Below are positions 1 to 64,000 of a stretch of 64,000 nucleotides of DNA, piece after piece; the stretch's first letter is position 1; every line of letters starts with the position of its first letter. The position numbers were made by a program, and so were the translations under genes. This stretch comes from Synechococcus sp. PCC 7502. Its GTDB lineage: Bacteria > Cyanobacteriota > Cyanobacteriia > Pseudanabaenales > Pseudanabaenaceae. Below the pieces are notes generated by a model. It worked only from the letters and a program-made list of their open reading frames with translations, had not been told where the DNA came from and did no database searches. The stretch lies in assembly GCF_000317085.1 (NCBI RefSeq), contig NC_019702.1, positions 402,394 through 466,393 on the forward strand, read 5' to 3'.

Positions 1-766
1 TTTGCATTTGGTGAATAATGCCAGATTCAGTCACAACTATAAATGTAGAGGATTCATGATTCTGCACATATTTCAGTAGGGCTGTAGTTGAGCCAATAAA
101 GTCAGCGTGCCTAAGCACAGAGGTTTCACATTCAGGGTGAGCTATGACTTGAGAATTTTGGTAAATTTGCTTTAATTCCACCAACTTGCGTTCTGAAAAT
201 ATTTCATGCACCATGCAGCTACCCTGCCACAGTAATAAGTCCCTTCCTGTTTGTTCCATGACATACCTGCCCAGATTGCGATCAGGAGCAAAGATAATAG
301 GCTGATCCTTGGGAATTTGGTTAATAATCTTGACTGAGTTAGCACTGGTACAGATGATGTCGCTCATTGCCTTAATTTCCGCAGTGCAGTTGATATAAGA
401 CACAACTAAGTGATCGGGATGGGCAGCCTTAAATGCAGCAAATTCCTTGGGTGGACAACTATCGGCTAAGGAGCAACCTGCCTGCATATCGGGAATTAAA
501 ACCTGTTTATGGGGATTTAAAATTTTGGCTGTTTCTGCCATGAAGTGTACTCCTAAAAATACAATCACATCGGCATCGGTTTTGGCAGCCATCTGGGATA
601 AGCCCAGGGAATCACCTAAGTAGTCGGCAACATCCTGTAAATCAGCATCTTGATAATAGTGCGCCAAGATTATGGCATTCATTTCTTGCTTTAGGGCAGC
701 GATCTCCTTGAATAGATCAAGCGGAATTTTTGGTGTTGTTTTTAGTTTAGTTAAAGTTGCAAACAT
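1..766 (-). CDS. nadA: Quinolinate synthase NadA (partial, 3' end outside window)
   Basis: The minus strand opens at an ATG (764-766) and runs off the left edge, giving 255 codons of a roughly 320-residue family. It condenses iminoaspartate with dihydroxyacetone phosphate to quinolinate in de novo NAD synthesis, using a 4Fe-4S cluster. The translation holds the N-terminal LAHYYQ motif, a DSLGLS stretch, the [14 protein letters not shown] block, a [14 protein letters not shown] segment with a likely cluster cysteine, and [10 protein letters not shown]. The family assignment is by recalled sequence pattern and is firm; the missing C-terminus prevents checking the last cluster cysteine. Confidence 0.95.
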
Positions 767-1111
767 AGCGACCTCGGAGAAATTATAAGGTTTCTTAGGT
801 GGATAAGGTACGGTACAAAATCAATTTCTTAAGTTCAGAAATATGCCAGAATGCCTGATCGATTTGTTTTAACCGTCTTAATAGTAGGATTAATTATTAT
901 TTTATATTAAATTATAGTAAAAATCACCAAAAATACAAAGAAAATATTTATGAGCCTTTGATTTCGGCAAATTTGTTCCTAAGCTTGATTCCTGCATCAA
1001 CAAAAAAAGATAGCTACCTGTATTAGCAGCCATCAACATTTCTACCTAACCTTTGGGTGCAACCAACTAAATACTTAATTTATTAAATCCAATCGACTTC
1101 GGAGTTTTTGC
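767..1111. other. Intergenic stretch without a convincing gene
   Basis: This 345-base AT-rich stretch separates the nadA start from the DUF1400 stop. It must hold the nadA promoter, but I cannot place hexamers with confidence. A 19-codon hydrophobic open frame at 851-910 (plus strand) lacks a ribosome binding site and is not recognised as any known small photosystem or cytochrome subunit. Confidence 0.5.
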
Positions 1112-1693
1112 TTACTTACGCATCTGAAGGCGTTGCAGGAGTCTAGCAAGTGGTTCTGCCAAATTTGTGTAATCCTTAGCTAATCTTGCTTGAATTTGGG
1201 TGAGGCGATCGACCTCAATGATTATATCTGTAGGATATTTTTCTAAAAACTCAATTACAGAGATTTTATTATCATCGGCAAGGGAGGCAATAATGGCAGC
1301 CTTGATCGCTTCTACTGAGGCTGAGTCAGTACCCGGCGGGCGTAATGCTTGTCCTAGGTCCTGTAATAACAATTCAATCAGATAAGAATTTAAGAATTTA
1401 TCAACCACCACAAGGTTTAGATCGTACTGCTTAATATCAATGGTTACCCCCAAATAGCCCCGCACTAGGTTGGGATCAAGTTTAGCCGTTGCCAAAAGCC
1501 CAGATAGAAGGTCTGATTGTTCACCAGTATTAACCAATTTTCTCAGATCGGCTACTGGTAGCGATCTTTCCCCTCCAGAGGCTCGGAAAGATATTTGCTC
1601 AGCCGCATTAGCATTAGGTAAGTAAGAAAATATTCCTATACAGATAGAAAATAGAACTTGAGAAAGTGCAGTTTTAATTGAGGGCGATCGCAT
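1112..1693 (-). CDS. Secreted stand-alone DUF1400 domain protein
   Basis: This 193-residue protein begins with a signal peptide (hydrophobic core about residues 9-27, likely cleavage after the ANA of NANAA). The rest resembles DUF1400, a cyanobacterial domain usually found at the N-terminus of secreted alpha/beta hydrolases: the region starting at residue 31 with ISFRASGGERSLPVADL matches the usual opening of that domain. No hydrolase domain follows, so it is the domain alone. It lies 41 bases downstream of ccmK4 on the same strand and could be co-transcribed with it. Function is unknown; export to periplasm or lumen is inferred from the signal peptide. Confidence 0.75.
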   Translation of the reverse strand: MRSPSIKTALSQVLFSICIGIFSYLPNANAAEQISFRASGGERSLPVADLRKLVNTGEQSDLLSGLLATAKLDPNLVRGYLGVTIDIKQYDLNLVVVDKFLNSYLIELLLQDLGQALRPPGTDSASVEAIKAAIIASLADDNKISVIEFLEKYPTDIIIEVDRLTQIQARLAKDYTNLAEPLARLLQRLQMRK

Positions 1694-1734
1694 AGATGTA
1701 ATTATAGAGATTGATAGAAGTGAATAGGGATGTT

Positions 1735-2088
1735 TTATCTGCCAGACGGACCAGGGAGCCTAATTCCCTCAGTTGCTGCTCTATATACCTCTACTGTAGA
1801 GGAAAAGTCAATGGGTAATACAGCTACTACATTCTCATCGGGACGAGGAATTATGACCCAACCCTCTAATACCCCACCGTGGGCAGTTTCAACCGCAGCA
1901 ACTCCAGATTCCATAGCTGTTTTGACTTCGGAGACATCACCGCGAATCATTACACAAAATCTAGCACTACCACACCTGAGATAGCCAACTAATGTCACTC
2001 TTCCTGCTTTGACCATAGCATCGGCGGCGGCTAAAACCCCGGGAAAGCCTCTAGTTTCCAGTGCGCCTACTGCTTGTTGTGGTGCCAT
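1735..2088 (-). CDS. ccmK4: Carboxysome shell protein CcmK4
   Basis: A single-BMC-domain shell protein (117 residues) forming hexameric facets of the beta-carboxysome. The sequence shows the BMC core (GALETRGFPGVLAAADAMVK), the pore loop LRCGSARF around residues 37-44 and the WVIIPRPDENVVAVLPIDF block. R38 before the pore CGS is of the CcmK4 type, in contrast with the adjacent CcmK3. A C-terminal tail of about 20 residues follows the core. CcmK3/CcmK4 pairs form a satellite locus away from the main ccm operon in many cyanobacteria and are thought to tune shell permeability; the order ccmK3 then ccmK4 on the minus strand fits that. Confidence 0.92.
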   Translation of the reverse strand: MAPQQAVGALETRGFPGVLAAADAMVKAGRVTLVGYLRCGSARFCVMIRGDVSEVKTAMESGVAAVETAHGGVLEGWVIIPRPDENVVAVLPIDFSSTVEVYRAATEGIRLPGPSGR

Positions 2089-2316
2089 TTTAATTGATCT
2101 CCTAATTTTTTCTGAATTTATGTTGTTGAAATAGAATGAAATTAAATGAATTTGATTGAACTAGATTTGGGAATGGGGAGCTAGCTAGGATAGAACTCTT
2201 ATTTAATTTATTTAATCATCCCAAGAATATGTAACGTCTCGTATTGCTATTTTTAATGATTAATATTTTTGTTAGTAATTTTATTGGTGATTTTGCTGAT
2301 AATTTTTTAAATGGAA
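2089..2316 (-). other. ccmK3-ccmK4 intergenic spacer
   Basis: A 228-base AT-rich spacer separates the two shell genes, long for an operon and large enough for a separate ccmK4 promoter. A GATCTCCTAATT stretch just 5' of the ccmK4 ATG on the plus strand corresponds to AGGAGATC on the coding strand, a good ribosome binding site. I see no terminator-like hairpin. Confidence 0.4.
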
Positions 2317-2625
2317 TTACTGAAATGGGGCTGAAACTGCGGTGTAATCGATGGGTAAAACCGTAACCACATTATCGGCGGGATTTGGCACAATATAATG
2401 AGCAAACAGCTTACCATTATGGACATTTTTTTCTACCGCTTCTACCCCTGCTTCTACGGCTGCCCTAACTTCAGCAATGGTGCCTCGAATTGTGACTGTA
2501 AATTGTCCATTTTCCGAAGGTTCATAGCTAACTAATGTAACTTTGCCACTTTTGACCATAGCATCAGCCGCCGCCAATATGCCCGGAAATCCAATTGTTT
2601 CAATTACGCCTACTGCTAATGCCAC
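2317..2625 (-). CDS. ccmK3: Carboxysome shell protein CcmK3
   Basis: A 102-residue BMC-domain protein. The core (VGVIETIGFPGILAAADAMVK) and HYIVPNPADNVVTVLPIDY block are typical, but the pore-lining segment reads EPSENGQF (residues 35-42) rather than the K-I-G-S or R-x-G-S loop of CcmK1/2/4. An atypical pore is the hallmark of CcmK3, which by published work on the family does not make homohexamers readily and instead associates with CcmK4. It is the upstream member of the pair and is divergent from mutL across only 63 bases. Confidence 0.9.
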   Translation of the reverse strand: MALAVGVIETIGFPGILAAADAMVKSGKVTLVSYEPSENGQFTVTIRGTIAEVRAAVEAGVEAVEKNVHNGKLFAHYIVPNPADNVVTVLPIDYTAVSAPFQ

Positions 2626-2688
2626 AGAAAGTCTCCACGATTATTCAATTTAAATCTATTCGATCAGCTTTTCAATTTTAGGAGGCTA

Positions 2689-4296
2689 ATGACCATAATT
2701 CAAGTTCTGCCCAGTGAAGTAGTAAATTTAATTGCGGCGGGGGAAGTAATTGATTCGTTGGGAGCAGTGGTTAGGGAGTTAGTGGAAAATGCGATCGATG
2801 CCCAAGCTACACGCATTTACATTACGGTTTGGACTGAAAGTTTAAGTATTCAAGTTAGGGATAATGGGCATGGGATGAGCCCAGGTGATTTAGAGCAAGC
2901 TGCCACCGCCCACACTACCAGTAAAATTCATACTAAATCTGACTTACGCCAAATTCAAAGCTTAGGCTTTAGGGGTGAGGCTTTACATAGTCTGGCACAG
3001 CTATCCGATTTACAGATATGTAGTCGAGTTTCCGAACTAGAGGCGGGTTGGCAAGTAAGTTATGACAGCTTTGGTAATGCTATTGCTTCTAAAAATATTG
3101 CGATCGCCCTCGGCACCATTGTGACAGCCCGTCATATTTTCCAGAATCATCCCGCTCGCTTAGATGGCTTACCTAGTATTTCTCAACAGTTACGCAAACT
3201 TCAATTACTCGTCTCAGAAATGGCGATCGCCCATCCCCAGATCACATGGCAAGCTACCCTAGATCAAAAACACTGGTTCACGATTTGGGCGGGAGCAAAT
3301 GCTCAGGATATTTTGCCGCAGGTTGTGAAGTCTATCCGTGCCGAGGATTTAGTGCATGGTAGCGCAGGAGATACAACTATCACGATGGGCTTACCCAATC
3401 GCACCTCTCGCCACCGTCCAGACTGGGTAAGAGTGGCAATTAATGGCAGATTTATTCAGATTCCTGAACTAGAACAAACTATTATCTCGGCTTTTAGTCG
3501 CACTCTACCCCGCCACCGCTATCCAGTATGTATTGCCCATTTATGGGTTAATCCAAGCAAAATTGATTGGAACCGTAGCCCTGCTAAAAATGAGGTGTAT
3601 TTACATGACCTTAAGGATTGGCAAGATCAAGTTACTAATTTAATTACTAAACTCCTCAAATCTCCTGAACCAAGGGTATCTGCGGCGGTAAATCAACTGC
3701 TGCGCACGGCTGAAAGTAATACCAACTATCAGGCTAATGTTTCCCATACCTCTCAACTTAAGGTTTTGGCACAGGTACATAACACCTATATTTTGGCAGA
3801 GCGCTCAAGTGGTCTATGTTTGATTGAACAACATGTTGCCCATGAACGGGTACTATTTGAAAATTTAGAAACTCAGTGGGAAATCATACCCCTTGCATCC
3901 GCCATGATTGTTAAAAACCTATCGGATTTGGCAGTAGAAAGGCTAAGAGCTATTGGCATAGATATAGAAGAATTTGGAACGGTGTGGGTGGTGCGATCGC
4001 TGCCAAAGATTTTAATTGAGTCTTTTCCAGATATAGATAATCAATCAGGCGATCGGGAAGAAGTATTAATTGAATTAGGCTCGCAGGATATATCCCAAGC
4101 TAAAGCCACAGCTGCCTGCCGTAGTGCCATCCGCAATGGTACCAGCCTTGATTTGCCAGTCATGCAAGACCTTGTAAATAAATGGGAGCAAACTCGTAAT
4201 CCCCATACCTGCCCCCACGGTCGCCCAATTTGTTTGGCTTTAGAGTCTACCGATCTAGCTCGATTCTTTCGGCGTAACTGGATCGTGGGGAACTAA
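2689..4296 (+). CDS. mutL: DNA mismatch repair protein MutL
   Basis: A 535-residue GHKL ATPase that couples MutS mismatch recognition to strand removal. N-terminal ATPase motifs are visible: ELVENAIDA, DNGHGM, TSKI and GFRGEAL within the first 105 residues. The C-terminal domain keeps variants of the endonuclease signatures: EQHVAHERVLFE (usual form DQHA-x2-E-x4-E), ACRSAIRNG and CPHGRP, so a metal-dependent nicking activity is plausible, in line with the absence of MutH in cyanobacteria. The linker between domains is short. An AGGAGG lies 3 bases before the ATG, closer than ideal. The gene is divergent from ccmK3. Confidence 0.95.
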   Translation: MTIIQVLPSEVVNLIAAGEVIDSLGAVVRELVENAIDAQATRIYITVWTESLSIQVRDNGHGMSPGDLEQAATAHTTSKIHTKSDLRQIQSLGFRGEALHSLAQLSDLQICSRVSELEAGWQVSYDSFGNAIASKNIAIALGTIVTARHIFQNHPARLDGLPSISQQLRKLQLLVSEMAIAHPQITWQATLDQKHWFTIWAGANAQDILPQVVKSIRAEDLVHGSAGDTTITMGLPNRTSRHRPDWVRVAINGRFIQIPELEQTIISAFSRTLPRHRYPVCIAHLWVNPSKIDWNRSPAKNEVYLHDLKDWQDQVTNLITKLLKSPEPRVSAAVNQLLRTAESNTNYQANVSHTSQLKVLAQVHNTYILAERSSGLCLIEQHVAHERVLFENLETQWEIIPLASAMIVKNLSDLAVERLRAIGIDIEEFGTVWVVRSLPKILIESFPDIDNQSGDREEVLIELGSQDISQAKATAACRSAIRNGTSLDLPVMQDLVNKWEQTRNPHTCPHGRPICLALESTDLARFFRRNWIVGN

Positions 4297-4362
4297 GCTT
4301 GCATTTGAACTTCAAGGAAGTAGATAAATGTAGAGATCGCCCTTAATTGACTGGGCTAACTA

Positions 4363-5205
4363 TCAGCAGTCCCAATTATACAGAACCCCTGAAAAATCCA
4401 AATTCTTCAGAGCAGAAGCCTTAATCCAAAAGTTACCTACACCAATGTCACCCCACTCAATCGAAATCTTTTCCAGTTCACCTGGATCAAAGTCAATCTG
4501 GAACAGCAAGACGTATGGCTCCTCATTCTCTGGCAAATTCTTTCTAAAATCGTCTTGAGTAAAGTTAGGATAACCGCCGAGCCGATGCCCGCTTACAAAC
4601 CTCTCTTGATACTCATTATAAAGCGCGCGATTATTTGCCTGAAACACATCCCAGATTTCATTCCCAATCAACTTCTCAAATTGATAATCACAGCTAGAAA
4701 TTGGTGCAGCTTTGAGGGTAAAACTGAGAGTAAAACAATCATTTCGATGAGGGGTATACGAAGAGAAAACATAAAAGGGTATCAAGTCTTTATCGTAGTC
4801 CCATAGCGTAGGCAGAAAATCGAAATCTGTAACGAGATTATTTTCGTTTAAATCTAGTTCTGGAAAGTAGAGAACCCGAAATTTGGATTGTCTCGTAGGA
4901 TTTTCAAAATCTAGACCATACATTCCATCTTTGGCAATGTAAAACTGGAGGATTCCTGTTGTCGGAAACCCTGCTAAATGTGGAACTTCATCAAAGTTGA
5001 TTTGTGCGAGTAAATAGAGGTATTCGCCTTCTGGCGTTGTAGGATATTCAAGGTTTTTAGGTAAATATGGAAACCCTGCAAACTTGCTTTGCCAGAGCGT
5101 TGCTTCTCTAGTAAATCGTGTTTGAATATCGATGTACGATTTAATTGTTGGTTCGAGCTTGCTTCTGAATCTTTCTAAACTAGTCGGGAGATCAAGATCG
5201 ACCAT
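4363..5205 (-). CDS. DUF1963 (YwqG-like) protein
   Basis: A 280-residue cytosolic protein matching the YwqG/DUF1963 family: FAGFPYLPKNLEYPTTPEGEYLYLLAQINFDEVPHLAGFP is the usual opening with the L-AQI-F signature, and YVLLFQIDFDPGELEKISIEWGDIGVGNFWI is the conserved C-terminal strand region. The family's function is not established; it often appears in polymorphic-toxin and immunity-like contexts, but nothing here shows that. The gene is convergent with mutL and followed by a 432-base gene-poor stretch on its 5' side. Confidence 0.85.
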   Translation of the reverse strand: MVDLDLPTSLERFRSKLEPTIKSYIDIQTRFTREATLWQSKFAGFPYLPKNLEYPTTPEGEYLYLLAQINFDEVPHLAGFPTTGILQFYIAKDGMYGLDFENPTRQSKFRVLYFPELDLNENNLVTDFDFLPTLWDYDKDLIPFYVFSSYTPHRNDCFTLSFTLKAAPISSCDYQFEKLIGNEIWDVFQANNRALYNEYQERFVSGHRLGGYPNFTQDDFRKNLPENEEPYVLLFQIDFDPGELEKISIEWGDIGVGNFWIKASALKNLDFSGVLYNWDC

Positions 5206-5567
5206 ATTTTTAGTACTCGCAATAATTTCACATACGGCACTTATCTCAGAGAACCAAGACTAAGAAGTTTAACGTTTGATTAGACTGGGACTTTTTGTAT
5301 AGTATCTCAATTTTAGGTGAATAGCAGGAGAACTTCAGCATAATCACCCTATGGAAATCTGCATTGATTTACTTACTAAAATTGATTTACTTACTAAAGT
5401 TCAAAAATTTTGTCATCTGGATTAACTACTTACTTTCTCTCTAAAGCAATGAATTATGATGATGGATTTTTAAGATTTACCCCATTTATTGAGAATATTA
5501 TTGATTTCAACTTTATAAAAGGCTTAAGATAAACATCAATGTAGTCTTTTATCTCGATACTTACTAG
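5206..5567. other. Gene-poor intergenic stretch
   Basis: This AT-rich stretch lies between the DUF1963 start and the terminator of the CsgG-like gene. It contains an 18-base tandem duplication (listed separately). A 70-codon open frame on the minus strand (5454-5666) crosses the terminator and overlaps the neighbouring gene, so I do not accept it as coding. Promoter signals for the DUF1963 gene could lie at 5210-5330 but are not clear. Confidence 0.5.
5363..5398. repeat. Perfect 18-bp tandem duplication
   Basis: The unit ATTGATTTACTTACTAAA occurs twice head to tail with no mismatch, in non-coding DNA. It looks like a recent slippage or replication duplication; no function is proposed. Confidence 0.95.
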
Positions 5568-5598
5568 AAAAAACCCCCGATTATTATTGAGTTCGGGG
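5568..5598 (-). terminator. Rho-independent terminator of the CsgG-like gene
   Basis: On the minus strand a CCCCGA / TCGGGG stem with a 12-base loop is followed by G and six T. It starts about 40 bases after the stop codon of the CsgG-like gene at 5638. Confidence 0.85.
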
Positions 5599-5637
5599 AC
5601 TTGGTTGACTAAGCAAATGTAAATAAAATTTAGTGAG

Positions 5638-6627
5638 TTAATCCTCAGCAGGCTTGGCAATATCACCCACCTTGAACCCCTTACCGTTTAAGACCTTACC
5701 CACAGATGAGCCACTATCCACTTCTGTCAGTTGAACTCGACCAATGCGAGATGTTTGTCTTCTCAGAACTTTACCTGTGGCTGGGTCTTTAATTTCTTTA
5801 GTGACTCGTTCTACGGAAACAATCATGCCTGGCTTGAAACCATCCTGTCCACCCTTATTAAATGTTAAAGAATTACCACTGACATCCGCCACCACAGCCG
5901 TAACATTAGGTAAAACTGACGGTAATGCTGACACTCTGCTAGAGGCAGAAGCTAACTGAGTCACGATCTGTTGTACGGCTTTTTCACTGGCTGAACTCAA
6001 TAACTTGTCTGTATTACTGGTAGCAGAACCCGCAGTTCCTAAACCACTGATTACGGTAGAAGTATCACTTTGTTCTTCGGTACCAGCCCCATCGGCGGCA
6101 ACAATAATTTCACCCGTAGTAGTACCAACCATTCTTGCAGCTAATTTTACCTCTGCCACATTTTTAGTAGTAGCACTGCCAAATCCAAATAAACTTCCAC
6201 CTGAGGTATTGGTCTCTAGGTTAAAGCGGTTAACAGAGCCAATAATTAAAATATCTGCACCTAATGCTCGACCAATTTGTGCGGCGGTGGTTGCTTCTAT
6301 TCTGCCCGATGCCCCCAAATTTTGCTCTTTGAGAATTTCTTGAATCCTGCTGCGCTCAATTACGATGTATGTACCATCTTTGACAAGGCTATTAGTAATG
6401 AGGTCACTGATCCCTTTGGCGGGACCACCTGCACCAAATAAACTGTATCCCGCCCCAGTTAGTCCAGTACTGGCAAACTCAAAGTCTAAAACTGCCACTC
6501 GCTTTTTGGTTTTAACTTGAAGTTGCTCTACCCCTTGGGCATAGGTAGCGGCGGGTAAAGCTATAGTATTGGCACTAATTAGTCCCAGAATTGCTAAAGA
6601 GACGGTTAACCCATTGGCAATTTTCAC
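5638..6627 (-). CDS. CsgG/HfaB-like secreted protein
   Basis: A 329-residue protein with an N-terminal signal peptide (hydrophobic residues 5-28, cleavage probably near ATYAQ). The segment KKRVAVLDFEF followed by GISDLITNSLVKDGTYIVIERSRIQEILKEQNLGASGRIEATTAAQIGRALGADILIIGSVNRF is the CsgG-type fold seen in curli-assembly and penicillin-binding-protein-activator-like proteins. Middle residues are rich in G, S and T. The C-terminal 75 residues form a separate beta-rich region ending in GKGFKVGDIAKPAED, reminiscent of an outer-membrane-assembly LpoB/FlgT-like domain. No lipobox cysteine is present, unlike classical CsgG. Curli genes are not seen nearby, so the role is open. Confidence 0.75.
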   Translation of the reverse strand: MKIANGLTVSLAILGLISANTIALPAATYAQGVEQLQVKTKKRVAVLDFEFASTGLTGAGYSLFGAGGPAKGISDLITNSLVKDGTYIVIERSRIQEILKEQNLGASGRIEATTAAQIGRALGADILIIGSVNRFNLETNTSGGSLFGFGSATTKNVAEVKLAARMVGTTTGEIIVAADGAGTEEQSDTSTVISGLGTAGSATSNTDKLLSSASEKAVQQIVTQLASASSRVSALPSVLPNVTAVVADVSGNSLTFNKGGQDGFKPGMIVSVERVTKEIKDPATGKVLRRQTSRIGRVQLTEVDSGSSVGKVLNGKGFKVGDIAKPAED

Positions 6628-6832
6628 CTGACTTGCTCCTCAAAATTATTTTAAGTACTAACATATCATTCTTCAGTTAACAGTTGATCCAACAGACTTT
6701 GGCTCAAATATAGATAATGGATGATATTGCGATCGCTAAAATGCTCAGGGTTAACTAACTATTTTGATAAACTGTCATAATTTTAAACCCAAGATCAGTT
6801 CAAGATTTCCTAAGCCTGTTTTCAGTATTTCT

Positions 6833-9800
6833 ATGACTCCCAAGCTCCAAGCCAGATTAGATAGCTACTATCAGGAGGTGTCGGCGGTAATCCTTGCTCG
6901 GCAAAACCCCATTACAGGACTATTACCTGCCAGTACTGCTATCAATGCCCACGGTAATTACACCGATGCTTGGGTGCGAGACAATGTTTATAGTATTTTG
7001 GCAGTTTGGGGCTTGGCTTTGGCATATCGGAAATTAGATAGTGATCGCGGGCGCACTTATGAGCTAGAACAAAGTGTAGTTAAGCTAATGCGGGGCTTAC
7101 TATTTGCCATGATGCAGCAGGCACAAAAAGTCGAAAAATTTAAAGTGACCCAAGCTCCCCTCGATGCCCTTCATGCTAAATACAGCACTGCCACGGCTGC
7201 CACTGTAGTTGGCGATGATCAATGGGGACATTTACAACTGGATGCTACATCTCTGTATGTATTGATGTTGGCACAGATGACTGCTTCAGGCTTGGCTATT
7301 ATTTTTACCATTGATGAAGTTAACTTTATTCAAAATTTAGTCTATTACATTGGGCGTGCCTACCGTACCCCCGACTATGGCATCTGGGAACGGGGCAATA
7401 AGGCAAATCATGGTAAACCTGAACTCAATGCTAGTTCTGTGGGGATGGCGAAGGCAGCTTTAGAGGCGATCAATGGACTAGATTTATTTGGAGTTAGGGG
7501 CAGTCAAGCATCGGTAATTCACGTTTTACTAGATGAAATTGCTCGGACTAGAACGACTTTGCGATCGCTTTTACCAAGAGAATCCAGTTCCAAGGAAGTA
7601 GATGGGGCATTATTAAGTGTAATTGGCTATCCCGCCTTTGCTGTGGAGGATCAAGCTTTAGTGGATCGCACCCGCAACAAGGTGATTTCCAAGCTGGAAG
7701 GCAAATACGGCTGTAAAAGATTCCTGCGGGATGGACACCAAACCGTCATTGAAGATGCTAAGCGTTTGCACTATGAGCCGTGGGAACTAAAGCAATTTGA
7801 GCATTTGGAATGTGAGTGGCCCCTGTTCTTTACCTATTTAATGTTAGATGCGTTATTTAGAGGCGATCGCTCCGAAGCAGAGGCATACTTTCAAAAACTT
7901 CAACCTCTGTTAATCGAAAAAGATGGCTATCAGTTATTACCCGAACTATTCTTTGTTCCCAGTGCCAATATAGAAGCAGAACGGCAGCAACCCCAAAGTC
8001 AACCCCGTCTCCCTAATGCTAATCTCCCCTTGGTGTGGGCGCAGAGTTTGTATCTATTGGGGAAATTATTACGAGAAGACCTGCTAGCGATCGGAGATAT
8101 TGATCCCCTCGGACGACATTTACAAATTACTAACTATCGCCTGCCTGTGGTGCAAATTGCGCTCTTAGCTGAGGATAAAAATTTACAATCCGAACTTGCT
8201 ACCTATGGGATTGAAACTCAAACGCCCAATCAAATTGCCCCAATTCAAGTCCGACAAGCGGAAGATTTATCTAAAATTTATTATCACATTGGACGCAACG
8301 ATAAACTCCAACTTACGGGCAGACCAATTCGGCGACTTCGGAGTCTGACTACTTCAAGGATGTTTCGGATTCGAGGGGAGGCGATCGCTTTCTTGCCATC
8401 GTTTTTAGATCAAGCACAGTTTTATCTCACCCTTGACTATCATTTTTTAGTTTCCCAAATTAAAGGGGAATTAGTCTACATCCAAAGGCACTGGCACCAT
8501 CGGGGGCGACCAACCATGACTTTGCTGCTAACCCATCGCATGTTTGAAACCGAAGGCAAAGAAGCAGCGATCGCCCAATCGCCATTTCTCCAACTCCTAA
8601 AGGAACTGCAAAACGGCACCTGTAATGGGGTAACTATTAAGTTAGGTGGACTGCATCAACTGCTGATCACTGCTGCCACAGAACGCATTGACTTTATCCA
8701 TGATTTCCAGTTTTCGGAGTCAGCTTTAACAGAAACGCCGCCCATTTCTGAATATTTGCAAACGGATATTAATGCCAGCTATCCCTTATCCCATACCCAA
8801 GAATTCCTATTGGAATCAGAGCGAGATGTATCCCAATTATTATTACGCTTGCAAGCATCAAGGAACCTATATGAACAAATAGATTTACTGGAAACCCTAA
8901 CCCAACTGCGAGGACAGGAATTTGATACCAGATTACATGGCGAATATTTAGCGATCGCTGATCTATTAAATGAAGTCTATGCTAAGGCAGGAAAGTGGCG
9001 GTTATGGACAATTATTCGGCGGGCTGCGGGTTTAATGGGTAAAACTGATATTGGTTTGGGTGACGCTGTTACTAGTATTTTGATTCAAGGCAAACAAATT
9101 GCCGTAGGGAAATCCTATAGTGAAGCATCTTTGATTACTGACCCCATCCCCTCGGCGGAAGTAATGGCAAAAATTGAAGAATTCCGTAGTGCTGATATTA
9201 GAGAGCGATCGCTGACCCAAGAAATTATTATCTATCTCAGTGTGTTAATTAAAGCTGAACCTGAGCTATGTGATGGCTTACTCACCCTCCGAGTTGGCTA
9301 CTTAATTCTGCTAATTACCAGCGAGCTAGCACAGGAATTAAAAGTTACCCAAGACGAGGCATACGAACATCTGATGGGGCTGAGTCCTTTTGCGGTTAAA
9401 AGCCGATTGCGTCAAGTGCTAGTGGGCTATGATAACCTTAACCAAACTTTATTTCGCCAAGAATCCCTGCAAGTAAATCTGCAACAAGAGATTAAATGGG
9501 TAATTCCCACAGATATTAATTTATCCCAAACAGATCAACTCCAAGATCAACATCAGGATCAAGATCAAACTGAACAATCCTATTGGTTGCAACAACGCCA
9601 GCGTGATGGGGGACTTAATCGTGTTCCGAAAGGTTTTTATCCTCAAGTCTGGCAGGTAATGCAGCATTGTAAGGGTATTGTGATTGGGGATAAGCTCGAT
9701 CGCCGCAATCGCCTAGATAGTGACATAATTTTGGCAGAAATGACCGCAGGAGAGAAAAACTTTGCCCTTCGGATTGAGCATCTATTGAATAAAATCCAAG

Positions 9801-10096
9801 CTCCTGAATATCGTCAAGTTAATACGGAGGCATTGATTGAATTAGCAGCAATCGCCACCCAAAATCCCGACCTACAAATAGATGACTATATCGTATTGGA
9901 TGTGTTAATTGGTCACGCTGTGCGCTTGGCTTGGTTAGATCAAAACTGTAATGAATGTCAAAACTATGATCTGCACAAAGGATTAGCTTGGCGATCGTTT
10001 TATGAAACCTCACCTAGTGTATGTGCCACCTACATTGCTAAGGCTCTAAGATTCCTGATGGAACTAGCTCCTAAAATGGTTACAGTTAACTCTTAA
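6833..10096 (+). CDS. Glycoside hydrolase 15 / phosphorylase kinase alpha-like protein
   Basis: A very large cytosolic protein of 1,087 residues from the ATG at 6833; an upstream TTG at 6764 would add 23 residues that do not look conserved. The N-terminal half is a GH15 (alpha/alpha)6-barrel: [53 protein letters not shown] and [31 protein letters not shown] match the catalytic-type blocks. The later sequence resembles phosphorylase b kinase alpha/beta regulatory subunits. A Q/D-rich linker (about residues 903-922) precedes the C-terminal domain. Such proteins are widespread in cyanobacteria and are annotated as GH15, but whether they hydrolyse glucans or regulate is unproven. It stands alone, flanked by divergent csgG-like DNA. 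Confidence 0.85.
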   Translation: [1087 protein letters not shown]

Positions 10097-10234
10097 ATCT
10101 AAACACAGTTATTCAGCTATTGCTCTTGCCCCTATCCCAATTCCCAACTCATAATCAGGATGATAATTAAAAACATCTTTGTGCAGTATTTGGCGTATGG
10201 TCTGCAATTTTATAACTTTGACGTTTGCTTATAA

Positions 10235-10681
10235 CTACTGTGGCTTAGGCGAATTACTTATATTTTGACAACCGATCGCATAACCAGAATAATAAGTCTG
10301 ATCCCGCTTACCAAAAAGCTGGTACCGATTATCCCTAACTTGTTCGTAGGTGCGATCACCCAACCATTTAACTCCGGGGATCAACCGATATGCTGTTACA
10401 AAAGCATTACCTAGGGGTAATAATCTCCCGATTTCTTCTGCTGCCGCACTTCCCTGCCATTGGGTTTGGGGTGGATTGGGATCAATTAAAATCATGCCCA
10501 TGTTATAGTCGACTGCTGTAATTCCTAACTGCTCTAAAGTTACCTGATTCTGCATCGGCGCATATTCAAACTGGAAACCTTGATCAATTTTTTCGAGAAC
10601 TTTGACTAAATTCACACAGAGATTACAGTTACCGTCATAAATTACTTGCTTTTTAACTTGTTTGTTCTGGTTTGCGTTCAT
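10235..10681 (-). CDS. DCC-family thiol-disulfide oxidoreductase (DUF393)
   Basis: This 148-residue protein starts with the family signature IYDGNCNLCVNLVKVLEKID (CxxC at residues 19-22 region), followed by PMQNQVTLEQLGI and a central MGMILIDPNPP strand, then the AYRLIPGVKWLGDRTYEQVRDNRYQLFGKRD tail typical of DUF393. The DxxCxxC motif gives a probable thiol-redox activity. Its first 29 bases overlap the 3' end of queF, so the two are translationally coupled. The physiological substrate is unknown. Confidence 0.88.
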   Translation of the reverse strand: MNANQNKQVKKQVIYDGNCNLCVNLVKVLEKIDQGFQFEYAPMQNQVTLEQLGITAVDYNMGMILIDPNPPQTQWQGSAAAEEIGRLLPLGNAFVTAYRLIPGVKWLGDRTYEQVRDNRYQLFGKRDQTYYSGYAIGCQNISNSPKPQ

Positions 10682-11057
10682 AGCGAATTTCTACCACTGT
10701 ATGCACATTTCCCCGTGGGCTAAAGTCTCCCTTAATATGTACCCGAATTGGATCACTAGCTTTGACAAAATCATCGAGGATTTGATTTACTACCGCTTCA
10801 TGGGCGATAGTGCGATCGCGATAGCTATTGATATAGAGCTTGATCGCTTTAAGTTCAACCAGTAATTGATTAGGCACATAACTTAAGTAAATGGTGGCAA
10901 AGTCAGGATAGCCAGAAAATGGGCATTTGCAGGTAAATTCGGGCAAGGTAATATGCACATCATACTCTCGGTCGGGACGGGGATTGGGAAATGTAGTTAG
11001 GCTATTTAAGGAGATCGCCCGTTCTCCATACATTTCGATTTCAATAGCTGAGGTCAT
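10653..11057 (-). CDS. queF: NADPH-dependent 7-cyano-7-deazaguanine reductase QueF
   Basis: A 134-residue single-domain (YkvM-type) QueF reducing preQ0 to preQ1 for queuosine synthesis. Visible features are the nucleophile region FTCKCPFSGYPDFATIYLSYVPN, with the catalytic Cys and the downstream Asp, and the substrate-binding ELKAIKLYINSYRD motif, plus FSPRGNVHTVVEIRYER at the C-terminus. Length is as expected for the unimodular subfamily. It is the first gene of a two-gene unit with the DCC protein. Confidence 0.95.
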   Translation of the reverse strand: MTSAIEIEMYGERAISLNSLTTFPNPRPDREYDVHITLPEFTCKCPFSGYPDFATIYLSYVPNQLLVELKAIKLYINSYRDRTIAHEAVVNQILDDFVKASDPIRVHIKGDFSPRGNVHTVVEIRYERKPEQTS

Positions 11058-11236
11058 AGGTAGATTTGTTAGATTTATTAATAGATCGATATTTAATATT
11101 TATTTACATTTTAGCGATAAGTACCAACCTTAAAGGATTTTTAAGAGAGACGAAAAAAAGGAGATAGATAAATTTCTACCCCCACTATTCGCATTAAAAA
11201 TCTATGACTTTTTGATGAATAAACTAGCTGAATAAA

Positions 11237-12088
11237 TTAGCTAACCTTGCCGTAGAAAATACCACGGATAATTACTTCCTTAGGTTCAATCGCACCTAAA
11301 TCGGTACCAGAGTTCTGCTCAGTTTCAAAGGTTCCGGCAATTTCCCCAGTGATACTATCAATCTTAGAAATTTGCAAAGACAATTTACCCTTACTAGTAG
11401 AGTCATCTTTAGTACTCTTCTCAAACTGATCACGCTTGGCAGGTAAAGCCTCCGCCGCATCATAGCCAATTGCTAAGCCACGACCCTTGGGATCGATAAA
11501 GTTGGCACCACGATAGGTAGGAATATCAGTTTCACCCTCAAAGTCTGTAGAGGTAGTGATCCCGCCTAATCCGGGTTGAGTTGTAGCAGTATAGCCCTTG
11601 ATGCTAAATAGAATTGCTACTCTTTCCCCACCGGGCATTTGTACAGTAATTGGTTGGTAATCTAGTCCTTCTTTTTCTTCTAGCTTGAGGCTGCCATCGG
11701 GTAGAGCCGTAACTAATGCTTTAACATAGTCGATACTAGAAGTAGCACGAGTAACCAATTTACTGGCGACAAATTCTGGTTTTTTGCGTTTGTTGGCACT
11801 TTCTTCTTTCACAAAGAAACTGGTTGGTTGCAGGCACATTTCTGTAATTTGGACAGTCTTCCCAGTGTCAATGGGGATAATACCACGACCACGGGATGAC
11901 CCCAATACATCGGGACATTGGTTAGCTAATCCAGTACCTCTAATTTGATCGTAGGTCATAGTTCGATCTACAGCAGCGATTGCTCGATCAGAGAAAGGTA
12001 CCAATGTAAAAACCAAGCTGACACAGACAGCTAAAATAGATTTAATAGTTGATTTGATTAAAGTACGATTTAAAGTGCGATAGCCCAT
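11237..12088 (-). CDS. psbO: Photosystem II manganese-stabilizing protein PsbO
   Basis: A 283-residue precursor of the 33-kDa extrinsic PSII subunit that stabilises the Mn4CaO5 cluster on the lumenal side. A signal peptide (hydrophobic residues 12-31) ends near AIA before the mature start AVDRTMTYDQIRGTGLANQCP. The two conserved cysteines forming the structural disulfide are in NQCPDVLG and TEMCLQPTSFF. The central MPGGERVAILFSIKGYTATTQPGLGGITTSTDFEGETDIPTYRGANFIDPKGRG block and the C-terminal VIIRGIFYGKVS are diagnostic. It is monocistronic with its own promoter, divergent from a small unknown gene. Confidence 0.98.
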   Translation of the reverse strand: MGYRTLNRTLIKSTIKSILAVCVSLVFTLVPFSDRAIAAVDRTMTYDQIRGTGLANQCPDVLGSSRGRGIIPIDTGKTVQITEMCLQPTSFFVKEESANKRKKPEFVASKLVTRATSSIDYVKALVTALPDGSLKLEEKEGLDYQPITVQMPGGERVAILFSIKGYTATTQPGLGGITTSTDFEGETDIPTYRGANFIDPKGRGLAIGYDAAEALPAKRDQFEKSTKDDSTSKGKLSLQISKIDSITGEIAGTFETEQNSGTDLGAIEPKEVIIRGIFYGKVS

Positions 12089-12145
12089 AATTAACCTTTT
12101 AACTCATGATTTAACTAATTTATTTGAAACACCAGAGAATCTTGC

Positions 12146-12174
12146 TATAGACTAAGCTTAGTATCCTCAATCAA
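12146..12174 (-). promoter_or_regulatory. Candidate psbO promoter
   Basis: On the minus strand TTGATT (12174-12169) and TCTATA (12151-12146) are separated by 17 bases, a good sigma-70-type layout about 58 bases before the psbO ATG. This is by inspection only. Confidence 0.5.
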
Positions 12175-12226
12175 TAGTGATAGTAAAATTCCAATCATCA
12201 TATTAACTTGCAGGAGGGTATTTCTT

Positions 12227-12565
12227 TTGGAGCAAATTGATCAAAGTGTTTCTTTAAGTTTAGACAATATAGAAGCATTATCTACACAAATAAAATTGTT
12301 AGCTTTACAGTCTCAGCATGATCCCTTAGAACTTCTACGGATTCTGAGAATTTTGGAGCAACTACACCTAGAGATTTGTAACGATATATTTCAGCCCGCC
12401 TTACCCACAAGTCGTCATGCCCTATTTGATTTTCTAAGAGACCTAGAATCTAATGGAGGTTGGCCCCACATCTATCGGCGTAACCTTGCCCAGGTATTTG
12501 ATCGCCTTGAATTTTTGTTATCTGATCAGGTGATCCACAATGCAGATAATGATCTTAGTAGATGA
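12227..12565 (+). CDS. Small conserved-looking protein of unknown function
   Basis: A 112-residue protein, predicted almost fully alpha-helical, with no membrane segment or recognised domain. The start is TTG, supported by the strong ribosome binding site GGAGGG at 12213-12218, 8 bases upstream; no ATG lies nearby in frame. Leucine- and charged-residue periodicity around LELLRILRILEQLHLEICNDIFQPALP and the segment NGGWPHIYRRNLAQVFDRLEFLL suggest a compact helical protein. It is divergent from psbO, and IS copy A lies 115 bases downstream. I do not recognise the family. Confidence 0.7.
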   Translation: MEQIDQSVSLSLDNIEALSTQIKLLALQSQHDPLELLRILRILEQLHLEICNDIFQPALPTSRHALFDFLRDLESNGGWPHIYRRNLAQVFDRLEFLLSDQVIHNADNDLSR

Positions 12566-12676
12566 TGATCCCCTAACAATAAAGAAATTTATTGCGAATA
12601 TAAAAAAATCATTAAGCGATCCCCAGTTGCGTACCTTTTCAGGCACAATAAAAATCAATAAATCGAGACCAGCTTA

Positions 12677-12680
12677 TATA
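12677..12680. repeat. Left TATA target duplication of IS copy A
   Basis: TATA at 12677-12680 is repeated at 13588-13591, directly flanking the GAGCC...GGCTC ends. Because the element ends could also be read as TAGAGCC, a 2-bp TA duplication is an alternative reading. Confidence 0.7.
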
Positions 12681-13587
12681 GAGCCTGTTTCATATCTCAT
12701 GAGTAGCAATTGTTTTTAGCATCAAGCGAATAAAGCAAAGATTGAGTTTAGCTGTAGCATTAACGAGAGTTCTCTCAAAGTTCTTAACTAAGATTTTGCA
12801 TCTTTCAACCCAAGCATTTGACCTTTCAATTACCCACCTTGTCAGCACAACTACAAACCCAGACAGACCTTTTTCTGCCTTCTGTTGCTTTGATACCTTA
12901 GGAGAAATTTCAAACCTAATCTTAGTCATAATCTCAGGATAAACCTTCTGTAAATCAGTCGTCAATTTTTCGATATGATAACCACTATCCAGCAATATCG
13001 TAGTTAGCGTAATGTCATCTGGCTTCGATTTGAAGTAATCAATGTTAAACGTTAACATCTCAATCAGTCCTTGGTCATCTGATACATTTGCTCTTGTTAA
13101 ATAGGTAAAGAAAGGAAATCCCCAGAGTGTCAACGGCTAAATGTCTTTTGATCCCGTTAGTTGCTTTGTAGGAGCAGAAGCCCTTGGATTCTATACTTGC
13201 ATTACAAGTATTTTTCACTGCTTGTGAGTCAATGATGATTAAAGTTGTCCATTTTGATTTTTTTTGACTGTTCACGGGCTGTTGCATGTAAAGCTTCCAT
13301 AATCGCAGTAAATGTACCTGTATCTTTCCACTCCTTGTAGTATCGATACACTGTAGAGAATGGTGGTAAGTCTCGGGGCATATCTCGCCAATTACAACCG
13401 TTTTTGAGTTGGTAGAGTATGCCGTCTAAAATTTGTCTTTTTGTCCAAGTTGGCGGTCTAGTTTGCTTTTTCTTTGGGAGCAATGGTTCTATAATTTCCC
13501 ATTCTTTATCTGTTAGGCTACTTGAGTATGGATTTAGCATTTTCTAAGCATCATAAATCTTGCTCATAATAAATATGAAACAGGCTC
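12681..13587 (-). mobile_element. IS5-family insertion sequence, copy A
   Basis: A 907-bp element with transposase reading leftwards. Ends are near-perfect inverted repeats (GAGCCTGTTTCATATCT at one end, one mismatch at the other). It is nearly identical to copy B at 24933-25822 but in the opposite orientation and 17 bp longer. It sits in intergenic DNA and disrupts no recognisable gene. The A8 run near 13254-13261 and a G4 run near 13127 separate the transposase into three frames. Confidence 0.92.
12690..13540 (-). pseudogene. IS5-family transposase, copy A (three frames)
   Basis: Three overlapping frames encode one DDE transposase. The first (13540-13229) has the N-terminal DUF4096-like domain, LTDKEWEIIEPLLP and NGCNWRDMPRDLPPFSTVYRYYKEW. 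The second (from about 13287) has IIIDSQAVK with the first Asp, entered by omitting one A of an A8 run. The third (13133-12690) has LLDSGYH and RWVIERSNAWVERCK with the second Asp and the Glu, entered by omitting one G of CTGGGGATT. The A8 site is a plausible programmed slippage site as in other two-frame IS5 elements; the G4 site is more likely a real inactivating insertion. Confidence 0.8.
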
Positions 13588-13788
13588 TATAAAGGTCTTG
13601 AAGGTTCAATAACCCTTTAGTAACTAATTTACTTTTTATCGTTCACAGCGATGTTTGGCAACCCAAGCATCTTTTTTTTATTTATTTTTATGAATAGTTA
13701 ATTTAGGAGATATTAATTTTGGGGGCAGTATATTACTGAATACGCTGTATGAAATCTTAAGAATGTGGCTTGTAATTTAGTGATACCT

Positions 13789-14361
13789 ATGGATATTCAA
13801 AGCATCATTCAAGGCTATGCTCAAGGGCATTTTTTGATGTCTGAGGGAGATAACCAACCCGTGGAATGGTATTACAGTAGTAAGCGCACTTTAATTCCCC
13901 TAGATCAAAGATTTACCTATCCCCGATCGCTCCAAAGAAGCCTGAATCAAAATCGGTTTGAGGTCAAAATTAACAAAGCTTTTAATGAAGTTGTGGCAGG
14001 ATGTGCAGATCGGGATACAACTTGGATTTCTAATGAACTCAGGCAAATTTATGCGGCTCTTAATCAAGCAGGATGGGCGTATAGTTTTGAAACCTGGTAT
14101 GAAGGTAAGTTGGCAGGGGGCATTTTAGGGATCAGCATTAATGGCGCATTTATTGGGGAGTCTATGTTTTATCGAGTGCCAGATAGCTCCAAAGTGGCAA
14201 TGGTAAAGTTAGTCGAACATTTGCGACCGCGGGGTTTTGTTCTATTTGATGCCCAGATGATGAATCCACACTTAGCAAGATTTGGTGCCTTGGAAATTAG
14301 CGATCGAGACTACAAAAAGCTCTTAAAAACTGCCCTAGAAAAATCATGCTCTTTTATTTAG
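13789..14361 (+). CDS. aat: Leucyl/phenylalanyl-tRNA-protein transferase
   Basis: This enzyme adds Leu or Phe from aminoacyl-tRNA to N-terminal Arg/Lys of proteins, marking them for ClpS/ClpAP degradation (N-end rule). The family blocks are IIQGYAQGHFLMSEG, VEWYYSSKRTLIPLDQRF, NEVVAGCADRDTTWIS, GWAYSFETWYEGKLAGGILGISINGAFIGESMFYRVPDSSKVAMVKLVEHLRPRGFVLFDAQMMNPHLARFGA. Cyanobacterial homologues start close to MDIQSII, so I prefer the ATG at 13789; a GTG at 13765 would add eight residues. It has no operon partner: IS copy A precedes it, hrcA follows after 163 bases. Confidence 0.93.
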   Translation: MDIQSIIQGYAQGHFLMSEGDNQPVEWYYSSKRTLIPLDQRFTYPRSLQRSLNQNRFEVKINKAFNEVVAGCADRDTTWISNELRQIYAALNQAGWAYSFETWYEGKLAGGILGISINGAFIGESMFYRVPDSSKVAMVKLVEHLRPRGFVLFDAQMMNPHLARFGALEISDRDYKKLLKTALEKSCSFI

Positions 14362-14524
14362 GCTTCAATTAAGTTTGAAATTTAGGTATTAAAGTGTTAA
14401 AAGTATTAAAAATTTGGACTAAATATTTATAAGTTCTGGAGTTCAATCAAATCACTTTATAAAAAGAGTTAAAAGGGCTGAGTTATAAAATTATTTAAAT
14501 AGTTCTTCAAATTGAAAATCAACT

Positions 14525-15595
14525 ATGACCAACCTTAACCCCAGACAGCAAAAGGTGTTGTGGGCAACTGTAAATCACTACATTGCCACGGCGGAACCTG
14601 TTGGGTCAAAGGTGATAGCTGAAGGTTACAAATTTAATATTAGTCCAGCCACCATTCGCAATATTATGGGCGTACTGGAAAAGTCGGGATTACTATATCA
14701 GCCCCATACTTCTGCAGGGAGAGTGCCATCGGACTCAGGCTATCGAGTATATGTCGATCATTTAATTCACTTAGATAAAGCCGCACATACGATTCCAATC
14801 TTGGAGCAAAAACTAGAACAAAAATTTGATGCGATCGCCTACCAAAATTTAGAACATCTTCTCCGCAGCACCGCCCAAATCTTAGCTACCTTTAGTGGTT
14901 GCATTGCCATGATTACTAGTCCTAATCTGCAAACTGCCCGCATTCGCCATGTGCAATTGTTAATGGTCGACCATCAAACTTTAATCCTAATTTTAGTCAC
15001 TGATACCTATAACACCACATCGGTAACGGTGAAACTACCCCCAGATATGGAGGTAAGTAGCCTAGAGTCGGAAATCCAAATTTTAACTAATTTTCTTAAT
15101 ACCCATCTGCGAGATCAGTTAATTACAGATTTAACTAAGCTGCGATGGCAGGAACTAGATCAAGAATTTCAGCAGTATGCTCAGGTCTTAACCACTTCTC
15201 TAAAAGAACTTGCTGCCATTTGCAATCCACCCGAAATTAATCAAATATTCATTAGTGGACTAACTGAACTATTACGCCAACCAGAATTTAGTCAATTGAA
15301 CCAAGTACAAGCAATTATTCAACTGTTAGAAGTGGATCAAGCATCTTTATTTCCTCTAATTTTTAATAATGCTTCTAATAACCCTGCTAACGCCTTAACT
15401 ATTAGAATTGGGAATGAAATTTCCCTAGAGCCAATTCAAAACTGCACCCTAATTTCAAGTACCTATAGCTATGATGATGTGCCTGTGGGTAGTGTGGGGG
15501 TTTTAGGTCCAACTCGGATGGATTACGAACGGGCGATCGCTTCGGTGCAAGTAATAGCACATAATTTGTCTGAAGCAATGAATCAAAGGCTATAA
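14525..15595 (+). CDS. hrcA: Heat-inducible transcription repressor HrcA
   Basis: A 356-residue repressor of groESL and related heat-shock operons, which acts at CIRCE operators and is itself kept active by GroEL. The N-terminal winged helix is clear: LNPRQQKVLWATVNHYIATAEPVGSKVIAEGYKFNISPATIRNIMGVLEKSGLLYQPHTSAGRVPSDSGYRVYVDHLI. The C-terminal GAF-like dimerisation domain ends with SVGVLGPTRMDYERAIASVQVIAHNLSEAM. I do not see the inverted-repeat CIRCE sequence in the 163 bases upstream, so autoregulation through CIRCE is not supported here. Confidence 0.96.
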   Translation: MTNLNPRQQKVLWATVNHYIATAEPVGSKVIAEGYKFNISPATIRNIMGVLEKSGLLYQPHTSAGRVPSDSGYRVYVDHLIHLDKAAHTIPILEQKLEQKFDAIAYQNLEHLLRSTAQILATFSGCIAMITSPNLQTARIRHVQLLMVDHQTLILILVTDTYNTTSVTVKLPPDMEVSSLESEIQILTNFLNTHLRDQLITDLTKLRWQELDQEFQQYAQVLTTSLKELAAICNPPEINQIFISGLTELLRQPEFSQLNQVQAIIQLLEVDQASLFPLIFNNASNNPANALTIRIGNEISLEPIQNCTLISSTYSYDDVPVGSVGVLGPTRMDYERAIASVQVIAHNLSEAMNQRL

Positions 15596-15630
15596 CTAAT
15601 ATAAGCTGAGCATAAATCTGAGGTAAAAAA

Positions 15631-15834
15631 ATGCGACTATTAGGATTGATTGTAACTGTGGGCATAGTTTTATATCTAGTCACATCGTCACTTAATAAGC
15701 AAACTAAGCCAGATGCAGTAAATCAAAATCTTTTAGATAAACCCGCAGAGGTAAGAACTGAAGTTAATAAGGCACTAGATGCTACCGAAAAAGCCAGACA
15801 AGATGCCTTAAAACAAGCCGATCCCAAAAATTAA
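15631..15834 (+). CDS. Small single-pass membrane protein, unknown
   Basis: A 67-residue protein with one N-terminal hydrophobic segment (about residues 3-18, LLGLIVTVGIVLYLVT) and a charged, helical C-terminal half rich in K, D, A and E. It sits 35 bases after hrcA with a GAGGTAAAAA ribosome binding site and 116 bases before glyS on the same strand. The domain layout suggests an anchored cytoplasmic or periplasmic helical tail. The family is not recognised. Confidence 0.65.
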   Translation: MRLLGLIVTVGIVLYLVTSSLNKQTKPDAVNQNLLDKPAEVRTEVNKALDATEKARQDALKQADPKN

Positions 15835-15950
15835 GGCTCCAAAATCAAAAAAGATTTATTGTGATGCAGAGTTCTAAAAGCTCTAAGTTTTAACGTTATA
15901 GGCTGTGGATTAATATAAACTTGAAGGTTAATTTAGTCTAGCAGCAAAAA

Positions 15951-18059
15951 ATGGCAACGTTTTTATTAGAAGTAGGTACAGAAGAGTTACCAGCAAGTTT
16001 TATCACCGATGCCCTGAAGCAATGGCAGCAGAAGATTCCTCTGAGCCTTACGACAAATTATCTAACCGCCACTAAAATTAGCTGCTATGGTACTCCCCGC
16101 CGTTTAGCTGTGGTCATTGAAGGTTTACCTAGACATCAGCCCGATCAAACCCTAGAAATTAAAGGTCCTGCCCTTGGAGCCGCTTATCAAAATGGTGAGC
16201 CGACTAAAGCATTATTGGGTTTTACCCGTTCTAAGGGTATAGAAATTGCTGACTTAGTAGTTAAAGAAACAGAAAAAGGTAGCTTTGTATTTGCTTACCA
16301 AGAAGTACGCGGTAGAGAAACCGATGAAGTATTGACAGAGATAGCTCCCACATGGATCACAGGTTTAGAAGGAAAAAGACTGATGCGCTGGGGTACAGGT
16401 GAGTTAAAATTTCCCCGTCCGATTCGCTGGTTAGTTGCCCTATTAGATCAACGAATTATTAGTCTGAGCCTAGAAAATGTCAAAAGCGATCGCCGTAGTT
16501 GGGGACATCGAGTTATGCATCCCCGCCCTGTAATTATCGATACAGCTAGAGACTATGTGGCTACCCTCAAGGAAGCTTTTGTGGTTGTAGATGGAGTTGA
16601 ACGCAAGCAGAGAATTTGTAGCCAGATTAAAGGGGTATCGGAGTTAATGCGGGCAGAGGCAGAGATTCCCGAAGCACTCCTTGAAGAAGTAACGCAATTA
16701 GTGGAGTATCCCACCGCCGTTGTGGGCGATTTTGATCAAGATTTTTTGGCACTGCCACCTGTGGTAATTAAAACCGAGATGGTGAGTCATCAACGCTATT
16801 TTCCTTTGTATGATCAAAATAATCAGCTTTTACCCAAATTCATTACGATTTCCAATGGTGATCCAGATAAGTCTCGATTAATCGCCGCAGGTAATGGCAG
16901 AGTAATTCGGGCAAGGCTATCCGATGGTAAATTTTTCTATGATAGCGATCGCTCTGTATCCCTAGAAAGCTTTTTACCCCTATTAGAAAAAGTGACATTC
17001 CAAGAGCAGTTAGGATCGGTGTCTGCAAAGGTGGAACGGATTATCCAAATTGCTGCGGCAGTTACTGAAGTGATCCCGAATCTCGAGCTAACTACAACAG
17101 AAACTGACCAAATTAAACGTACAGCCCATCTCTGTAAAGCTGATTTAGTTGCGAGCATGGTTAAGGAATTTCCGGAACTTCAAGGGATTATGGGTAGCTA
17201 CTATGCTCGATCCAGTGGTGAAGATGAAATTGTTGCCACAGGCATTTTAGAACATTACTTACCAAGAGGCTCGGGGGATCAATTACCGCAAACCTTGACG
17301 GGTAAAATTGTAGCAATTAGCGATCGCCTTGATACGTTAGTGGGAATTTTTGGATTGGGATTAATACCCACTGGTTCTTCCGATCCCTTTGCCCTCAGAC
17401 GATCTGCTGCTGCTATTATTCAAATTGCTTGGGATAGTAAGTATGAACTTAATTTGGTAAATTTAATCACATCTGTAATTCAGATTTATCAAGATCGGAT
17501 AACTTTACCAGATCAGAATATTCATAAAAATTTATGCAAGTGGTTTCTCCAACGTACCGAGACTTTACTTAAGGAAATCGGAGTTGACTATGATTTAGTA
17601 AATGCAGTTATTGGTAGTCATGATTCTGCTTCCGCTTTAGAGAATATAGTCTTAATTCGCGATCGCGCCTTATTTTTACAAGCAGCCCGTCAAGATGGCA
17701 GCCTAGGTCAAGTCTATGGAGTCGTAAACCGTGCCAGCCGTCTGGCAGAACAGGGTAATCTAGCCAGTGAAGTTACTGATATTAGCCAAGTTGTTGATCT
17801 TGGTCGTTTAACTCAGCCTGCGGAAATTTCTCTGTATAGGGCGATCGCATCTCTACCACCACATAATCCAGAGCATCCAAACTACAGTCAACTGTTAAGA
17901 GCTTTAATTGAGATTACACCGATCCTGAGCCAATTTTTTGAAGATGTCATGGTTATGGATGAGGATTTACAAGTACGCAGCGATCGCTTAAATATGCTGG
18001 CAGTTATTCGGAATTACAGTCGAATTTTGGCAGATTTTAGTGCAATTAATCCTAGTTAA
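15951..18059 (+). CDS. glyS: Glycyl-tRNA synthetase beta subunit
   Basis: A 702-residue beta subunit of the bacterial alpha2-beta2 GlyRS; the alpha subunit (glyQ) is not in the window. The start MATFLLEVGTEELPASFITDALKQW is diagnostic, followed by SCYGTPRRLAVVIEGL, LRWGTGELKFPRPIRWLVAL, KTEMVSHQRYFPLYD and RLSDGKFFYDSDRS. The HD-type region is KADLVASMVKEFPELQGIMGSYYA. The C-terminal DALR-like anticodon-binding domain ends with MDEDLQVRSDRLNMLAVIRNYSRILADFS. No frameshift is visible. Confidence 0.97.
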   Translation: MATFLLEVGTEELPASFITDALKQWQQKIPLSLTTNYLTATKISCYGTPRRLAVVIEGLPRHQPDQTLEIKGPALGAAYQNGEPTKALLGFTRSKGIEIADLVVKETEKGSFVFAYQEVRGRETDEVLTEIAPTWITGLEGKRLMRWGTGELKFPRPIRWLVALLDQRIISLSLENVKSDRRSWGHRVMHPRPVIIDTARDYVATLKEAFVVVDGVERKQRICSQIKGVSELMRAEAEIPEALLEEVTQLVEYPTAVVGDFDQDFLALPPVVIKTEMVSHQRYFPLYDQNNQLLPKFITISNGDPDKSRLIAAGNGRVIRARLSDGKFFYDSDRSVSLESFLPLLEKVTFQEQLGSVSAKVERIIQIAAAVTEVIPNLELTTTETDQIKRTAHLCKADLVASMVKEFPELQGIMGSYYARSSGEDEIVATGILEHYLPRGSGDQLPQTLTGKIVAISDRLDTLVGIFGLGLIPTGSSDPFALRRSAAAIIQIAWDSKYELNLVNLITSVIQIYQDRITLPDQNIHKNLCKWFLQRTETLLKEIGVDYDLVNAVIGSHDSASALENIVLIRDRALFLQAARQDGSLGQVYGVVNRASRLAEQGNLASEVTDISQVVDLGRLTQPAEISLYRAIASLPPHNPEHPNYSQLLRALIEITPILSQFFEDVMVMDEDLQVRSDRLNMLAVIRNYSRILADFSAINPS

Positions 18060-18154
18060 TTAATGACAAACAACTCATGCTTTATTTATCCGTTAAATAT
18101 AAGTTAAACTGAGTACTCCCTGAAATAAAGTAATAAATCTAGTTAATTCTGCTT

Positions 18155-18382
18155 ATGCCTAAACGCTATACCCTAGACCCAGCCGAAGGGCTTCGTCGTG
18201 CTGAAGAACTGGTTGCTGCTGCCCCTAATCGTTATCGGATTACTGTTCAGGTGGCAAATCGGGCTAAACTCCGCCGTTATGAAGAAGCTGATGATTATGA
18301 TGATCATTTTCTCAAGCCAATTATGCGAGCGATCGTGGAAATGTCTGACGAGTTAACTCAACCAGAAATTCTCAGTGATTAG
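18155..18382 (+). CDS. rpoZ: RNA polymerase omega subunit
   Basis: A 75-residue cyanobacterial-type omega subunit, which aids beta-prime folding and polymerase assembly. The signature is RAEELVAAAPNRYRITVQVANRAKLRRYEEADDYDDHFLKPIMRAIVEMSDE. It lies 95 bases after glyS and 33 bases before a DUF1818 gene, the neighbour it commonly has in cyanobacteria. Confidence 0.95.
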   Translation: MPKRYTLDPAEGLRRAEELVAAAPNRYRITVQVANRAKLRRYEEADDYDDHFLKPIMRAIVEMSDELTQPEILSD

Positions 18383-18415
18383 ATGCTAGTTAATAGGTGA
18401 GTGAATAAATACTTA

Positions 18416-18763
18416 ATGAGCGGGGAGGGTTGGCGACTGGGTTACTCTCCCGATGCCGAAGTTTTCGTAGGCTTAGTGGGTGCGGAAAATTGGGCGATCG
18501 AGCTTACCGAACAAGAGCTTACGGATTTTTATCGCCTTAGCTTGCAACTAATTGAGACTATGGCAGCAATGCAAGCAGAACTTGCCGACGAAGAAAAACT
18601 AACTTGCTCTGCCCAAACCACAAATATCTCGATAGAAGCCTCTGGTTTTGCGGATAGCTTTACGATTCATCTCCAACTATTAAACGGGCGCAGAGGCGAA
18701 GGGATTTGGACATCAAGGGCGATCGCAGAAATTTTAAGGACATTAGTGCAAATTTACCCGTAA
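18416..18763 (+). CDS. DUF1818 family protein
   Basis: A cyanobacterium-specific cytosolic protein of about 115 residues whose role is unknown. The opening GEGWRLGYSPDAEVFVGLVGAENWAIELTEQEL and the closing GRRGEGIWTSRAIAEILRTL are typical of DUF1818. I favour the ATG at 18416, which puts Met directly before SGEGWRLG; a GTG at 18401 would add five residues. The rpoZ-DUF1818 linkage supports a role connected with transcription, though that is only inference. Confidence 0.85.
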   Translation: MSGEGWRLGYSPDAEVFVGLVGAENWAIELTEQELTDFYRLSLQLIETMAAMQAELADEEKLTCSAQTTNISIEASGFADSFTIHLQLLNGRRGEGIWTSRAIAEILRTLVQIYP

Positions 18764-18911
18764 TTAAAAACAGACTTAAAGTCACTAAAAATGGGGTGAA
18801 ACGGGGTATCAGTTTATTTTTCACTGAATTACTCGGGTGGAGAATTTTGATTATTGGCAACACCTAATCGATTTTATGCTCTCTGATTTACCCATGCCTA
18901 ACTTTCCCTAA

Positions 18912-19331
18912 TTATTGCTCTCTCCTTAACCATAAAGAGCTTATATTTTTGTGTTCAGTAGTTTGATATGAAAATTCATCTACACTTTGTAAGCTTAAAA
19001 AAACGCCTAATCCCCCCATAGGTCTTTCCTCAATGGGCTGACTTAAAATTGATTCATCGAACACTCTTTCCCTTGGATCATAAGGCAAACCAGTATCAGC
19101 AATTGTGATTTTTAGGTTTTCTGGCTCAATTTCAGCATGGATTTCAAGTATGGATTCAGTCCCAGAATTTCCACAGCCATGAACAATTATATTTGTGACT
19201 AACTCATCTACGGACAATCTGAGTTTATATGCCCTTTTAGAAGAAATTCCTGCTTCTTGACAAACAGCCATAATGTACTGACCAATGCTCTTGAGAGAGC
19301 TAAGATGAGCAGGTAAAGTCAGGGTTTTCAC
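18912..19331 (-). CDS. RsbW-type anti-sigma/serine kinase (HATPase_c_2)
   Basis: A 139-residue single-domain GHKL kinase of the anti-sigma-factor kind. KLRLSVDELVTNIIVHGCG carries the N-box (E in VDE, N in TNI), ITIADTGLPYDPRE the G1 box, and MGGLGVFLSLQSVDEFSY the G2 box. Such proteins phosphorylate STAS-domain antagonists, and two STAS proteins are encoded in this window (38.6 and 62.2 kb), although no direct link is shown. It is convergent with the rpoZ-DUF1818 unit. Confidence 0.88.
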   Translation of the reverse strand: MKTLTLPAHLSSLKSIGQYIMAVCQEAGISSKRAYKLRLSVDELVTNIIVHGCGNSGTESILEIHAEIEPENLKITIADTGLPYDPRERVFDESILSQPIEERPMGGLGVFLSLQSVDEFSYQTTEHKNISSLWLRREQ

Positions 19332-19542
19332 GATTGTTTTAATTCCAGTAACTTAGTTGCAGTGATCTAAAATGAGTTTCATGCTCCAGCTTTTTATACC
19401 ATTTCCCATAGTGAGAATCACTTTTTTACAATCTTAAATTTCAATCTTAAATTTTAAGAGTCTAGTTATTTGACCAGCTATTTGTCAAAAATATAGCAAA
19501 GTTTGAGAGTAAAATTAGACCGTAATTACAAAAAATTGACGA

Positions 19543-20637
19543 ATGCTAAAAGCTGGAATTGTAGGGCTACCCAACGTAGGCAAATCTACATTATTTAATG
19601 CCCTAGTTGCTAATGCCAAAGCAGAAGCTGCTAATTTTCCTTTTTGTACCATAGAACCCAACGTAGGTACAGTCACAGTTCCTGATGAAAGATTGGATAC
19701 TCTGGCAAAAATTGGGGGTTCTGCCCAAATTATTCCCACCCGTGTTGAGTTTGTAGATATTGCTGGATTGGTCAAGGGTGCCAGTAAAGGTGAAGGCTTG
19801 GGTAATCAGTTCTTGGCTAATATTCGTACCTGTGATGCGATCGCCCATGTGGTGAGATGTTTTGATAGCGAGGATATTCACCATGTGGAAGGCTCTACCG
19901 ATCCCGCCCGTGACATTGAAATTATTAACCTTGAATTGGCTTTATCTGATCTTGCCCAAATTGAACGCCGCATTGATCGCACCCGTAAAGGAGCTAGAAG
20001 CGGAGATAGTGATGCTAAATTTGAATTAGCAACCCTAGAAAAAGTGGCAGAATTCTTAAACGAGGGTAAGCCTGCCCGCCGTGCTAATTTAAATGCAGAG
20101 GAAAAAGAAGCAATTGCAGTTTTACAGTTATTAACCCTAAAACCTACGATCTATGCTGCTAATGTCTCGGAATCAGAATTGGCTACAGGTAATAAATATG
20201 TTGAAGAAGTGCGGGCGATCGCCAAGACAGAAAATGCTGAAGTCATTATTATTTCTGCCCAAGTTGAATCAGAGTTAGTAGATTTGCCCGAAGCAGATCG
20301 TAAGGATTTCTTAGAATCTCTTGGTGTAACCGAAGGTGGACTAAAAAGCTTAATTAGAGCCACCTATCACCTGTTGGGATTGCGTACCTATTTCACCGTT
20401 GGACCCAAAGAAGCAAGGGCATGGACAATTAATGCTGGCATGACTGCTCCCCAAGCCGCAGGGGTAATTCACTCTGATTTTGAAAAGGCATTTATTCGTG
20501 CCGAGACCGTAGCTTTTCCAGACCTAGTGGCAAATGGCTCCATGAAAGCTGCTAAAGAAAAGGGCTTAGTCCGTAGTGAAGGGAAAGAATATATTGTTCA
20601 AGAAGGTGATGTAATGCTATTTCTAACCAGTGCCTAG
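19543..20637 (+). CDS. ychF: Redox-regulated ATPase YchF/Obg-like
   Basis: A 364-residue TRAFAC-class P-loop protein associated with ribosomes and oxidative-stress response that prefers ATP. The motifs are GLPNVGKST (P loop), NFPFCTIEPNVGTVTVPD (switch region), DIAGLVKGASKGEGLGNQFL (G3) and AANVSE in place of the NKxD motif, which explains altered nucleotide specificity. The C-terminal TGS domain runs from GLRTYFTVGPKEARAWTI to the end. It stands alone between the anti-sigma kinase and a convergent patatin gene. Confidence 0.97.
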   Translation: MLKAGIVGLPNVGKSTLFNALVANAKAEAANFPFCTIEPNVGTVTVPDERLDTLAKIGGSAQIIPTRVEFVDIAGLVKGASKGEGLGNQFLANIRTCDAIAHVVRCFDSEDIHHVEGSTDPARDIEIINLELALSDLAQIERRIDRTRKGARSGDSDAKFELATLEKVAEFLNEGKPARRANLNAEEKEAIAVLQLLTLKPTIYAANVSESELATGNKYVEEVRAIAKTENAEVIIISAQVESELVDLPEADRKDFLESLGVTEGGLKSLIRATYHLLGLRTYFTVGPKEARAWTINAGMTAPQAAGVIHSDFEKAFIRAETVAFPDLVANGSMKAAKEKGLVRSEGKEYIVQEGDVMLFLTSA

Positions 20638-20650
20638 GTGCAAATCTTGC

Positions 20651-21607
20651 CTATTCCGCTAAAAGTTGCCGCAGTTTAGGAATAGCTTGCCGAGTCCGTT
20701 GATAACCTTCAGCAATAATCAAATCCGCTTGATGAAAATCAAAGATGCCATATTTACATAAATCTGGTTCTATCAGCAATTCAGGCGGATCAATCTCTAG
20801 ATTCAGCTTTGTTACTTTCTGCTCCATAATGTTAATAGTAGTACCGATAATATCAAAAATATTAATTGGGGATTCATTGTTAGGTAGCCACTGTTCTAGC
20901 TTCCCTTTCAAGTTTTCAGTCAAAATATTGTAGTGCGCTCGGATTGCTTTAACAAAGTCTTGTTCAACCTCTTTCTCCATTTCCTCATCTTTCTCTAAGC
21001 TGTTTCCTTCGTTGTTGTCCTCTAAATTTGGGTTTTCTAGAACTGCGGCTATGTAATTATGATTTAGGTTTACAGCTAAAACCACATCTGCCCCCATTTC
21101 TCGTACCACATTGACAGGGACAGGGTTAACAATGCCCCCATCACCCAGATAAAGATCATTTTTCTTAAATGGTGTAAATACTCCCGGCATGGAAATACTG
21201 GCTCGAATTGCGTCTGCCATCAAGCCTGATTGTAAACGCATCTCCTGCCCTGAAACTAAATCCGTGGCGATACAGCAAAATGGAATCTCTGCTTCTTCAA
21301 TTTTAAGATTTTTGATTTGGTCGGTTAGTAGGTTATAGATTTTATTACCGTCCAGAAGCCCTTGATGGGGAAATACCAAGTCAAAATAGGAAAGCATCAT
21401 CTTCCAACTCAACTCTCGGACAAACACCTCCAATGCTTTAATTTCGCCTGCGGCATGTACTCCACCCACAAATGCCCCAATACTTGAGCCAGCAATATAA
21501 TTAATCGGAATCTGTGCTTTTTTTAGAGCCTTAATTACACCAATATGCGCCCAACCTCTGGCTCCACCACTACCTAGAGCTAATCCCAATGTTTTAGTCA
21601 TACTCAT
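20651..21607 (-). CDS. Patatin-like phospholipase (RssA-type)
   Basis: A 318-residue serine acyl hydrolase. The oxyanion-hole motif GSGGARGWAHIG, nucleophile GSSIG and catalytic DGG of LYLGDGGIVNPVPV all lie in the first 180 residues, as in RssA/YlbK-like enzymes. The C-terminal third, from LENPNLEDNNEGNSLEKDEEMEKEVEQDF onwards, is an acidic insertion and then a helical tail not needed for catalysis. No signal peptide is seen, so a cytosolic or peripheral lipid-acting role is likely. It is convergent with ychF, 13 bases apart. Confidence 0.9.
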   Translation of the reverse strand: MSMTKTLGLALGSGGARGWAHIGVIKALKKAQIPINYIAGSSIGAFVGGVHAAGEIKALEVFVRELSWKMMLSYFDLVFPHQGLLDGNKIYNLLTDQIKNLKIEEAEIPFCCIATDLVSGQEMRLQSGLMADAIRASISMPGVFTPFKKNDLYLGDGGIVNPVPVNVVREMGADVVLAVNLNHNYIAAVLENPNLEDNNEGNSLEKDEEMEKEVEQDFVKAIRAHYNILTENLKGKLEQWLPNNESPINIFDIIGTTINIMEQKVTKLNLEIDPPELLIEPDLCKYGIFDFHQADLIIAEGYQRTRQAIPKLRQLLAE

Positions 21608-21804
21608 TTAAATTTTTATAATAAATTTTTTATAAATTTCCTAAGTAAGTTTCCCTAGCATACATTGTTATTCAAGTGTTGATTGGATAAGGATTAAGCA
21701 CTTTACAATGAAGATTTCTCACTGTAATTGCTAGGGGTAATTCACAACTCATGGAACTCAAGCAACTAGACTGGTAGATGCAGCGACCTTTAAAATTTTG
21801 AGCC

Positions 21805-23175
21805 ATGATGGGGAATTATAAAAAAGTAAAAATCAAAACTAGAAAATTAAAAAAATTTGTTCTCTTACTAATTTTTAGCTTTACTCTCTATGTAATTAGT
21901 AACCTAGTATTAATTTCACCTAATCTTCAAAATATTCCCTTTGCTGCCGCCCAACCCACTCGTTCAGAGATTCGTGGGGTATGGATGACTAATAATGACC
22001 TAAATATTATGCGCGATCGCCGCAAACTCAACGATTCCCTAACTCAATTAAAGAGACTAAACTTTAACACCATATATCCCGTAGTGTGGAATTCTGGGTA
22101 TGCCATGTATCCAAGTGCTACTGCCCAAAAAATCGGAATTCAAAATTTTTTATTCAAAGGTACTCAGGGGCAAGATATTCTGGCAGACGTTATTGCTCAG
22201 GCACATAGTCAGGGTTTACTAGTAATTCCGTGGTTTGAGTTTGGGTTTATGGCTCCCACCACATCTGAATTAGCGGTAAATCGTAAAAACTGGCTCACGG
22301 TAAAGCGCGATCGCGGTCTTAATTCTATCAATGAAGATGGAGAAGTGGTATGGCTTAATCCTTTTCACCCAGAAGTGCAAGAATTTATTACTAATTTAGT
22401 GTTGGAAGTTGTCTCTAACTACGATGTGGATGGAATTCAATTTGATGACCACATGAGTCTGCCCAAGGAATTTGGCTATGATGACTACACCATAAATTTA
22501 TACAGAAAAGAGGCGTTACTTAAAAATCAAGCCTGTGCACTAAGTCGGCGTAGGATAGCATCAAAACCCAAGCTATTACCCAAAGTAGTATCACAAGCCA
22601 AAGATTCTAAACCTATACCCCAACCGAGTCCTCAAAATTGCCTAATCATTCCCACTGAACCATCAATTAATGCTGATGATCCAAATTGGGTAAAGTGGAG
22701 AGCTAATAAGATTACTGAATTTATGGTGAGGCTGAATAAAGTTGTTAAACAGAAAAACCCCAAGGCAATATTTTCCGTTTCACCCAATTACTTTGACTTT
22801 GCCTATAAAGAACAGCTTCAAGACTGGGTAGCATGGGTAAGACAAGATATAGTGGATGAATTAATTGTGCAAGCTTATCGTCCCGATTTACAAGGTTTTC
22901 TGAATTTAATCAATCGACCTGAGATCGAAACAACAAGACAAAAAACTCTAACAGGTATTGCCGTACTATCTGGCTTAAGAACTAATCCCGCCCCAATTCG
23001 TCAGATTCAATTGCAAGTCCAAGCTGTGAAAGAACGGAATTTAGGTTTATCCTTTTTTTACTTTAGTAGTCTATGGAATTATGGTCCAGAGCCGATTGCC
23101 GAACGCCAAACCCAATTTAGAAGCTTTCTTAGCAGTCCGATTCGGAATAATGATTTTGGTCCGCTAATTAACTAA
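21805..23175 (+). CDS. Secreted GHL10-type glycoside hydrolase
   Basis: A 456-residue protein with an N-terminal signal or anchor (hydrophobic about residues 17-36) followed by the GHL10 (formerly DUF187) TIM barrel. EIRGVWMTNNDLNIMRDRRKLNDSLTQLKRLNFNTIYPVVWNSGY is the characteristic N-terminal block, with VIPWFEFGFM, DGIQFDDHMSLPKEFGYDDYT and DELIVQAYRPDL later. Members are thought to act on cell-wall or exopolysaccharide glycans; the substrate here is unknown. A long insertion (residues about 240-295, Pro/Lys rich) interrupts the barrel. Confidence 0.88.
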   Translation: MMGNYKKVKIKTRKLKKFVLLLIFSFTLYVISNLVLISPNLQNIPFAAAQPTRSEIRGVWMTNNDLNIMRDRRKLNDSLTQLKRLNFNTIYPVVWNSGYAMYPSATAQKIGIQNFLFKGTQGQDILADVIAQAHSQGLLVIPWFEFGFMAPTTSELAVNRKNWLTVKRDRGLNSINEDGEVVWLNPFHPEVQEFITNLVLEVVSNYDVDGIQFDDHMSLPKEFGYDDYTINLYRKEALLKNQACALSRRRIASKPKLLPKVVSQAKDSKPIPQPSPQNCLIIPTEPSINADDPNWVKWRANKITEFMVRLNKVVKQKNPKAIFSVSPNYFDFAYKEQLQDWVAWVRQDIVDELIVQAYRPDLQGFLNLINRPEIETTRQKTLTGIAVLSGLRTNPAPIRQIQLQVQAVKERNLGLSFFYFSSLWNYGPEPIAERQTQFRSFLSSPIRNNDFGPLIN

Positions 23176-23185
23176 CTCTTATCAA

Positions 23186-24367
23186 CTAGGAATACCTAAT
23201 TCCCGCTTCTTTTAAGAGTTTAAGAGCTACCCCAAGGCGATCGCAGTCAGCAATTAAACTTACACGCACATATCCTTCCCCACCTCGACCAAAGGCATTG
23301 CCGGGCGTAATCACAATCCCAGTGCGTTGCAATACATCCAAAGCAAAATCCGTAGAGCCGATTCCCCTCGGACAGGGAACCCAGAGATACATTGTGGCAT
23401 AGGTTTTAGGAATATCCCAGCCCAATTGCCCTAGACCTTCAATCAGAAAATCTCGGCGTTCTTTGTAGCGATTACGCACAATTTCCAAATAGCTATCGGG
23501 TAGATTTAAGGCTGTTTCTGCCGCAGTTTGAATTGCCGAAAAAATTCCATAGTCTAAATTAGTTTTTAATGTGCGTAGGCATTGAATGACATGACGATTA
23601 CCCACCACAAAGCCTACACGCCAGCCAGCCATATTATAGGTTTTAGATAAAGTATGAAACTCTACCCCAACATCTTTACCCCCGGGAATTTCTAAAAGAC
23701 TGGTGGGTTGATAGCCATCAAAGGCAAGCTCGGCATAACATAAATCATGAACTAGTAAAATTTGGTATTTTTGGGCAAATGCCACCATATCCTCAAATAA
23801 TTTCCGAGGAGCGATCGCCGCTGTAGGGTTACTAGGATAGTTAAAATACATCACCTTAGCACGTCTAGCTACATCTTCAGGAATGGAATCCAGATCAATT
23901 ACCCAGTTATCCTCTGGCTTGAGAATTAGCTCATAGATTTCTGCCCCTGCAATTAAAGGTCCACGGAAATGGGCAGGATAGGCGGGACTAGGCACAATTA
24001 CTAAATCACCTGGATCAATGAATGCCAAAGCTAAATGGGTCAAACCTTCCTTAGAGCCAATTAGAGGCAGTGCCTCACCTTCAGAGTCCAGATTAACATT
24101 GTAACGGCGGTGATACCATTCAGTGATTGTGCGGCGAAAATTTGGGGTGCCTTCAAAGGGGGGATAGCCATGATTGCGGGGGTCTTGCAGGGCAGCGATC
24201 GCACTTTTAACTACGGGTTCTGGCGTTGCCCCATCGGGATTACCCATCCCCAGATCAATCAAGTCCAGTCCTTGCGCCCTTGCTCTAACTTTTAATTCAT
24301 CTAGTCGAGCAAACACATAGGGGGGAAGATTTCCCAATCTTTGAGCAGGCTTCAGCCAATTTAGCAT
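23186..24367 (-). CDS. PLP-dependent class I/II aminotransferase (AlaC/DapL-like)
   Basis: A 393-residue fold-type I aminotransferase counted from the ATG at 24367; a GTG at 24385 would add a hydrophobic six-residue prefix. IDLGMGNPDG, YPPFEGTPNFRRTI, PSPAYPAHF, YFNYPSNPTAA, HDLCYAELAFDG and the PLP-lysine motif TLSKTYNMAGWRVGF are visible, with RVSL near the C-terminus binding carboxylate. In cyanobacteria this subgroup is annotated as LL-diaminopimelate, alanine or aspartate aminotransferase. Sequence alone does not settle the substrate. Confidence 0.85.
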   Translation of the reverse strand: MLNWLKPAQRLGNLPPYVFARLDELKVRARAQGLDLIDLGMGNPDGATPEPVVKSAIAALQDPRNHGYPPFEGTPNFRRTITEWYHRRYNVNLDSEGEALPLIGSKEGLTHLALAFIDPGDLVIVPSPAYPAHFRGPLIAGAEIYELILKPEDNWVIDLDSIPEDVARRAKVMYFNYPSNPTAAIAPRKLFEDMVAFAQKYQILLVHDLCYAELAFDGYQPTSLLEIPGGKDVGVEFHTLSKTYNMAGWRVGFVVGNRHVIQCLRTLKTNLDYGIFSAIQTAAETALNLPDSYLEIVRNRYKERRDFLIEGLGQLGWDIPKTYATMYLWVPCPRGIGSTDFALDVLQRTGIVITPGNAFGRGGEGYVRVSLIADCDRLGVALKLLKEAGIRYS

Positions 24368-24932
24368 AGTAAAAATAAAGATCACAGACTAATCAATTTA
24401 CTATTTCTTGAGACTAAATGGTTATATAAATCACACTAATTAGCGGAACTAGAACAACTGACTATCGGGATTTTTATAAATCATTTTTGGGTTTTGGATC
24501 ATAAAGCTACTTTGCTATGGCTTTGCTAGGCGGCAGATTGACATTTTTGGCTAAACCAACAACTTGTAATAGCCAGATCGACCACCAAGTAATATCAACT
24601 TCCCACCACCGCCAACCACATTTCGCCACTTGGGGATAAGCATGATGGTTATTGTGCCATCCCTCTCCGTAGGTAAGTAGGGCTGCCCACCAGAGATTAC
24701 GGGAATTATCATTACTGGCAAAGGATTTGTATCCCCACATGTGGGTAACTGAGTTGATCAGCCAAGTGGTATGCCAAAGGAGTACGACTCGCACAAATAC
24801 TCCATAGATAATAAACGACCATCCACCCATGAGGTAAAGTAAGCCAGCTAAGGGAATTTGCAAAGCTAAAAAGTAACGATTGAGCCAACGGTAATAGGGA
24901 TCACGATCTAGGTCTGGGGCAGAACGTTTATA

Positions 24933-25822
24933 GAGCCTGTTTCATATCTATTATGAGCAAGATTTATGATGCTTAGAAAATGCTAAATCCATACTCAAGT
25001 AGCCTAACAGATAAAGAATGGGAAATTATAGAACCATTGCTCCCAAAGAAAAAGCAAACTAGACCGCCAACTTGGACAAAAAGACAAATTTTAGACGGCA
25101 TACTCTACCAACTCAAAAACGGTTGTAATTGGCGAGATATGCCCCGAGACTTACCACCATTCTCTACAGTGTATCGATACTACAAGGAGTGGAAAGATAC
25201 AGGTACATTTACTGCGATTATGGAAGCTTTGCATTCAACAGCCCGTGAACAGTCAAAAAAAATCAAAATGGACAACTTTAATCATCATTGACTCACAAGC
25301 AGTGAAAAATACCTGTAATGCAAGTATAGAATCCAAGGGCTTCTGCTCCTACAAAGCAACTAACGGGATCAAAAGACATTTAGCCGTTGACACTCTGGGT
25401 ATTTAACAAGAGCAAATGTATCAGATGACCAAGGACTGATTGAGATGTTAACGTTTAACATTGATTACTTCAAATCGAAGCCAGATGACATTACCCTAAC
25501 TACGATATTGCTGGATAGTGGTTATCATATCGAAAAATTGACGACTGATTTACAGAAGGTTTATCCTGAGATTATGACTAAGATTAGGTTTGAAATTTCT
25601 CCTAAGGTATCAAAGCAACAGAAGGCAGAAAAAGGTCTGTCTGGGTTTGTAGTTGTGCCGACAAGGTGGGTAATTGAAAGGTCAAATGCTTGGGTTGAAA
25701 GATGCAAAATCTTAGTTAAGAACTTTGAGAGAACTCTCGTTAATGCTACAGCTAAACTCAATCTTTGCTTTATTCGTTTGATGCTAAAAAGAATTGCTAC
25801 TCATGAGATATGAAACAGGCTC
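24933..25822 (+). mobile_element. IS5-family insertion sequence, copy B
   Basis: An 890-bp element interrupting the desaturase gene. The termini are perfect inverted repeats (GAGCCTGTTTCATATCT and its complement) flanked by TATA at 24929-24932 and 25823-25826. It is almost identical to copy A in the opposite orientation, but lacks 17 bases around 25401 (after CTCTGGG), which destroys the transposase frame. Only a few substitutions separate the two copies, so transposition was recent. Confidence 0.95.
24980..25813 (+). pseudogene. IS5-family transposase, copy B (17-bp deletion)
   Basis: The N-terminal frame (24980-25291) equals copy A except for one Ala to Ser change. The second frame carries IIIDSQAVK and is reached at the same A8 run, but it ends in TAA just after CTGGGT because 17 bases present in copy A are missing. 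The third frame (to 25813) carries LLDSGYH and RWVIERSNAWVERCK. The product cannot be made whole by a single slip, so this copy probably moved with transposase supplied in trans or lost the bases after insertion. Confidence 0.88.
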
Positions 25823-26260
25823 TATATTGATCGTATTTAAAGAACTCATCGTGGGGGTAAAAAATCCACATCATGTGACTCCACCAAAAGCCTTTACTTG
25901 CCGCATAGGGGTCTTTAACCGCATCTTCAGTAAAGGCATGATGGGAACGATGTCCCGACACCCAAAAAATGGGACCGCCTTGCAATGAAAGTGCGCCGAG
26001 GGTAGCAATTATATATTCCAACCACTGGGGTACTCGTAAACTGCGATGGCTAAGTAAGCGGTGATAGCCCAAACAGACACCAATGCTGCCAAATAGCCAA
26101 TGAAGACAGATCATTACGCCCAAGGCTGACCAAGAGAAAAACCAAGGTGCTAGTAATGCCAAGATATGAATGGCAGAGAAAAAGATGACGGCTGACCAAT
26201 CAAGAGATGGCGGTTTTTCAGGTTCAGTTCGGAATAGAAAGGATTTCATAGGTAATTAAA

Positions 26261-27331
26261 TTAATGAACTTGTCCACGTTGAGCTTCAGCATCTATAGGA
26301 TTGATTAAATACACCCTGAGAATTTGCCAGAAAATGCCAAGGAATATGGGTAACTTTTGCAGAGTTTTGATGATCTGGGGGCGATCGCTATGCTCAATAG
26401 CTAGAAGTTGGAAATTATAGTCAGAGCATTTTTCTAAGTGGAGGAAAAAGTCGGGATGACTGGTATCTAAAACCGCAGGAAAAGCACTAATGGCAGTATT
26501 GTTAGTATTAACTATGACTTCTTTGTTATAGGCACGGGCATCTAAACCAATGGAAGTATAAAAATCCGCACGCTCAAATACAGTCAGGGTATGGGTGGCA
26601 AATACAGTTAATAAGAAGAATCTTGACCATAGTTTCGCTTTCCAGTTGTTCCAGAGTTGGGGCTGAGATCGCAATAGTACTTTAAAGAAATCTCCATGAC
26701 GATTTTCATCTTGACACCAACTTTCAAAGTAGCGAAAGAGAGGGTAAAACTGATGCTCGGGATGCCTCTGCATGTGGTAATGCACTAAAATATATCGCCA
26801 GTAACCAATTTTTTCCGATAGGTAAACAGAATAGATGACCCATTCAGGTTTAAAGAAGGTATAGCTACGGTTTTTGGTCATATTCACTAAATCTAGGGAC
26901 AGATTAAAATCCTTCATAGATTTATTTAAAAACCCCGCATGACGAGCTTCATCCCTTGCCATCAGATTAAAAGCCTCTGCTAAAAGTGGACTACGATTGC
27001 CTAGCTGCCGTGATAGTTCTTTAAATAGTAAAAATCCTGAAAATTCCGAAGTGCAAGAGCGTTCTAGGAAATCAATAAAAGCAGCACGGGTTTTACTGTC
27101 AATATGTTCCCAAGATTTTTCAAACTCCTCGTCTCTTTTAAAGTGATGGCGATTGTAGTCGGTGCGAAGTTCTTGGACAACTGCTTCTAGTTCTACCTGT
27201 TGGGATGATATATCCATTTGAGCTACAGCATCATAGTCCGTAGTATAGAATCGTGGCGTTAATAGGGTTTCTTTAACTGGAACTTTAACCCCTGCACGGA
27301 GGAGTTCTGAGTCTGATTGAGTTGTTACCAT
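26261..27331 (-). CDS. acsF: Mg-protoporphyrin IX monomethyl ester oxidative cyclase, low-oxygen type
   Basis: A 356-residue di-iron ferritin-like protein forming the chlorophyll E ring. The metal ligands are in RDEARHAGF and CQDENRHGDF, with an upstream LERSCTSEFSGFLLFKEL helix. Its position beside ho2, hemN and a ChlR-like regulator identifies it as the second, low-oxygen isoform (ChlAII/AcsFII), by analogy with the Synechocystis and Synechococcus clusters. A constitutive paralogue is expected elsewhere. The desaturase follows after 11 bases. The 5' leader carries a short AATTCTAAAAA direct repeat and lacks a clear ribosome binding site. Confidence 0.93.
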   Translation of the reverse strand: MVTTQSDSELLRAGVKVPVKETLLTPRFYTTDYDAVAQMDISSQQVELEAVVQELRTDYNRHHFKRDEEFEKSWEHIDSKTRAAFIDFLERSCTSEFSGFLLFKELSRQLGNRSPLLAEAFNLMARDEARHAGFLNKSMKDFNLSLDLVNMTKNRSYTFFKPEWVIYSVYLSEKIGYWRYILVHYHMQRHPEHQFYPLFRYFESWCQDENRHGDFFKVLLRSQPQLWNNWKAKLWSRFFLLTVFATHTLTVFERADFYTSIGLDARAYNKEVIVNTNNTAISAFPAVLDTSHPDFFLHLEKCSDYNFQLLAIEHSDRPQIIKTLQKLPIFLGIFWQILRVYLINPIDAEAQRGQVH

Positions 27332-27396
27332 TTTTTTAGAATTAATTTTTAGAATTACTTGGCATTAACTTAGAAAGGCTAATAAAGGATATTTTT

Positions 27397-27512
27397 TTAG
27401 ATGCTTTTTTGAAAAAACCGAATCATTTTCTGATCTTCGCCTTTGATATGGTGAGTTAACCAATCGGTGAGAAATTGGATAATGTCAGTGGTAATTTCAG
27501 CTTGGCGATCGC
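27397..27512 (-). pseudogene. Probable 3' fragment of a bacteriohemerythrin gene
   Basis: A frame different from the hemN frame encodes about 38 residues ending at TAA (27399-27397), including FLTDWLTHHIKGEDQKM and a short tail. The pattern L-x-x-W-L-x-x-H-I-x-x-x-D resembles the last helix of bacteriohemerythrins, where the His and Asp ligand the di-iron site. The 5' part of such a gene is absent; the fragment begins at the HIP1 octamer (27505-27512) where the hemN similarity ends. Identification rests on a short motif. Confidence 0.5.
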
Positions 27513-27647
27513 TCCTCGAAAATCCCTCTGATCAAAATCTGTACTTAGTTCTGTGGCAGGTGGATAACTGGTATAGCGTGGCACGGGCTGATTATATTTA
27601 TGCAATAAATTAAGATCAAATTTAACTGCTTGGGATAAGGTACTCAT
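27456..27647 (-). pseudogene. hemN: hemN remnant (5' end only)
   Basis: This 63-codon frame starts like oxygen-independent coproporphyrinogen III oxidase: KFDLNLLHKYNQPVPRYTSYPPATELSTDFDQRDFRGAIA. Similarity then stops, before the radical-SAM CxxxCxxC motif, so it cannot be catalytic. The remaining 15 codons are out of frame with the hemerythrin-like sequence. A ribosome binding site (TAGGAATGG) still precedes the ATG. Loss of about 400 codons occurred precisely around GCGATCGC at 27505-27512. Confidence 0.85.
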
Positions 27648-27727
27648 CTATGTCCATTCCTATTTTTCTTAAATCAGTAATTAATTTTGGTACAGCTTGT
27701 TGAACAATCAAGGGATACTTTAGGGGT

Positions 27728-27744
27728 GTGGGGCGCAGCCCCAC
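27728..27744. repeat. GC-rich palindrome between ho2 and hemN remnant
   Basis: GTGGGGC-GCA-GCCCCAC forms a 7-bp-arm hairpin, framed by AGGGGT at 27722 and ACCCCT at 27764. No T run follows on either strand. It resembles the small GC palindromes scattered in cyanobacterial genomes. Confidence 0.7.
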
Positions 27745-27817
27745 GCAGGGGTTACACTCCTGTACCCCTTACTACACAAATCCACAAAAGACTGTAATCA
27801 GTTGAGGTGTCAAAAAA

Positions 27818-28564
27818 TCATGCCACTACTTGCCCGTAGTGTTGTTTATGATGATGTTCCGTACTGCCTTGCCGCTCTTGCTTGGTAATTAGCTCAAATA
27901 CATGACTACCGATCGCTGCCCTTACATCTGCCTCTAGTTCATCCACTACATTACGGTTAAGAGTAAAAGCATAATTGGCTTCAGCAATAATTCTCTGGAT
28001 GGTCGCTTCATCCAAAGCTAGGGAATCCAATGCTTGGCGATAGGTTTCTTTAAATGCTCGTTTTGCTTCAATTGTCGGTAGTTGATCAAATTCGTATAAG
28101 GCAGTACCGCGATCGCTGGGTAAATCCAAAGCAGAACGAACGATTCCTTTTAATGCTTGTCCTCCTGATAAATCCCCCATATAGCGAGTGTAGGCATGGG
28201 CAATTAAACATACAGGATCTGTCTTAGAAATTTCACGGATGCGATCGACATAAACCTTGCCTGCCTTGAGGGGAGTAATTTCTGCCCGCCAGTTATCTCC
28301 ATAATAGAAGGTCAGATCCTGCTCTAAACTTTGCTGGCGATTTAGTTCGGGGAAATATAACTTGCCAACAATGGGATGCTGAATATGTAGCCGTAACTCT
28401 TCTTCGATCGCACTATAAACCAAATAAAGATTTGCCAGTAATTTACGAAATGGTTCCCGTTCTACAATCCCCTTGAGAAAGCACTTCATAAATGCAGTAT
28501 TTTCGGCAGCAGTGTGAGATTTTTCTGTACCTTCTCGCAGTTTAGTGGCTAAGTTACTATTCAT
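27818..28564 (-). CDS. ho2: Heme oxygenase (HO2-type, low oxygen)
   Basis: A 248-residue heme oxygenase opening heme to biliverdin IX-alpha for phycobilin synthesis. LREGTEKSHTAAENTAFMKCFLKG contains the proximal heme histidine; YTRYMGDLSGGQALK is the distal-helix glycine motif. The start is the ATG at 28564, which has AGAGGA 6 bases upstream; a longer frame back to 28642 would run across its own promoter and adds a non-family prefix. The company of acsFII, hemN and a MerR regulator marks it as the micro-oxic isoform HO2 rather than HO1. Confidence 0.93.
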   Translation of the reverse strand: MNSNLATKLREGTEKSHTAAENTAFMKCFLKGIVEREPFRKLLANLYLVYSAIEEELRLHIQHPIVGKLYFPELNRQQSLEQDLTFYYGDNWRAEITPLKAGKVYVDRIREISKTDPVCLIAHAYTRYMGDLSGGQALKGIVRSALDLPSDRGTALYEFDQLPTIEAKRAFKETYRQALDSLALDEATIQRIIAEANYAFTLNRNVVDELEADVRAAIGSHVFELITKQERQGSTEHHHKQHYGQVVA

Positions 28565-28637
28565 AAATTCCTCTGAAAATTCTCTAAAAATTAGGTTTAT
28601 TAAGCTGTATGACAAGATAAATACGCCCCCAATCAAT

Positions 28638-28669
28638 TTCATAATTGCTTGAGAGTATCAAGTTATCAA
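28638..28669 (-). promoter_or_regulatory. Candidate MerR/ChlR-controlled ho2 promoter
   Basis: On the minus strand TTGATA (28669-28664) and TATGAA (28643-28638) are 20 bases apart, and the spacer contains the dyad CTTGA-TACTC-TCAAG. An overlong spacer with a palindromic operator inside is the known architecture of MerR-activated promoters. It begins 34 bases after the chlR stop codon and leaves a leader of about 67 bases before ho2. Confidence 0.65.
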
Positions 28670-28702
28670 TGATTTCAGAAATTTTGCTAGGCTAAGAACC
28701 GT

Positions 28703-29104
28703 TTACTTATCTAACCAGCAATGTGAGCAATCCTCTTTTAAGCTAATAATGCCTTGATCGCATTGCTCAATTAAAGGAACAAGTTCATCATGAAGTGCCT
28801 GTAGCTGCGTAATTGTTTTCTGAATATGTTCGACTTTTGCTTTCAGGCGATCGCGAACGTTATAGCAACAATCCATGCCATCCCTTTGTTTTAGCGCAAG
28901 AATTTCCCCAATTTCTTCCAATGTTAATCCTAAGGACTTAGCACGAGCAATGAAAGTGAGTCTTTCCAAATCTTGATCGGCATAGAGTCGATACCCTGAT
29001 TCAGAACGATTTGGTGATGGAATCAACCCAATACGCTCATAGAAATAGAGAGTTTGGGGATTTACACCTAATTTGCGTGAGACTTCACTTACTTGCAGCA
29101 TCAT
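28703..29104 (-). CDS. chlR: MerR-family regulator, ChlR-like
   Basis: A 133-residue MerR regulator. The N-terminal winged helix (LQVSEVSRKLGVNPQTLYFYERIGLIPSPNRSESGYRLYADQDLERLTFI) and the dimer helix (EEIGEILALKQRD...KAKVEHIQKTITQLQALHDELVPLI) are clear. Cysteines at C85-C86 (DCCYN), in EQCDQ and in the terminal CSHC could bind an iron-sulfur cluster or metal, suiting oxygen sensing. By family knowledge ChlR activates acsFII-ho2-hemN at low oxygen, and this gene leads exactly that set on the same strand. It may start at either of two adjacent ATGs. Confidence 0.8.
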   Translation of the reverse strand: MMLQVSEVSRKLGVNPQTLYFYERIGLIPSPNRSESGYRLYADQDLERLTFIARAKSLGLTLEEIGEILALKQRDGMDCCYNVRDRLKAKVEHIQKTITQLQALHDELVPLIEQCDQGIISLKEDCSHCWLDK

Positions 29105-29139
29105 TTACCTAATGAATACCTATAAAACTTGATGGCGTT

Positions 29140-29171
29140 ATCATAAGCCCTATACTTAAGTATAATGTCAA
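29140..29171 (-). promoter_or_regulatory. Candidate autoregulated chlR promoter (MerR type)
   Basis: On the minus strand TTGACA (29171-29166) and TATGAT (29145-29140) flank a 20-base spacer that contains the perfect palindrome TATACTTAAGTATA. This matches the long-spacer, dyad-in-spacer layout of MerR-controlled promoters. It ends 36 bases before the chlR ATG. Confidence 0.7.
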
Positions 29172-29205
29172 GCCCTCACCCACATTAAGAAGGTAAACTT
29201 ATTAA

Positions 29206-29314
29206 GACTTACGCACTTAAATTTACAAAGTAGTGATTCAAAGGAGTTTGAGGTCTACGTCCTCAATTGGGAACCCCTTTCAACTCTGGTTTTTTCTCTT
29301 ATACTGCGTAAGTC
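29206..29314. repeat. MITE-like element 1
   Basis: A 109-bp non-coding element bounded by the perfect 10-bp inverted repeat GACTTACGCA / TGCGTAAGTC. Its interior contains GAGTTTGAGGTCTACGTCCTC, an imperfect internal hairpin, ACCCCTTTC and a T-rich GGTTTTTTCTC. It matches element 2 at 36313-36428 along its length. Terminal repeats of this type recur in cyanobacterial MITEs. It separates the chlR promoter from the MDR reductase gene. Confidence 0.8.
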
Positions 29315-29339
29315 CTGACTAGGTAATTAATTTGAATTC

Positions 29340-30287
29340 ATGAGCAACTCTAATAAAATCCGAGCGATTATTATCGATCCTGCGGTTCCCGAGCGGTTAG
29401 TAATTCGAGAAGTTGAGCCTCCTGTAGCATTACCCAATGAGGTGATCGTCAAAGTTGCGGCATTTTCCCTCAACCGTGGTGAAGTACGACGTTCTCTAAC
29501 TGCGGAAGCGGGATGGCGACCTGGGTGGGATTTTGCGGGAACTATTGAGACTGAGGCTAAAGATGGTTCTGGTTTGCCTGTGGGAACCCGTGTAGTGGGA
29601 TTTTTACCTGCTGGTGCTTGGGCAGAAAAAGTAGCGGTGCCAACCCATGCGCTCGCCCCTCTTCCCGATGCTGTGGAATTCAAAGTTGCGGCAACTCTTC
29701 CCGTGGCTGGATTGACTGCCCTCCTGTCCCTAGAACGAGGAGGACTATTACTAGATCGCTCGGTATTAATTACAGGTGCTTCTGGGGGAGTTGGGTATTT
29801 TGCCTCTCAATTAGCGGCTGAAGCGGGAGCGATCGTTACAGCCCAGGTTCGTCACCCTGAATTAGTGGAATTTGTCAAAGCAGCAAAAGCAGATCGAGTG
29901 ATTGTTGGCGATCAATTCGATCAGTATGCCCCCTACGATCTTGTGCTTGACTCTGTGGGTGGAGAAGTCCTACCTAAAGCATTGGAACAACTGTCCTCAG
30001 ATGGAACCTATGTGCTATTCGGAGCTACGGCTGGCGCAAATATTACCTTCAATGCCTCTCGATTTTATGGCAAAGGCGGCTTAAGTTTGTATGGATTTAT
30101 TCTCTTTCACGAACTGAAAAAACAACCCGCTGCTGTCGGATTAGCTCGGTTAGTGAAATTAGTTGCCAATGGTTCTTTAGTTCCGCATATTGATGTAGAA
30201 GCTCCGTGGAGTGAAGTTGCCCAAGTCTCTCATCAGTTAAACGATCGCCAGTTTCTCGGCAAAGCTGTTCTCCACATTGAACCTTAA
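29340..30287 (+). CDS. Zinc-independent MDR-family quinone oxidoreductase/alcohol dehydrogenase
   Basis: A 315-residue medium-chain reductase. The GroES-like N-terminal domain (VAAFSLNRGEVRR, GWDFAGTIE, VVGFLPAGAWAEKVAVP) lacks the catalytic-zinc cysteines, pointing to the quinone oxidoreductase group. The Rossmann glycine motif is ITGASGGVGYFASQLAAEAGA, with DLVLDSVGGEVLPKAL and YVLFGATAG following. It is divergent from chlR, with a MITE between them, so co-regulation with the tetrapyrrole cluster is possible but not shown. Substrate unknown. Confidence 0.9.
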   Translation: MSNSNKIRAIIIDPAVPERLVIREVEPPVALPNEVIVKVAAFSLNRGEVRRSLTAEAGWRPGWDFAGTIETEAKDGSGLPVGTRVVGFLPAGAWAEKVAVPTHALAPLPDAVEFKVAATLPVAGLTALLSLERGGLLLDRSVLITGASGGVGYFASQLAAEAGAIVTAQVRHPELVEFVKAAKADRVIVGDQFDQYAPYDLVLDSVGGEVLPKALEQLSSDGTYVLFGATAGANITFNASRFYGKGGLSLYGFILFHELKKQPAAVGLARLVKLVANGSLVPHIDVEAPWSEVAQVSHQLNDRQFLGKAVLHIEP

Positions 30288-30527
30288 GGAATTTAGGTGT
30301 AAAAATCGGGCTAAAGTCCTTTTTATCTTGGTTTTAATTATAGATGATGGTAGATGTAGGCTTTTGAAGATTTGATTTGGATTTGCAATTTATATTTGAA
30401 ATTTGTTAAGTGCTGCAAATCAATTTATTTTTCGATACTTATTAAACAATCTGCCCCAATCCACTTCGCTTAAACTACATATATACCAATCCTCTTAGCT
30501 TAAAAATCAGCATCAAGAAAAGAATTT

Positions 30528-31847
30528 ATGTACGCGTACGGAAATTTCCTAGTCGAACTAGAAGGCATTGAAGTAATTAATTCACCTACCCAAGTAGCTA
30601 AGCTATCCGAGGACTACTTTCGCTTTAGCCCCATCCTTACGCCAGTTTTAGAAAATAAAGTTGCTGATTTGGTATTAAGACCTAAAACTGAAAGTGAAGT
30701 AATTCAAATCGCCCAAGCCTGCGTCAAGCATCGTATTCCCCTGACTGTGAGAGGGGCTGGCACAGGAAACTATGGACAGTGTGTGCCATTAAATAGAGGC
30801 ATAATTCTTGATATTACTCGGATGCAGGGAATCAAGTGGCTGAAGCCGGGCTTAGCTTGTGTGGAGGCAGGGATTAAACTGGGGGCATTGGACAGAAAAG
30901 CCCAAGAAATTGGTTGGGAAACACGCATGGTACCTTCAACCTTTCGGAGTGCTACAGTCGGTGGGTTTATTGCGGGGGGAAGTGGTGGAATTGGTTCAAT
31001 TTTGTATGGGCAACTGCGCGATCGCGGTAATCTCAGGGCTGTCAGAGTTGTTACCCTCGAAGACACTCCACGCATAATTGAATTGCGGGGCGACGATGTT
31101 CAAAAAGTGAATCACGCCTATGGTACCAATGGGATTATTACGGAACTGGAAATTCCCCTTGCTCCTGCCTATGGTTGGGCAGAATGTATTGTGGCATTTA
31201 AGGAATTTGAGGTGGCAGCAAATTTTGGGCAAGCTTTAGGTAATGCCGATGGGATCATGAAAAAAATGATTAGTGTCCATGCGGCTCCTATTCCTAGCTT
31301 CTTTATCGCCTTAAAATCCTATATTTCTACCTCAAGTCATTGCGCTTTAGTCCTAGTGGCAGAGTCGGATTTAGAACCATTTAAGTCCTTAGTTCAAGAG
31401 TACAAGGGAGAAATTTGCTACGAGAAATCTGCCCAAGACGCAAGCAAGGGTTTAACTTTGGTGGAATTTTCTTGGAATCACACTACCCTCCATGCCCGTA
31501 CTGTCGATCCATCCTTAACCTATTTACAAAGTTTGTTCCCTGATGTGGAAAAGGTTATGGAGATGTATAGATACTTTAGCGATGAAGTCATGATGCACCT
31601 AGAGTTTATTCGCATGAATGGCAAAATTATTCCCGCAGCGATTCAGATCATGGAATTTACAACTAGCGATCGCCTAGAGGAAATTATTAAATATCACGAA
31701 GATCATGGAGTTTTAATTGCCAATCCCCATACCTATCTACTTGAAGATGGTGGCATGAAAGCGGTCAATCAAGAACAGCTAGACTTTAAGCGACTAGTTG
31801 ATCCCTACGGGTTAATGAATGTGGGCAAAATGCGAGCTTATTTATAA
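30528..31847 (+). CDS. FAD-binding oxidoreductase (GlcD/PCMH type)
   Basis: A 439-residue flavoprotein of the VAO/PCMH fold. The FAD domain is marked by VLRPKTESEVIQIAQACVKHRIPLTVRGAGTGNYGQCVPLNRGIILDITRM and by AGIKLGALDRKAQEIGWETRMVPSTFRSATVGGFIAGGSGGIGSILYGQL. The C-terminal part ends with LVDPYGLMNVGKMRAYL, a GlcD-like closing motif. The substrate may be a hydroxy acid, but no electron-acceptor subunit is nearby and the role is not known. It is monocistronic. Confidence 0.85.
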   Translation: MYAYGNFLVELEGIEVINSPTQVAKLSEDYFRFSPILTPVLENKVADLVLRPKTESEVIQIAQACVKHRIPLTVRGAGTGNYGQCVPLNRGIILDITRMQGIKWLKPGLACVEAGIKLGALDRKAQEIGWETRMVPSTFRSATVGGFIAGGSGGIGSILYGQLRDRGNLRAVRVVTLEDTPRIIELRGDDVQKVNHAYGTNGIITELEIPLAPAYGWAECIVAFKEFEVAANFGQALGNADGIMKKMISVHAAPIPSFFIALKSYISTSSHCALVLVAESDLEPFKSLVQEYKGEICYEKSAQDASKGLTLVEFSWNHTTLHARTVDPSLTYLQSLFPDVEKVMEMYRYFSDEVMMHLEFIRMNGKIIPAAIQIMEFTTSDRLEEIIKYHEDHGVLIANPHTYLLEDGGMKAVNQEQLDFKRLVDPYGLMNVGKMRAYL

Positions 31848-31887
31848 GTTATCACAGCGATCACCACAAACGAGGTTAAGGTTCAAC

Positions 31888-33006
31888 CTAAATCTGCAAT
31901 ACCTTATAAACTGTATCTAAATCCACCTGATCTGTAACTATGGCACTACCGATCGCCTTGGGCATAATAAATATTACTTTGCCACGGTCGACTTTTTTAT
32001 CTTGGGACATGGCGGCAATAATTTGCTTGGGGTCAATATCTTGAGGTAATTTTGTCGGTAATTTTGCCTTATAGATTAATTCTAATTGTGCCTCTTGATC
32101 GCTTTGTTGCCAAAATCCTAATTCCACGGCGATCGCACCCGCAATTACCATCCCTAGTCCCACCGCTTCACCATGATTAAATTTGCGATAATTTGTCACC
32201 ATTTCGATCGCATGACCGACCGTATGACCATAGTTCAGGATTGCTCTTAGGTTTCCTTCTTTTTCGTCTTTACTGACAATTTCAGCCTTTGCTTTGGCGC
32301 AGTGAACCAAAATTAGGTATAAAGTTTCAGGTTGTAAGTAACGGATTTGATCTAGGCGTTGGCAAGCAGATAATTGCTCAAATAATTCCCGATCCCAAAT
32401 TACCCCGTACTTAATTACCTCAGCCATTGCGGCTCTAAACTCACGGGCGGGTAGAGTTTTTAAGACTTCGGGATCAGTCCAAACTAAACGAGGCTGATGA
32501 AATGCCCCTATGAGATTTTTGCCTTGGGGATGATTAATCCCAGTTTTACCACCGATCGCCGAATCCACCATCGCCAAAAGTGTAGTCGGTACCTGCACAA
32601 AATCCAGTCCCCTGAGCCAAGTCGCAGCCGCATAGCCCGCCATATCGCCAATTACGCCCCCACCCAAAGCCACAATGATTGAAGATCGCTCTAATTTATT
32701 ATGCAAAGCGGCATCATAGATTTTTTGTAAAGAGGCTGCGGTTTTAAATCTTTCGCCTGCGGGTAAAATCAAACTAGCGACCTCAAACCCTTCTGATGCT
32801 AAGGAGTTAACAGTGCGATCGCCGTAGTGCTTAAAAATAACAGGATTAGAAACTATTAAAACCTTCTTACTTTTTTTACCTAAGCCCAAGTTTATTAATT
32901 TCTCGCCTAATCCTTCCAGACTGCCCGCAGCGATCGCAATTTCATAGCCCTGAGTTTGTTTATTTGGGAAATCGACGGTGATGGTTGTGGTTGTCATAAT
33001 TGTCAT
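31888..33006 (-). CDS. aroB: 3-dehydroquinate synthase AroB
   Basis: A 372-residue NAD-dependent, zinc-binding enzyme forming 3-dehydroquinate from DAHP in the shikimate pathway. Motifs are [81 protein letters not shown], and [13 protein letters not shown] with one zinc ligand. It may start at Met1 or at Met4 of MTIMTTTTI. It is the last gene of a minus-strand run bioD, SLH lipoprotein, hpnB, aroB with gaps of about 20-25 bases. Confidence 0.97.
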
Positions 33007-33030
33007 AGTTGCAAATGTGATTAATTGAAA

Positions 33031-34206
33031 TTACTGTTGGTAAACCCTACCTTTCCATGCCCCACCCTTACCCTGCCAGTGTCGCCAAGCCGAGTCCATA
33101 GTCATGAGTGTATATAAAAAAGCGATCGCAGGTAAACACAAACTGAGCCACCACGGACACCGATAAAACCTAATTGTAGGGATATAGGAAATTGTCATGA
33201 TCGTTAAAGTCAAACCTGAAGCAATCGTCACATAGTTCTGCCCTAGCAATAACCCCAGAACTAAGCCCAAGGGTGGCAGGATATAAATAATGCCCATGCC
33301 AATTAGGGTACCAATTAATAACAGAGGGGAGTAGTTAAGCTGCGTGTAGGCGGTGCGAGCTACCATATCCCAGATGGTTTGCAGATTAGGATAGGGTCTA
33401 AGACTACAGGTGGTATCACTTAATCCCAGCCAAATTTTACCCCCAGTGGATTTTACGGCTTGTGCCAAAGCGCAGTCATCAATTAAAGCTTGACGGATCG
33501 AACTAATGCCACCAATTCGATCTAAGGCTGTGGTTTTAATTAAAATACAACCTCCTGCTGCGGCTGCCATGGAATTTTGTGGATTATTAACCCAAGCAAA
33601 GGGATAGAGTTTTTGAAAAAAGAAGACAAAGGCAGGAATGAGCCACTGCTCCCATCGGCTTTCGCAGCGCAGGCGTACCATGATCGAGGTTAAGTCTAGG
33701 TTTTCAGTTTCTGCCTTGGCAACTAGATTTTGTAAGTTATGCGACCCATGACAAATATCTGCATCCGTCAGCAAAATATAATCAGGATTGAGGGTTTGGG
33801 CATAGCGGGTGCCCTGTGCCATTGCCCATAGTTTCCCTGTCCAGCCAGTGGGTAACGGTTGAGAATTAATAATAGTTATATTCTTAGCTGTCTGTTTTGC
33901 CGTGTCGTTGGCGATCGCCGCCGTGCCATCGGTACTTTGATCATCTACTACAATAATTTGGACGGAACCTCGATAGGTTTGGGTGAGAAGCGATCGCAGG
34001 GTTATAGGTAATAAATCGGCTTCATTCCGGGCAGGAATCACTACACAGATCGAAGGATAGGGATCAGAATTATTGGTATTAATAGAAGAATCCGCATCTA
34101 ACTGCTGATCACATCGCCAAAAACCACCCCATCCCCCAATTAATACTAACCAGATTAATAGGGACAGCACAGAGAATCCGAACCAAATTTGAGTGAAATT
34201 AGGCAT
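33031..34206 (-). CDS. hpnB: Hopanoid-associated glycosyltransferase HpnB
   Basis: A 391-residue GT2-family membrane protein. An N-terminal membrane helix (residues 8-30) precedes the GT-A domain: ICVVIPARNEADLLPITLRSLL, IIVVDDQSTDGTA, LPTGWTGKLWAMAQG, ILLTDADICHG (the DxD-type site), and DDCALAQAVK. About four C-terminal helices follow (residues 285-370). This matches HpnB of hopanoid clusters, whose exact role is uncertain; squalene-hopene cyclase is not in the window. It is 24 bases upstream of aroB and 20 downstream of the SLH lipoprotein gene. Confidence 0.87.
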   Translation of the reverse strand: MPNFTQIWFGFSVLSLLIWLVLIGGWGGFWRCDQQLDADSSINTNNSDPYPSICVVIPARNEADLLPITLRSLLTQTYRGSVQIIVVDDQSTDGTAAIANDTAKQTAKNITIINSQPLPTGWTGKLWAMAQGTRYAQTLNPDYILLTDADICHGSHNLQNLVAKAETENLDLTSIMVRLRCESRWEQWLIPAFVFFFQKLYPFAWVNNPQNSMAAAAGGCILIKTTALDRIGGISSIRQALIDDCALAQAVKSTGGKIWLGLSDTTCSLRPYPNLQTIWDMVARTAYTQLNYSPLLLIGTLIGMGIIYILPPLGLVLGLLLGQNYVTIASGLTLTIMTISYIPTIRFYRCPWWLSLCLPAIAFLYTLMTMDSAWRHWQGKGGAWKGRVYQQ

Positions 34207-34226
34207 TAGTTAACTAAGGGGATTAT

Positions 34227-35579
34227 TTAAGGATTTGGTTTAGCAGGAGTTAGGGTTGGTGATGAAGTTGGAGTTGGTTGGGGTGATGGCTGTAAGGTGC
34301 TTTCCAGAGCATTTTGAGCAGATAAGCCATCCTCTGGAGTACCAAAATACCATAGAGCCACAGCCGCCTCAGCACGGGTGACATTTTTTTGGGGTTGGAA
34401 AAGGGTTGTATATCCAAAGCTGCGACGAATATTGGATAAATCCCCAAGCTTAAAGTCCGCTAATACAAATTTGAGACTTATCGGACTAATGCGATCGCTA
34501 TCTTGAAATCCCCATGCTTGTTTGACTGATTCTAGGTTAGCGGCAGGTATAGCAGCACGAATATCTAAAGGGATTTTCCATTGCAATAACATTTCTCGAC
34601 TGATGGGATCGTTGGGGCGAAATCTACGACTGGTATTAGCAACACTAGGATCGGTGGGAATTAATCCCACATTCGCTAAAGCCTGAATTACAGGAAAATC
34701 TGGATCACTAGGGGGAATATCAACAAAGACAGGAGTGCTGTTAGCATCAGCCAAACGAATTTGACGGGTAGGACGACTGGCATAAAGACGATTATTAGTA
34801 TTCACCAGCCATCGGGCATATTCACGTTTTTGGATTAAGTCATTGGGCTTGAATTGATTATCAACTTTAGCAGTTATCGTTCCCAGCTTTTGTAAATCCG
34901 TAATTGGCGATCGTAAAGCCTCGGACAGAGTCTCAATATCGCTAAAACCATTAACCTGATTAGTCTGTGTAGCAGTTGACGGTACCTGAGCAGGCGTAGA
35001 AGTATCTATGTTTTTATTAATTTGGGTATTAAGGGTATTAAGTTGTGGGTCTCGCAGATATTGCAAAAAGATATGGGTAGAACTTGGAGAAGTAGTGGAG
35101 TTAGCTGGTGAGTTTTCTGGAGCAGAAGGCGAATTAGTAGTATTAGCTGGAGTAGTAAGAGATTGAATGGAAAGGGTCACTAATAAATCTGATTTTTGGA
35201 CGACAAAGTTACCATCGGGTGATCGCAAAATTACCCGCCATTGTTGTTTAGTAAAGGCATCATCATAAAATTTAGAAACTTGGGAAACTGAATCTGCGGT
35301 TATCCAATGGGCGGAAATATTTGCAGAAATATTTTGGGTACTAATCCAATCGCTTTTTTGGAGGACTGCTTGGGGATAGATGGGAATATCACTACTAAAA
35401 TCCTTGGGTAAAGTTTGCTCCACAGGTGAAGAATTAGCTACGGTTCTGGCAGTTGGAGCGATCGCCCCTTCTACTGTTGTGCCGATACCTGTGCCTTTGC
35501 AAGCACTTAAGCCTGTGATTGAGGCGATAATTAAGCATAAATAAATACTAATACGCCGAAGCTGATCAAGCTGATTCAT
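34227..35579 (-). CDS. SLH-domain lipoprotein
   Basis: A 450-residue protein with a lipoprotein signal (hydrophobic residues 11-26, lipobox LSAC, Cys27). After a region of DUF4573-like variable sequence and a T/N/S-rich linker (about residues 145-215), it has two S-layer-homology repeats: FSDIETLSEAL...KFKPNDLIQKREYARWLVNTNNRLYA and FVDIPPSDPDFPVIQALANVGLIPTDPS...RRFRPNDPISREMLLQW, then a third partial repeat. The Pro/Thr/Ser-rich tail is low-complexity. Such proteins tether to peptidoglycan or pyruvylated polymers. It shares an ATGA overlap with bioD. Confidence 0.85.
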   Translation of the reverse strand: MNQLDQLRRISIYLCLIIASITGLSACKGTGIGTTVEGAIAPTARTVANSSPVEQTLPKDFSSDIPIYPQAVLQKSDWISTQNISANISAHWITADSVSQVSKFYDDAFTKQQWRVILRSPDGNFVVQKSDLLVTLSIQSLTTPANTTNSPSAPENSPANSTTSPSSTHIFLQYLRDPQLNTLNTQINKNIDTSTPAQVPSTATQTNQVNGFSDIETLSEALRSPITDLQKLGTITAKVDNQFKPNDLIQKREYARWLVNTNNRLYASRPTRQIRLADANSTPVFVDIPPSDPDFPVIQALANVGLIPTDPSVANTSRRFRPNDPISREMLLQWKIPLDIRAAIPAANLESVKQAWGFQDSDRISPISLKFVLADFKLGDLSNIRRSFGYTTLFQPQKNVTRAEAAVALWYFGTPEDGLSAQNALESTLQPSPQPTPTSSPTLTPAKPNP

Positions 35580-36271
35580 ATTCCCAAAGTTTCTAGGTCT
35601 AAGTTAGAAGCAGCACTAGCTAATTCCTGAATGTTGCTTAAATCCGAGATATAGGGTAGCACTCCTAGTACAGGTATAGATGTTAGAGCTTGAATTAGAT
35701 CGACTGGAGCGAAGTCCTCAATATTGTTTTCTAAATTAGTATCTGGATCAGAATTTGGATTAGAGCAACTTAAAACTATACCCCGCAGTTTAATTTTATA
35801 CATTCTTGCCAAAGCCACATTTGCCACTGCTTGAGCGATCGCCCCTAATTTTAACGACACTACCAATACAGTTTCAATATGCCAATCCTTAGCTAAATCT
35901 GCCACGGTATATTCATAGGTGATAGGTGAACCCAGTCCTCCTAAAGCCTCGACTAATACGCGATCATATTTATTTTGTAAAGTTTGAAAATGTTGCCAAA
36001 TTAATCCCAAATCTAAAGGTTTATTTTCTCTGAACATGGCGATTGCTGGGGCAATGGGAGTTGTAAAAAAAATCGGCGTAATCTCCTCTAAACTCTGGGT
36101 TAACTTAAAGGTGGAATGAAAATATTCCCGATCGCCCACGCCAGACTGCACGGGTTTATAAATTGCCAAACTAGAATCAGAGCGATAAATTTGCTGATAG
36201 GCGGCTAGGCTAGATGTTAAAACAGTTTTACCCACACCCGTATCTGAGCCAACAATCAATAAAGGTTGCAT
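35576..36271 (-). CDS. bioD: Dethiobiotin synthetase BioD
   Basis: A 231-residue ATP-dependent carboxylase/ligase forming dethiobiotin from DAPA. VGSDTGVGKTVLTSSLAAY is the P loop with the BioD-specific GTDTGVGKT, YKPVQSG the substrate-binding lysine region, and LVEALGGLGSPIT the E-G-A-GG-like motif (EALGGLGSP). The acidic insert SNPNSDPDTNLENNIEDFA near residue 170-190 is longer than usual. The last four bases overlap the SLH lipoprotein start (ATGA), so the two are coupled. Other bio genes are not in the window. Confidence 0.92.
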   Translation of the reverse strand: MQPLLIVGSDTGVGKTVLTSSLAAYQQIYRSDSSLAIYKPVQSGVGDREYFHSTFKLTQSLEEITPIFFTTPIAPAIAMFRENKPLDLGLIWQHFQTLQNKYDRVLVEALGGLGSPITYEYTVADLAKDWHIETVLVVSLKLGAIAQAVANVALARMYKIKLRGIVLSCSNPNSDPDTNLENNIEDFAPVDLIQALTSIPVLGVLPYISDLSNIQELASAASNLDLETLGI

Positions 36272-36312
36272 TAATAGCTTATTAAAAATAAATAATTAAA
36301 TTAGAACCATAG

Positions 36313-36428
36313 GACTAAGGCACTCAAATTCACAAAGCTGATATATGGGAGTTTGAGGGCTACGCCCTCAGTTGGGGCTTTGCCCCAAACCCCTTTCTAA
36401 TCAAGTTTTTTCTTCTACTGCGTAAGTC
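36313..36428. repeat. MITE-like element 2
   Basis: A 116-bp element matching element 1 at 29206-29314. The right end TGCGTAAGTC is intact; the left end GACTAAGGCA carries two mismatches to GACTTACGCA. The interior hairpins GAGGGCTACGCCCTC and TTGGGGC-TTT-GCCCCAA are better preserved than in element 1. It lies directly 3' of Yfr1 and in front of bioD. Confidence 0.8.
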
Positions 36429-36445
36429 ACTGACCAATAATTAGG

Positions 36446-36513
36446 AAACCACCCAGACCGTAGCCTAGGTGGAATGTGGTGTGAGGAGTGAACGGAAACT
36501 TTCATTTCCGCTT
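36446..36513 (-). ncRNA. yfr1: Yfr1 small regulatory RNA
   Basis: On the minus strand an unpaired core ACTCCTCACACC (36489-36478) is flanked by a 5' hairpin CGGAAA-TGAAAG-TTTCCG (36510-36493) and a 3' hairpin with an 8-bp stem CCACCTAG / CTGGGTGG (36472-36449) ending in TTT. The core is the ultraconserved cyanobacterial Yfr1 motif that pairs with mRNAs, as known for porin-type targets. Estimated length is about 68 bases; ends are inferred. In many cyanobacteria yfr1 lies near trxA/guaB; here it lies between folK and bioD. Confidence 0.9.
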
Positions 36514-36519
36514 AGTTTG

Positions 36520-36525
36520 ATCATA
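36520..36525 (-). promoter_or_regulatory. -10 element of the Yfr1 promoter
   Basis: TATGAT on the minus strand lies 7-9 bases before the expected Yfr1 5' end. No good -35 hexamer sits at 16-18 bases further upstream. Confidence 0.5.
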
Positions 36526-36575
36526 ACCGATTCTCAGGATCATACCGAATTATCATGATGAATTATTGCACTGAA

Positions 36576-37073
36576 TTAATTTGGGCAGATTAAGGTCGGT
36601 GAACTCAGATCATGGGTAAACCTTGATAAATTGGCGATCGCATCTCCCTTGACTGGGTGCAACCAATTAGGGGCAATTTCAGCTAGGGGCAACATTACAA
36701 ACGCCCGATCGCACATGCGAGGATGGGGTATAACCAAATTATCCGACTCTAAAATATCGTTTTCATACAGTAACAAATCTAAATCTAGGGTACGGGCATC
36801 CCACTTAGCACGGCGGATTCTGCCAAACCTTACTTCTACTTCTAGTAATGTTGTCAACAAAACGGCAGCAGTTAGAGTAGTTCTAAGAATGGCACAACCA
36901 TTAATGTAATCTGGCTGGGGTATATCCGATAGGGTGATCGCCTTAGTTCGATACCAATTGGAAACTGCCTGGACTTCAATTTCGCTGTAATCATTCAGCT
37001 TCTGCACTGCCGCTGTCACAATCTGTAAAGAATTGCCAAGATTACTACCGATGGCGATCGCCGCACGTTTCAT
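36576..37073 (-). CDS. folK: 6-hydroxymethyl-7,8-dihydropterin pyrophosphokinase FolK
   Basis: A 165-residue HPPK transferring pyrophosphate from ATP to hydroxymethyldihydropterin in folate synthesis. AIAIGSNLGNSLQIVTAAVQKL opens the fold, with SNWYRTKAI, FGRIRRAKWDARTLDLDLLLYEN (catalytic RxxRWxxRTLDLD-type motif) and IPHPRMCDRAFVMLPLAEIAPNW. It starts 3 bases after the murA stop and is presumably translated from the same mRNA. Yfr1 follows it. Confidence 0.95.
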   Translation of the reverse strand: MKRAAIAIGSNLGNSLQIVTAAVQKLNDYSEIEVQAVSNWYRTKAITLSDIPQPDYINGCAILRTTLTAAVLLTTLLEVEVRFGRIRRAKWDARTLDLDLLLYENDILESDNLVIPHPRMCDRAFVMLPLAEIAPNWLHPVKGDAIANLSRFTHDLSSPTLICPN

Positions 37074-37076
37074 GCC

Positions 37077-38375
37077 CTATTCAGATACCAATGGCTGTCG
37101 ATATAGTTTAGCTCCCAAGTTCCGTAACTTAGTTTCTAATTGATCATAACCCCGATCTAAGTGATGTAGTCCTTGCATTTGGGTTTCTCCCTCTGCGGCT
37201 AAGCCCGCTAGTACCAATGCTGCCGATGCCCGTAAATCGGTTGCCATCACTGGTGCACCAGATAAAGAACTAACTCCATTAATCACGGCGATATTACCTT
37301 GCAGTTTAATATTTGCACCCATACGACATAATTCGGCAACGTGCTGGAGGCGATTTTCAAATACGGTTTCCTTAACAGTGCTATTGCCTTCACTGAGAGT
37401 TAATAATGCCATAAACTGCGCCTGCATATCCGTGGGGAATCCGGGATAGGGTAAGGTCTCAATGTGGGTATGCCGATATTTTTCTTTGCCTTCAATCCGC
37501 AAGCGACTGGAGGATTCTTGGACTACTTTGGCACCAATTTCTTCTAACTTAGCGATCGCCGCCGTCAGATGATCGGGAATCACAGGGGAAATAGTAATAG
37601 TAGAACGGGTAATCGCAGCAGCAACCATAAATGTAGCAGCTTCAATGCGATCAGGAATAATACCAAAATCCGTAGAATGTAAGCGAGGAACCCCATCAAT
37701 CACAATAGTCTTAGTCCCAGCCCCACGAATTTTTGCCCCCATTGCCCGACAAAAGTTAGCCAGATCAACTACCTCTGGTTCTTGGGCACAGTTTTCAATT
37801 ACAGTTTCCCCTTCCGCTAAAGTGGCTGCCATCATCAAAGTTTCCGTTGCGCCCACACTAGGAAAATCCAAGTAAATTTTTGCCCCCTGTAACCGAGATT
37901 GACGACAATAGGCTTGGATAATACCCTGATCAATAATGACATCAGCCCCCAGTGCCTGCAGTCCCTTAACATGTAAATCCACAGGACGAGTACCAATGGC
38001 ACAACCACCAGGTAAAGGTACTCGAGCTACTCCCATCCTTGCTAAAAGTGGACCAATTACAAAAAAACTGGCACGCATTTGACTCACTAAGTCGTAGGGC
38101 ACATGGGATTGGGAAATGTTCTTAGCATCAATATCTAAGGCTCCCCGATCGGCTGTTACTTTGACCCCCACAGCCCTCAGAATATCAATCATCTTCTGCA
38201 CATCAACAATGGCAGGTACGTTACGAATGCGAGAGCTACCAGAACAGAGTAAAGCTCCCGCCATAATTGCGAGGGTAGAATTTTTGGCACCACTGATGGG
38301 AACATGTCCACTTAGAGTTGCTTTACCTTGAATACGGAGAACTGATTCAGGTCGATCCTGACTGTTGCTCAGCAT
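37077..38375 (-). CDS. murA: UDP-N-acetylglucosamine 1-carboxyvinyltransferase MurA
   Basis: A 432-residue EPT-family enzyme, first committed step of peptidoglycan synthesis. [33 protein letters not shown] opens the fold, and the catalytic cysteine is in [26 protein letters not shown], so fosfomycin sensitivity is expected. [25 protein letters not shown] and [17 protein letters not shown] follow. I start at the ATG at 38375; a GTG at 38426 would add 17 residues outside the family alignment. It leads the folK pair. Confidence 0.96.
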
Positions 38376-38548
38376 AGTTTGAATGCTTTCAGATTGTGTA
38401 ACTGGCAAAATACTCTTAACCCTCACAATTAAATAAATTTGGACTAGATTCTACTCTATAGTTTCCAAAATGTAATGTTTTTTTGATGATCTGGTCGAAA
38501 AGTATGGAGAAAATATTTAGAATCACAAAAGAATCACAAACGAAGTAC

Positions 38549-38579
38549 AAAAAAATAAGCCCTTTAACGTAGAGCTTAT
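38549..38579 (-). terminator. Rho-independent terminator after the STAS gene
   Basis: On the minus strand ATAAGC and GCTTAT arms enclose a 13-base loop and are followed by a run of seven T. It lies about 50 bases after the STAS gene stop. Confidence 0.7.
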
Positions 38580-38628
38580 CTTAAAAATTTGAGACTTGAA
38601 AAGGTAAAGGAGCTAGGTAATCTAGATT

Positions 38629-39063
38629 TTATGCGACTGAAGTCATTTTGTGATTGTATGCTTCTAGCTCAGCATTCATCTCTAAATGAGCAACTAGGGC
38701 ATCATAATCCCTAAAAATACTGAAGGTACGATCCATTTTACTGATCTCAAAAACCAGACGAACTTGAGGTTGGAGGGAGCAAAGCGCCAAATTAGTTTCG
38801 TGGGCGATCGCCGTCTTAAAGATTTTTAGAAGCATTACTAGTCCATCGCTATCAAGAGATTCCACATACTCCATGTCAACAAGGATAGTGATACTAATTG
38901 GCTGGCTCAGAGAATTTAGGTGTAAGCAAGCCTCGACTGTTTCTTGTATTTCCAATGCCGCTTGTCGGTTTAAAATCGCATAACTTGGTTGCATTAGAGT
39001 AATTTTATGCTTACCAAAGTTACCAAGGAAGGGCTTCTGCTCAAGTTTTATGGAGTTTTGCAT
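38629..39063 (-). CDS. STAS-domain anti-sigma factor antagonist
   Basis: A 144-residue protein with a STAS fold: ITLMQPSYAILNRQAALEIQETVEACL, then ILVDMEYVESLDSDGLVMLLKIFKTAI where the Ser before DGL is the expected phosphorylation site, then LALCSLQPQVRLVFEISKMDRTFSIFRDYDALV. Such proteins act as targets of RsbW-like kinases; a candidate kinase gene is at 18.9 kb, but no direct evidence pairs them. About 20 unrelated residues form the C-terminal tail. It follows the twin AAA gene after 115 bases. Confidence 0.88.
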   Translation of the reverse strand: MQNSIKLEQKPFLGNFGKHKITLMQPSYAILNRQAALEIQETVEACLHLNSLSQPISITILVDMEYVESLDSDGLVMLLKIFKTAIAHETNLALCSLQPQVRLVFEISKMDRTFSIFRDYDALVAHLEMNAELEAYNHKMTSVA

Positions 39064-39178
39064 AATGTCTCCCGACTAATTTGACCCCGATTAATTTGAC
39101 AAGATTATGCACGATGCAGTCTGATTTCGTAGCATCGCAGGATACATTATTAAGTTTTTTAAATCCTTCTTTTCGCAG

Positions 39179-41224
39179 TTATGAATTTTGAGATTTAATC
39201 TCTTGAAAGGCTTGCTCAAAATCAGTAGTAGTAATTTTTACAGTGCTAATTCCCAAGGAAGGATTAGCTTTAAGCTCAGACTGGTAACGCCGAATTGCAA
39301 AGATCGCCGCCCGATTACTCAAAAATGCTAGATCGGCTCCATTCCAATTTTGAGTTAATTCTGCCCAGTATTCTAAATCTAAGTCCTCGGCACAGGGGCG
39401 ATTGCCATTATGAATTTCTAGTATTTGTGTCCTTGCTGCCAAATCCGGTAAATCAACCTTAATATGTAGTTCAATCCGTCCCGATCGCAATAAAGCTGGG
39501 TCTATAGATTCTGGGCGATTGGTTGCCGCTACTACTAGGATACCTGTCGATGGGTTAATCCCATCTAGTTCGGTTAATAACTGTCCCAGTAGGCGATCGC
39601 TAATGCCACTATCTCCTTGATAACTACCACGGGCGGGAGCAAGGGTATCAATTTCATCTATAAATATGACGCAGGGTTGTGCTTGACGGGCTTGACTAAA
39701 AAGTTCTTTAATAGCTTGCTCTGAGGCTCCCACCCATTTACTAACTAATTCCGATGCACTGATTGCAATAAAATTTGCCTTTGCTTCCGTGGCGATCGCC
39801 TTAGCTAATAAAGTTTTACCCGTACCCGGTGCGCCAGCCAATAAAATTCCCCTAGGTGGGCGTGCTTTCACATGGGCATATAGTTCAGGATTGCTTAAAT
39901 ATCCTGATACTGCCTCTTGTAAATTATGCTTAATCGCATCCAGTCCGCCAATTTCCGACCATTGCACTCGGGGAGATTCTAAGGTAAGCGATCGCAAAAC
40001 GGCGGGTTTAACTTTTAACAAGGCAGCAATAAAGTCATCAGTTACTACTTCTAAGCTTTCAGGAATTGATTTTAGATCAGTAACCTGACGCTCAAGGGCA
40101 ATATAGGCAGCGGTTTGGCATAGTCCCTTAAGATCAGCACCGACAAACCCATGACACAGATTAGCGATCGCTCCTAAATCCACATGATTGGCAAGGGGCA
40201 TATTCCGAGTATGGATTGCTAAAATTTCCTTTCTCGCTGTGGCATCAGGAATGGGAAAAATAATTTCTCGATCAAACCTGCCCGGACGACGTAAAGCTGG
40301 ATCAAGGGCATCGGGAAGATTGGTGGCTGCCAAAATCATTACGCCCGAATTACCTTTAAATCCATCCATTAACCCCAACATTTGGGCAACTATGCGTTTT
40401 TCTACTTCACCTTCCACCTGCGATCGCTTGGGCATGAGGGCATCAATTTCATCGATAAAAATTAAACAAGGTTTTGCCTGTTCTGCCTTTTGAAATAACT
40501 CCCGCAGTTTTGCCTCCGCTTCTCCATAGTACTTACCCATAATTTCTGGAGCAACAATGGCAATATAATTTACCCCCAAGGTTTGAGCTAGCGATCGCGC
40601 GGTTAGAGTTTTTCCTGTCCCTGGTGCTCCCACTAATAAAATGCCCTTTGGTGCCTCTATCCCTAGTTTCTCTAAAATTTCTGGATGCTTTAATGGAATT
40701 TCTACTAGGTTTTGCAGTTGAGATAGTGTTGCCCCTAATCCTCCCACTAGATTATTGATATTTGAGGTTTGGGAAATATTAGAAGCGGCGGATGAGTATT
40801 TAGGCTGATCAGAATTAGACTGTGGATTAGATTTTGGCGATCGCTGAGCAGTTTTTTCAGGCTGATCTTGATCTTCATCAATAGAAACTTCAACCTTTTT
40901 TTCAACTTTCTCAACTTTAAAATTGGAAGTAGGGTATTGGCGGGGAATATTACCTCGACGGGGAATGCTACTCAGAGGGCGAGTTGTGACTCTAATTTCA
41001 GTTTTAATATTATCTTGGTTAGAATTATCTTGATTAGATAGATCAACTTGATCAGCTTTTTCCTGTACCCAATTGATTAATTGATCTAAATTTAGTTTTT
41101 GCTTGAGGTCATCAATAAAATCTTCGACAAACCCTTCCACCAAAATTTCTAAGCCAGAATTTACTTGATCTGGATTGTTGGGATTATTTGCATGAAAGGA
41201 GTTGTTTTCTTGGCGATCGCTCAT
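39179..41224 (-). CDS. Twin-AAA+ ATPase (CDC48/VAT-like)
   Basis: A 681-residue protein with two AAA+ modules. The N-terminal 165 residues are charged, N/Q/D-rich and apparently disordered, lacking the CDC48 N-domain. D1 has GAPGTGKT (199-206), LIFIDEIDAL, AATNLPDALDPALRRPGRFDREI. D2 has GAPGTGKT, VIFIDEIDTLAPAR, VVAATNRPESIDPALLRSGRIE with a second arginine finger pattern. Both Walker B Glu residues are present, so both modules look active. It is probably a cytosolic unfoldase or remodelling machine; partner and substrate are unknown. Confidence 0.9.
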   Translation of the reverse strand: MSDRQENNSFHANNPNNPDQVNSGLEILVEGFVEDFIDDLKQKLNLDQLINWVQEKADQVDLSNQDNSNQDNIKTEIRVTTRPLSSIPRRGNIPRQYPTSNFKVEKVEKKVEVSIDEDQDQPEKTAQRSPKSNPQSNSDQPKYSSAASNISQTSNINNLVGGLGATLSQLQNLVEIPLKHPEILEKLGIEAPKGILLVGAPGTGKTLTARSLAQTLGVNYIAIVAPEIMGKYYGEAEAKLRELFQKAEQAKPCLIFIDEIDALMPKRSQVEGEVEKRIVAQMLGLMDGFKGNSGVMILAATNLPDALDPALRRPGRFDREIIFPIPDATARKEILAIHTRNMPLANHVDLGAIANLCHGFVGADLKGLCQTAAYIALERQVTDLKSIPESLEVVTDDFIAALLKVKPAVLRSLTLESPRVQWSEIGGLDAIKHNLQEAVSGYLSNPELYAHVKARPPRGILLAGAPGTGKTLLAKAIATEAKANFIAISASELVSKWVGASEQAIKELFSQARQAQPCVIFIDEIDTLAPARGSYQGDSGISDRLLGQLLTELDGINPSTGILVVAATNRPESIDPALLRSGRIELHIKVDLPDLAARTQILEIHNGNRPCAEDLDLEYWAELTQNWNGADLAFLSNRAAIFAIRRYQSELKANPSLGISTVKITTTDFEQAFQEIKSQNS

Positions 41225-41471
41225 GATTTTAGTTTTTATAACTTAGTCTATCTAAACTTGTCTAACCAAAGCTTGCTAATTACAAGGCTATAAACTATGG
41301 ACTGAAATCTTAAACCGCTTGAAACGCTATGGAAAAATAATTACAGAATCTTAACTATCGGCACCTGTTAACTTTAAGCTGAGCTTGGGTAATATTTGGT
41401 GGTAGAGTAAAACCAAAATAAGCAGGCTTTACGGATACAGTTAAAGTTAAAGGTCAAGGAAAGGGTAATTT

Positions 41472-44400
41472 ATGTCTAACCAAAAACAAAGGCAAGTAAA
41501 TCAGTTTTTTGCAAACTTAATTGCCAAAATCAGAAAATTACTCATCAAAATTGGTAGCCCTTTTCGGATCAGCCGCCGCACCGTCAGAATGATCCAAAAT
41601 CAAAGTCGTTCCTCCCAAGCTGGCTTTGTTTTACCCACAGTGACCCTTGTAACCGTAGTTGTTACCCTTCTCGTAGTTACCATGGTTGCCAGATCGTCAG
41701 ATCGTGCCAGAAGTGCATCTAATGCCAGAACTGAACAAGTCTATGCCAATATTACTAAACCCTCCGTTGATCGAGCCAGAGCCAAAATTGAGGCACTAAT
41801 AAGTGGTTATCTTGACCGATTACCTCCTGAAGACCAAAAAGTGTCAGATTTATTCACTGCAGATGGAGGAAAATATACCTTTGCCGATGAAGTACGTTTG
41901 CAAGTTAATACAGATTTTTTAAATGCAGCAACAGCGCCGACTATCGTACCTGTCGTTCCACCCGCAATCGGTGACACCTTTATTAACATAGCAAAATATC
42001 CACCATCCCCTAACACAGACCCACTGATTAATGGTGAGACCAAGTCAATTTATGGGGTAAGGGAGTTTGTAAATACTGCATGGAAATTCCCCATAGATAC
42101 CGATAACGATGGATTCTATGACACCTATGGTTTATACAGTATTGTCTTCAAATCACCGCCAAGTCCAGGATTGACTCCCACTGCACCTACTTATAGACAA
42201 CCAGCTAAAGGCATTGAGGTTCGATCTTTCCCCGTAGATGAAACATCCTTAACTGATGATTGCGCTGGTTCTGACAATGGTAACGTGGCAACGTATGATG
42301 GTTGGACTCAAAAAGGGAACAAAATTGCTAAAAGCTTCTTTATCTATGCCCTTGCAGTTCCAATTACTGATTTAAGTGTTGTTCCCGCCACCGAACAAAG
42401 TAAATATAAGTTGTTATCTAACCAAGTAAACACCCCTTTTTATGGTGTGCAATTACAGCAAGATCGGCGCAGGTTACTTGGGAATAATTTTGCAGCCTTC
42501 TTTGAAAATGATTTGGAACTTGCCCGCCCAGTCAAGTTTCGTATAAATGGTAGGGTCTATACAAGCGGAAATCTCATGGTTGGCGCAGTTAGTGCCACTA
42601 ACCCAATTACTTTTTATAATATCAGTAGTCCCTATTCCTGTTACTACAATGAAGATAATTCTTCAATTTCTGTAGCAGGGAACTTGCTCGAACAGGATGC
42701 TATTAGTACTGGTAGTGACATATATAAAAATGCTGATGGAGTAAGAATTCATCTATTTAAAGGAAAGTCAGGTGATCAGAGTATTACCCCTGACACAGCC
42801 GAGAAGTATTTTGTCACCTCTGATACTACTGTTACCAACACTGGGCAAGAATCAGCAAGTAATAATTTTGCCTTCAATCAGCGTATAAATGCACTTGTTG
42901 AAGCTGCTATTGCTAGGGGTCCAAGTTCAGGTGACCCAGCAAGTGTCATAGACAGCACCGTCCTACGCGTAAAAGAAGAAGGAATTTCACAGGATATAGC
43001 TAGACGTAAATCATTACAAGAATACTTTAAATTAAGAACTCGCAAGGTTCCATTCATTGAAGTTCCTGCCACTGGTGCCACTAATGTCCAAATCTATGGT
43101 TCTAGTTATGTAAGTCTTGCAACTCCCACTGGCTTGCCAGGATTATTAACCGTCCTAACTGCGGATGGGAAGACTGATTTGCAACCTCCCTTAGAGTGGT
43201 TAATCCCCTCAGATGTAAACGCAGGTAATTTTTCATACACGGCGGGAAGTTACCCTTTCTCTGGTAGAGCATTCTTAACAGGTTCCAGTACTGATAGCTT
43301 AAACCTTAGATATTCAACTCCTCTTGTATCTCCAGCCGCCCTAGAGCTTACCAAAGAAATAGATAACAAGCAAAAATACATTGGCGATCGCATAAAAGTC
43401 GGAAATAACTTACCCCTAAACTGGGTCAAGAAAGTCGGAACTGCAAACAAATTTGTAACGGGTGAAAACTACTATTTAACAAAGGATGGCTCTATCAAAT
43501 GGAATAGCTTAACTAACATAAATAATCCAGACCCAATTGAACGTACCCGCACTTCACAAATTCAAGAACTCGCATCCTTAGGCGATCTGAGTCGTGGTGG
43601 TTTTTGGGAGCAATCTTCATCTGCTGATCCCGATCAAAAATTTCCAACAAGTACACCTGTCACTGGGGGATTGAGAGTAGTTACCAATGCTGGCATTTTT
43701 AGTCGTCAGGCAGCTAATACTTTTCTGCCTAGATATGTCAGTGGTGTTCCTGACAACCCCACTACAACAACCATAGATGAATCGGGCACCCCCGTTGAAA
43801 ATAAAGTAACCTTACTACCTTCAGGTACTCTACTAAATACAGCACTATTTAACCCCCCCATAGATACAACGCTTACTCCTAACGATGCTAAGCAATTTGT
43901 AGTATGGCCCGATTCCATGCCCATGACTGGTACCGATACATCTCCAACAGGCAAAAAGGGTGACCTGCAAATGCGCGCAACTGCGGTCTATCACTATAAG
44001 TATAGTATCTATAATTCCCTTGACACGACAAGTGCGGGCTATCAAAAACCTGTTGCCTGCGTTAGCAGCTACTATGATCCCTCCACTGCAACCACAGCCA
44101 AAAATGCTCCAATTGGTGCTAATCCCGCCCCTTGGAATCCCGATCCTAGCGGCAGATCAAATAACGGCATTGTTTATAACGTTGGTTCTACCTCAGCTAA
44201 TATCACTCTATCTGGGATTTCCTATACGGATAATACTGGGATATTCTCTGGCTACGCGGATGGGGCTGTCAATCCTTACAATGGCAGCATTAATTTAGGC
44301 GATCGCCTTGCCTATCAAGCTAATTTGATATATCCCAACGGACGTTTTGTTAATGAGCCTTTGCGTAATACCCTCATTAAAGTAATTAAAGCTGGTGGGG

Positions 44401-47400
44401 CTGCTGCAACCGCACAACTCAGCTTATCCGACCAGTCTACCCTTGACTCAAATATTTGTGCCCTTCAGATCATGCAAGTAGGCGGTACTCCTTTAACTGT
44501 CGTCACTGGTACAATCCCAACTGTAAATGGCGTTCAGATTCCCCACGGCTCCTTTAAAGAGGCGGCATTCCTAGACGGGCGTGAAGTAAAGGCACTCAAT
44601 CGCAACGAAACTCTAACCGAAGGAGCTAATGGAGTTGGTACTGGTGGTTTATCAGCTATCTCCCAAAATCGAGCCGATATTTATGATCTAGAAATCGAGC
44701 AAAGACAACCGCTAGAAATCCGTGTTACGGATATAGACATGGATCGCTTACGCGGTGCCACAGCTACTGGGTCTATTAATTCTGGCGTACCTACTGACTT
44801 CCTTCTGCCCTATAGCGGTGTTATTTATGCCACCCGCGAAGATGCCTTAGTTGATCAAAGTTATTTTGATACTGACGGCTCTGGCAATCCTAAGACTACT
44901 GATTCTACCAAGCGATCGCTTCTGAGTCCTTTGGACTTTAAGCTCGATCCTACCCGCCGTCCCAATGGCATCAGGTTAATCAATGGATACCGTTTATGGC
45001 GTAGTAAATTGACAGGAAACTATGGAAATGTTGATGGTACCAAAGCCATATCTGATACTACTTATACCAGCTCTTATTACAATGTTGGAGAAAAGGGATT
45101 AATCCTAGCATCTAACCTTCCTGTATATGTGAAATCACAAATAGACCCAACTATCGCAGTTCCAGATGATAACTCCAAATCTGGCTTTAATGTTCATACC
45201 CAAGAAGAGTTTACAACTGCACTTAATCTCACTAACTATTCCAATTTCTATACACGAAATACCTTAAACCCTAACTTTTCCTGTCGCCCCGGAACCCCTA
45301 GCCTTCCCAAATGTACAGTTGGAGATGAATGGAGACCAGCTACCATACTTGCAGATTCTCCAGCTATTTTATCCGCCTCATTTATTGATGGGTATCGCTC
45401 CGATGGTGACTTTGACATTAGAAATAATTCCAACACCTCCACTAGTATCAACTGGCAATCATTACTCAACTCTAATACCGAAAAAGTCAAGGATAGTAGC
45501 TATGTAATCCAAAGACGCAGACAGGGCTTTTATAACAATAACTTTGTTACCAGTGCCAATTGGCTCACACCAGCCTTAAATGCTAGTGCTACAAACCGTT
45601 CTAATCTTTTCCCTGCTAAAAACAGTAGTACAGACACTAATCTTGAAAAACGAAGTTCCTATAATGCTAATGGTGTTACCCCTATCCAACGTCGGGCTGC
45701 CTTTGGGGAATACAGCATGGAAATTTGCCGTAAACTACCCGTGGAGAATTGTGGACTCAATGATTGGGATAAAAAACTAGCTGGTACAACTGTTCTTCCT
45801 AGTCGCAGTGGTGGTCTTGCTACTGAAAAAACCCCTGAGCCAGCAAATCCTGCCACCGACCCCGTAGCTCCCCGATATATTTCCACTGCTGATGAAAGAT
45901 TCCCCCGTCGAGTTTCCTTCCTCCGTTATGATGATATTTATGCCGATGGCAATCAGGCTTTAGTCTTAGCAAGTAGCTGCCCCGGCAATAATCAGACTTG
46001 GCCCATACCTATTGGTGTTAATAGCGGCAACTCTACCAGTGGCTATACTTATCCGCAACCACTAGGAAACCTATCTACCCCCTATAGAACATCTAATCGC
46101 AATACCTACGGTGATATTGCCTGCCCCCCACCTACTGCTGCCACGATCACTATTTCGACTCCAACTAACTTGCTCGAGGGTAGATTAAGAAATAACTTCA
46201 CAAATTTACCTTTAACTGTTAACTCGGTTAATTATGCAACTCAAACAATTGCTGCGGGAGGAGATAGTCCTTTGCCCTTCAGTATTTATCCATTTACAGT
46301 TACGGGTAACAACTTAAATGTAGCCTCTGGAAATGTCACTGCTAATATTGCCATTGATGCCCAAACGGGAAGTGCAACCTTGGCAAGGGTTGGACCTTTA
46401 ACTTTCTCTTCCATTACTATTCCAGACAGTACAGTGGCAAATCTACTTCCTGCAACCATAGCTACAGCTAATGCCACTCTCACGGATGTTCTAGGACAAG
46501 TATATACTGCAGATGCAAGTTGTCCAAACGGTTTGGGAGGTACATTGGCAAAAGGAACGGCAATTACTAGTGTGACATTTCAAAATACTACAGCCACTCA
46601 AACTTGCAATGTTGCGGCTCTGGTAATTAGAGATAACTTGGATGAGGCAGCTGAATCCTTTACTATTCGCTTGAGTTCTCTTGTTAATGCTACCGCAGGT
46701 GCATCTCTCACTGGAACTGGTAATATTGGGCAAAACCCCACTGTTACAAATACAGTCAATAATGATACTACCAATACTGGACCTGCAGCAATAGGTTGTC
46801 CCAAACCCGCTGATAGTTATACTCCTTATACGATTCAAAGTACTAATACCACTACAGCTAACGATGATGATGGCTTTATTACAACTATTACTAATAATCG
46901 CACAAGAACACTGACCCCGGGTCAAAGCAACTGTCCTACACCTACACCTACACCTACACCTACACCTACACCTACACCTACACCTACACCTACACCTACA
47001 CCTACACCTAGTGGTCCTGGTGGGATGCTTACGCCTCCAGCGTTTGGCATGCTTCATCCTTCAATAAACTCCTTCAGATATTCTGGAATGACAGGGGCTG
47101 CACTTTTACCAAGTTTATCTAGTCCCTTAGCCGCAGCCTATCCAAATAGCAGTGGTACATACCCAGCAACAGCTACTTGTGCAGGAGGTGCAACAATAAC
47201 ATCCTTTGAAGGCAATACTGTTACCTACGACTGTGCAACTGCAACTCCTCCACCTACAAGGTTTAGTGGTAATAGTATTTTTGGGGCAAATAGACAAGTT
47301 CCCATTAAGCCTAGGGATCCAGTTAGTAGTACTGATGGTTTTGCCCCGATGCTACCTGGTATGAGTAACACTTCACCAGCAGTTACGCCTAGAGCATTGT

Positions 47401-49916
47401 GGTTCCGAACTACAACTAATACTAATGATCCTATAGGTACAACCAGTAGCACGAATTACGGTTATAGCGGTAATAGTACTAGTAATCAAAAAAATCTGAT
47501 GATTTATAATCTCAGTTGGCCCTCTATCAGTTCAACTAATAGTAATCTAGCCAACCTCAATATGCCTACTAGGCTCGTATTACCAGATACCGCTTGTATA
47601 GATACCTCTGATGGTTCTGTGGATACTTTATGCTTGAAGCAAGGAACTTCTTCTAGTTTAGTTAACCTTAATCTATCCAATCTAACTTCAAACCCTTATT
47701 ACCCAAGTACTTCTGCTAGTGCTGCGGGTACAAGTACTACTATTCCCGCTTCCGCCTATGCCGTATGTGGGGTAAATGGGGCTTCCCAAAACTACCAATC
47801 TGCAGAAAATAATGGGCAAACTGCAATTACTGGCGGCTCTTGTCCAACTAACCCTAGGGCGGCGATCGCCAACGCTATGGCAGCTAATACAGCAACAAGT
47901 TTCCGTAGTGATAACCTCAATCCCGAAAAACTTACATTTAAGGGTATGGGTTCTACCGTTACTGGTATTGGTGTAACTAATCCCCCAACAATAACTGGAC
48001 AAATAGTATCGGGGAATAAACTTATCAAGATCACTGCTACTAATACTAATCAGGTCAACAGAGTTAATGTTATTAATCTAACTGGACTAGATAGACTTAA
48101 CCTGCCAGATAATACATTTCCTACTTCTGAAACTGATTTAAATACTCTAAAACCCGACCTTTGGAAGACAGCCTGTCCAGCTACGGAGCAAGGTTTAACA
48201 CCTAAAGAATTAAAGGATAGGACTCTGCGTCTTGTTGCTAATCCGGGGCAACCCTCTCCTGTGTTTATTTTACGCAGTTGCGAAACCCAAGATTTGCTTC
48301 TAAATAACATCAAACTCCAACTAGATGGGGTTGAACCTAATAATGTTTTTTGGGTAATTCCAAGGGTAACCGCAAATACAACTAACGCATCCAATGCTCT
48401 TACTATTAAGGCAAGTTCTGCATCAACTGCTTCTGTGGTTAACGGAGGAACTGGATATGCTGTCGGAAATATTTTAACTGTTCAAACAGGTTCAGGTGCT
48501 CTTAATCCTAATCCTGTTCTTCCTACACTTCCTTCCACTCCTGTGAAGCTAACAGTATCTTCTGTAAATGCAGGAGTCATAACAGGTGTTAAAGTTTCAG
48601 ATTCTGGTGACTATACAACATTCCCTGCAAATCCTGTTTCGGTTACTGGTGGTTCTGGTAGTGGGGCTACTTTTAACTTATTCCCCTCGACTGTGCTAAG
48701 TGGTAACTTTATAGGAATTATGCCTGCAACTGGTACTCCAGTTGCCAGAAACCTAGCTACTACCCTGAACATTAAAAATACAGCACCATCTAATGCAGGA
48801 ATTAATGTTTCGTTAAGGAGTACTCGCTTTTTAGGCTTTAGATCGTTTAGGGCTGATGCACTTGCAACTACACCCCCTGAACTTTCAGATGGAATTGATT
48901 CACAGTCTCTGGTGGTGGCTATGACTACAACTAACGAGCCAATCGTTCTTCCTGTTTTACAACTTCACTCTCCTACTACCACTAATATTCCTACAGCTAG
49001 CACTACAACCCTGCCTCAATCAACTACTGTTGATAACAACGACAGTATGACGGGTGATCCATCCGTAGTAAATCCTAATACAGGACAGTGGACACAGAGA
49101 GCGAGAGAGGGTGAGGTAAATGTATATTTTGTTGCAGGTTCTACTCCATCGCGATCTAAAGTTACATACACTACTTCTATAGCTTCCAGCTCTTCATTTA
49201 ATTCTATTAGTTCAAACACTGCTGTAAATACGGCTGAGACTGGAGGTGGGTTACATAATTTTGTCCGACTGCTGGAGAATTGGACAAACAAGAACTTAAA
49301 AATACTGGGAGGATTTATTCAAAATAGTAATAGTGCCTTTGGTACGGCTCCGTATTCTAGTACCGCACCCTATGGAGATGCTTCTAATGCCACAGGTACA
49401 AACTCCGTCCCAAGCACCAGCGACATTCAAACTCTATTTATTAATCCATTTAGTAATGCTACAGCTATTCAAGCACTTAGTGGATTTAAGAAAGTATATC
49501 AAACGAGCGTTTCACAAAGAATTCCTTACTATGCAGCACCCAATCGACTTTGGGGATTTGATGTGGGCTTGCTAACTCAAAATGCTGATCGATTTGCTCA
49601 GAGGTTCAGTGTCCCAGTACCTGGATCAAATGAGTTTTTCCAAAATGTTGACCCACAAGACCCTTGGGTAGAATCACTTCTATGTGCGGCTCAACCAGAT
49701 GATCTTAGTAAGGTTAATAATCCTTCCACTATAGACAATTACCCAATCAATAGTGGTCTAACAGTTAAAGCTGGTACTGCTCCAGAGGCTTATACAACCT
49801 ATGCTCTTTATGGCAAACCAATAACGGGTAACACTAAAGCACTCAACTGTCAAACAAATGGGCACCCTTTAAATTACAAGAAGTTAAAATCAGATTTAAG
49901 TTCAGCACCAGGTTAG
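41472..49916 (+). CDS. hpsA: Giant HpsA-like hormogonium polysaccharide protein
   Basis: A 2,814-residue exported protein. After about 50 basic residues comes a pilin-like segment GFVLPTVTLVTVVVTLLVVTMV (51-72), without the Glu5 of a true pilin, then long S/T/N-rich beta-type sequence. A Calx-beta-like stretch lies near residues 1557-1770, followed by 12 Pro-Thr dipeptides (1822-1846), then more beta sequence. Four or more Cys pairs occur. HpsA is required for polysaccharide export and gliding in Nostoc hormogonia; here it heads three pseudopilin genes, the order seen in hps loci. Length is well above the members I know. Confidence 0.8.
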   Translation: MSNQKQRQVNQFFANLIAKIRKLLIKIGSPFRISRRTVRMIQNQSRSSQAGFVLPTVTLVTVVVTLLVVTMVARSSDRARSASNARTEQVYANITKPSVDRARAKIEALISGYLDRLPPEDQKVSDLFTADGGKYTFADEVRLQVNTDFLNAATAPTIVPVVPPAIGDTFINIAKYPPSPNTDPLINGETKSIYGVREFVNTAWKFPIDTDNDGFYDTYGLYSIVFKSPPSPGLTPTAPTYRQPAKGIEVRSFPVDETSLTDDCAGSDNGNVATYDGWTQKGNKIAKSFFIYALAVPITDLSVVPATEQSKYKLLSNQVNTPFYGVQLQQDRRRLLGNNFAAFFENDLELARPVKFRINGRVYTSGNLMVGAVSATNPITFYNISSPYSCYYNEDNSSISVAGNLLEQDAISTGSDIYKNADGVRIHLFKGKSGDQSITPDTAEKYFVTSDTTVTNTGQESASNNFAFNQRINALVEAAIARGPSSGDPASVIDSTVLRVKEEGISQDIARRKSLQEYFKLRTRKVPFIEVPATGATNVQIYGSSYVSLATPTGLPGLLTVLTADGKTDLQPPLEWLIPSDVNAGNFSYTAGSYPFSGRAFLTGSSTDSLNLRYSTPLVSPAALELTKEIDNKQKYIGDRIKVGNNLPLNWVKKVGTANKFVTGENYYLTKDGSIKWNSLTNINNPDPIERTRTSQIQELASLGDLSRGGFWEQSSSADPDQKFPTSTPVTGGLRVVTNAGIFSRQAANTFLPRYVSGVPDNPTTTTIDESGTPVENKVTLLPSGTLLNTALFNPPIDTTLTPNDAKQFVVWPDSMPMTGTDTSPTGKKGDLQMRATAVYHYKYSIYNSLDTTSAGYQKPVACVSSYYDPSTATTAKNAPIGANPAPWNPDPSGRSNNGIVYNVGSTSANITLSGISYTDNTGIFSGYADGAVNPYNGSINLGDRLAYQANLIYPNGRFVNEPLRNTLIKVIKAGGAAATAQLSLSDQSTLDSNICALQIMQVGGTPLTVVTGTIPTVNGVQIPHGSFKEAAFLDGREVKALNRNETLTEGANGVGTGGLSAISQNRADIYDLEIEQRQPLEIRVTDIDMDRLRGATATGSINSGVPTDFLLPYSGVIYATREDALVDQSYFDTDGSGNPKTTDSTKRSLLSPLDFKLDPTRRPNGIRLINGYRLWRSKLTGNYGNVDGTKAISDTTYTSSYYNVGEKGLILASNLPVYVKSQIDPTIAVPDDNSKSGFNVHTQEEFTTALNLTNYSNFYTRNTLNPNFSCRPGTPSLPKCTVGDEWRPATILADSPAILSASFIDGYRSDGDFDIRNNSNTSTSINWQSLLNSNTEKVKDSSYVIQRRRQGFYNNNFVTSANWLTPALNASATNRSNLFPAKNSSTDTNLEKRSSYNANGVTPIQRRAAFGEYSMEICRKLPVENCGLNDWDKKLAGTTVLPSRSGGLATEKTPEPANPATDPVAPRYISTADERFPRRVSFLRYDDIYADGNQALVLASSCPGNNQTWPIPIGVNSGNSTSGYTYPQPLGNLSTPYRTSNRNTYGDIACPPPTAATITISTPTNLLEGRLRNNFTNLPLTVNSVNYATQTIAAGGDSPLPFSIYPFTVTGNNLNVASGNVTANIAIDAQTGSATLARVGPLTFSSITIPDSTVANLLPATIATANATLTDVLGQVYTADASCPNGLGGTLAKGTAITSVTFQNTTATQTCNVAALVIRDNLDEAAESFTIRLSSLVNATAGASLTGTGNIGQNPTVTNTVNNDTTNTGPAAIGCPKPADSYTPYTIQSTNTTTANDDDGFITTITNNRTRTLTPGQSNCPTPTPTPTPTPTPTPTPTPTPTPTPSGPGGMLTPPAFGMLHPSINSFRYSGMTGAALLPSLSSPLAAAYPNSSGTYPATATCAGGATITSFEGNTVTYDCATATPPPTRFSGNSIFGANRQVPIKPRDPVSSTDGFAPMLPGMSNTSPAVTPRALWFRTTTNTNDPIGTTSSTNYGYSGNSTSNQKNLMIYNLSWPSISSTNSNLANLNMPTRLVLPDTACIDTSDGSVDTLCLKQGTSSSLVNLNLSNLTSNPYYPSTSASAAGTSTTIPASAYAVCGVNGASQNYQSAENNGQTAITGGSCPTNPRAAIANAMAANTATSFRSDNLNPEKLTFKGMGSTVTGIGVTNPPTITGQIVSGNKLIKITATNTNQVNRVNVINLTGLDRLNLPDNTFPTSETDLNTLKPDLWKTACPATEQGLTPKELKDRTLRLVANPGQPSPVFILRSCETQDLLLNNIKLQLDGVEPNNVFWVIPRVTANTTNASNALTIKASSASTASVVNGGTGYAVGNILTVQTGSGALNPNPVLPTLPSTPVKLTVSSVNAGVITGVKVSDSGDYTTFPANPVSVTGGSGSGATFNLFPSTVLSGNFIGIMPATGTPVARNLATTLNIKNTAPSNAGINVSLRSTRFLGFRSFRADALATTPPELSDGIDSQSLVVAMTTTNEPIVLPVLQLHSPTTTNIPTASTTTLPQSTTVDNNDSMTGDPSVVNPNTGQWTQRAREGEVNVYFVAGSTPSRSKVTYTTSIASSSSFNSISSNTAVNTAETGGGLHNFVRLLENWTNKNLKILGGFIQNSNSAFGTAPYSSTAPYGDASNATGTNSVPSTSDIQTLFINPFSNATAIQALSGFKKVYQTSVSQRIPYYAAPNRLWGFDVGLLTQNADRFAQRFSVPVPGSNEFFQNVDPQDPWVESLLCAAQPDDLSKVNNPSTIDNYPINSGLTVKAGTAPEAYTTYALYGKPITGNTKALNCQTNGHPLNYKKLKSDLSSAPG
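46935..47010 (+). repeat. Hexanucleotide CCTACA tandem repeat inside hpsA
   Basis: Twelve exact CCTACA units plus a partial unit encode twelve Pro-Thr dipeptides. Because the unit is six bases, gain or loss of units keeps the frame and changes only the linker length. Confidence 0.97.
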
Positions 49917-49994
49917 AAATTGGTTGTAAAGTTGTAAATGTATTTATCATTGCATCTAAAAATTTCTAAGAATTTCTAAAAATAGGTATTAGCT

Positions 49995-50717
49995 ATGATT
50001 AAATCCAAAAGCAATTTCATTTATTTCTTGAAGGCATCACGCAAAAGTAATTCTTCGGGATATACTCTTCTGGAAGGGATAGTGGCTTTGGTCGTAGTGG
50101 GGGTTTTGATAACTTCTGTAGCACCAATGCTGGCTTTAACAACTGCATCTAGGGTACAAGCACGCAGGGTAAACTTGGCTGCTCAAGCATTAAGATCGTA
50201 CCTTGATGGATTGAGGGGTGGTACCTTGAAGCCACCATCCGTATTTATTGTGACCACTCCCTCACTATTTGTTCAACCAGATTTTGGAAAGCCACCTAGC
50301 ACTTCGTTAGTTAACTATTTAAGCAATCCTGATCAGGGAACTTTAATTGATACGAATAATAATGGATTTAGCCCTTCCGATTCAGAAGATTTAGTGATTC
50401 AAGCAATTCGACCTGTAGCGATTTGCGATAATACTACTGGAACTCTTTGTCCAATAGCTACTAATGACCAAAAAGCTACTGAACTATCCATTGCAAGTGC
50501 ATCCGGTTATCGGTTAGCTGTAAGAGTTTATCGAGCAGATGCTTTTGATAATAATCAGACTCCTAATCAAACTATTCAAGCTAATACTTCTATTGGTGGT
50601 GTTGGCTCTAAGAATAATCCATTACTTCAGGCAGTTGTAGAGATATATCCAAATATTCCCATTGGTACTAGTGATGGGTTAAATAGTATTACGGCTAGAA
50701 CGAAGAATGGTTCATAG
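49995..50717 (+). CDS. hpsB: HpsB-like pseudopilin
   Basis: A 240-residue type IV pilin-like protein. SSGYTLLEGIVALVVVGVLITSVAPMLAL (from residue 20) is a prepilin peptidase site: cleavage after Gly22, then Tyr1 and Glu5 of the mature protein. The following globular domain (VQARRVNLAAQALRSYLDGLRGGTLKPPS...) is typical of the hps minor pseudopilins. Two cysteines in CDNTTGTLCPI may form a disulfide. It lies 78 bases after hpsA. Confidence 0.82.
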   Translation: MIKSKSNFIYFLKASRKSNSSGYTLLEGIVALVVVGVLITSVAPMLALTTASRVQARRVNLAAQALRSYLDGLRGGTLKPPSVFIVTTPSLFVQPDFGKPPSTSLVNYLSNPDQGTLIDTNNNGFSPSDSEDLVIQAIRPVAICDNTTGTLCPIATNDQKATELSIASASGYRLAVRVYRADAFDNNQTPNQTIQANTSIGGVGSKNNPLLQAVVEIYPNIPIGTSDGLNSITARTKNGS

Positions 50718-50782
50718 GTAATCGACCATTTGTCAATGAGATTTGATAACTTTTAGAAATAAAATAGAAATTGAAGAAGATA

Positions 50783-52258
50783 ATGCTAAAAATCATTCTG
50801 CATAAGTTATTAATAAACGGAAGAAATAATCAACATAGAAGAATAAATGGCTTTACATTAATTGAGCTATTGGTAGCACTTATAGTTGCTTCGATTATTG
50901 TGGGAAGTTTATTAGGATTTTTGGTGAATATTTTGGATAGGGATCGGAAAGAACAAGCTAAATCCGATGCTCAAGAGGAAATTCAGTCTGCCCTTAACTA
51001 TATTGCGGAAGATTTAAGTAGTGCTGTCTTTATATACGATGCCGATGGACTATATCAAAAAGGAGCAGATACTGATTACGTGGCAAATCAGTTACCCCAT
51101 AGACAAGTTGGTTCTCAGTGCAGACCAAATCTGTCAACACAATACTGTACACCAGTATTAGTTTTTTGGAAATCCACTACTTATGATGTTAACGATGCGG
51201 ATAAAGATAAATCCCAACCAAAAGGTGGTAATAGTTCAACTCGCAGATTTGTGAACTGTTTACCTTTCCCTTCTGATAATCCAAGTGTATGTAACGGTAG
51301 TTCTATTCCTACCTACTCTTTGGTGGTCTATTACTTGGTAAAAAATGATAATAGCAGCATAGGAAATAATGGTACTAGACTATGGTCTGATACTAGTAGA
51401 ATTGTACGTTGGGAAATGAAAGACGGGGTACCTTGGAGTTGTAAAAATCAATCAAAATCTGATGATCTAGGTGACCCTACAGTATGTCCAGTTGGTGATC
51501 CAAAATATATTGCGACTAAGGATGGTGATGGGAATATATTCTTTCCATCTGGATTCACTCCATCCGGTGGAGGACCACCAATTAGCGGCACCCCAACTAG
51601 TGGCACCTGCCCTACTGGGCGTACTGCCCCATGTATTGACTATTTAGTTTTGCCAGATAAAGGCTTTAAGAGGTTTGATATTGTTAATGCCACTGGATCA
51701 TTATCTGATCGGATGAAAAAATGGCGGAAGTCTCCAGAAGTTTATAATTTTCTCGAGAACCCTTTTCAGGTTTTGGTAGATTATATTGATGATACTCCTT
51801 ATGAACTAGCTCAGGATGATGGAGTTGTAAACAATTCACCAATTAATATTAATATTAAGCCAAATACTCAAGGCTCTTTATCTACCACTGCTAGCCCGTT
51901 CGTAAGTTCTAGCAATGATAACTGCAATGATCCAAATACAGGAGTTGGAAGTTATAGTTCTACTGGAGCAGCTATTTTTGCACAGCGAGTCCCACCAGTT
52001 TTTAGTAGTACAGCACAGTTTGGGGATATATTTGTTAATCCAACGGGTTTAAGTGGTTTTTATGCTTGTGTGAATGCCAACAACATTTCTGCAAGGGTTT
52101 ATATTAGAACTAATATACTTGCCAGATTGAATAAATCTTCCTATAGTTCCAGACAGCAACCATCTGTTACGAACCCAACAGCCGTTGATTTGTACCAAAG
52201 TTATACTCCTACTTCAAACGTCAGGGTTTTTGGTAGAGGGATTTTGAATTTTCAATAG
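50783..52258 (+). CDS. hpsC: HpsC-like pseudopilin
   Basis: A 491-residue pilin-like protein starting at the ATG 50783; a TTG at 50771 would add four residues. INGFTLIELLVALIVASIIVGSLLGFLVNIL carries the prepilin cleavage site and Glu5. The long globular region has Cys pairs (QCRPNLSTQYCTPV, CPTGRTAPC) and a G/P/T-rich loop near residue 265. The large mature domain is typical of HpsC, thought to be a capping minor pilin of the Hps secretion apparatus. It directly precedes a third pseudopilin gene by 13 bases. Confidence 0.8.
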   Translation: MLKIILHKLLINGRNNQHRRINGFTLIELLVALIVASIIVGSLLGFLVNILDRDRKEQAKSDAQEEIQSALNYIAEDLSSAVFIYDADGLYQKGADTDYVANQLPHRQVGSQCRPNLSTQYCTPVLVFWKSTTYDVNDADKDKSQPKGGNSSTRRFVNCLPFPSDNPSVCNGSSIPTYSLVVYYLVKNDNSSIGNNGTRLWSDTSRIVRWEMKDGVPWSCKNQSKSDDLGDPTVCPVGDPKYIATKDGDGNIFFPSGFTPSGGGPPISGTPTSGTCPTGRTAPCIDYLVLPDKGFKRFDIVNATGSLSDRMKKWRKSPEVYNFLENPFQVLVDYIDDTPYELAQDDGVVNNSPININIKPNTQGSLSTTASPFVSSSNDNCNDPNTGVGSYSSTGAAIFAQRVPPVFSSTAQFGDIFVNPTGLSGFYACVNANNISARVYIRTNILARLNKSSYSSRQQPSVTNPTAVDLYQSYTPTSNVRVFGRGILNFQ

Positions 52259-52271
52259 TTTAACTAAAAAA

Positions 52272-52880
52272 ATGCTTAGAAGATATTTTGTAACTTTTAA
52301 AGGTAATAACTCCAAAAGTCAGGCTGGTTATACTTTGCTTGAGCTTTTAGTCGTGATTCTTATGGTAGGAATTTTATCGGCGATCGCTGCACCGGGCTGG
52401 GTTAGTTTTCAAAATAATCAGCGGGCTAGAACATCACAAAGTAGGGTTTACTCCGCAATTAAAGAAGCTCAAAGCGTGGCAAAAGTAAAAAAAGTGGCAT
52501 ATCAATTCAGTTTTAGGAATAATAGTGCTGATGGACTAAATACTGGAGAATATGTGATTATTGATTCTAATACTAAACCCACTGATAGCAATGGCTGGAA
52601 TAATTTGACTTGGCAGAAATTGGAAAGTGGAGTTACTCTTGTTTCAAGCGTAAGTAGTATTAAAGAGTCAGGTGTCGAAGTTTATAGTTTTAATTTTAAT
52701 TATAAAGGGGAAGCTAAAGAATTAAGTAATGTATATTTACAAATTCAACAAAATAACTCTACTAAGTATTGCCTATTTATCCAAGATTTGCTGGGTAACC
52801 TAAAGTCCTATTATCTTGACCTTAATACAGTTTTCGATAGTTCAGCTACAAGTGATTGCGCTAAGTATAGTAAGTATTAA
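52272..52880 (+). CDS. GspH/FimT-type pseudopilin (HpsD candidate)
   Basis: A 202-residue pseudopilin. SQAGYTLLELLVVILMVGILSAIAAPGWVSFQNNQRARTSQSRVYSAIKEAQSVAK follows the GspH/FimT layout: cleavage after Gly19, Glu5, hydrophobic helix, then AIxxAQ-like helix end. The globular domain is beta-rich and has a C-terminal pair (KYCLFIQ, SDCAKYSKY). Position after hpsA-B-C makes HpsD likely, but I assign no symbol because the family boundaries are not certain. Confidence 0.8.
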   Translation: MLRRYFVTFKGNNSKSQAGYTLLELLVVILMVGILSAIAAPGWVSFQNNQRARTSQSRVYSAIKEAQSVAKVKKVAYQFSFRNNSADGLNTGEYVIIDSNTKPTDSNGWNNLTWQKLESGVTLVSSVSSIKESGVEVYSFNFNYKGEAKELSNVYLQIQQNNSTKYCLFIQDLLGNLKSYYLDLNTVFDSSATSDCAKYSKY

Positions 52881-52901
52881 TTAGTTATAATTTCAGTACT
52901 T

Positions 52902-53123
52902 TTGAGTAATGTAGTTCGGAAAGCACAGGAACTGCCTGAAGAAATTCAAGACGAAAATGCAGAACAATTTATGGAAGATATAGAAAATGAAATTAAATGG
53001 CAGGCGACGCTCTCAAAACCTCAAATTAGTTTGATTCTTACAGAACTTGGACTAAAGGCGTTAAATGAATCAGAAAATGGTGAGACACAACAAATACGTT
53101 TTCTATTCTCATCTAGAATATGA
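52902..53123 (+). CDS. Orphan antitoxin-like small protein
   Basis: A 73-residue protein opening SNVVRKAQELPEEIQDENAEQFMEDIENEIKWQATLSKPQ, a sequence common in cyanobacterial antitoxin-like proteins of toxin-antitoxin pairs, where the usual ending is a QESExGxTxxxxFDEL-type motif. Here the ending becomes ETQQIRFLFSSRI, which suggests a 3' frameshift or replacement. The start is TTG. No adjacent toxin gene is present; an ABC permease follows. It may be a relic. Confidence 0.6.
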   Translation: MSNVVRKAQELPEEIQDENAEQFMEDIENEIKWQATLSKPQISLILTELGLKALNESENGETQQIRFLFSSRI

Positions 53124-53164
53124 CAAGTTGTTGAATAAATCATAGATTATTAACTTATTGCTGT

Positions 53165-54193
53165 ATGTCAGCTCGATTTAGATCGCTTTTATATTACTTG
53201 CTCACAAGGTTGGTGTTGGCTCCATTGCTTTTATGGGCGATCGCTAGCTTGGTTTTTGTGTTAATGCGGGCAACTCCGGGTGATCCTGTGGATGGAATTT
53301 TAGGAGCAAAGGCTCCATTGGTGGTAAAAAATGCTTTGCGGATTAAGTTAGGTTTAGCAGGCTCGTGGGGTGAGCAGTATTTAAGGTACATGGGAGATTT
53401 ACTGCATGGCAATTTAGGAGAATCTCTGACTAGCTCGGGAACTAAGGTTACGGAAATTATTGGTAATTTTTTCCCTGCTACGGTGGAACTGGCATTTTAT
53501 AGTATGGCGATCGCCTTAATTGTGGGGGTAAGTATTGGAGCGATCGCTGCCTTAAAACCGAATACAGGTTGGGATTTATTTGGCAGATTGTTTGGAATTA
53601 TTACCTATTCATTGCCATTGTTTTGGATGGGGATGGTGTTGCAGTTAATTTTATCAGTACAGTTGGGCTGGTTTCCCATTGGCACTAGATTTCCTGCAAC
53701 GATGACTCCACCAGAATTTATCACTGGTTTATTTACCGTTGACTCTTTGCTCAAAGGTGATATAGACTCATTTTTTACAAGTTTGCATTACCTATGTTTA
53801 CCTGCTTTGAGTCTGGGGGTTGTGATTAGTGGTATTTTTGAACGGATTGTGCGCGTGAATTTAAAAGATACGTTGCGATCAGATTATGTGGAAGCAGCGA
53901 TCGCTAGGGGGGTGAATTCTCGTTCTGTACTAATTAATCATGCCTTAAAAAATGCTCTAATTCCTGTAATTACGGTGATGGGCTTGACCTTTGCTTCTTT
54001 ATTAGGTGGCGCAGTTTTAACTGAGGTAACTTTTTCTTATCCGGGGTTAGCAAATCGCCTATTTCAAGCTCTAGTAGCCCGTGATTACCCTGTGGTGCAG
54101 GGAGTGGTAATTATGTTTGCCCTAATTGTCGTGATTGTAAGTATTGCGATCGATTTAATTAATGCGTGGATAGATCCTCGTATTCGGTATTAG
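53165..54193 (+). CDS. Oligopeptide ABC transporter permease (DppB-like)
   Basis: A 342-residue inner-membrane permease. LVLAPLLLWAIASLVFVLMRATPGDP is the DppB/OppB start, with LGLAGSWGEQYLRYMGDLLHGNLGESLTSSGTKVTEIIGNFFPATVELAF, and the EAA loop DYVEAAIARGVNSRSVLINHALKNALIPVITVMG. It ends with the usual DLINAWIDPRIRY. Usually it pairs with DppC, DppD/F and a binding protein, but none is nearby. The last 35 bases overlap the 3' end of the convergent DUF502 gene. Confidence 0.92.
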   Translation: MSARFRSLLYYLLTRLVLAPLLLWAIASLVFVLMRATPGDPVDGILGAKAPLVVKNALRIKLGLAGSWGEQYLRYMGDLLHGNLGESLTSSGTKVTEIIGNFFPATVELAFYSMAIALIVGVSIGAIAALKPNTGWDLFGRLFGIITYSLPLFWMGMVLQLILSVQLGWFPIGTRFPATMTPPEFITGLFTVDSLLKGDIDSFFTSLHYLCLPALSLGVVISGIFERIVRVNLKDTLRSDYVEAAIARGVNSRSVLINHALKNALIPVITVMGLTFASLLGGAVLTEVTFSYPGLANRLFQALVARDYPVVQGVVIMFALIVVIVSIAIDLINAWIDPRIRY

Positions 54194-54908
54194 GAATAGC
54201 CAGGGGAGCGAGAGGAGTTTTGAGATTATAGTCCTTAGCTTCTGGAGTCACAATTCCACCCGATACAATAATTTTAAACGCGTCTTCCACAGGCATAGAA
54301 AGGTTAATTACATCAACTTCTGGCACAATTACATACCAGCCAGTAGTGGGATTAGGGGTTGTGGGTAAAAATACGCTGATCATATTTTGTGGCATGGCAT
54401 TGGCAATTTCTCCACCTAAGGAACCAGTCACAAACCCTAAAGCCCATAAACCCGGACGAGGATATTCGACTAAGACTACTCGGCGGAACTTATTGCCAGT
54501 ATCAGTCAGTAAAGTACCAAGCAGTTGTTTTAAGGTTTTATAGACATCTCCAGCAAGGGGAATGGACTGTACGAAAGCTTCACCTGTTCTGAGGAGCCAC
54601 TGCCCCACAAAGTTACGAGCCATCAAGCCAACTAAAACTATTCCCAGTAAAGGCACCGCTAAACCTACTGCCAAGTTAATCAGGTTGACAAGGAGGGGAT
54701 CGAGACTGACAAAGGGATTAAGCCGTTTGGGAATGCGGGTAAGCAGATCAATACTATAGGTGGTTAGGCTAAAAGTAACCCAGATGGTGGTAGCAAGGGG
54801 AATGATTACTAGTAATCCGGCAATTAGATCATTTTTTAATGCTTGTAAAAAGCGATTTGGGGTATCTGGTTTTAAGTTACTTTTTCTTGGGCTCATATTG
54901 TTTTCCAT
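54159..54908 (-). CDS. DUF502 family membrane protein
   Basis: A 249-residue membrane protein of the DUF502 family. After a short basic N-terminus come two helices (about residues 29-52 and 75-95), AVPLLGIVLVGLMARNFVGQWLLRTGEAFVQSIPLAGDVYKTLKQLLGTL, and the characteristic FLPTTPNPTTGWYVIVPEVDVINLSMPVEDAFKIIVSGGIVTPE. Function is unknown; plant homologues (COV1-like) act in vascular patterning. Its tail overlaps the DppB-like gene by 35 bases on the other strand. Confidence 0.9.
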   Translation of the reverse strand: MENNMSPRKSNLKPDTPNRFLQALKNDLIAGLLVIIPLATTIWVTFSLTTYSIDLLTRIPKRLNPFVSLDPLLVNLINLAVGLAVPLLGIVLVGLMARNFVGQWLLRTGEAFVQSIPLAGDVYKTLKQLLGTLLTDTGNKFRRVVLVEYPRPGLWALGFVTGSLGGEIANAMPQNMISVFLPTTPNPTTGWYVIVPEVDVINLSMPVEDAFKIIVSGGIVTPEAKDYNLKTPLAPLAIPNTEYEDLSTH

Positions 54909-55143
54909 TTATTTTTACATTGGTACCTGATCAGATGACTAAAAGAATATAAAAAGTTGCTGGAGCCTCACTGCAATCGATTTAATAGGATGAAGTTGAT
55001 ATGATGTTTCCTGCCTTTTAGTATTTAAACTTAAATTTAGAGTTAACTTTAAAATTAAATTTAGAATTTAGACGGACTTTATTAAGTATAGCTTTGTGTA
55101 CTTTTATGAAGTGTTGTAAATCAAGAATATCTCAAACCCATTA

Positions 55144-55584
55144 ATGTTACAAGTTGCTTTAGTTTATCCCCAAATTCCCCCTAATACTGGCAATATTGCC
55201 CGCACCTGTGCTGCGACTAAAACCCGCTTACATTTGGTAGAGCCTTTGGGGTTTGAAATTAGCGATCGCGCCCTAAAAAGAGCAGGTTTAGACTATTGGC
55301 AATATACAGATTTACAGATTCATGCCAATTTAGAATCTTTGGCGGCGGTGGCGGGTCGATGGGTCTGTTTTTCGGCAAGGGGGAAGCATGATTTTCGGAA
55401 ATTTGAGTTTACAGAGCAGGATATTTTACTATTTGGTAGTGAAACTAGTGGACTGCCCCCAGAGGTTTTAGCTCAAAATTTGACTGTGGCAATTCCCATG
55501 GATCATCCCAAGGTGCGGAGCTTGAATTTATCGGTGAGTGTGGCGATCGCTTTGTTTGAGGCACGGAGACAGTTAAATCTGTAA
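55144..55584 (+). CDS. trmL: tRNA (cytidine(34)-2'-O)-methyltransferase TrmL
   Basis: A 146-residue SPOUT methyltransferase that 2'-O-methylates the wobble base of certain tRNA-Leu. VALVYPQIPPNTGNIARTCAATKTRLHLVEPLGF opens the fold; ILLFGSETSGLPPEVL is the AdoMet-binding knot; IPMDHPKVRSLNLSVSVAIALFEARRQ closes it. It is monocistronic and convergent with a gene of unknown function 8 bases away. Confidence 0.95.
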   Translation: MLQVALVYPQIPPNTGNIARTCAATKTRLHLVEPLGFEISDRALKRAGLDYWQYTDLQIHANLESLAAVAGRWVCFSARGKHDFRKFEFTEQDILLFGSETSGLPPEVLAQNLTVAIPMDHPKVRSLNLSVSVAIALFEARRQLNL

Positions 55585-55591
55585 TTTATTT

Positions 55592-56419
55592 TTATTTCAC
55601 ATCTAATTCTGAAATTAAATCAGTTACTGCTTGCAGGCATTGTTGGGGTTGATCGATAACTTCGGCTAGGTTAAAACTAACGACGATCCAGCCCGAATTG
55701 AGTAAATAGGTGTGGGAGATTTTTTGCTGTTCTTTGAGAATTGGATCATTAGGCTCATCAATGGCGATCGCTAGATGCAGATTACTCACTGGGTCGATGT
55801 AGGTAAATTCAGGACTATAGATATAGTTAAATCCGGGAATTGGAATAGTTACGCCTCTGTAAAAATTTTTGGAAAGATGCTTGGATAGTTTGTGGTTGAG
55901 GGCTTGGGCAAATGCCGATGAGTCATTGCTTGAAATTTCTGTATCTGTGTTTTCATTGGCGGCTAAAGCTTTCTGGGCAATTTTGCCGTTAGTACTTTTA
56001 AGAACTTCTAAAATCTTGGGCTGACGAAAGACTCTCAAATACTCAGCAGTGCGAGTCTGGGCGTTTTTTTGTTCATGTTCACTGTGGCGGCGGGAGTAGG
56101 AAGCAAGCAGGATAAAGTAGTTTTCGGTTAGGGCTGTATGATCACGCAAACGACTTTTATAGGTCAGATATTGAATCTGGAGTCGCCAGATAATTGTCCC
56201 TAACCCAAATAGCAAAATGATAACAATAAAGCCAGGATTAATAAAATTACCAACAAAGCCTACAACTGCCATAAGACTAATAATAGCGATCGCTCCTTGG
56301 ATAATATTTACTGGTTCTGGGGCGGCAGGGGGTGGGGTAGGGGGAACCTCGGCAAAGGTAAAAACAGGTGGTAACTCACGCATTACCTTTTGGATTGGAA
56401 TTGGAATTTGGATGTGCAT
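55592..56419 (-). CDS. Two-TM protein with a nuclease-like C-terminal domain
   Basis: A 275-residue protein. A Pro-rich start (TPPPAAPEP) precedes two membrane helices (about residues 37-58 and 62-80). The C-terminal half, from FYRGVTIPIPGFNYIYSPEFTYIDPVSNLHLAIAIDEP to LNSGWIVVSFNLAEV, resembles restriction-endonuclease-like folds of the DUF559/Vsr kind: an E/D-x(n)-D-E pattern before a GWxVxxF strand. The catalytic residues are not proven. The family is not recognised with confidence. Confidence 0.6.
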   Translation of the reverse strand: MHIQIPIPIQKVMRELPPVFTFAEVPPTPPPAAPEPVNIIQGAIAIISLMAVVGFVGNFINPGFIVIILLFGLGTIIWRLQIQYLTYKSRLRDHTALTENYFILLASYSRRHSEHEQKNAQTRTAEYLRVFRQPKILEVLKSTNGKIAQKALAANENTDTEISSNDSSAFAQALNHKLSKHLSKNFYRGVTIPIPGFNYIYSPEFTYIDPVSNLHLAIAIDEPNDPILKEQQKISHTYLLNSGWIVVSFNLAEVIDQPQQCLQAVTDLISELDVK

Positions 56420-56461
56420 AGCCCAAGGTTTTGAATTGATGCAATTTTAGCTTACAAATAA

Positions 56462-57139
56462 TCAGGGCAAATATTCAGGCAGGTTGATATAGCCAGATGC
56501 GAGAGTATGTAGAAGTTTTTGCGTGACTTGTAATGACAAAATACTTAAGGATTTGGATAGGTCAGAGCGATCGCTTGCTTCGCAAAATAAGCTAGTTAAC
56601 TGCTGACTTAGTTTAATAGCTTGGGGATGAGATAGATTAGTCAAGGTTTCGGCGATTGCAATTAGATTCAAGCCTAGAGAAATAGAACCAATGGGAGCAA
56701 AGATATGGGGGTAGGTGCTTGCTAGTCTGAGTAAGGAGCAGCAGCGGGCATAGGCATATTGTGTATAGGTAAATTGCGGAAAATTTTGGAAATTCGGAGT
56801 GTAGTTTAGTCTGAGATCAGCATCTGCTAGTTGTTCTAGGCAAGCTTGAATATAGGAATCTGTGAGCGTAAAGTTAAGCATTCCCTGATCTGTTACTGCG
56901 ATCCTTAGCTGAGAATTTAGCTGATAGTTTAAAAATATAGATTGCTGTAGGGTTTGAGCAATTTCTAAGGGTGATTTCTGGAGTTTTGAGCTTACATGAT
57001 GGGCGATCGCTGAGGTGTAATGGCAGTCATAATCGGGATAGCAAAATCTGACGGGAATTAACTCACGTTCATAGTTATCAATTTGAGCAAGTCCTAAGGT
57101 TAAAATTTGTCTGATTTGCTCAGTTGGAAATAAAAACAT
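56462..57139 (-). CDS. ArgRS-like protein lacking the catalytic core (DALR domain)
   Basis: A 225-residue protein whose N-terminus matches the extra N-terminal domain of arginyl-tRNA synthetase (DCHYTSAIAHHVSSKLQKSPLEIAQTLQQSI, compare the usual DYQxNxAMxLAKxLxxxPxxIA). Its C-terminus has TYTQYAYARCCSLLRLA, the DALR anticodon-binding motif (VQYAHARxxSILRxA). No HIGH or KMSKS, and no room for a Rossmann catalytic core. It is a compact tRNA-binding-like derivative; a regulatory or chaperone role is speculative. It precedes nothing obvious; mazEF lie upstream. Confidence 0.72.
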   Translation of the reverse strand: MFLFPTEQIRQILTLGLAQIDNYERELIPVRFCYPDYDCHYTSAIAHHVSSKLQKSPLEIAQTLQQSIFLNYQLNSQLRIAVTDQGMLNFTLTDSYIQACLEQLADADLRLNYTPNFQNFPQFTYTQYAYARCCSLLRLASTYPHIFAPIGSISLGLNLIAIAETLTNLSHPQAIKLSQQLTSLFCEASDRSDLSKSLSILSLQVTQKLLHTLASGYINLPEYLP

Positions 57140-57176
57140 TATTGCCGTGGTTACTCTAAATGCTCTTTAAGACTAT

Positions 57177-57512
57177 TTATAAAACTAATGGCTCTATCCT
57201 TGCTAATACTTCTTCCATTAATTCCATCGATATTCGCTCTATCAAAAAAGCTCCTCTAGCTTTCCAGTCAAGGCTCTTGATTTGATCGCAAAGAACCACG
57301 CCGTAGGTTTGTAAGCCTTCAGGTAATAACACCTCAAAATTCAAACCCTTTTGCTTGCTGGTTATCGGACAAATAATTGCTAATGAAGATAGTCGGTTAT
57401 ATGAACTTGGAGAAATTACTAAGGCAGGTCTGAATCCAGCTTGCTCTGAACCTATCTGAGGAGAAAAGTTGATTTTGAGAATATCGCCACGTTCAGGTAT
57501 ATAGCTGCTCAA
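57177..57512 (-). CDS. mazF: MazF/PemK-type mRNA interferase toxin
   Basis: A 111-residue toxin. The PemK fold is clear: RGDILKINFSPQIGSEQAGFRPALVISPSSYN with conserved R and P-x-S/T region, then LAIICPITSKQKGLNFEVLLPE, then GVVLCDQIKSLDWKARGA. These family members cut mRNA sequence-specifically. The start overlaps the antitoxin stop by 4 bases (ATGA). The role is part of a type II toxin-antitoxin module. Confidence 0.93.
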   Translation of the reverse strand: MSSYIPERGDILKINFSPQIGSEQAGFRPALVISPSSYNRLSSLAIICPITSKQKGLNFEVLLPEGLQTYGVVLCDQIKSLDWKARGAFLIERISMELMEEVLARIEPLVL

Positions 57513-57751
57513 AGGATTTCTTGCCCAATGGCATTGCCTGTGGAAATTTCTAGATGAAAATGCTCAGGAGTCATATCTTTCAATAGTTCCTCTAGGGTAT
57601 ATTTTTTGCGTTTCAATGGAGCGATCGTCAAGCAATTATCTGATACGGAGATACTTACAGAGCTTCCTTCTTGGAGTTGAAGGCTCTCAGCTATATGTTT
57701 AGGTATGCGAAAGGCAAGACTGTTTCCCCATTTGGAAATTGTGGCTTTCAT
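57509..57751 (-). CDS. mazE: MazE/AbrB-type antitoxin
   Basis: An 80-residue antitoxin. MKATISKWGNSLAFRIPKHIAESLQLQEGSSVSISVSDNCLTIAP is the swapped-hairpin AbrB DNA-binding domain; the C-terminal YTLEELLKDMTPEHFHLEISTG segment binds the toxin. It precedes mazF with a 4-base overlap. A dyad just upstream is a candidate autoregulation site. Confidence 0.93.
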   Translation of the reverse strand: MKATISKWGNSLAFRIPKHIAESLQLQEGSSVSISVSDNCLTIAPLKRKKYTLEELLKDMTPEHFHLEISTGNAIGQEIL

Positions 57752-57762
57752 TCTGTTTAATC

Positions 57763-57785
57763 TAGTATCTACACTGTATATACTA
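57763..57785 (-). promoter_or_regulatory. Candidate mazEF operator
   Basis: TAGTAT and ATACTA form perfect 6-bp arms 11 bases apart, ending 12 bases before the mazE ATG. An inverted repeat here fits antitoxin autoregulation; the identification rests on position and symmetry. Confidence 0.45.
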
Positions 57786-57858
57786 ATCTAAATGCTTGGT
57801 TATACAACTTAAGTTCAACTAAAAATTGCTGTAAGAATATCAATGTGAGTCCAGTTAG

Positions 57859-59331
57859 ATGCTAGCCATCAAATTATTAAGCACATTAATAAACACCAAG
57901 CTAACCAGAATTATCGCTTTAATTGGGATTTGTGCCTATGCCAATCCATCATGGGGTATTTGTGTGGTTGATTTGCCAACGAAGATCGCAGGAATTGTGC
58001 AAACTCCACAACTAAAATCAGCAAGAGTGGGGGTATATGCAAGTAAGTTAGATAATTTAGCTAACCCAATTGTGAATATTGATGGGGATAAATATTTTAC
58101 GCCCGCTTCTAATCTTAAGTTATTCACCACGGCGGCGGCTTTGGAAATTCTGGGGAAGGGCGATCGCATTAAAACCAGTTTATGGCTAGATCAAAACCGA
58201 GAAACTCTATGGTTAAAAGTTGAGGGTGATCCTAGTTTTACCGAGGATAATTTAAAGTCTCTGGTGAAATCTCTAGCTCAATACCTACACGTCAATGGGA
58301 TTAGGGCAATCTCTGGCAATATTAAAACTTCTACTCAGATTAGAGGTTCAGGTATAGGGCAAGGCTGGCAGTGGGAAGATTTACAGGAAGATTATGCAGC
58401 GATCGCTAATGCCTTTATTCTGAATGAGAATGTTTTAGATTGGACAACTGCTCCGACTCGGATTAATCAACCGATTAAATTTAGTTGGGATCGCCCAGAT
58501 TTGGCACAGGGTTGGATCATTGATAATCGGGCTATTACGGTGGATGCTTCCATCCCAAATTCTTTAAAAATAGAGCGATCGCAAGGACAAAACAAACTCA
58601 TAATTACAGGTAACCTGCCCCAAAATACTCCACCTGAACTAGGTGCAACCGCCGTACCAGATTCTGAATCACATTTTTTGAGGCTCTTGCGATCGGAAAT
58701 GATCAAGCAGGGAATTAAATTTAAACCTGAACTTAAAAATCTATCTAAAAATTTGCTTGAAAATCAATCAATGCCAGCGATCGCTGTTGCCACTATTTTT
58801 TCACCTCCTCTAGCAGAATTGATTAATACAACTAATAAACAAAGTAATAATCTTTATGCTGAATCTTTACTCAATAGAATTGGCAGTTTTTCCAACCCAG
58901 ATTCAGAACTAGACTCAAGGGAACAAGGCATAGATATAATCACTAAGTTTTTAGCAGATAAAGGTATTTCCGCAATTGTTATGGCAGATGGTTCGGGGTT
59001 ATCAAATTTAAGTTTAGTCACTCCCAAGACGATCGCTCAACTTTTAACCATAATGAAAGATAATTCCATATTTCGAGACTCCTTACCGATCGCAGGTGTA
59101 GATGGAACCTTAAAAAATCGATTGCAATCCTTTAGTAATATTCAAGCTAAAACTGGAACTTTAACAGGTGTAGCAGCCTTGTCGGGCTATATCCAACCAC
59201 CTAAATATCCAGAAATTGGGTTTAGCATCATTATTAATAATTCCACCCTATCTAACCGTGAGCTAACTCAAAATTTAGATGCGATCGCCCAGCTATTAAG
59301 CTCCGTTGAAGTTTGTAATTCAGTACCTTGA
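57859..59331 (+). CDS. dacB: D-alanyl-D-alanine carboxypeptidase DacB (PBP4, S13)
   Basis: A 490-residue periplasmic PBP. The signal peptide covers about residues 14-33. SxxK is at S84-K87 (TPASNLKLFTT), the SxN box is in TNKQSNNLYAESLL, and the KTGT box is AKTGTLTGVAAL. The large insertion domain between the first and second motifs is typical of S13 peptidases. It trims D-Ala and may cleave peptidoglycan cross-links. It is monocistronic and divergent from mazEF. Confidence 0.95.
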   Translation: MLAIKLLSTLINTKLTRIIALIGICAYANPSWGICVVDLPTKIAGIVQTPQLKSARVGVYASKLDNLANPIVNIDGDKYFTPASNLKLFTTAAALEILGKGDRIKTSLWLDQNRETLWLKVEGDPSFTEDNLKSLVKSLAQYLHVNGIRAISGNIKTSTQIRGSGIGQGWQWEDLQEDYAAIANAFILNENVLDWTTAPTRINQPIKFSWDRPDLAQGWIIDNRAITVDASIPNSLKIERSQGQNKLIITGNLPQNTPPELGATAVPDSESHFLRLLRSEMIKQGIKFKPELKNLSKNLLENQSMPAIAVATIFSPPLAELINTTNKQSNNLYAESLLNRIGSFSNPDSELDSREQGIDIITKFLADKGISAIVMADGSGLSNLSLVTPKTIAQLLTIMKDNSIFRDSLPIAGVDGTLKNRLQSFSNIQAKTGTLTGVAALSGYIQPPKYPEIGFSIIINNSTLSNRELTQNLDAIAQLLSSVEVCNSVP

Positions 59332-59444
59332 CCTTGAGATTAAATATTTAGATTAAATATTGACAGGGAGATTATCGCCCCAATATGATTACCCAATTTC
59401 TTGGAGAAGGGAAGACTCTCTCGCCGATGTTCCGATCATCTTTT

Positions 59445-59768
59445 TTAGCTTTCCTCTAGCATCCATTCTAGCGATCTCAGTCCCAGTTGTAGTTCTAGGG
59501 GAATACCCACAGCTTTTCCGAGCCTAGGGCGTAATTTAGTGGTAGCGATAAAGTTTTTTACCTGCTCGATCGCTCCCCATTCATGTAGATGCGTAGCCAG
59601 ACTATCTAAATGCTCTAAATATTCCGCTTCTGATAAGGGAAATGATTGTTGTTCTAGGTACCGCCACATCACCTGTAGCCAAATACGTCCTTGACTGCGG
59701 CGGAGTTGCAAATCATAGGAATGTCCCCATTTAGTCTGAATAAGTTGCTGTAGGTCTCGACCATTCAT
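59445..59768 (-). CDS. DUF3067 family protein
   Basis: A 107-residue cyanobacterium/plastid-type DUF3067 protein. MNGRDLQQLIQTKWGHSYDLQLRRSQGRIWLQVMWRYLEQQSFPLSEAEYLEHLDSLATHL is the family core, and GKAVGIPLELQLGLRSLEWML closes it. The function is not known; the sequence is cytosolic. It is convergent with dacB and divergent from the polyphosphate glucokinase gene. Confidence 0.85.
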   Translation of the reverse strand: MNGRDLQQLIQTKWGHSYDLQLRRSQGRIWLQVMWRYLEQQSFPLSEAEYLEHLDSLATHLHEWGAIEQVKNFIATTKLRPRLGKAVGIPLELQLGLRSLEWMLEES

Positions 59769-59934
59769 GGTGCTAAGGGGTGATTTTATCGTATTCTATC
59801 TCAAGTTTATTATAGTTAAGGGCAATGCCTAGACTTAATGATTGCTTAAAATCGTGGCGGGTGCAAACAGGCTAGTATTCTAAATATTCTCAAGATGGGC
59901 TGTAAAGTTTAATTAGGTATCAAAAAATTAGGCT

Positions 59935-60651
59935 ATGGAAAAATTAACTCTAGCAATTGATGTCGGTGGTAGTGGGATCAAGTCGATGGTCTTAAAAGCA
60001 GATGGCACTCCCCATACCCAAAATCTGCGAGTTGAAACCCCAAAGCCAGCTAAACCAGAGCCAGTTATTGCGGCGATCGCCGATCTAGCTAATATCCACA
60101 AAGAGTTTAATCAAGTTTCTGTAGGATTTCCCGGAGTTGTGCGCCAAGGCATAACCAAAGGAGCAATTAATCTTCACCCCGATTGGGATAATTTTGATTT
60201 AGGCACTGTACTCTATGATCGACTGGGTAAACCTGTGCGAATAGCAAATGATGCTGATGTGCAAGGATTAGCAGCGATCGCAGGTAGAGGTACAGAGTTA
60301 GTCATTACCCTTGGTACAGGCTTCGGCTCGGCTTTATTTATTGACGGTCGACTAGTACCAAATCTGGAACTGGGGCAGCATCAGTTTCGCAGTGGCGATA
60401 CCTACGAAGATCGGCTAGGACAACGGGCATTTGATAAGGTTGGGCAAAAACTATGGAATCGAAGACTTAATAAAGCTATAGATGCGATCGCCAACCTTTT
60501 TAACTATGACTATCTATATATTGGTGGTGGTAATGCTAAAAAAATAGCACTGAAACTTCCAGAAAATGTCAAAATTGTACCGAATATATTTGGATTAATT
60601 GGGGGACTGGCTCTATGGTCATCACAATTAAATCACTGGGAACAATCTTAA
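59935..60651 (+). CDS. ppgK: Polyphosphate glucokinase (ROK family)
   Basis: A 238-residue ROK kinase. AIDVGGSGIKSMVLKADG is the phosphate-1 motif, SVGFPGVVRQG, HPDWDNFDL, IANDADVQGLAA and LGTGFGSALFIDG follow. Length, a tight ATP-grasp region and the absence of a ROK zinc-cysteine cluster match polyphosphate-dependent glucokinases rather than repressors. It phosphorylates glucose using polyphosphate, possibly with ATP. It is monocistronic. Confidence 0.82.
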   Translation: MEKLTLAIDVGGSGIKSMVLKADGTPHTQNLRVETPKPAKPEPVIAAIADLANIHKEFNQVSVGFPGVVRQGITKGAINLHPDWDNFDLGTVLYDRLGKPVRIANDADVQGLAAIAGRGTELVITLGTGFGSALFIDGRLVPNLELGQHQFRSGDTYEDRLGQRAFDKVGQKLWNRRLNKAIDAIANLFNYDYLYIGGGNAKKIALKLPENVKIVPNIFGLIGGLALWSSQLNHWEQS

Positions 60652-60736
60652 TCTGAGTTTCATCTTAAAACATAGGTTGCATAAGCCTCAAAATCAATGT
60701 AATTAAACCTTTGAGCCAATTTTTTGAGATACACCT

Positions 60737-61258
60737 ATGAAATTACCAATTCTTGCTGCTACAGCTATTTTAATCCTAGCCGCCCTACCTGCTCAGGCAC
60801 AGAGAAGATCTGAGCGCATCACCTGCTATCGAGAATGGAATGTGATTAGTTGCCCGGGCTATGGCGAGTTTACCATTCGTAATGATCGTAATAATAACTA
60901 CAGAAGGGATGACGATAACTATAGACCCTACGATAATAGTCGGTATAACGACATAAATGGACTACAGGCAATTAACCAAATCTACTTTGAAGTCCTAGGA
61001 CGCAGAACTGACTTAAGTGGAGCTAGAACCTATATCAATAATCTCAATAATGGTTGGACTTTGCAAAGGGTGCGTGCTGACGTTGCTTACTCCGCAGAGG
61101 CTGAACAGGTAATTAATCGAGCCTACCAAGAGATTCTGAGACGAGATGTTGATCCCAGTGGACTAGAGACTTATAAGCGGTTACTTGCTAATGGCGGCAC
61201 GATCGCAGATGTGAGACGAGAGTTAGCCAGAAGCCCAGAGGCTCGACTTAGATACTAG
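60737..61258 (+). CDS. Secreted DUF4214 repeat protein
   Basis: A 173-residue protein with a signal peptide (residues 1-21, AQA before QRRSE). A short Cys pair and an N/D/R/Y-rich low-complexity linker (about residues 52-75) precede two DUF4214-like repeats: INQIYFEVLGRRTDLSGARTYINNLNNGWTLQRVRADVAYSAEAEQ and INRAYQEILRRDVDPSGLETYKRLLANGGTIADVRRELARSPEA. DUF4214 is found in surface and adhesin-type proteins, often calcium-linked; the role here is open. A TPR gene follows after 32 bases. Confidence 0.88.
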   Translation: MKLPILAATAILILAALPAQAQRRSERITCYREWNVISCPGYGEFTIRNDRNNNYRRDDDNYRPYDNSRYNDINGLQAINQIYFEVLGRRTDLSGARTYINNLNNGWTLQRVRADVAYSAEAEQVINRAYQEILRRDVDPSGLETYKRLLANGGTIADVRRELARSPEARLRY

Positions 61259-61290
61259 ATAATTTAGATATGAGATTTAGCTACTAGACA

Positions 61291-62106
61291 ATGACAATAG
61301 AACATGTGGGTAGAATGCAAAAGCAAGCCGAAGCTTATTTATCACTAGATAAGCCCCTAAAAGCGATCGCCATCTATGAACAGATCATCAGCCAAGAACC
61401 AAACTTTGCACCTGCCCATAGTGAGTTAGCAAGGGTATTAGAATCTCAAGGTTGGTTAGAATTAGCCATACCCCATTATGCCCAAGCGTTGACCCTAGCC
61501 CCTAATAGTTATAGTTTGGATTCCCATCTTAATTTTGGCAAACTCCTGCACAGTCGGGGTAATATTGACGGGGCGATCTCCAGCTATCAACGTGCCATCA
61601 ATATCAATCCTCAGTATATTAGAGCCTATCAGACATGGGCAGAGACCTTAATCCAGTCACAAAGGCTAGATGAGGTATTAACATTGTATGCTCAAGCTGA
61701 ACTTTACGATCTTGATTTAATTGGTGCCAAGGACTATAGCGATTTGGGAATTGCCTATATTAACCAAGGAAAAGTCATAGAAGCGATTACCTGTTTTCAA
61801 AAATCTATTTCCATTCAGCCCAGCTATGCCAGTGCCCACTGCAACTTGGGGAATGCTTTATTACAGCAAAATAACTACAAGGAAGCACTTATTAGTTTTT
61901 ATGAAGCTTTGAGCATTGATCCCGAATTTGCCGAAGTATATTTTAACCTTGGCATTACTTTAACCAAAATTAATAGACACGATGAAGCTATCGCCTGTTT
62001 TGAAGCAGCCCTATCCCTAAATCCTGAATTTAAGGAGGCATATAGTAATCTAGGCTTCATGACCACCCAAGCCCCAAATTTATCGATCAATTCAAATGCA
62101 AGTTAA
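61291..62106 (+). CDS. TPR repeat protein
   Basis: A 271-residue cytosolic protein made of about seven tetratricopeptide repeats, e.g. GRMQKQAEAYLSLDKPLKAIAIYEQIISQEPNF and AYINQGKVIEAITCFQKSISIQPSYASAHCNLGNAL. The repeats run to near residue 255, with a short disordered tail. TPR arrays bind proteins; no partner is evident. It is 32 bases after the DUF4214 gene, so both may share a transcript. Confidence 0.9.
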   Translation: MTIEHVGRMQKQAEAYLSLDKPLKAIAIYEQIISQEPNFAPAHSELARVLESQGWLELAIPHYAQALTLAPNSYSLDSHLNFGKLLHSRGNIDGAISSYQRAININPQYIRAYQTWAETLIQSQRLDEVLTLYAQAELYDLDLIGAKDYSDLGIAYINQGKVIEAITCFQKSISIQPSYASAHCNLGNALLQQNNYKEALISFYEALSIDPEFAEVYFNLGITLTKINRHDEAIACFEAALSLNPEFKEAYSNLGFMTTQAPNLSINSNAS

Positions 62107-62209
62107 AGTCCAAAATGAAATTTAAATTAAATCTTTACAAGATTGACTAGACAAGATCAGTGATTACCAATACAATGTATCGGCAAACAAAGGTATCCTG
62201 TCACCTTTT

Positions 62210-62215
62210 AGGAGG
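62210..62215 (+). promoter_or_regulatory. Strong ribosome binding site pointing to an ATT start
   Basis: AGGAGG is placed 5 bases before an ATT codon at 62221 and 29 bases before the next in-frame start candidate, GTG at 62245. The spacing therefore favours ATT as initiator. Confidence 0.6.
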
Positions 62216-62220
62216 TCGCT

Positions 62221-62595
62221 ATTCCCGAACAACTAAACCTGACTGTGAGTTTGAGAGGCAGCCGCGAAGTCAAGGAAAACTATCAAATATTTCGCCTCAC
62301 TGGTCTGTTAGATGCTTTCTCTGAACCCGATTTTCGTCGAGTTGTCAGTAAATGTATTGATGATGGACCCACAAATATAATTTTAGACCTGTCAGCAATT
62401 GATTTTATTGACAGTTCAGGTTTAGGCGTGTTGGTGCAGATGGCAAAAAAAACCCAAAGTGTAAATGGGAAGCTTCAAGTAATCAGTAACCCCCGTGTAA
62501 CCCAGACTGTAAAATTAGTAAGATTAGAACAGTTTTTGTCTCTACAACCAAATATTGAATCAGCTCTTGAGAATTTGGCGAGTGGTGCGGCTTAG
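62221..62595 (+). CDS. STAS-domain anti-anti-sigma factor, ATT start
   Basis: A protein of 124 residues if read from the ATT at 62221, or 116 from the GTG at 62245. The STAS core is SLRGSREVKENYQIFRLTGLLDAFSEPDFRRVVSKCIDDGPTNIILDLSAIDFIDSSGLGVLVQMAKKTQ, with the phosphorylatable Ser in DSSGLG. The eight residues between the candidates (IPEQLNLT) continue the LNLTVSLRG pattern I recall at the start of cyanobacterial homologues. Probably a sigma-switch component. An RNase III-like gene follows after 11 bases. Confidence 0.82.
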   Translation: MPEQLNLTVSLRGSREVKENYQIFRLTGLLDAFSEPDFRRVVSKCIDDGPTNIILDLSAIDFIDSSGLGVLVQMAKKTQSVNGKLQVISNPRVTQTVKLVRLEQFLSLQPNIESALENLASGAA

Positions 62596-62606
62596 GGGAT
62601 GACTTA

Positions 62607-62999
62607 ATGTCATTATTCAAGATTCCAAATGCTACGGTCGCTGAAATTTCTACACCCTCACTTGCCTATATTGGTGATGCGGTATATGAGTTGCATGTTA
62701 GAATGTACTACCTCAGTCCTCCGCGTACAGCCAGTGCCTATCATCAACTTGTCGTAGCAAAAGTTAGGGCTGAAAATCAAGCCAAGCAACTTGATCGCCT
62801 CATTCAAACGCTATTTCTTAATGATGCAGAGTCTGACCTAGTGAAAAGAGGACGTAATGCCGCAGGTTACGCCTCTCGGAACATTGATCCAGCAATTTAT
62901 CAAAAAGCAACGGGTTTTGAGACTTTAATTGGTTACCTCTACCTCACTGATCACGATCGCCTGCACCAAATTTTTGAACAAATAGACCATGAAATTTAA
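62607..62999 (+). CDS. mrnC: Mini-ribonuclease 3 (MrnC)
   Basis: A 130-residue RNase III-type catalytic domain without dsRNA-binding domain. [19 protein letters not shown] carries the YxGD-E catalytic pattern; KRGRNA and [14 protein letters not shown] complete the family. By family knowledge it matures 23S rRNA. The stop overlaps the following rlmB start by 11 bases, so both are coupled, which fits a joint role in 23S rRNA processing and modification. Confidence 0.94.
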
Positions 63000-64000
63000 A
63001 AACAAAGCCTCCATCGGCAAGCCCAAGCGTTCTTCTGAGCAATCCTCTAGTGGGGATCAGTATGAGCGCAGAGATAATTGGGAAAAACCAGATCGATCTC
63101 AGGCTTATGATCGGCGAGATCGGCATGAGCATGATCGTTCCTTTGATCGAAATAGAGAGCGCTCTGAAGAAAGACTAAATGAAAGACCGAATAGATATAC
63201 TCCCCCTCGTCCACAACGCAAATCATCGGAAGAGTGGGATCGTCCAGAGCGTCTTGATCGCCGCGATCGCCAGCCCTTATCTCATAATCAATCAAATCAA
63301 GAGCCTAGTAAGCCAGTGCTTAAGGCTTCGGGTTATGTGCCTAGACCTGATCGTGATCGTTCTGATTCCCCTGATCGCTCATTTAATCAAGAAGATGATC
63401 GTGGGTTTGAACCACCTATTAAGCCAATCAGAAATCGTAACTCAGATTATAGCGATCGCTATTCGGGCTATGGATCAGATCGACCAGAAGGAAAGAAAAT
63501 TGAAAGATCGGAAGGTCGTAAATTTATAGCTACTAGATCGTCAGACCTTAAAGGATTTAAATCAGAGCAAAGATTTGATCGCAATAAAGATAATTCTGAC
63601 TCCCAAACTTCTGCTAGTTATGACCTAGAAGAAAATCCAGACTTAATCTATGGTCGCCATGCGGTTTCCTCTGCAATTTCTGAAGGGGGAAGGTCAATTC
63701 ATCGCATTTGGGTTACACCGAAACTGCGCTATGCCCCAGATTTTTTACCCTTGGTTACAGCCGCTAAGGCGATCGGAGCCGTAATTGATGAAGTTGATAT
63801 TAGTCGCCTCAATCAAATTACTAACTATGCTAAACATCAAGGTATTGTGGCACAGGTGGCTGCCTACGAATATGTGGAACTAGATGAATTGATTGCTACA
63901 GCCAAAGCCAAATCTAATCAGCCCGTGATTATTGTTGCAGACAGCATTACTGATCCTCATAACTTAGGTGCCATAATTCGCTCGGCAGAGGCTTTAGGTG
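62989..64000 (+). CDS. rlmB: 23S rRNA 2'-O-methyltransferase RlmB (partial, long N-terminal extension)
   Basis: The gene starts at ATG 62989, inside the 3' end of mrnC, and runs past the window edge. The first 220 residues are low complexity, dominated by R, D, S, E, P and Y, with no predicted fold. The family begins at residue 221: [23 protein letters not shown], then [29 protein letters not shown] and [25 protein letters not shown], the N-terminal part of the SPOUT domain. RlmB methylates G2251 of 23S rRNA. Extensions exist in cyanobacterial homologues, but this one is long. Confidence 0.93.

Follow-up and report, generated by a model that had tools for sequence, protein, structure and literature searches.

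A clean deletion scar at a HIP1 octamer joins the start of hemN to the end of a bacteriohemerythrin gene in Synechococcus sp. PCC 7502

In the window, by which the whole analysed stretch of 64,000 nucleotides from Synechococcus sp. PCC 7502 is meant, the remnants of two genes lie between a heme oxygenase gene, preceded by the gene of a regulator, and a cyclase gene, which is followed by a fatty-acid desaturase gene (Table 1). One remnant is the start of hemN, the gene of the oxygen-independent coproporphyrinogen III oxidase of heme synthesis. The other is the end of a gene for a bacteriohemerythrin, an oxygen-binding protein, and the two meet at the octamer GCGATCGC, known as HIP1 and common in cyanobacteria. 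HemN is a radical SAM enzyme with an oxygen-labile 4Fe-4S cluster.

Table 1. Features of the locus, with positions in the window.
Feature	Positions	Strand	Evidence
MerR-family regulator, upstream of HO2	28703..29104	-	PF13411, PF09278
HO2-type heme oxygenase, intact, upstream neighbour	27818..28642	-	PF01126, E=5e-79
hemN remnant, codons 1-48 (MSTLSQAV...DFRGAIA)	27504..27647	-	TIGR00538 positions 2-40, E=5e-12
HIP1 octamer GCGATCGC, deletion junction	27505..27512	.	Switch of parent; octamers in relatives
Hemerythrin tail, last 37 codons and TAA (27399-27397)	27397..27510	-	NF033749 positions 98-129 of 129, E=2e-7
acsF2/chlAII-type Mg-protoporphyrin monomethyl ester cyclase, intact, downstream	26261..27331	-	TIGR02029, E=2e-149
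desF/desC-type fatty-acid desaturase, split by an IS	24507..26249	-	PF00487 on C-terminal half; N-terminal half matches weakly

The genes acsF2, ho2 and hemN are clustered in 17 relatives as they are, with hemN as a remnant, in the window. The heme oxygenase is 68-80% identical to the one that adjoins hemN in relatives, and the MerR gene lies next to HO2 in G018 and G028 as well. The ATG listed for HO2 is about 25-28 codons upstream of the point where most relatives start aligning, and in many relatives this segment is interrupted by stops; the real start is therefore probably further downstream. A second cyclase copy, 55% identical to acsF2, is present elsewhere in the genome. The desaturase gene adjoins acsF2, in the place that desF takes in the Synechococcus 7002 cluster (PMC4500134), and is interrupted at about 24930-25826 by an IS with a DDE_Tnp_1 transposase and the inverted repeats AGAGCCTGTTTCATATCT. 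The genome contains about 40 near-identical copies of this IS, one of which scored 100% identical, so its expansion is recent.

Identity between the hemN remnant and the HemN starts of relatives reaches 92%. The remnant covers the profile only from position 2 to 40 of 454, and a full-length match and the radical SAM cysteine motif are absent. Past the remnant, the hemN frame runs on through 15 junk codons, giving an ORF of 63 amino acids that ends at 27456. The tail peptide, DRQAEITTDIIQFLTDWLTHHIKGEDQKMIRFFQKSI up to its stop, is read in a different frame. It was also matched by TIGR02481 (E=3e-6) in the profile search, and its identity to the intact hemerythrins that relatives encode between hemN and acsF2 reaches 85%. 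The tail retains the last HxxxxD iron-ligand motif and occupies 32 of the 129 positions of the model, so that the full four-helix domain with all its iron ligands is absent, whereas the intact hemerythrin of one relative (L062) spans the whole domain (NF033749, E=4e-37). From its upstream stop to the tail, this frame contains no ATG, GTG or TTG, and the tail is therefore not translated as a hemerythrin.

The point at which one gene gives way to the other was located by DNA alignment with 18-19 relatives. The left arm, that is, the 132 bases before the octamer, scored 62-98 against hemN and 7-12 against hemerythrin, while the right arm, the 102 bases after it, scored 40-63 against hemerythrin and 6-10 against hemN. 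One octamer is kept at the junction, no other base was gained or lost, both sites are in exact register, and an inspection of the junction for an IS relic or for inserted or missing bases revealed none. These alignments show directly which two genes are the parents, how the two sites are in register and that a single octamer was kept, and the gene-deletion scar is real and clean.

The undeleted arrangement is found in 17 Pseudanabaena-type genomes, where the order is HO2, hemN, in some an NrdG-like gene, hemerythrin and acsF2. The relatives compared include P. biceps PCC 7429, P. mucicola FACHB-723, P. cinerea FACHB-1277, Pseudanabaena sp. lw0831, Pseudanabaena sp. SR411 and UBA1465. Their hemN encodes about 466-467 amino acids and their hemerythrin gene about 140. 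The octamer was found at hemN codons 46-48 in 12 of 19 relatives and at the R-D-R codons near the hemerythrin end in 12 of 18; both octamers stand at the required positions in eight of the 17 relatives that have both genes. The distance from octamer to octamer is 1574-1766 bp where the NrdG-like gene is missing and 2214-2608 bp where it is present. Genomes with both octamers occur in both sub-clades of the sister group in the tree, and the double octamer is therefore plausibly the ancestral state of the present lineage as well, as judged from these sister genomes. In the sole genome of the same genus (G001, 85% complete), hemN, the tail and the second heme oxygenase all failed to find a match.

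The arrangement varies among relatives. About half of them carry the NrdG-like radical SAM gene between hemN and hemerythrin (for instance L067:3305-3943 and L073:3358-3951), and the rest lack it. A different operon arrangement was seen in G008, on a short contig (L064:1-3926), with genes for a desaturase, a radical SAM-like protein, an NrdG-like protein, hemerythrin and AcsF2, while hemN and HO2 are absent.

Taken together, it is very likely that a single deletion between two HIP1 copies in an operon of the order HO2, hemN, hemerythrin and acsF2 explains the scar. The octamers at hemN codons 46-48 and at the hemerythrin R-D-R codons would have acted as 8-bp direct repeats, and the intervening DNA would have been lost together with one octamer, about 1.6 kb, or about 2.2-2.6 kb in the case of an ancestor with the NrdG-like gene. 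The route was probably RecA-independent slippage or single-strand annealing. Robinson 1997, a paper cited in both PMC4390886 and PMC6331805, states in its title that the excision frequency at HIP1 is similar in E. coli and Synechococcus, which favours a generic short-repeat mechanism. We infer this mechanism, with HIP1 acting merely as a short repeat. An assembly error is improbable as an explanation, a repeat of 8 bp being far too short to make an assembly collapse. The initial annotation had proposed the same deletion, having recognised hemN for about 48 codons up to the octamer, and the profile match and the switch of the arms bear this out. It had also read a hemerythrin C-terminus in another frame up to a TAA; the family and the frame are right, with hemerythrin models matching the tail and HemN not. 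The relatives agree with the proposed ancestor in that intact hemN is followed by intact hemerythrin, with the octamer in each at the predicted codons.

The age of the event can be estimated from the remnants themselves. The hemN remnant differs from G034 with a dN of 0.05 and a dS of 0.64. Over the relatives, the dS of hemN is at least 0.57 and that of the tail mostly saturated, with dN values for the remnants of 0.03-0.22. As dN is far below dS in both remnants, both genes were under purifying selection until recently, and the deletion is recent. Neither a second hemN nor another matching hemerythrin is present in the genome (99.9% complete, three contigs). A HemN-like hit of 32% was considered as a second hemN and rejected, as this protein of 404 amino acids starts almost at the radical SAM motif and looks like HemW. 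HemF is intact and still covers the coproporphyrinogen oxidase step, in an oxygen-dependent manner. The 63-amino-acid ORF that the deletion left is dead, and hemN and hemerythrin were lost together, probably under relaxed selection for microoxic growth.

The same operon was found to have been damaged elsewhere. G026 and G030 share two further deletions in it (L192:3100-3110 and 4165-4172; L193 likewise), one of which leads from HO2 codon 209 to hemN codon 191 and the other from hemerythrin codon 71 to acsF2 codon 211; the microhomology at these junctions is 0-1 bp, and HIP1 is absent from them. The operon thus falls apart independently in two lineages. In Synechococcus 7002, a desF mutant is conditionally lethal in microoxic conditions (PMC4500134). 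With the deletion from hemN to hemerythrin and the desaturase gene broken by the IS, the low-oxygen arm of the present genome is decaying at two points. The genome of the Synechococcus/Pseudanabaenococcus PCC 7502 lineage was reported to be significantly reduced (PMC12961181).

Several other explanations of the scar were considered. The DNA past the octamer could be frameshifted hemN that resembles hemerythrin by chance: KLKLPLTLSNF is weakly similar to the HemN segment LQKTPLSLYAH, and a HemN query aligns to residue 59. However, the DNA of the right arm aligns with hemerythrin for about 100 bases and shows no match to hemN, and profiles and synteny likewise indicate hemerythrin; the DNA alignment refutes this reading, which has next to no chance of being correct. 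Another suggestion is that a small protein with a function is encoded by the fused ORF or by the tail, as the ORF is open and dN is low in both halves. Against this, the hemN frame closes with the 15 junk codons and is without the cysteine motif of radical SAM enzymes, a start codon is missing from the tail frame, and the low dN is accounted for by selection before the deletion, which makes a function extremely unlikely. It is also very unlikely that two or more successive events, such as an IS insertion and a separate deletion, made the junction, with the octamer secondary or coincidental. The many copies of the IS, including the one in the adjacent desaturase gene, and the two deletions that the operon underwent in another lineage would be compatible with such a history, but the junction has no inserted or missing base and no IS relic, and its two sites are in exact register.

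How much the octamer itself contributed must be weighed against its abundance. There are 81 copies of GCGATCGC in the window, one per 790 bp, against 0.23 expected, so that an octamer at the junction is no evidence on its own. What goes beyond chance is that both arms switch parent exactly at the octamer and that relatives carry the octamer at both homologous positions. The probability that random breakpoints would give a junction of HIP1 with HIP1 is 5e-5 to 1e-4, which means that the octamer mattered. Among the repeat pairs of at least 8 bp in the interval from hemN to hemerythrin, HIP1 makes up 12-17 of 34-42 in relatives without the extra gene, compared with about 10% generally when 100-kb stretches of relatives are taken. 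HIP1 would therefore be a frequent target of a generic short-repeat process. Other repeat pairs, some of them longer at 10-12 bp, are also present in the same interval of relatives and were not used by the deletion, a point against the explanation favoured here.

This bears on a further explanation, in which a HIP1-specific recombination or nicking activity, linked to a methyltransferase or to repair, cuts at the octamer and rejoins two sites. The junction is indeed exactly one octamer, site-specific plasmid recombination at HIP1 was described for Synechococcus PCC 7002 (Akiyama 1998, as cited in PMC4390886), and an inversion in S. elongatus adjoins HIP1 copies (PMC9239245). On the other hand, HIP1 already accounts for about a third of the repeat pairs in the interval, the two deletions of G026 and G030 did without it, and, in line with the published view, excision is similarly frequent in E. 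coli by the title of Robinson 1997. A survey of 400-kb stretches of G014, G021 and G025, which amounts mostly to a comparison of G014 with G021, G025 being poorly syntenic with both over 400 kb, yielded 29 clean simple indels, 28 of them distinct, and none lay at HIP1. One indel of 1554 bp with the HIP1-like junction CGATCGCC was dropped after inspection, as it proved to be a repeat array. HIP1 thus stands at one of three junctions in the operon and at none of 28 distinct indels in the three relatives, a small sample with no sign of specificity. A HIP1-specific activity is improbable as the cause of the scar, and so, to the same degree, is the wider proposal that HIP1 sites are truly prone to recombination in Pseudanabaenaceae, where HIP1-directed deletion removes whole neighbouring genes and the scar is one product. 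The present counts suggest instead that HIP1 acts merely as a frequent short repeat. The initial annotation remarked that a HIP1 recombination site is rarely caught so directly. Its observation and its reading stand on all points that could be tested, with two provisos: a precedent exists in the smt deletion discussed below, and the data give HIP1 no demonstrated role beyond that of an 8-bp direct repeat.

In Pseudanabaena, a bacteriohemerythrin is regularly part of the low-oxygen heme/chlorophyll operon, and no description of a link between hemerythrin and such an operon was found in the literature searched. In the relatives, the protein probably protects enzymes of the operon or supplies those that handle oxygen, an example being HemN with its labile cluster. 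From its place beside hemN, and in some relatives beside a second radical SAM gene, it can reasonably be taken to shield these enzymes in an oxygen-evolving cell, or else to provide a local oxygen supply for HO2 and AcsF2. In Campylobacter jejuni, the bacteriohemerythrins HerA and HerB protect 4Fe-4S enzymes from oxygen (PMC4257069). The likeness lies in the same protein family standing beside oxygen-labile Fe-S chemistry; unlike HerA and HerB, however, the cyanobacterial protein is assigned its role from gene neighbourhood alone.

The cluster resembles the low-oxygen tetrapyrrole cluster chlAII(acsFII)-ho2-hemN(-desF) of Synechocystis 6803, Synechococcus 7002 and Leptolyngbya boryana (PMC4500134) in that the same enzymes are clustered, with a desaturase next door. 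It differs in its gene order, which is HO2, hemN, hemerythrin, acsF2 and desaturase, and in its content, with a bacteriohemerythrin, and in some relatives the NrdG-like radical SAM gene, inside the cluster. The adjacent regulator is of the MerR type here, whereas that of the known cluster is the MarR-type ChlR.

The nearest known event is the deletion between HIP1 copies at the metallothionein locus smt in cadmium-tolerant Synechococcus PCC 6301 (Gupta et al. 1993, Mol Microbiol 7:189, as cited in PMC6331805). That deletion, too, involved HIP1 octamers within the coding DNA of a cyanobacterial genome, but it concerned one locus in a cadmium-tolerant culture line, while in the present case two different neighbouring genes were joined in a sequenced genome and the event was reconstructed from relatives. 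This kind of event has been known since 1993, and the value of the present case lies in its cleanness and its operon context. With both parents still readable in relatives, it is a useful case for the old question of whether HIP1 promotes recombination.

Follow-up and report, generated by a model that had tools for sequence, protein, structure and literature searches.

The merR–ho2 locus

The window analysed here, a stretch of 64,000 nucleotides of cyanobacterial DNA, carries on its minus strand a short run of genes headed by merR, which encodes a small transcriptional regulator. The gene is followed by ho2, a remnant of hemN, acsFII and a desF-like desaturase gene that has been split by an insertion sequence (Table 1). 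ho2 is 73–79% identical to the ho2 genes of relatives and ~53% identical to the genome's other heme oxygenase. Over 59 aligned residues, the hemN remnant is 71% identical to HemN of the relative G027, and a search of the genome found no other close HemN. acsFII is 82–83% identical to the AcsF of the ho2–hemN operon in G027 and G016. The two desaturase pieces match residues 25–160 (81%) and 159–295 (76%) of the intact desaturase of another relative, G028. As both hemN and the desaturase gene are broken, the regulon may be decaying in this genome.

Two further observations concern mobile DNA. In G031 (locus L208), the counterpart of the desaturase gene is likewise broken, its two parts lying on either side of a transposase-like ORF. 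In the present window, a short element whose inverted ends are GACTTACGCA/TGCGTAAGTC occupies positions 29206–29314, between the merR promoter and a divergent quinone oxidoreductase gene. The genome has 18 matches to it, and the more complete of these are 70–78% alike, as for a MITE-type repeat.

Table 1. Position, strand and supporting evidence of the features at the merR–ho2 locus.
Feature	Position in window	Strand	Evidence
Predicted MerR-type promoter of merR	29140..29171	-	Direct reading; motif conservation; only match in the genome at ≤3 mismatches
Parts of the merR promoter	TTGACA 29171-29166; 20-bp spacer 29165-29146; TATGAT 29145-29140	-	Direct reading
Putative operator of merR	29150..29165	-	Column conservation; core shared with the Slr0701-bound SPR oligonucleotide (PMC6741143)
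Operator half-sites	TTATAC 29165-29160; GTATAG 29155-29150 (consensus GTATAA); four variable bases between	-	
merR, MerR-family regulator, 133 aa (chlR of the initial annotation)	28703..29104	-	Pfam MerR_1 and MerR-DNA-bind above cut-off
Second promoter-like pattern, before ho2	28638..28669	-	Chance-level motif score; no counterpart in G018 and G028; pattern frequency
ho2, low-oxygen-type heme oxygenase	27818..28564	-	Pfam Heme_oxygenase, E 5e-79
hemN remnant, N-terminal codons only, between ho2 and acsFII	27480..27647	-	Similarity to HemN of G027
acsFII (chlAII), Mg-protoporphyrin IX monomethyl ester oxidative cyclase	26261..27331	-	NCBIfam AcsF above cut-off, 497 bits
desF-like fatty acid desaturase, IS-split (pieces 25797-26249 and 24507-24863)	24507..26249	-	Match to G028 desaturase
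Insertion sequence, inverted ends AGAGCCTGTTTCATATCT, transposase in two frames	about 24933..25823	+	Sequence and ends

The regulator protein

The MerR family is known from the mercury response. The merR product has the winged-helix domain and DNA-binding region of this family, and matches PF13411 (69 bits), PF09278 (63 bits) and PF00376 (61 bits), all above cut-off; its closest solved structures by sequence are MerR, CadR and CueR. It was rejected as a MerR, CueR, ZntR or CadR/PbrR equivalog, as it scores 94–98 bits against NCBIfam cut-offs of 143–168. It was also rejected as SoxR, with 46 bits against a cut-off of 117 and no C-X2-C-X-C-X5-C motif. The name chlR given to the gene in the initial annotation is not retained: published ChlR belongs to the MarR-type activators and carries a [4Fe-4S] cluster that is sensitive to oxygen (PMC4500134), and the true ChlR proteins recovered here fall in Pfam HxlR.

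The cysteines of the merR product are Cys79, Cys80, Cys115, Cys126 and Cys129. Cys80, Cys115 and Cys126 form the classic triad of the family, and these cysteine columns are kept in 45/45 of the regulators compared. The clade of regulators found in merR–ho2 clusters adds Cys79 and Cys129, and the clade of merR–desaturase pairs adds other cysteines; such extra, clade-specific cysteines occur only in clades attached to low-oxygen genes. They fit a changed thiol sensor, and an unchanged metal response is also possible. In the regulator tree, the two low-oxygen clades are each well supported and are not joined, and a single clade for both groups was not rejected either (p-AU 0.39). A protein scan of the genome collection returned mostly alphaproteobacterial relatives and had no bearing on the operator.

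The probable operator before merR

Upstream of merR, the minus strand reads TTGACA, a 20-base spacer TTATACTTAAGTATAGGGCT and TATGAT; upstream of ho2, it reads TTGATA, a 20-base spacer ACTTGATACTCTCAAGCAAT and TATGAA. Direct reading bears out both pairs of hexamers and both spacers as initially described. A generic promoter scan is blind to these sites, as it covers spacers of 16–18 bp only. The window has 5 patterns of this class (5/6 or more matches in the first hexamer, 4/6 or more in the second, a spacer of 19–20 bp and perfect inner arms of at least 5), whereas 15 Markov-1 simulations gave a mean of 2.9. Because ~3 such patterns per window arise by chance, the bare pattern is no evidence of an operator; dyads in 20-bp spacers are common, and counting them was rejected as evidence. 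A further dyad promoter pattern with a 20-bp spacer, TTGACT-TTTCCTCTACAGTAGAGGTA-TATAGA with 7-base arms, is found at position 1811 of the minus strand.

Comparison among relatives separates the site before merR from this background. The motif TTGACM-TTATAC-N4-GTATAA-GG, with a second hexamer of the form TA...T and a fixed 20-bp spacer, lies upstream of the regulator homologue in 35/45 cyanobacterial loci, a redundant set in which ~20 loci come from one genus, with the motif also present in loci of other families. In several of the remaining loci, the motif precedes the next gene instead. The site before merR scores 33, against a highest simulated score of 28 in 5000 simulations of its own intergenic region, and it is the genome's one match to the motif at ≤3 mismatches. 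Across 388 genomes of the class, more than 100 matches at ≤1 mismatch were found in 64 genomes, against 2 for a reversed control pattern. Furthermore, an oligonucleotide bound by Slr0701 contains CCCTATACTTAGGTATAAGG, the core of which equals the core of the merR operator (PMC6741143).

From this sequence evidence, the site before merR is very probably a real MerR operator: it combines a spacer within the 19–20 bp of MerR-type promoters with a conserved dyad between the hexamers. The 14-base core initially proposed, TATACTTAAGTATA, holds in part. TTATAC-N4-GTATAA is conserved and its central four bases vary, so the longer palindrome is partly accidental. A promoter with an operator inside its 20-bp spacer would also fit the self-control that had been suggested for the regulator gene.

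Operators and gene order in relatives

merR heads the low-oxygen cluster in three genomes: this one, G018 and G028. The gene order is merR–ho2–hemN–desF–acsFII in G028 and merR–ho2–hemN–desF in G018, each with one operator, before merR. In the sister genus the cluster is split. All 19 of the 19 sister-genus genomes with a merR–desaturase pair and a close, unlinked ho2 carry the operator before ho2, although these genomes are closely related and the counts are not independent events. The sister-genus ho2 operator is typically TTGACATTATATATAGGTATAAGGTCTAGGAT, and in the promoters read its −35 hexamer starts 61–62 nt 5′ of the start codon. Two of these clusters, those of G027 and G016, were read further downstream, and in both hemN and acsFII come after ho2. 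No operator was found at the ho2 promoters of other families.

Since the split-cluster relatives have the operator before both merR–desaturase and ho2–hemN–acsFII, the low-oxygen genes appear to be its targets. By gene order and operator position, acsFII, ho2, hemN and desF would thus stand under one regulator, as in a ChlR-type low-oxygen regulon. The proposal that the regulator controls the low-oxygen genes downstream of it is strengthened by the recurrence of the same operator at unlinked ho2 promoters.

Other genes were noted near these operators. A small ORF, bacteriohemerythrin-like by eye, lies between hemN and acsFII of the ho2 operon in two of the relatives (L211:7029-7514 and L212:4856-5317). 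Downstream of merR in L042, L056 and L070, the operator also precedes a small gene labelled by eye as thioredoxin-like; with such a gene under the operator beside MerR, the regulator family would therefore serve several target sets. Second copies of ho2 in L171 and L172 (genomes G023 and G033) lie near genes that resemble psbA and a quinone reductase by eye, and in L171 an ArsR-like regulator (also by eye) lies near the second ho2. These second-ho2 regions are perhaps a sulphide or low-oxygen island.

Distribution of ChlR

In Synechococcus 7002, the targets of ChlR are acsFII, ho2, hemN and desF (PMC4500134). A search of this genome for ChlR with the MarR_2 profile gave only unrelated MarR proteins, and the real ChlR of G005 was then used as the query. 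A four-cysteine ChlR was found next to or near acsFII–ho2 in G005, which belongs to the same family as the present genome, and in G036 and G051; in G046, it is located elsewhere in the genome. It was not found in any of 22 genomes, comprising the 19 sister-genus genomes and the three with merR-headed clusters. In the operator-bearing genomes, the top HxlR-type matches reach 40–53% identity and lack the cysteine pairs, and some of these genomes gave zero HxlR matches at the threshold. As ChlR was not found in these genomes, it is most likely that the MerR protein has taken over the low-oxygen tetrapyrrole regulon.

The same regulator could instead be a sensor of mercury or soft metals like Slr0701, with ho2, hemN, acsFII and the desaturase drawn into a metal response, for example the repair of pigment synthesis. 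The best characterised homologue, Slr0701, is a mercury-responsive protein that binds an operator with the same core (PMC6741143), and the classic cysteine triad is present in the merR product. Set against this, the targets in relatives are the published low-oxygen set of ChlR (PMC4500134), with no metal pump or reductase among them. The additional cysteines are confined to clades attached to low-oxygen genes, and ChlR is missing where the MerR regulator is present. Such a metal-responsive role is judged unlikely.

The pattern before ho2

The initial annotation counted two MerR-type promoters, and its claim divides between them: the site before the regulator is conserved and scores above chance, and the site before ho2 does neither. 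At its own position, the ho2 pattern scores 15. The best score anywhere in the merR–ho2 gap is 21; simulated gaps averaged 19.7, and 1351/5000 of them scored at least as high. No counterpart lies between merR and ho2 in G018 or G028, which have the same merR–ho2 order, and the gap is 46 nt in G018 against 138 nt in this genome. The ho2 site thus shares the spacer length of MerR-type promoters, with an unconserved dyad and a score at chance. Conservation of the dyads in relatives with the same genes had been set as the refuting test for both sites; the dyad before merR passes it and the one before ho2 fails.

The ho2 dyad might instead serve a different factor, as its operator or promoter, and ho2 would then have an additional, independent start. 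Its intact 5-5-5 dyad lies in a promoter-like setting, and the gap before ho2 has room for a promoter. These points are outweighed by the lack of conservation in G018 and G028 and by the number of such patterns expected in any window by chance, which leave a second ho2 start quite improbable.

The initial annotation had also considered that a single MerR protein uses both dyads as operators, with the ho2 dyad read through a shared geometry or a looser half-site; the hexamers and 20-bp spacer before ho2 speak for this, but the chance-level score of a common pattern, its absence from both relatives of the same gene order (one with a gap of just 46 nt) and the standard half-sites of relatives' ho2 operators make it very improbable. 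A degenerate operator copy was likewise rejected, on the unmatched half-sites and the score. The second dyad matches no half-site, is unconserved and is no stronger than chance, so it is unsupported as a MerR site, and the puzzle of one protein reading two unlike dyads drops out. The second site is probably a chance pattern, or at least not an operator of the MerR regulator here, and the feature would comprise one MerR-type promoter rather than two.

It is hardly credible that the regulator controls only itself and stands before ho2 by an accident of regional insertions and losses: the region does hold an insertion sequence, the hemN remnant and a mobile-element relic, but in G018 and G028 these genes are likewise headed by a regulator of this kind, and the operator precedes unlinked ho2 operons in 19 genomes.

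Proposed mechanism and significance

The explanation favoured here, at a probability of roughly 0.8, is that a single MerR-type promoter lies at this locus and that a MerR regulator stands in the place of ChlR over the low-oxygen regulon, as judged from sequence comparison. It is proposed that a MerR regulator of the Slr0701 kind binds TTATAC-N4-GTATAA in its own promoter, inside an over-long spacer of 20 bp. By analogy with the MerR family, the bound dimer would distort the DNA on receiving its signal, so that the hexamers become aligned for RNA polymerase. Gene order suggests that transcription would then run from the merR promoter through merR, ho2, the hemN remnant, acsFII and the broken desaturase gene. 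As the merR promoter would read through into ho2, a separate ho2 promoter would be unneeded here. Through its cysteines, the regulator probably senses oxygen or redox state as its signal; this is the least certain step.

A more far-reaching proposal is that, in one cyanobacterial lineage, MerR replaced ChlR over the whole low-oxygen tetrapyrrole and desaturase regulon, and that added cysteines converted a sensor of the mercury type into one for oxygen or redox state. The conversion may have taken place twice, the two regulator clades having different extra cysteines. This extension is put forward tentatively, at somewhat less than even odds.

The open-access literature searched describes one regulator, ChlR, through which cyanobacteria adjust the synthesis of chlorophyll, heme and bilins to oxygen, and no description of MerR control of low-oxygen pigment genes was found in it. 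The present comparison points to a second, unrelated type of regulator over the same genes. If true, this would be a clear example of one regulator being exchanged for another while the regulon was kept. Exact operators are now available, and the question becomes how a MerR sensor of the metal type could signal that oxygen is low.

Comparison with known systems

SoxR is also a MerR-family protein with a spacer operator, and it senses redox through an iron–sulphur cluster; the regulator here lacks the SoxR cysteine motif and falls well below the SoxR cut-off. CueR, CadR, ZntR and MerR share with it the fold, the family, the cysteine triad near residues 80, 115 and 126, and promoters with 19–20-bp spacers and an inner operator, the mechanism of which has been reviewed (PMC1526738). 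Unlike these proteins, the regulator here lies below every equivalog cut-off and has other half-sites and targets.

Slr0701 of Synechocystis 6803 (PMC6741143) resembles the present regulator in family and in operator letters, the likeness resting on these two, with the core TATAC-N4-GTATA(A)GG in the published oligonucleotide; it also combines self-control with control of an unlinked gene. Its target is the mercury reductase gene merA and its signal is Hg(II), whereas the genes here are low-oxygen pigment and lipid genes and the regulator has extra cysteines at the sensor. The ChlR regulon (Sll1512 of Synechocystis 6803 and ChlR of Synechococcus 7002; PMC4500134) has the same genes, acsFII–ho2–hemN–desF, under one activator encoded in the cluster. 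In that system the activator is a winged-helix protein of MarR/HxlR type with a [4Fe-4S] cluster, whereas here a MerR-type regulator would act from an operator within the promoter spacer.
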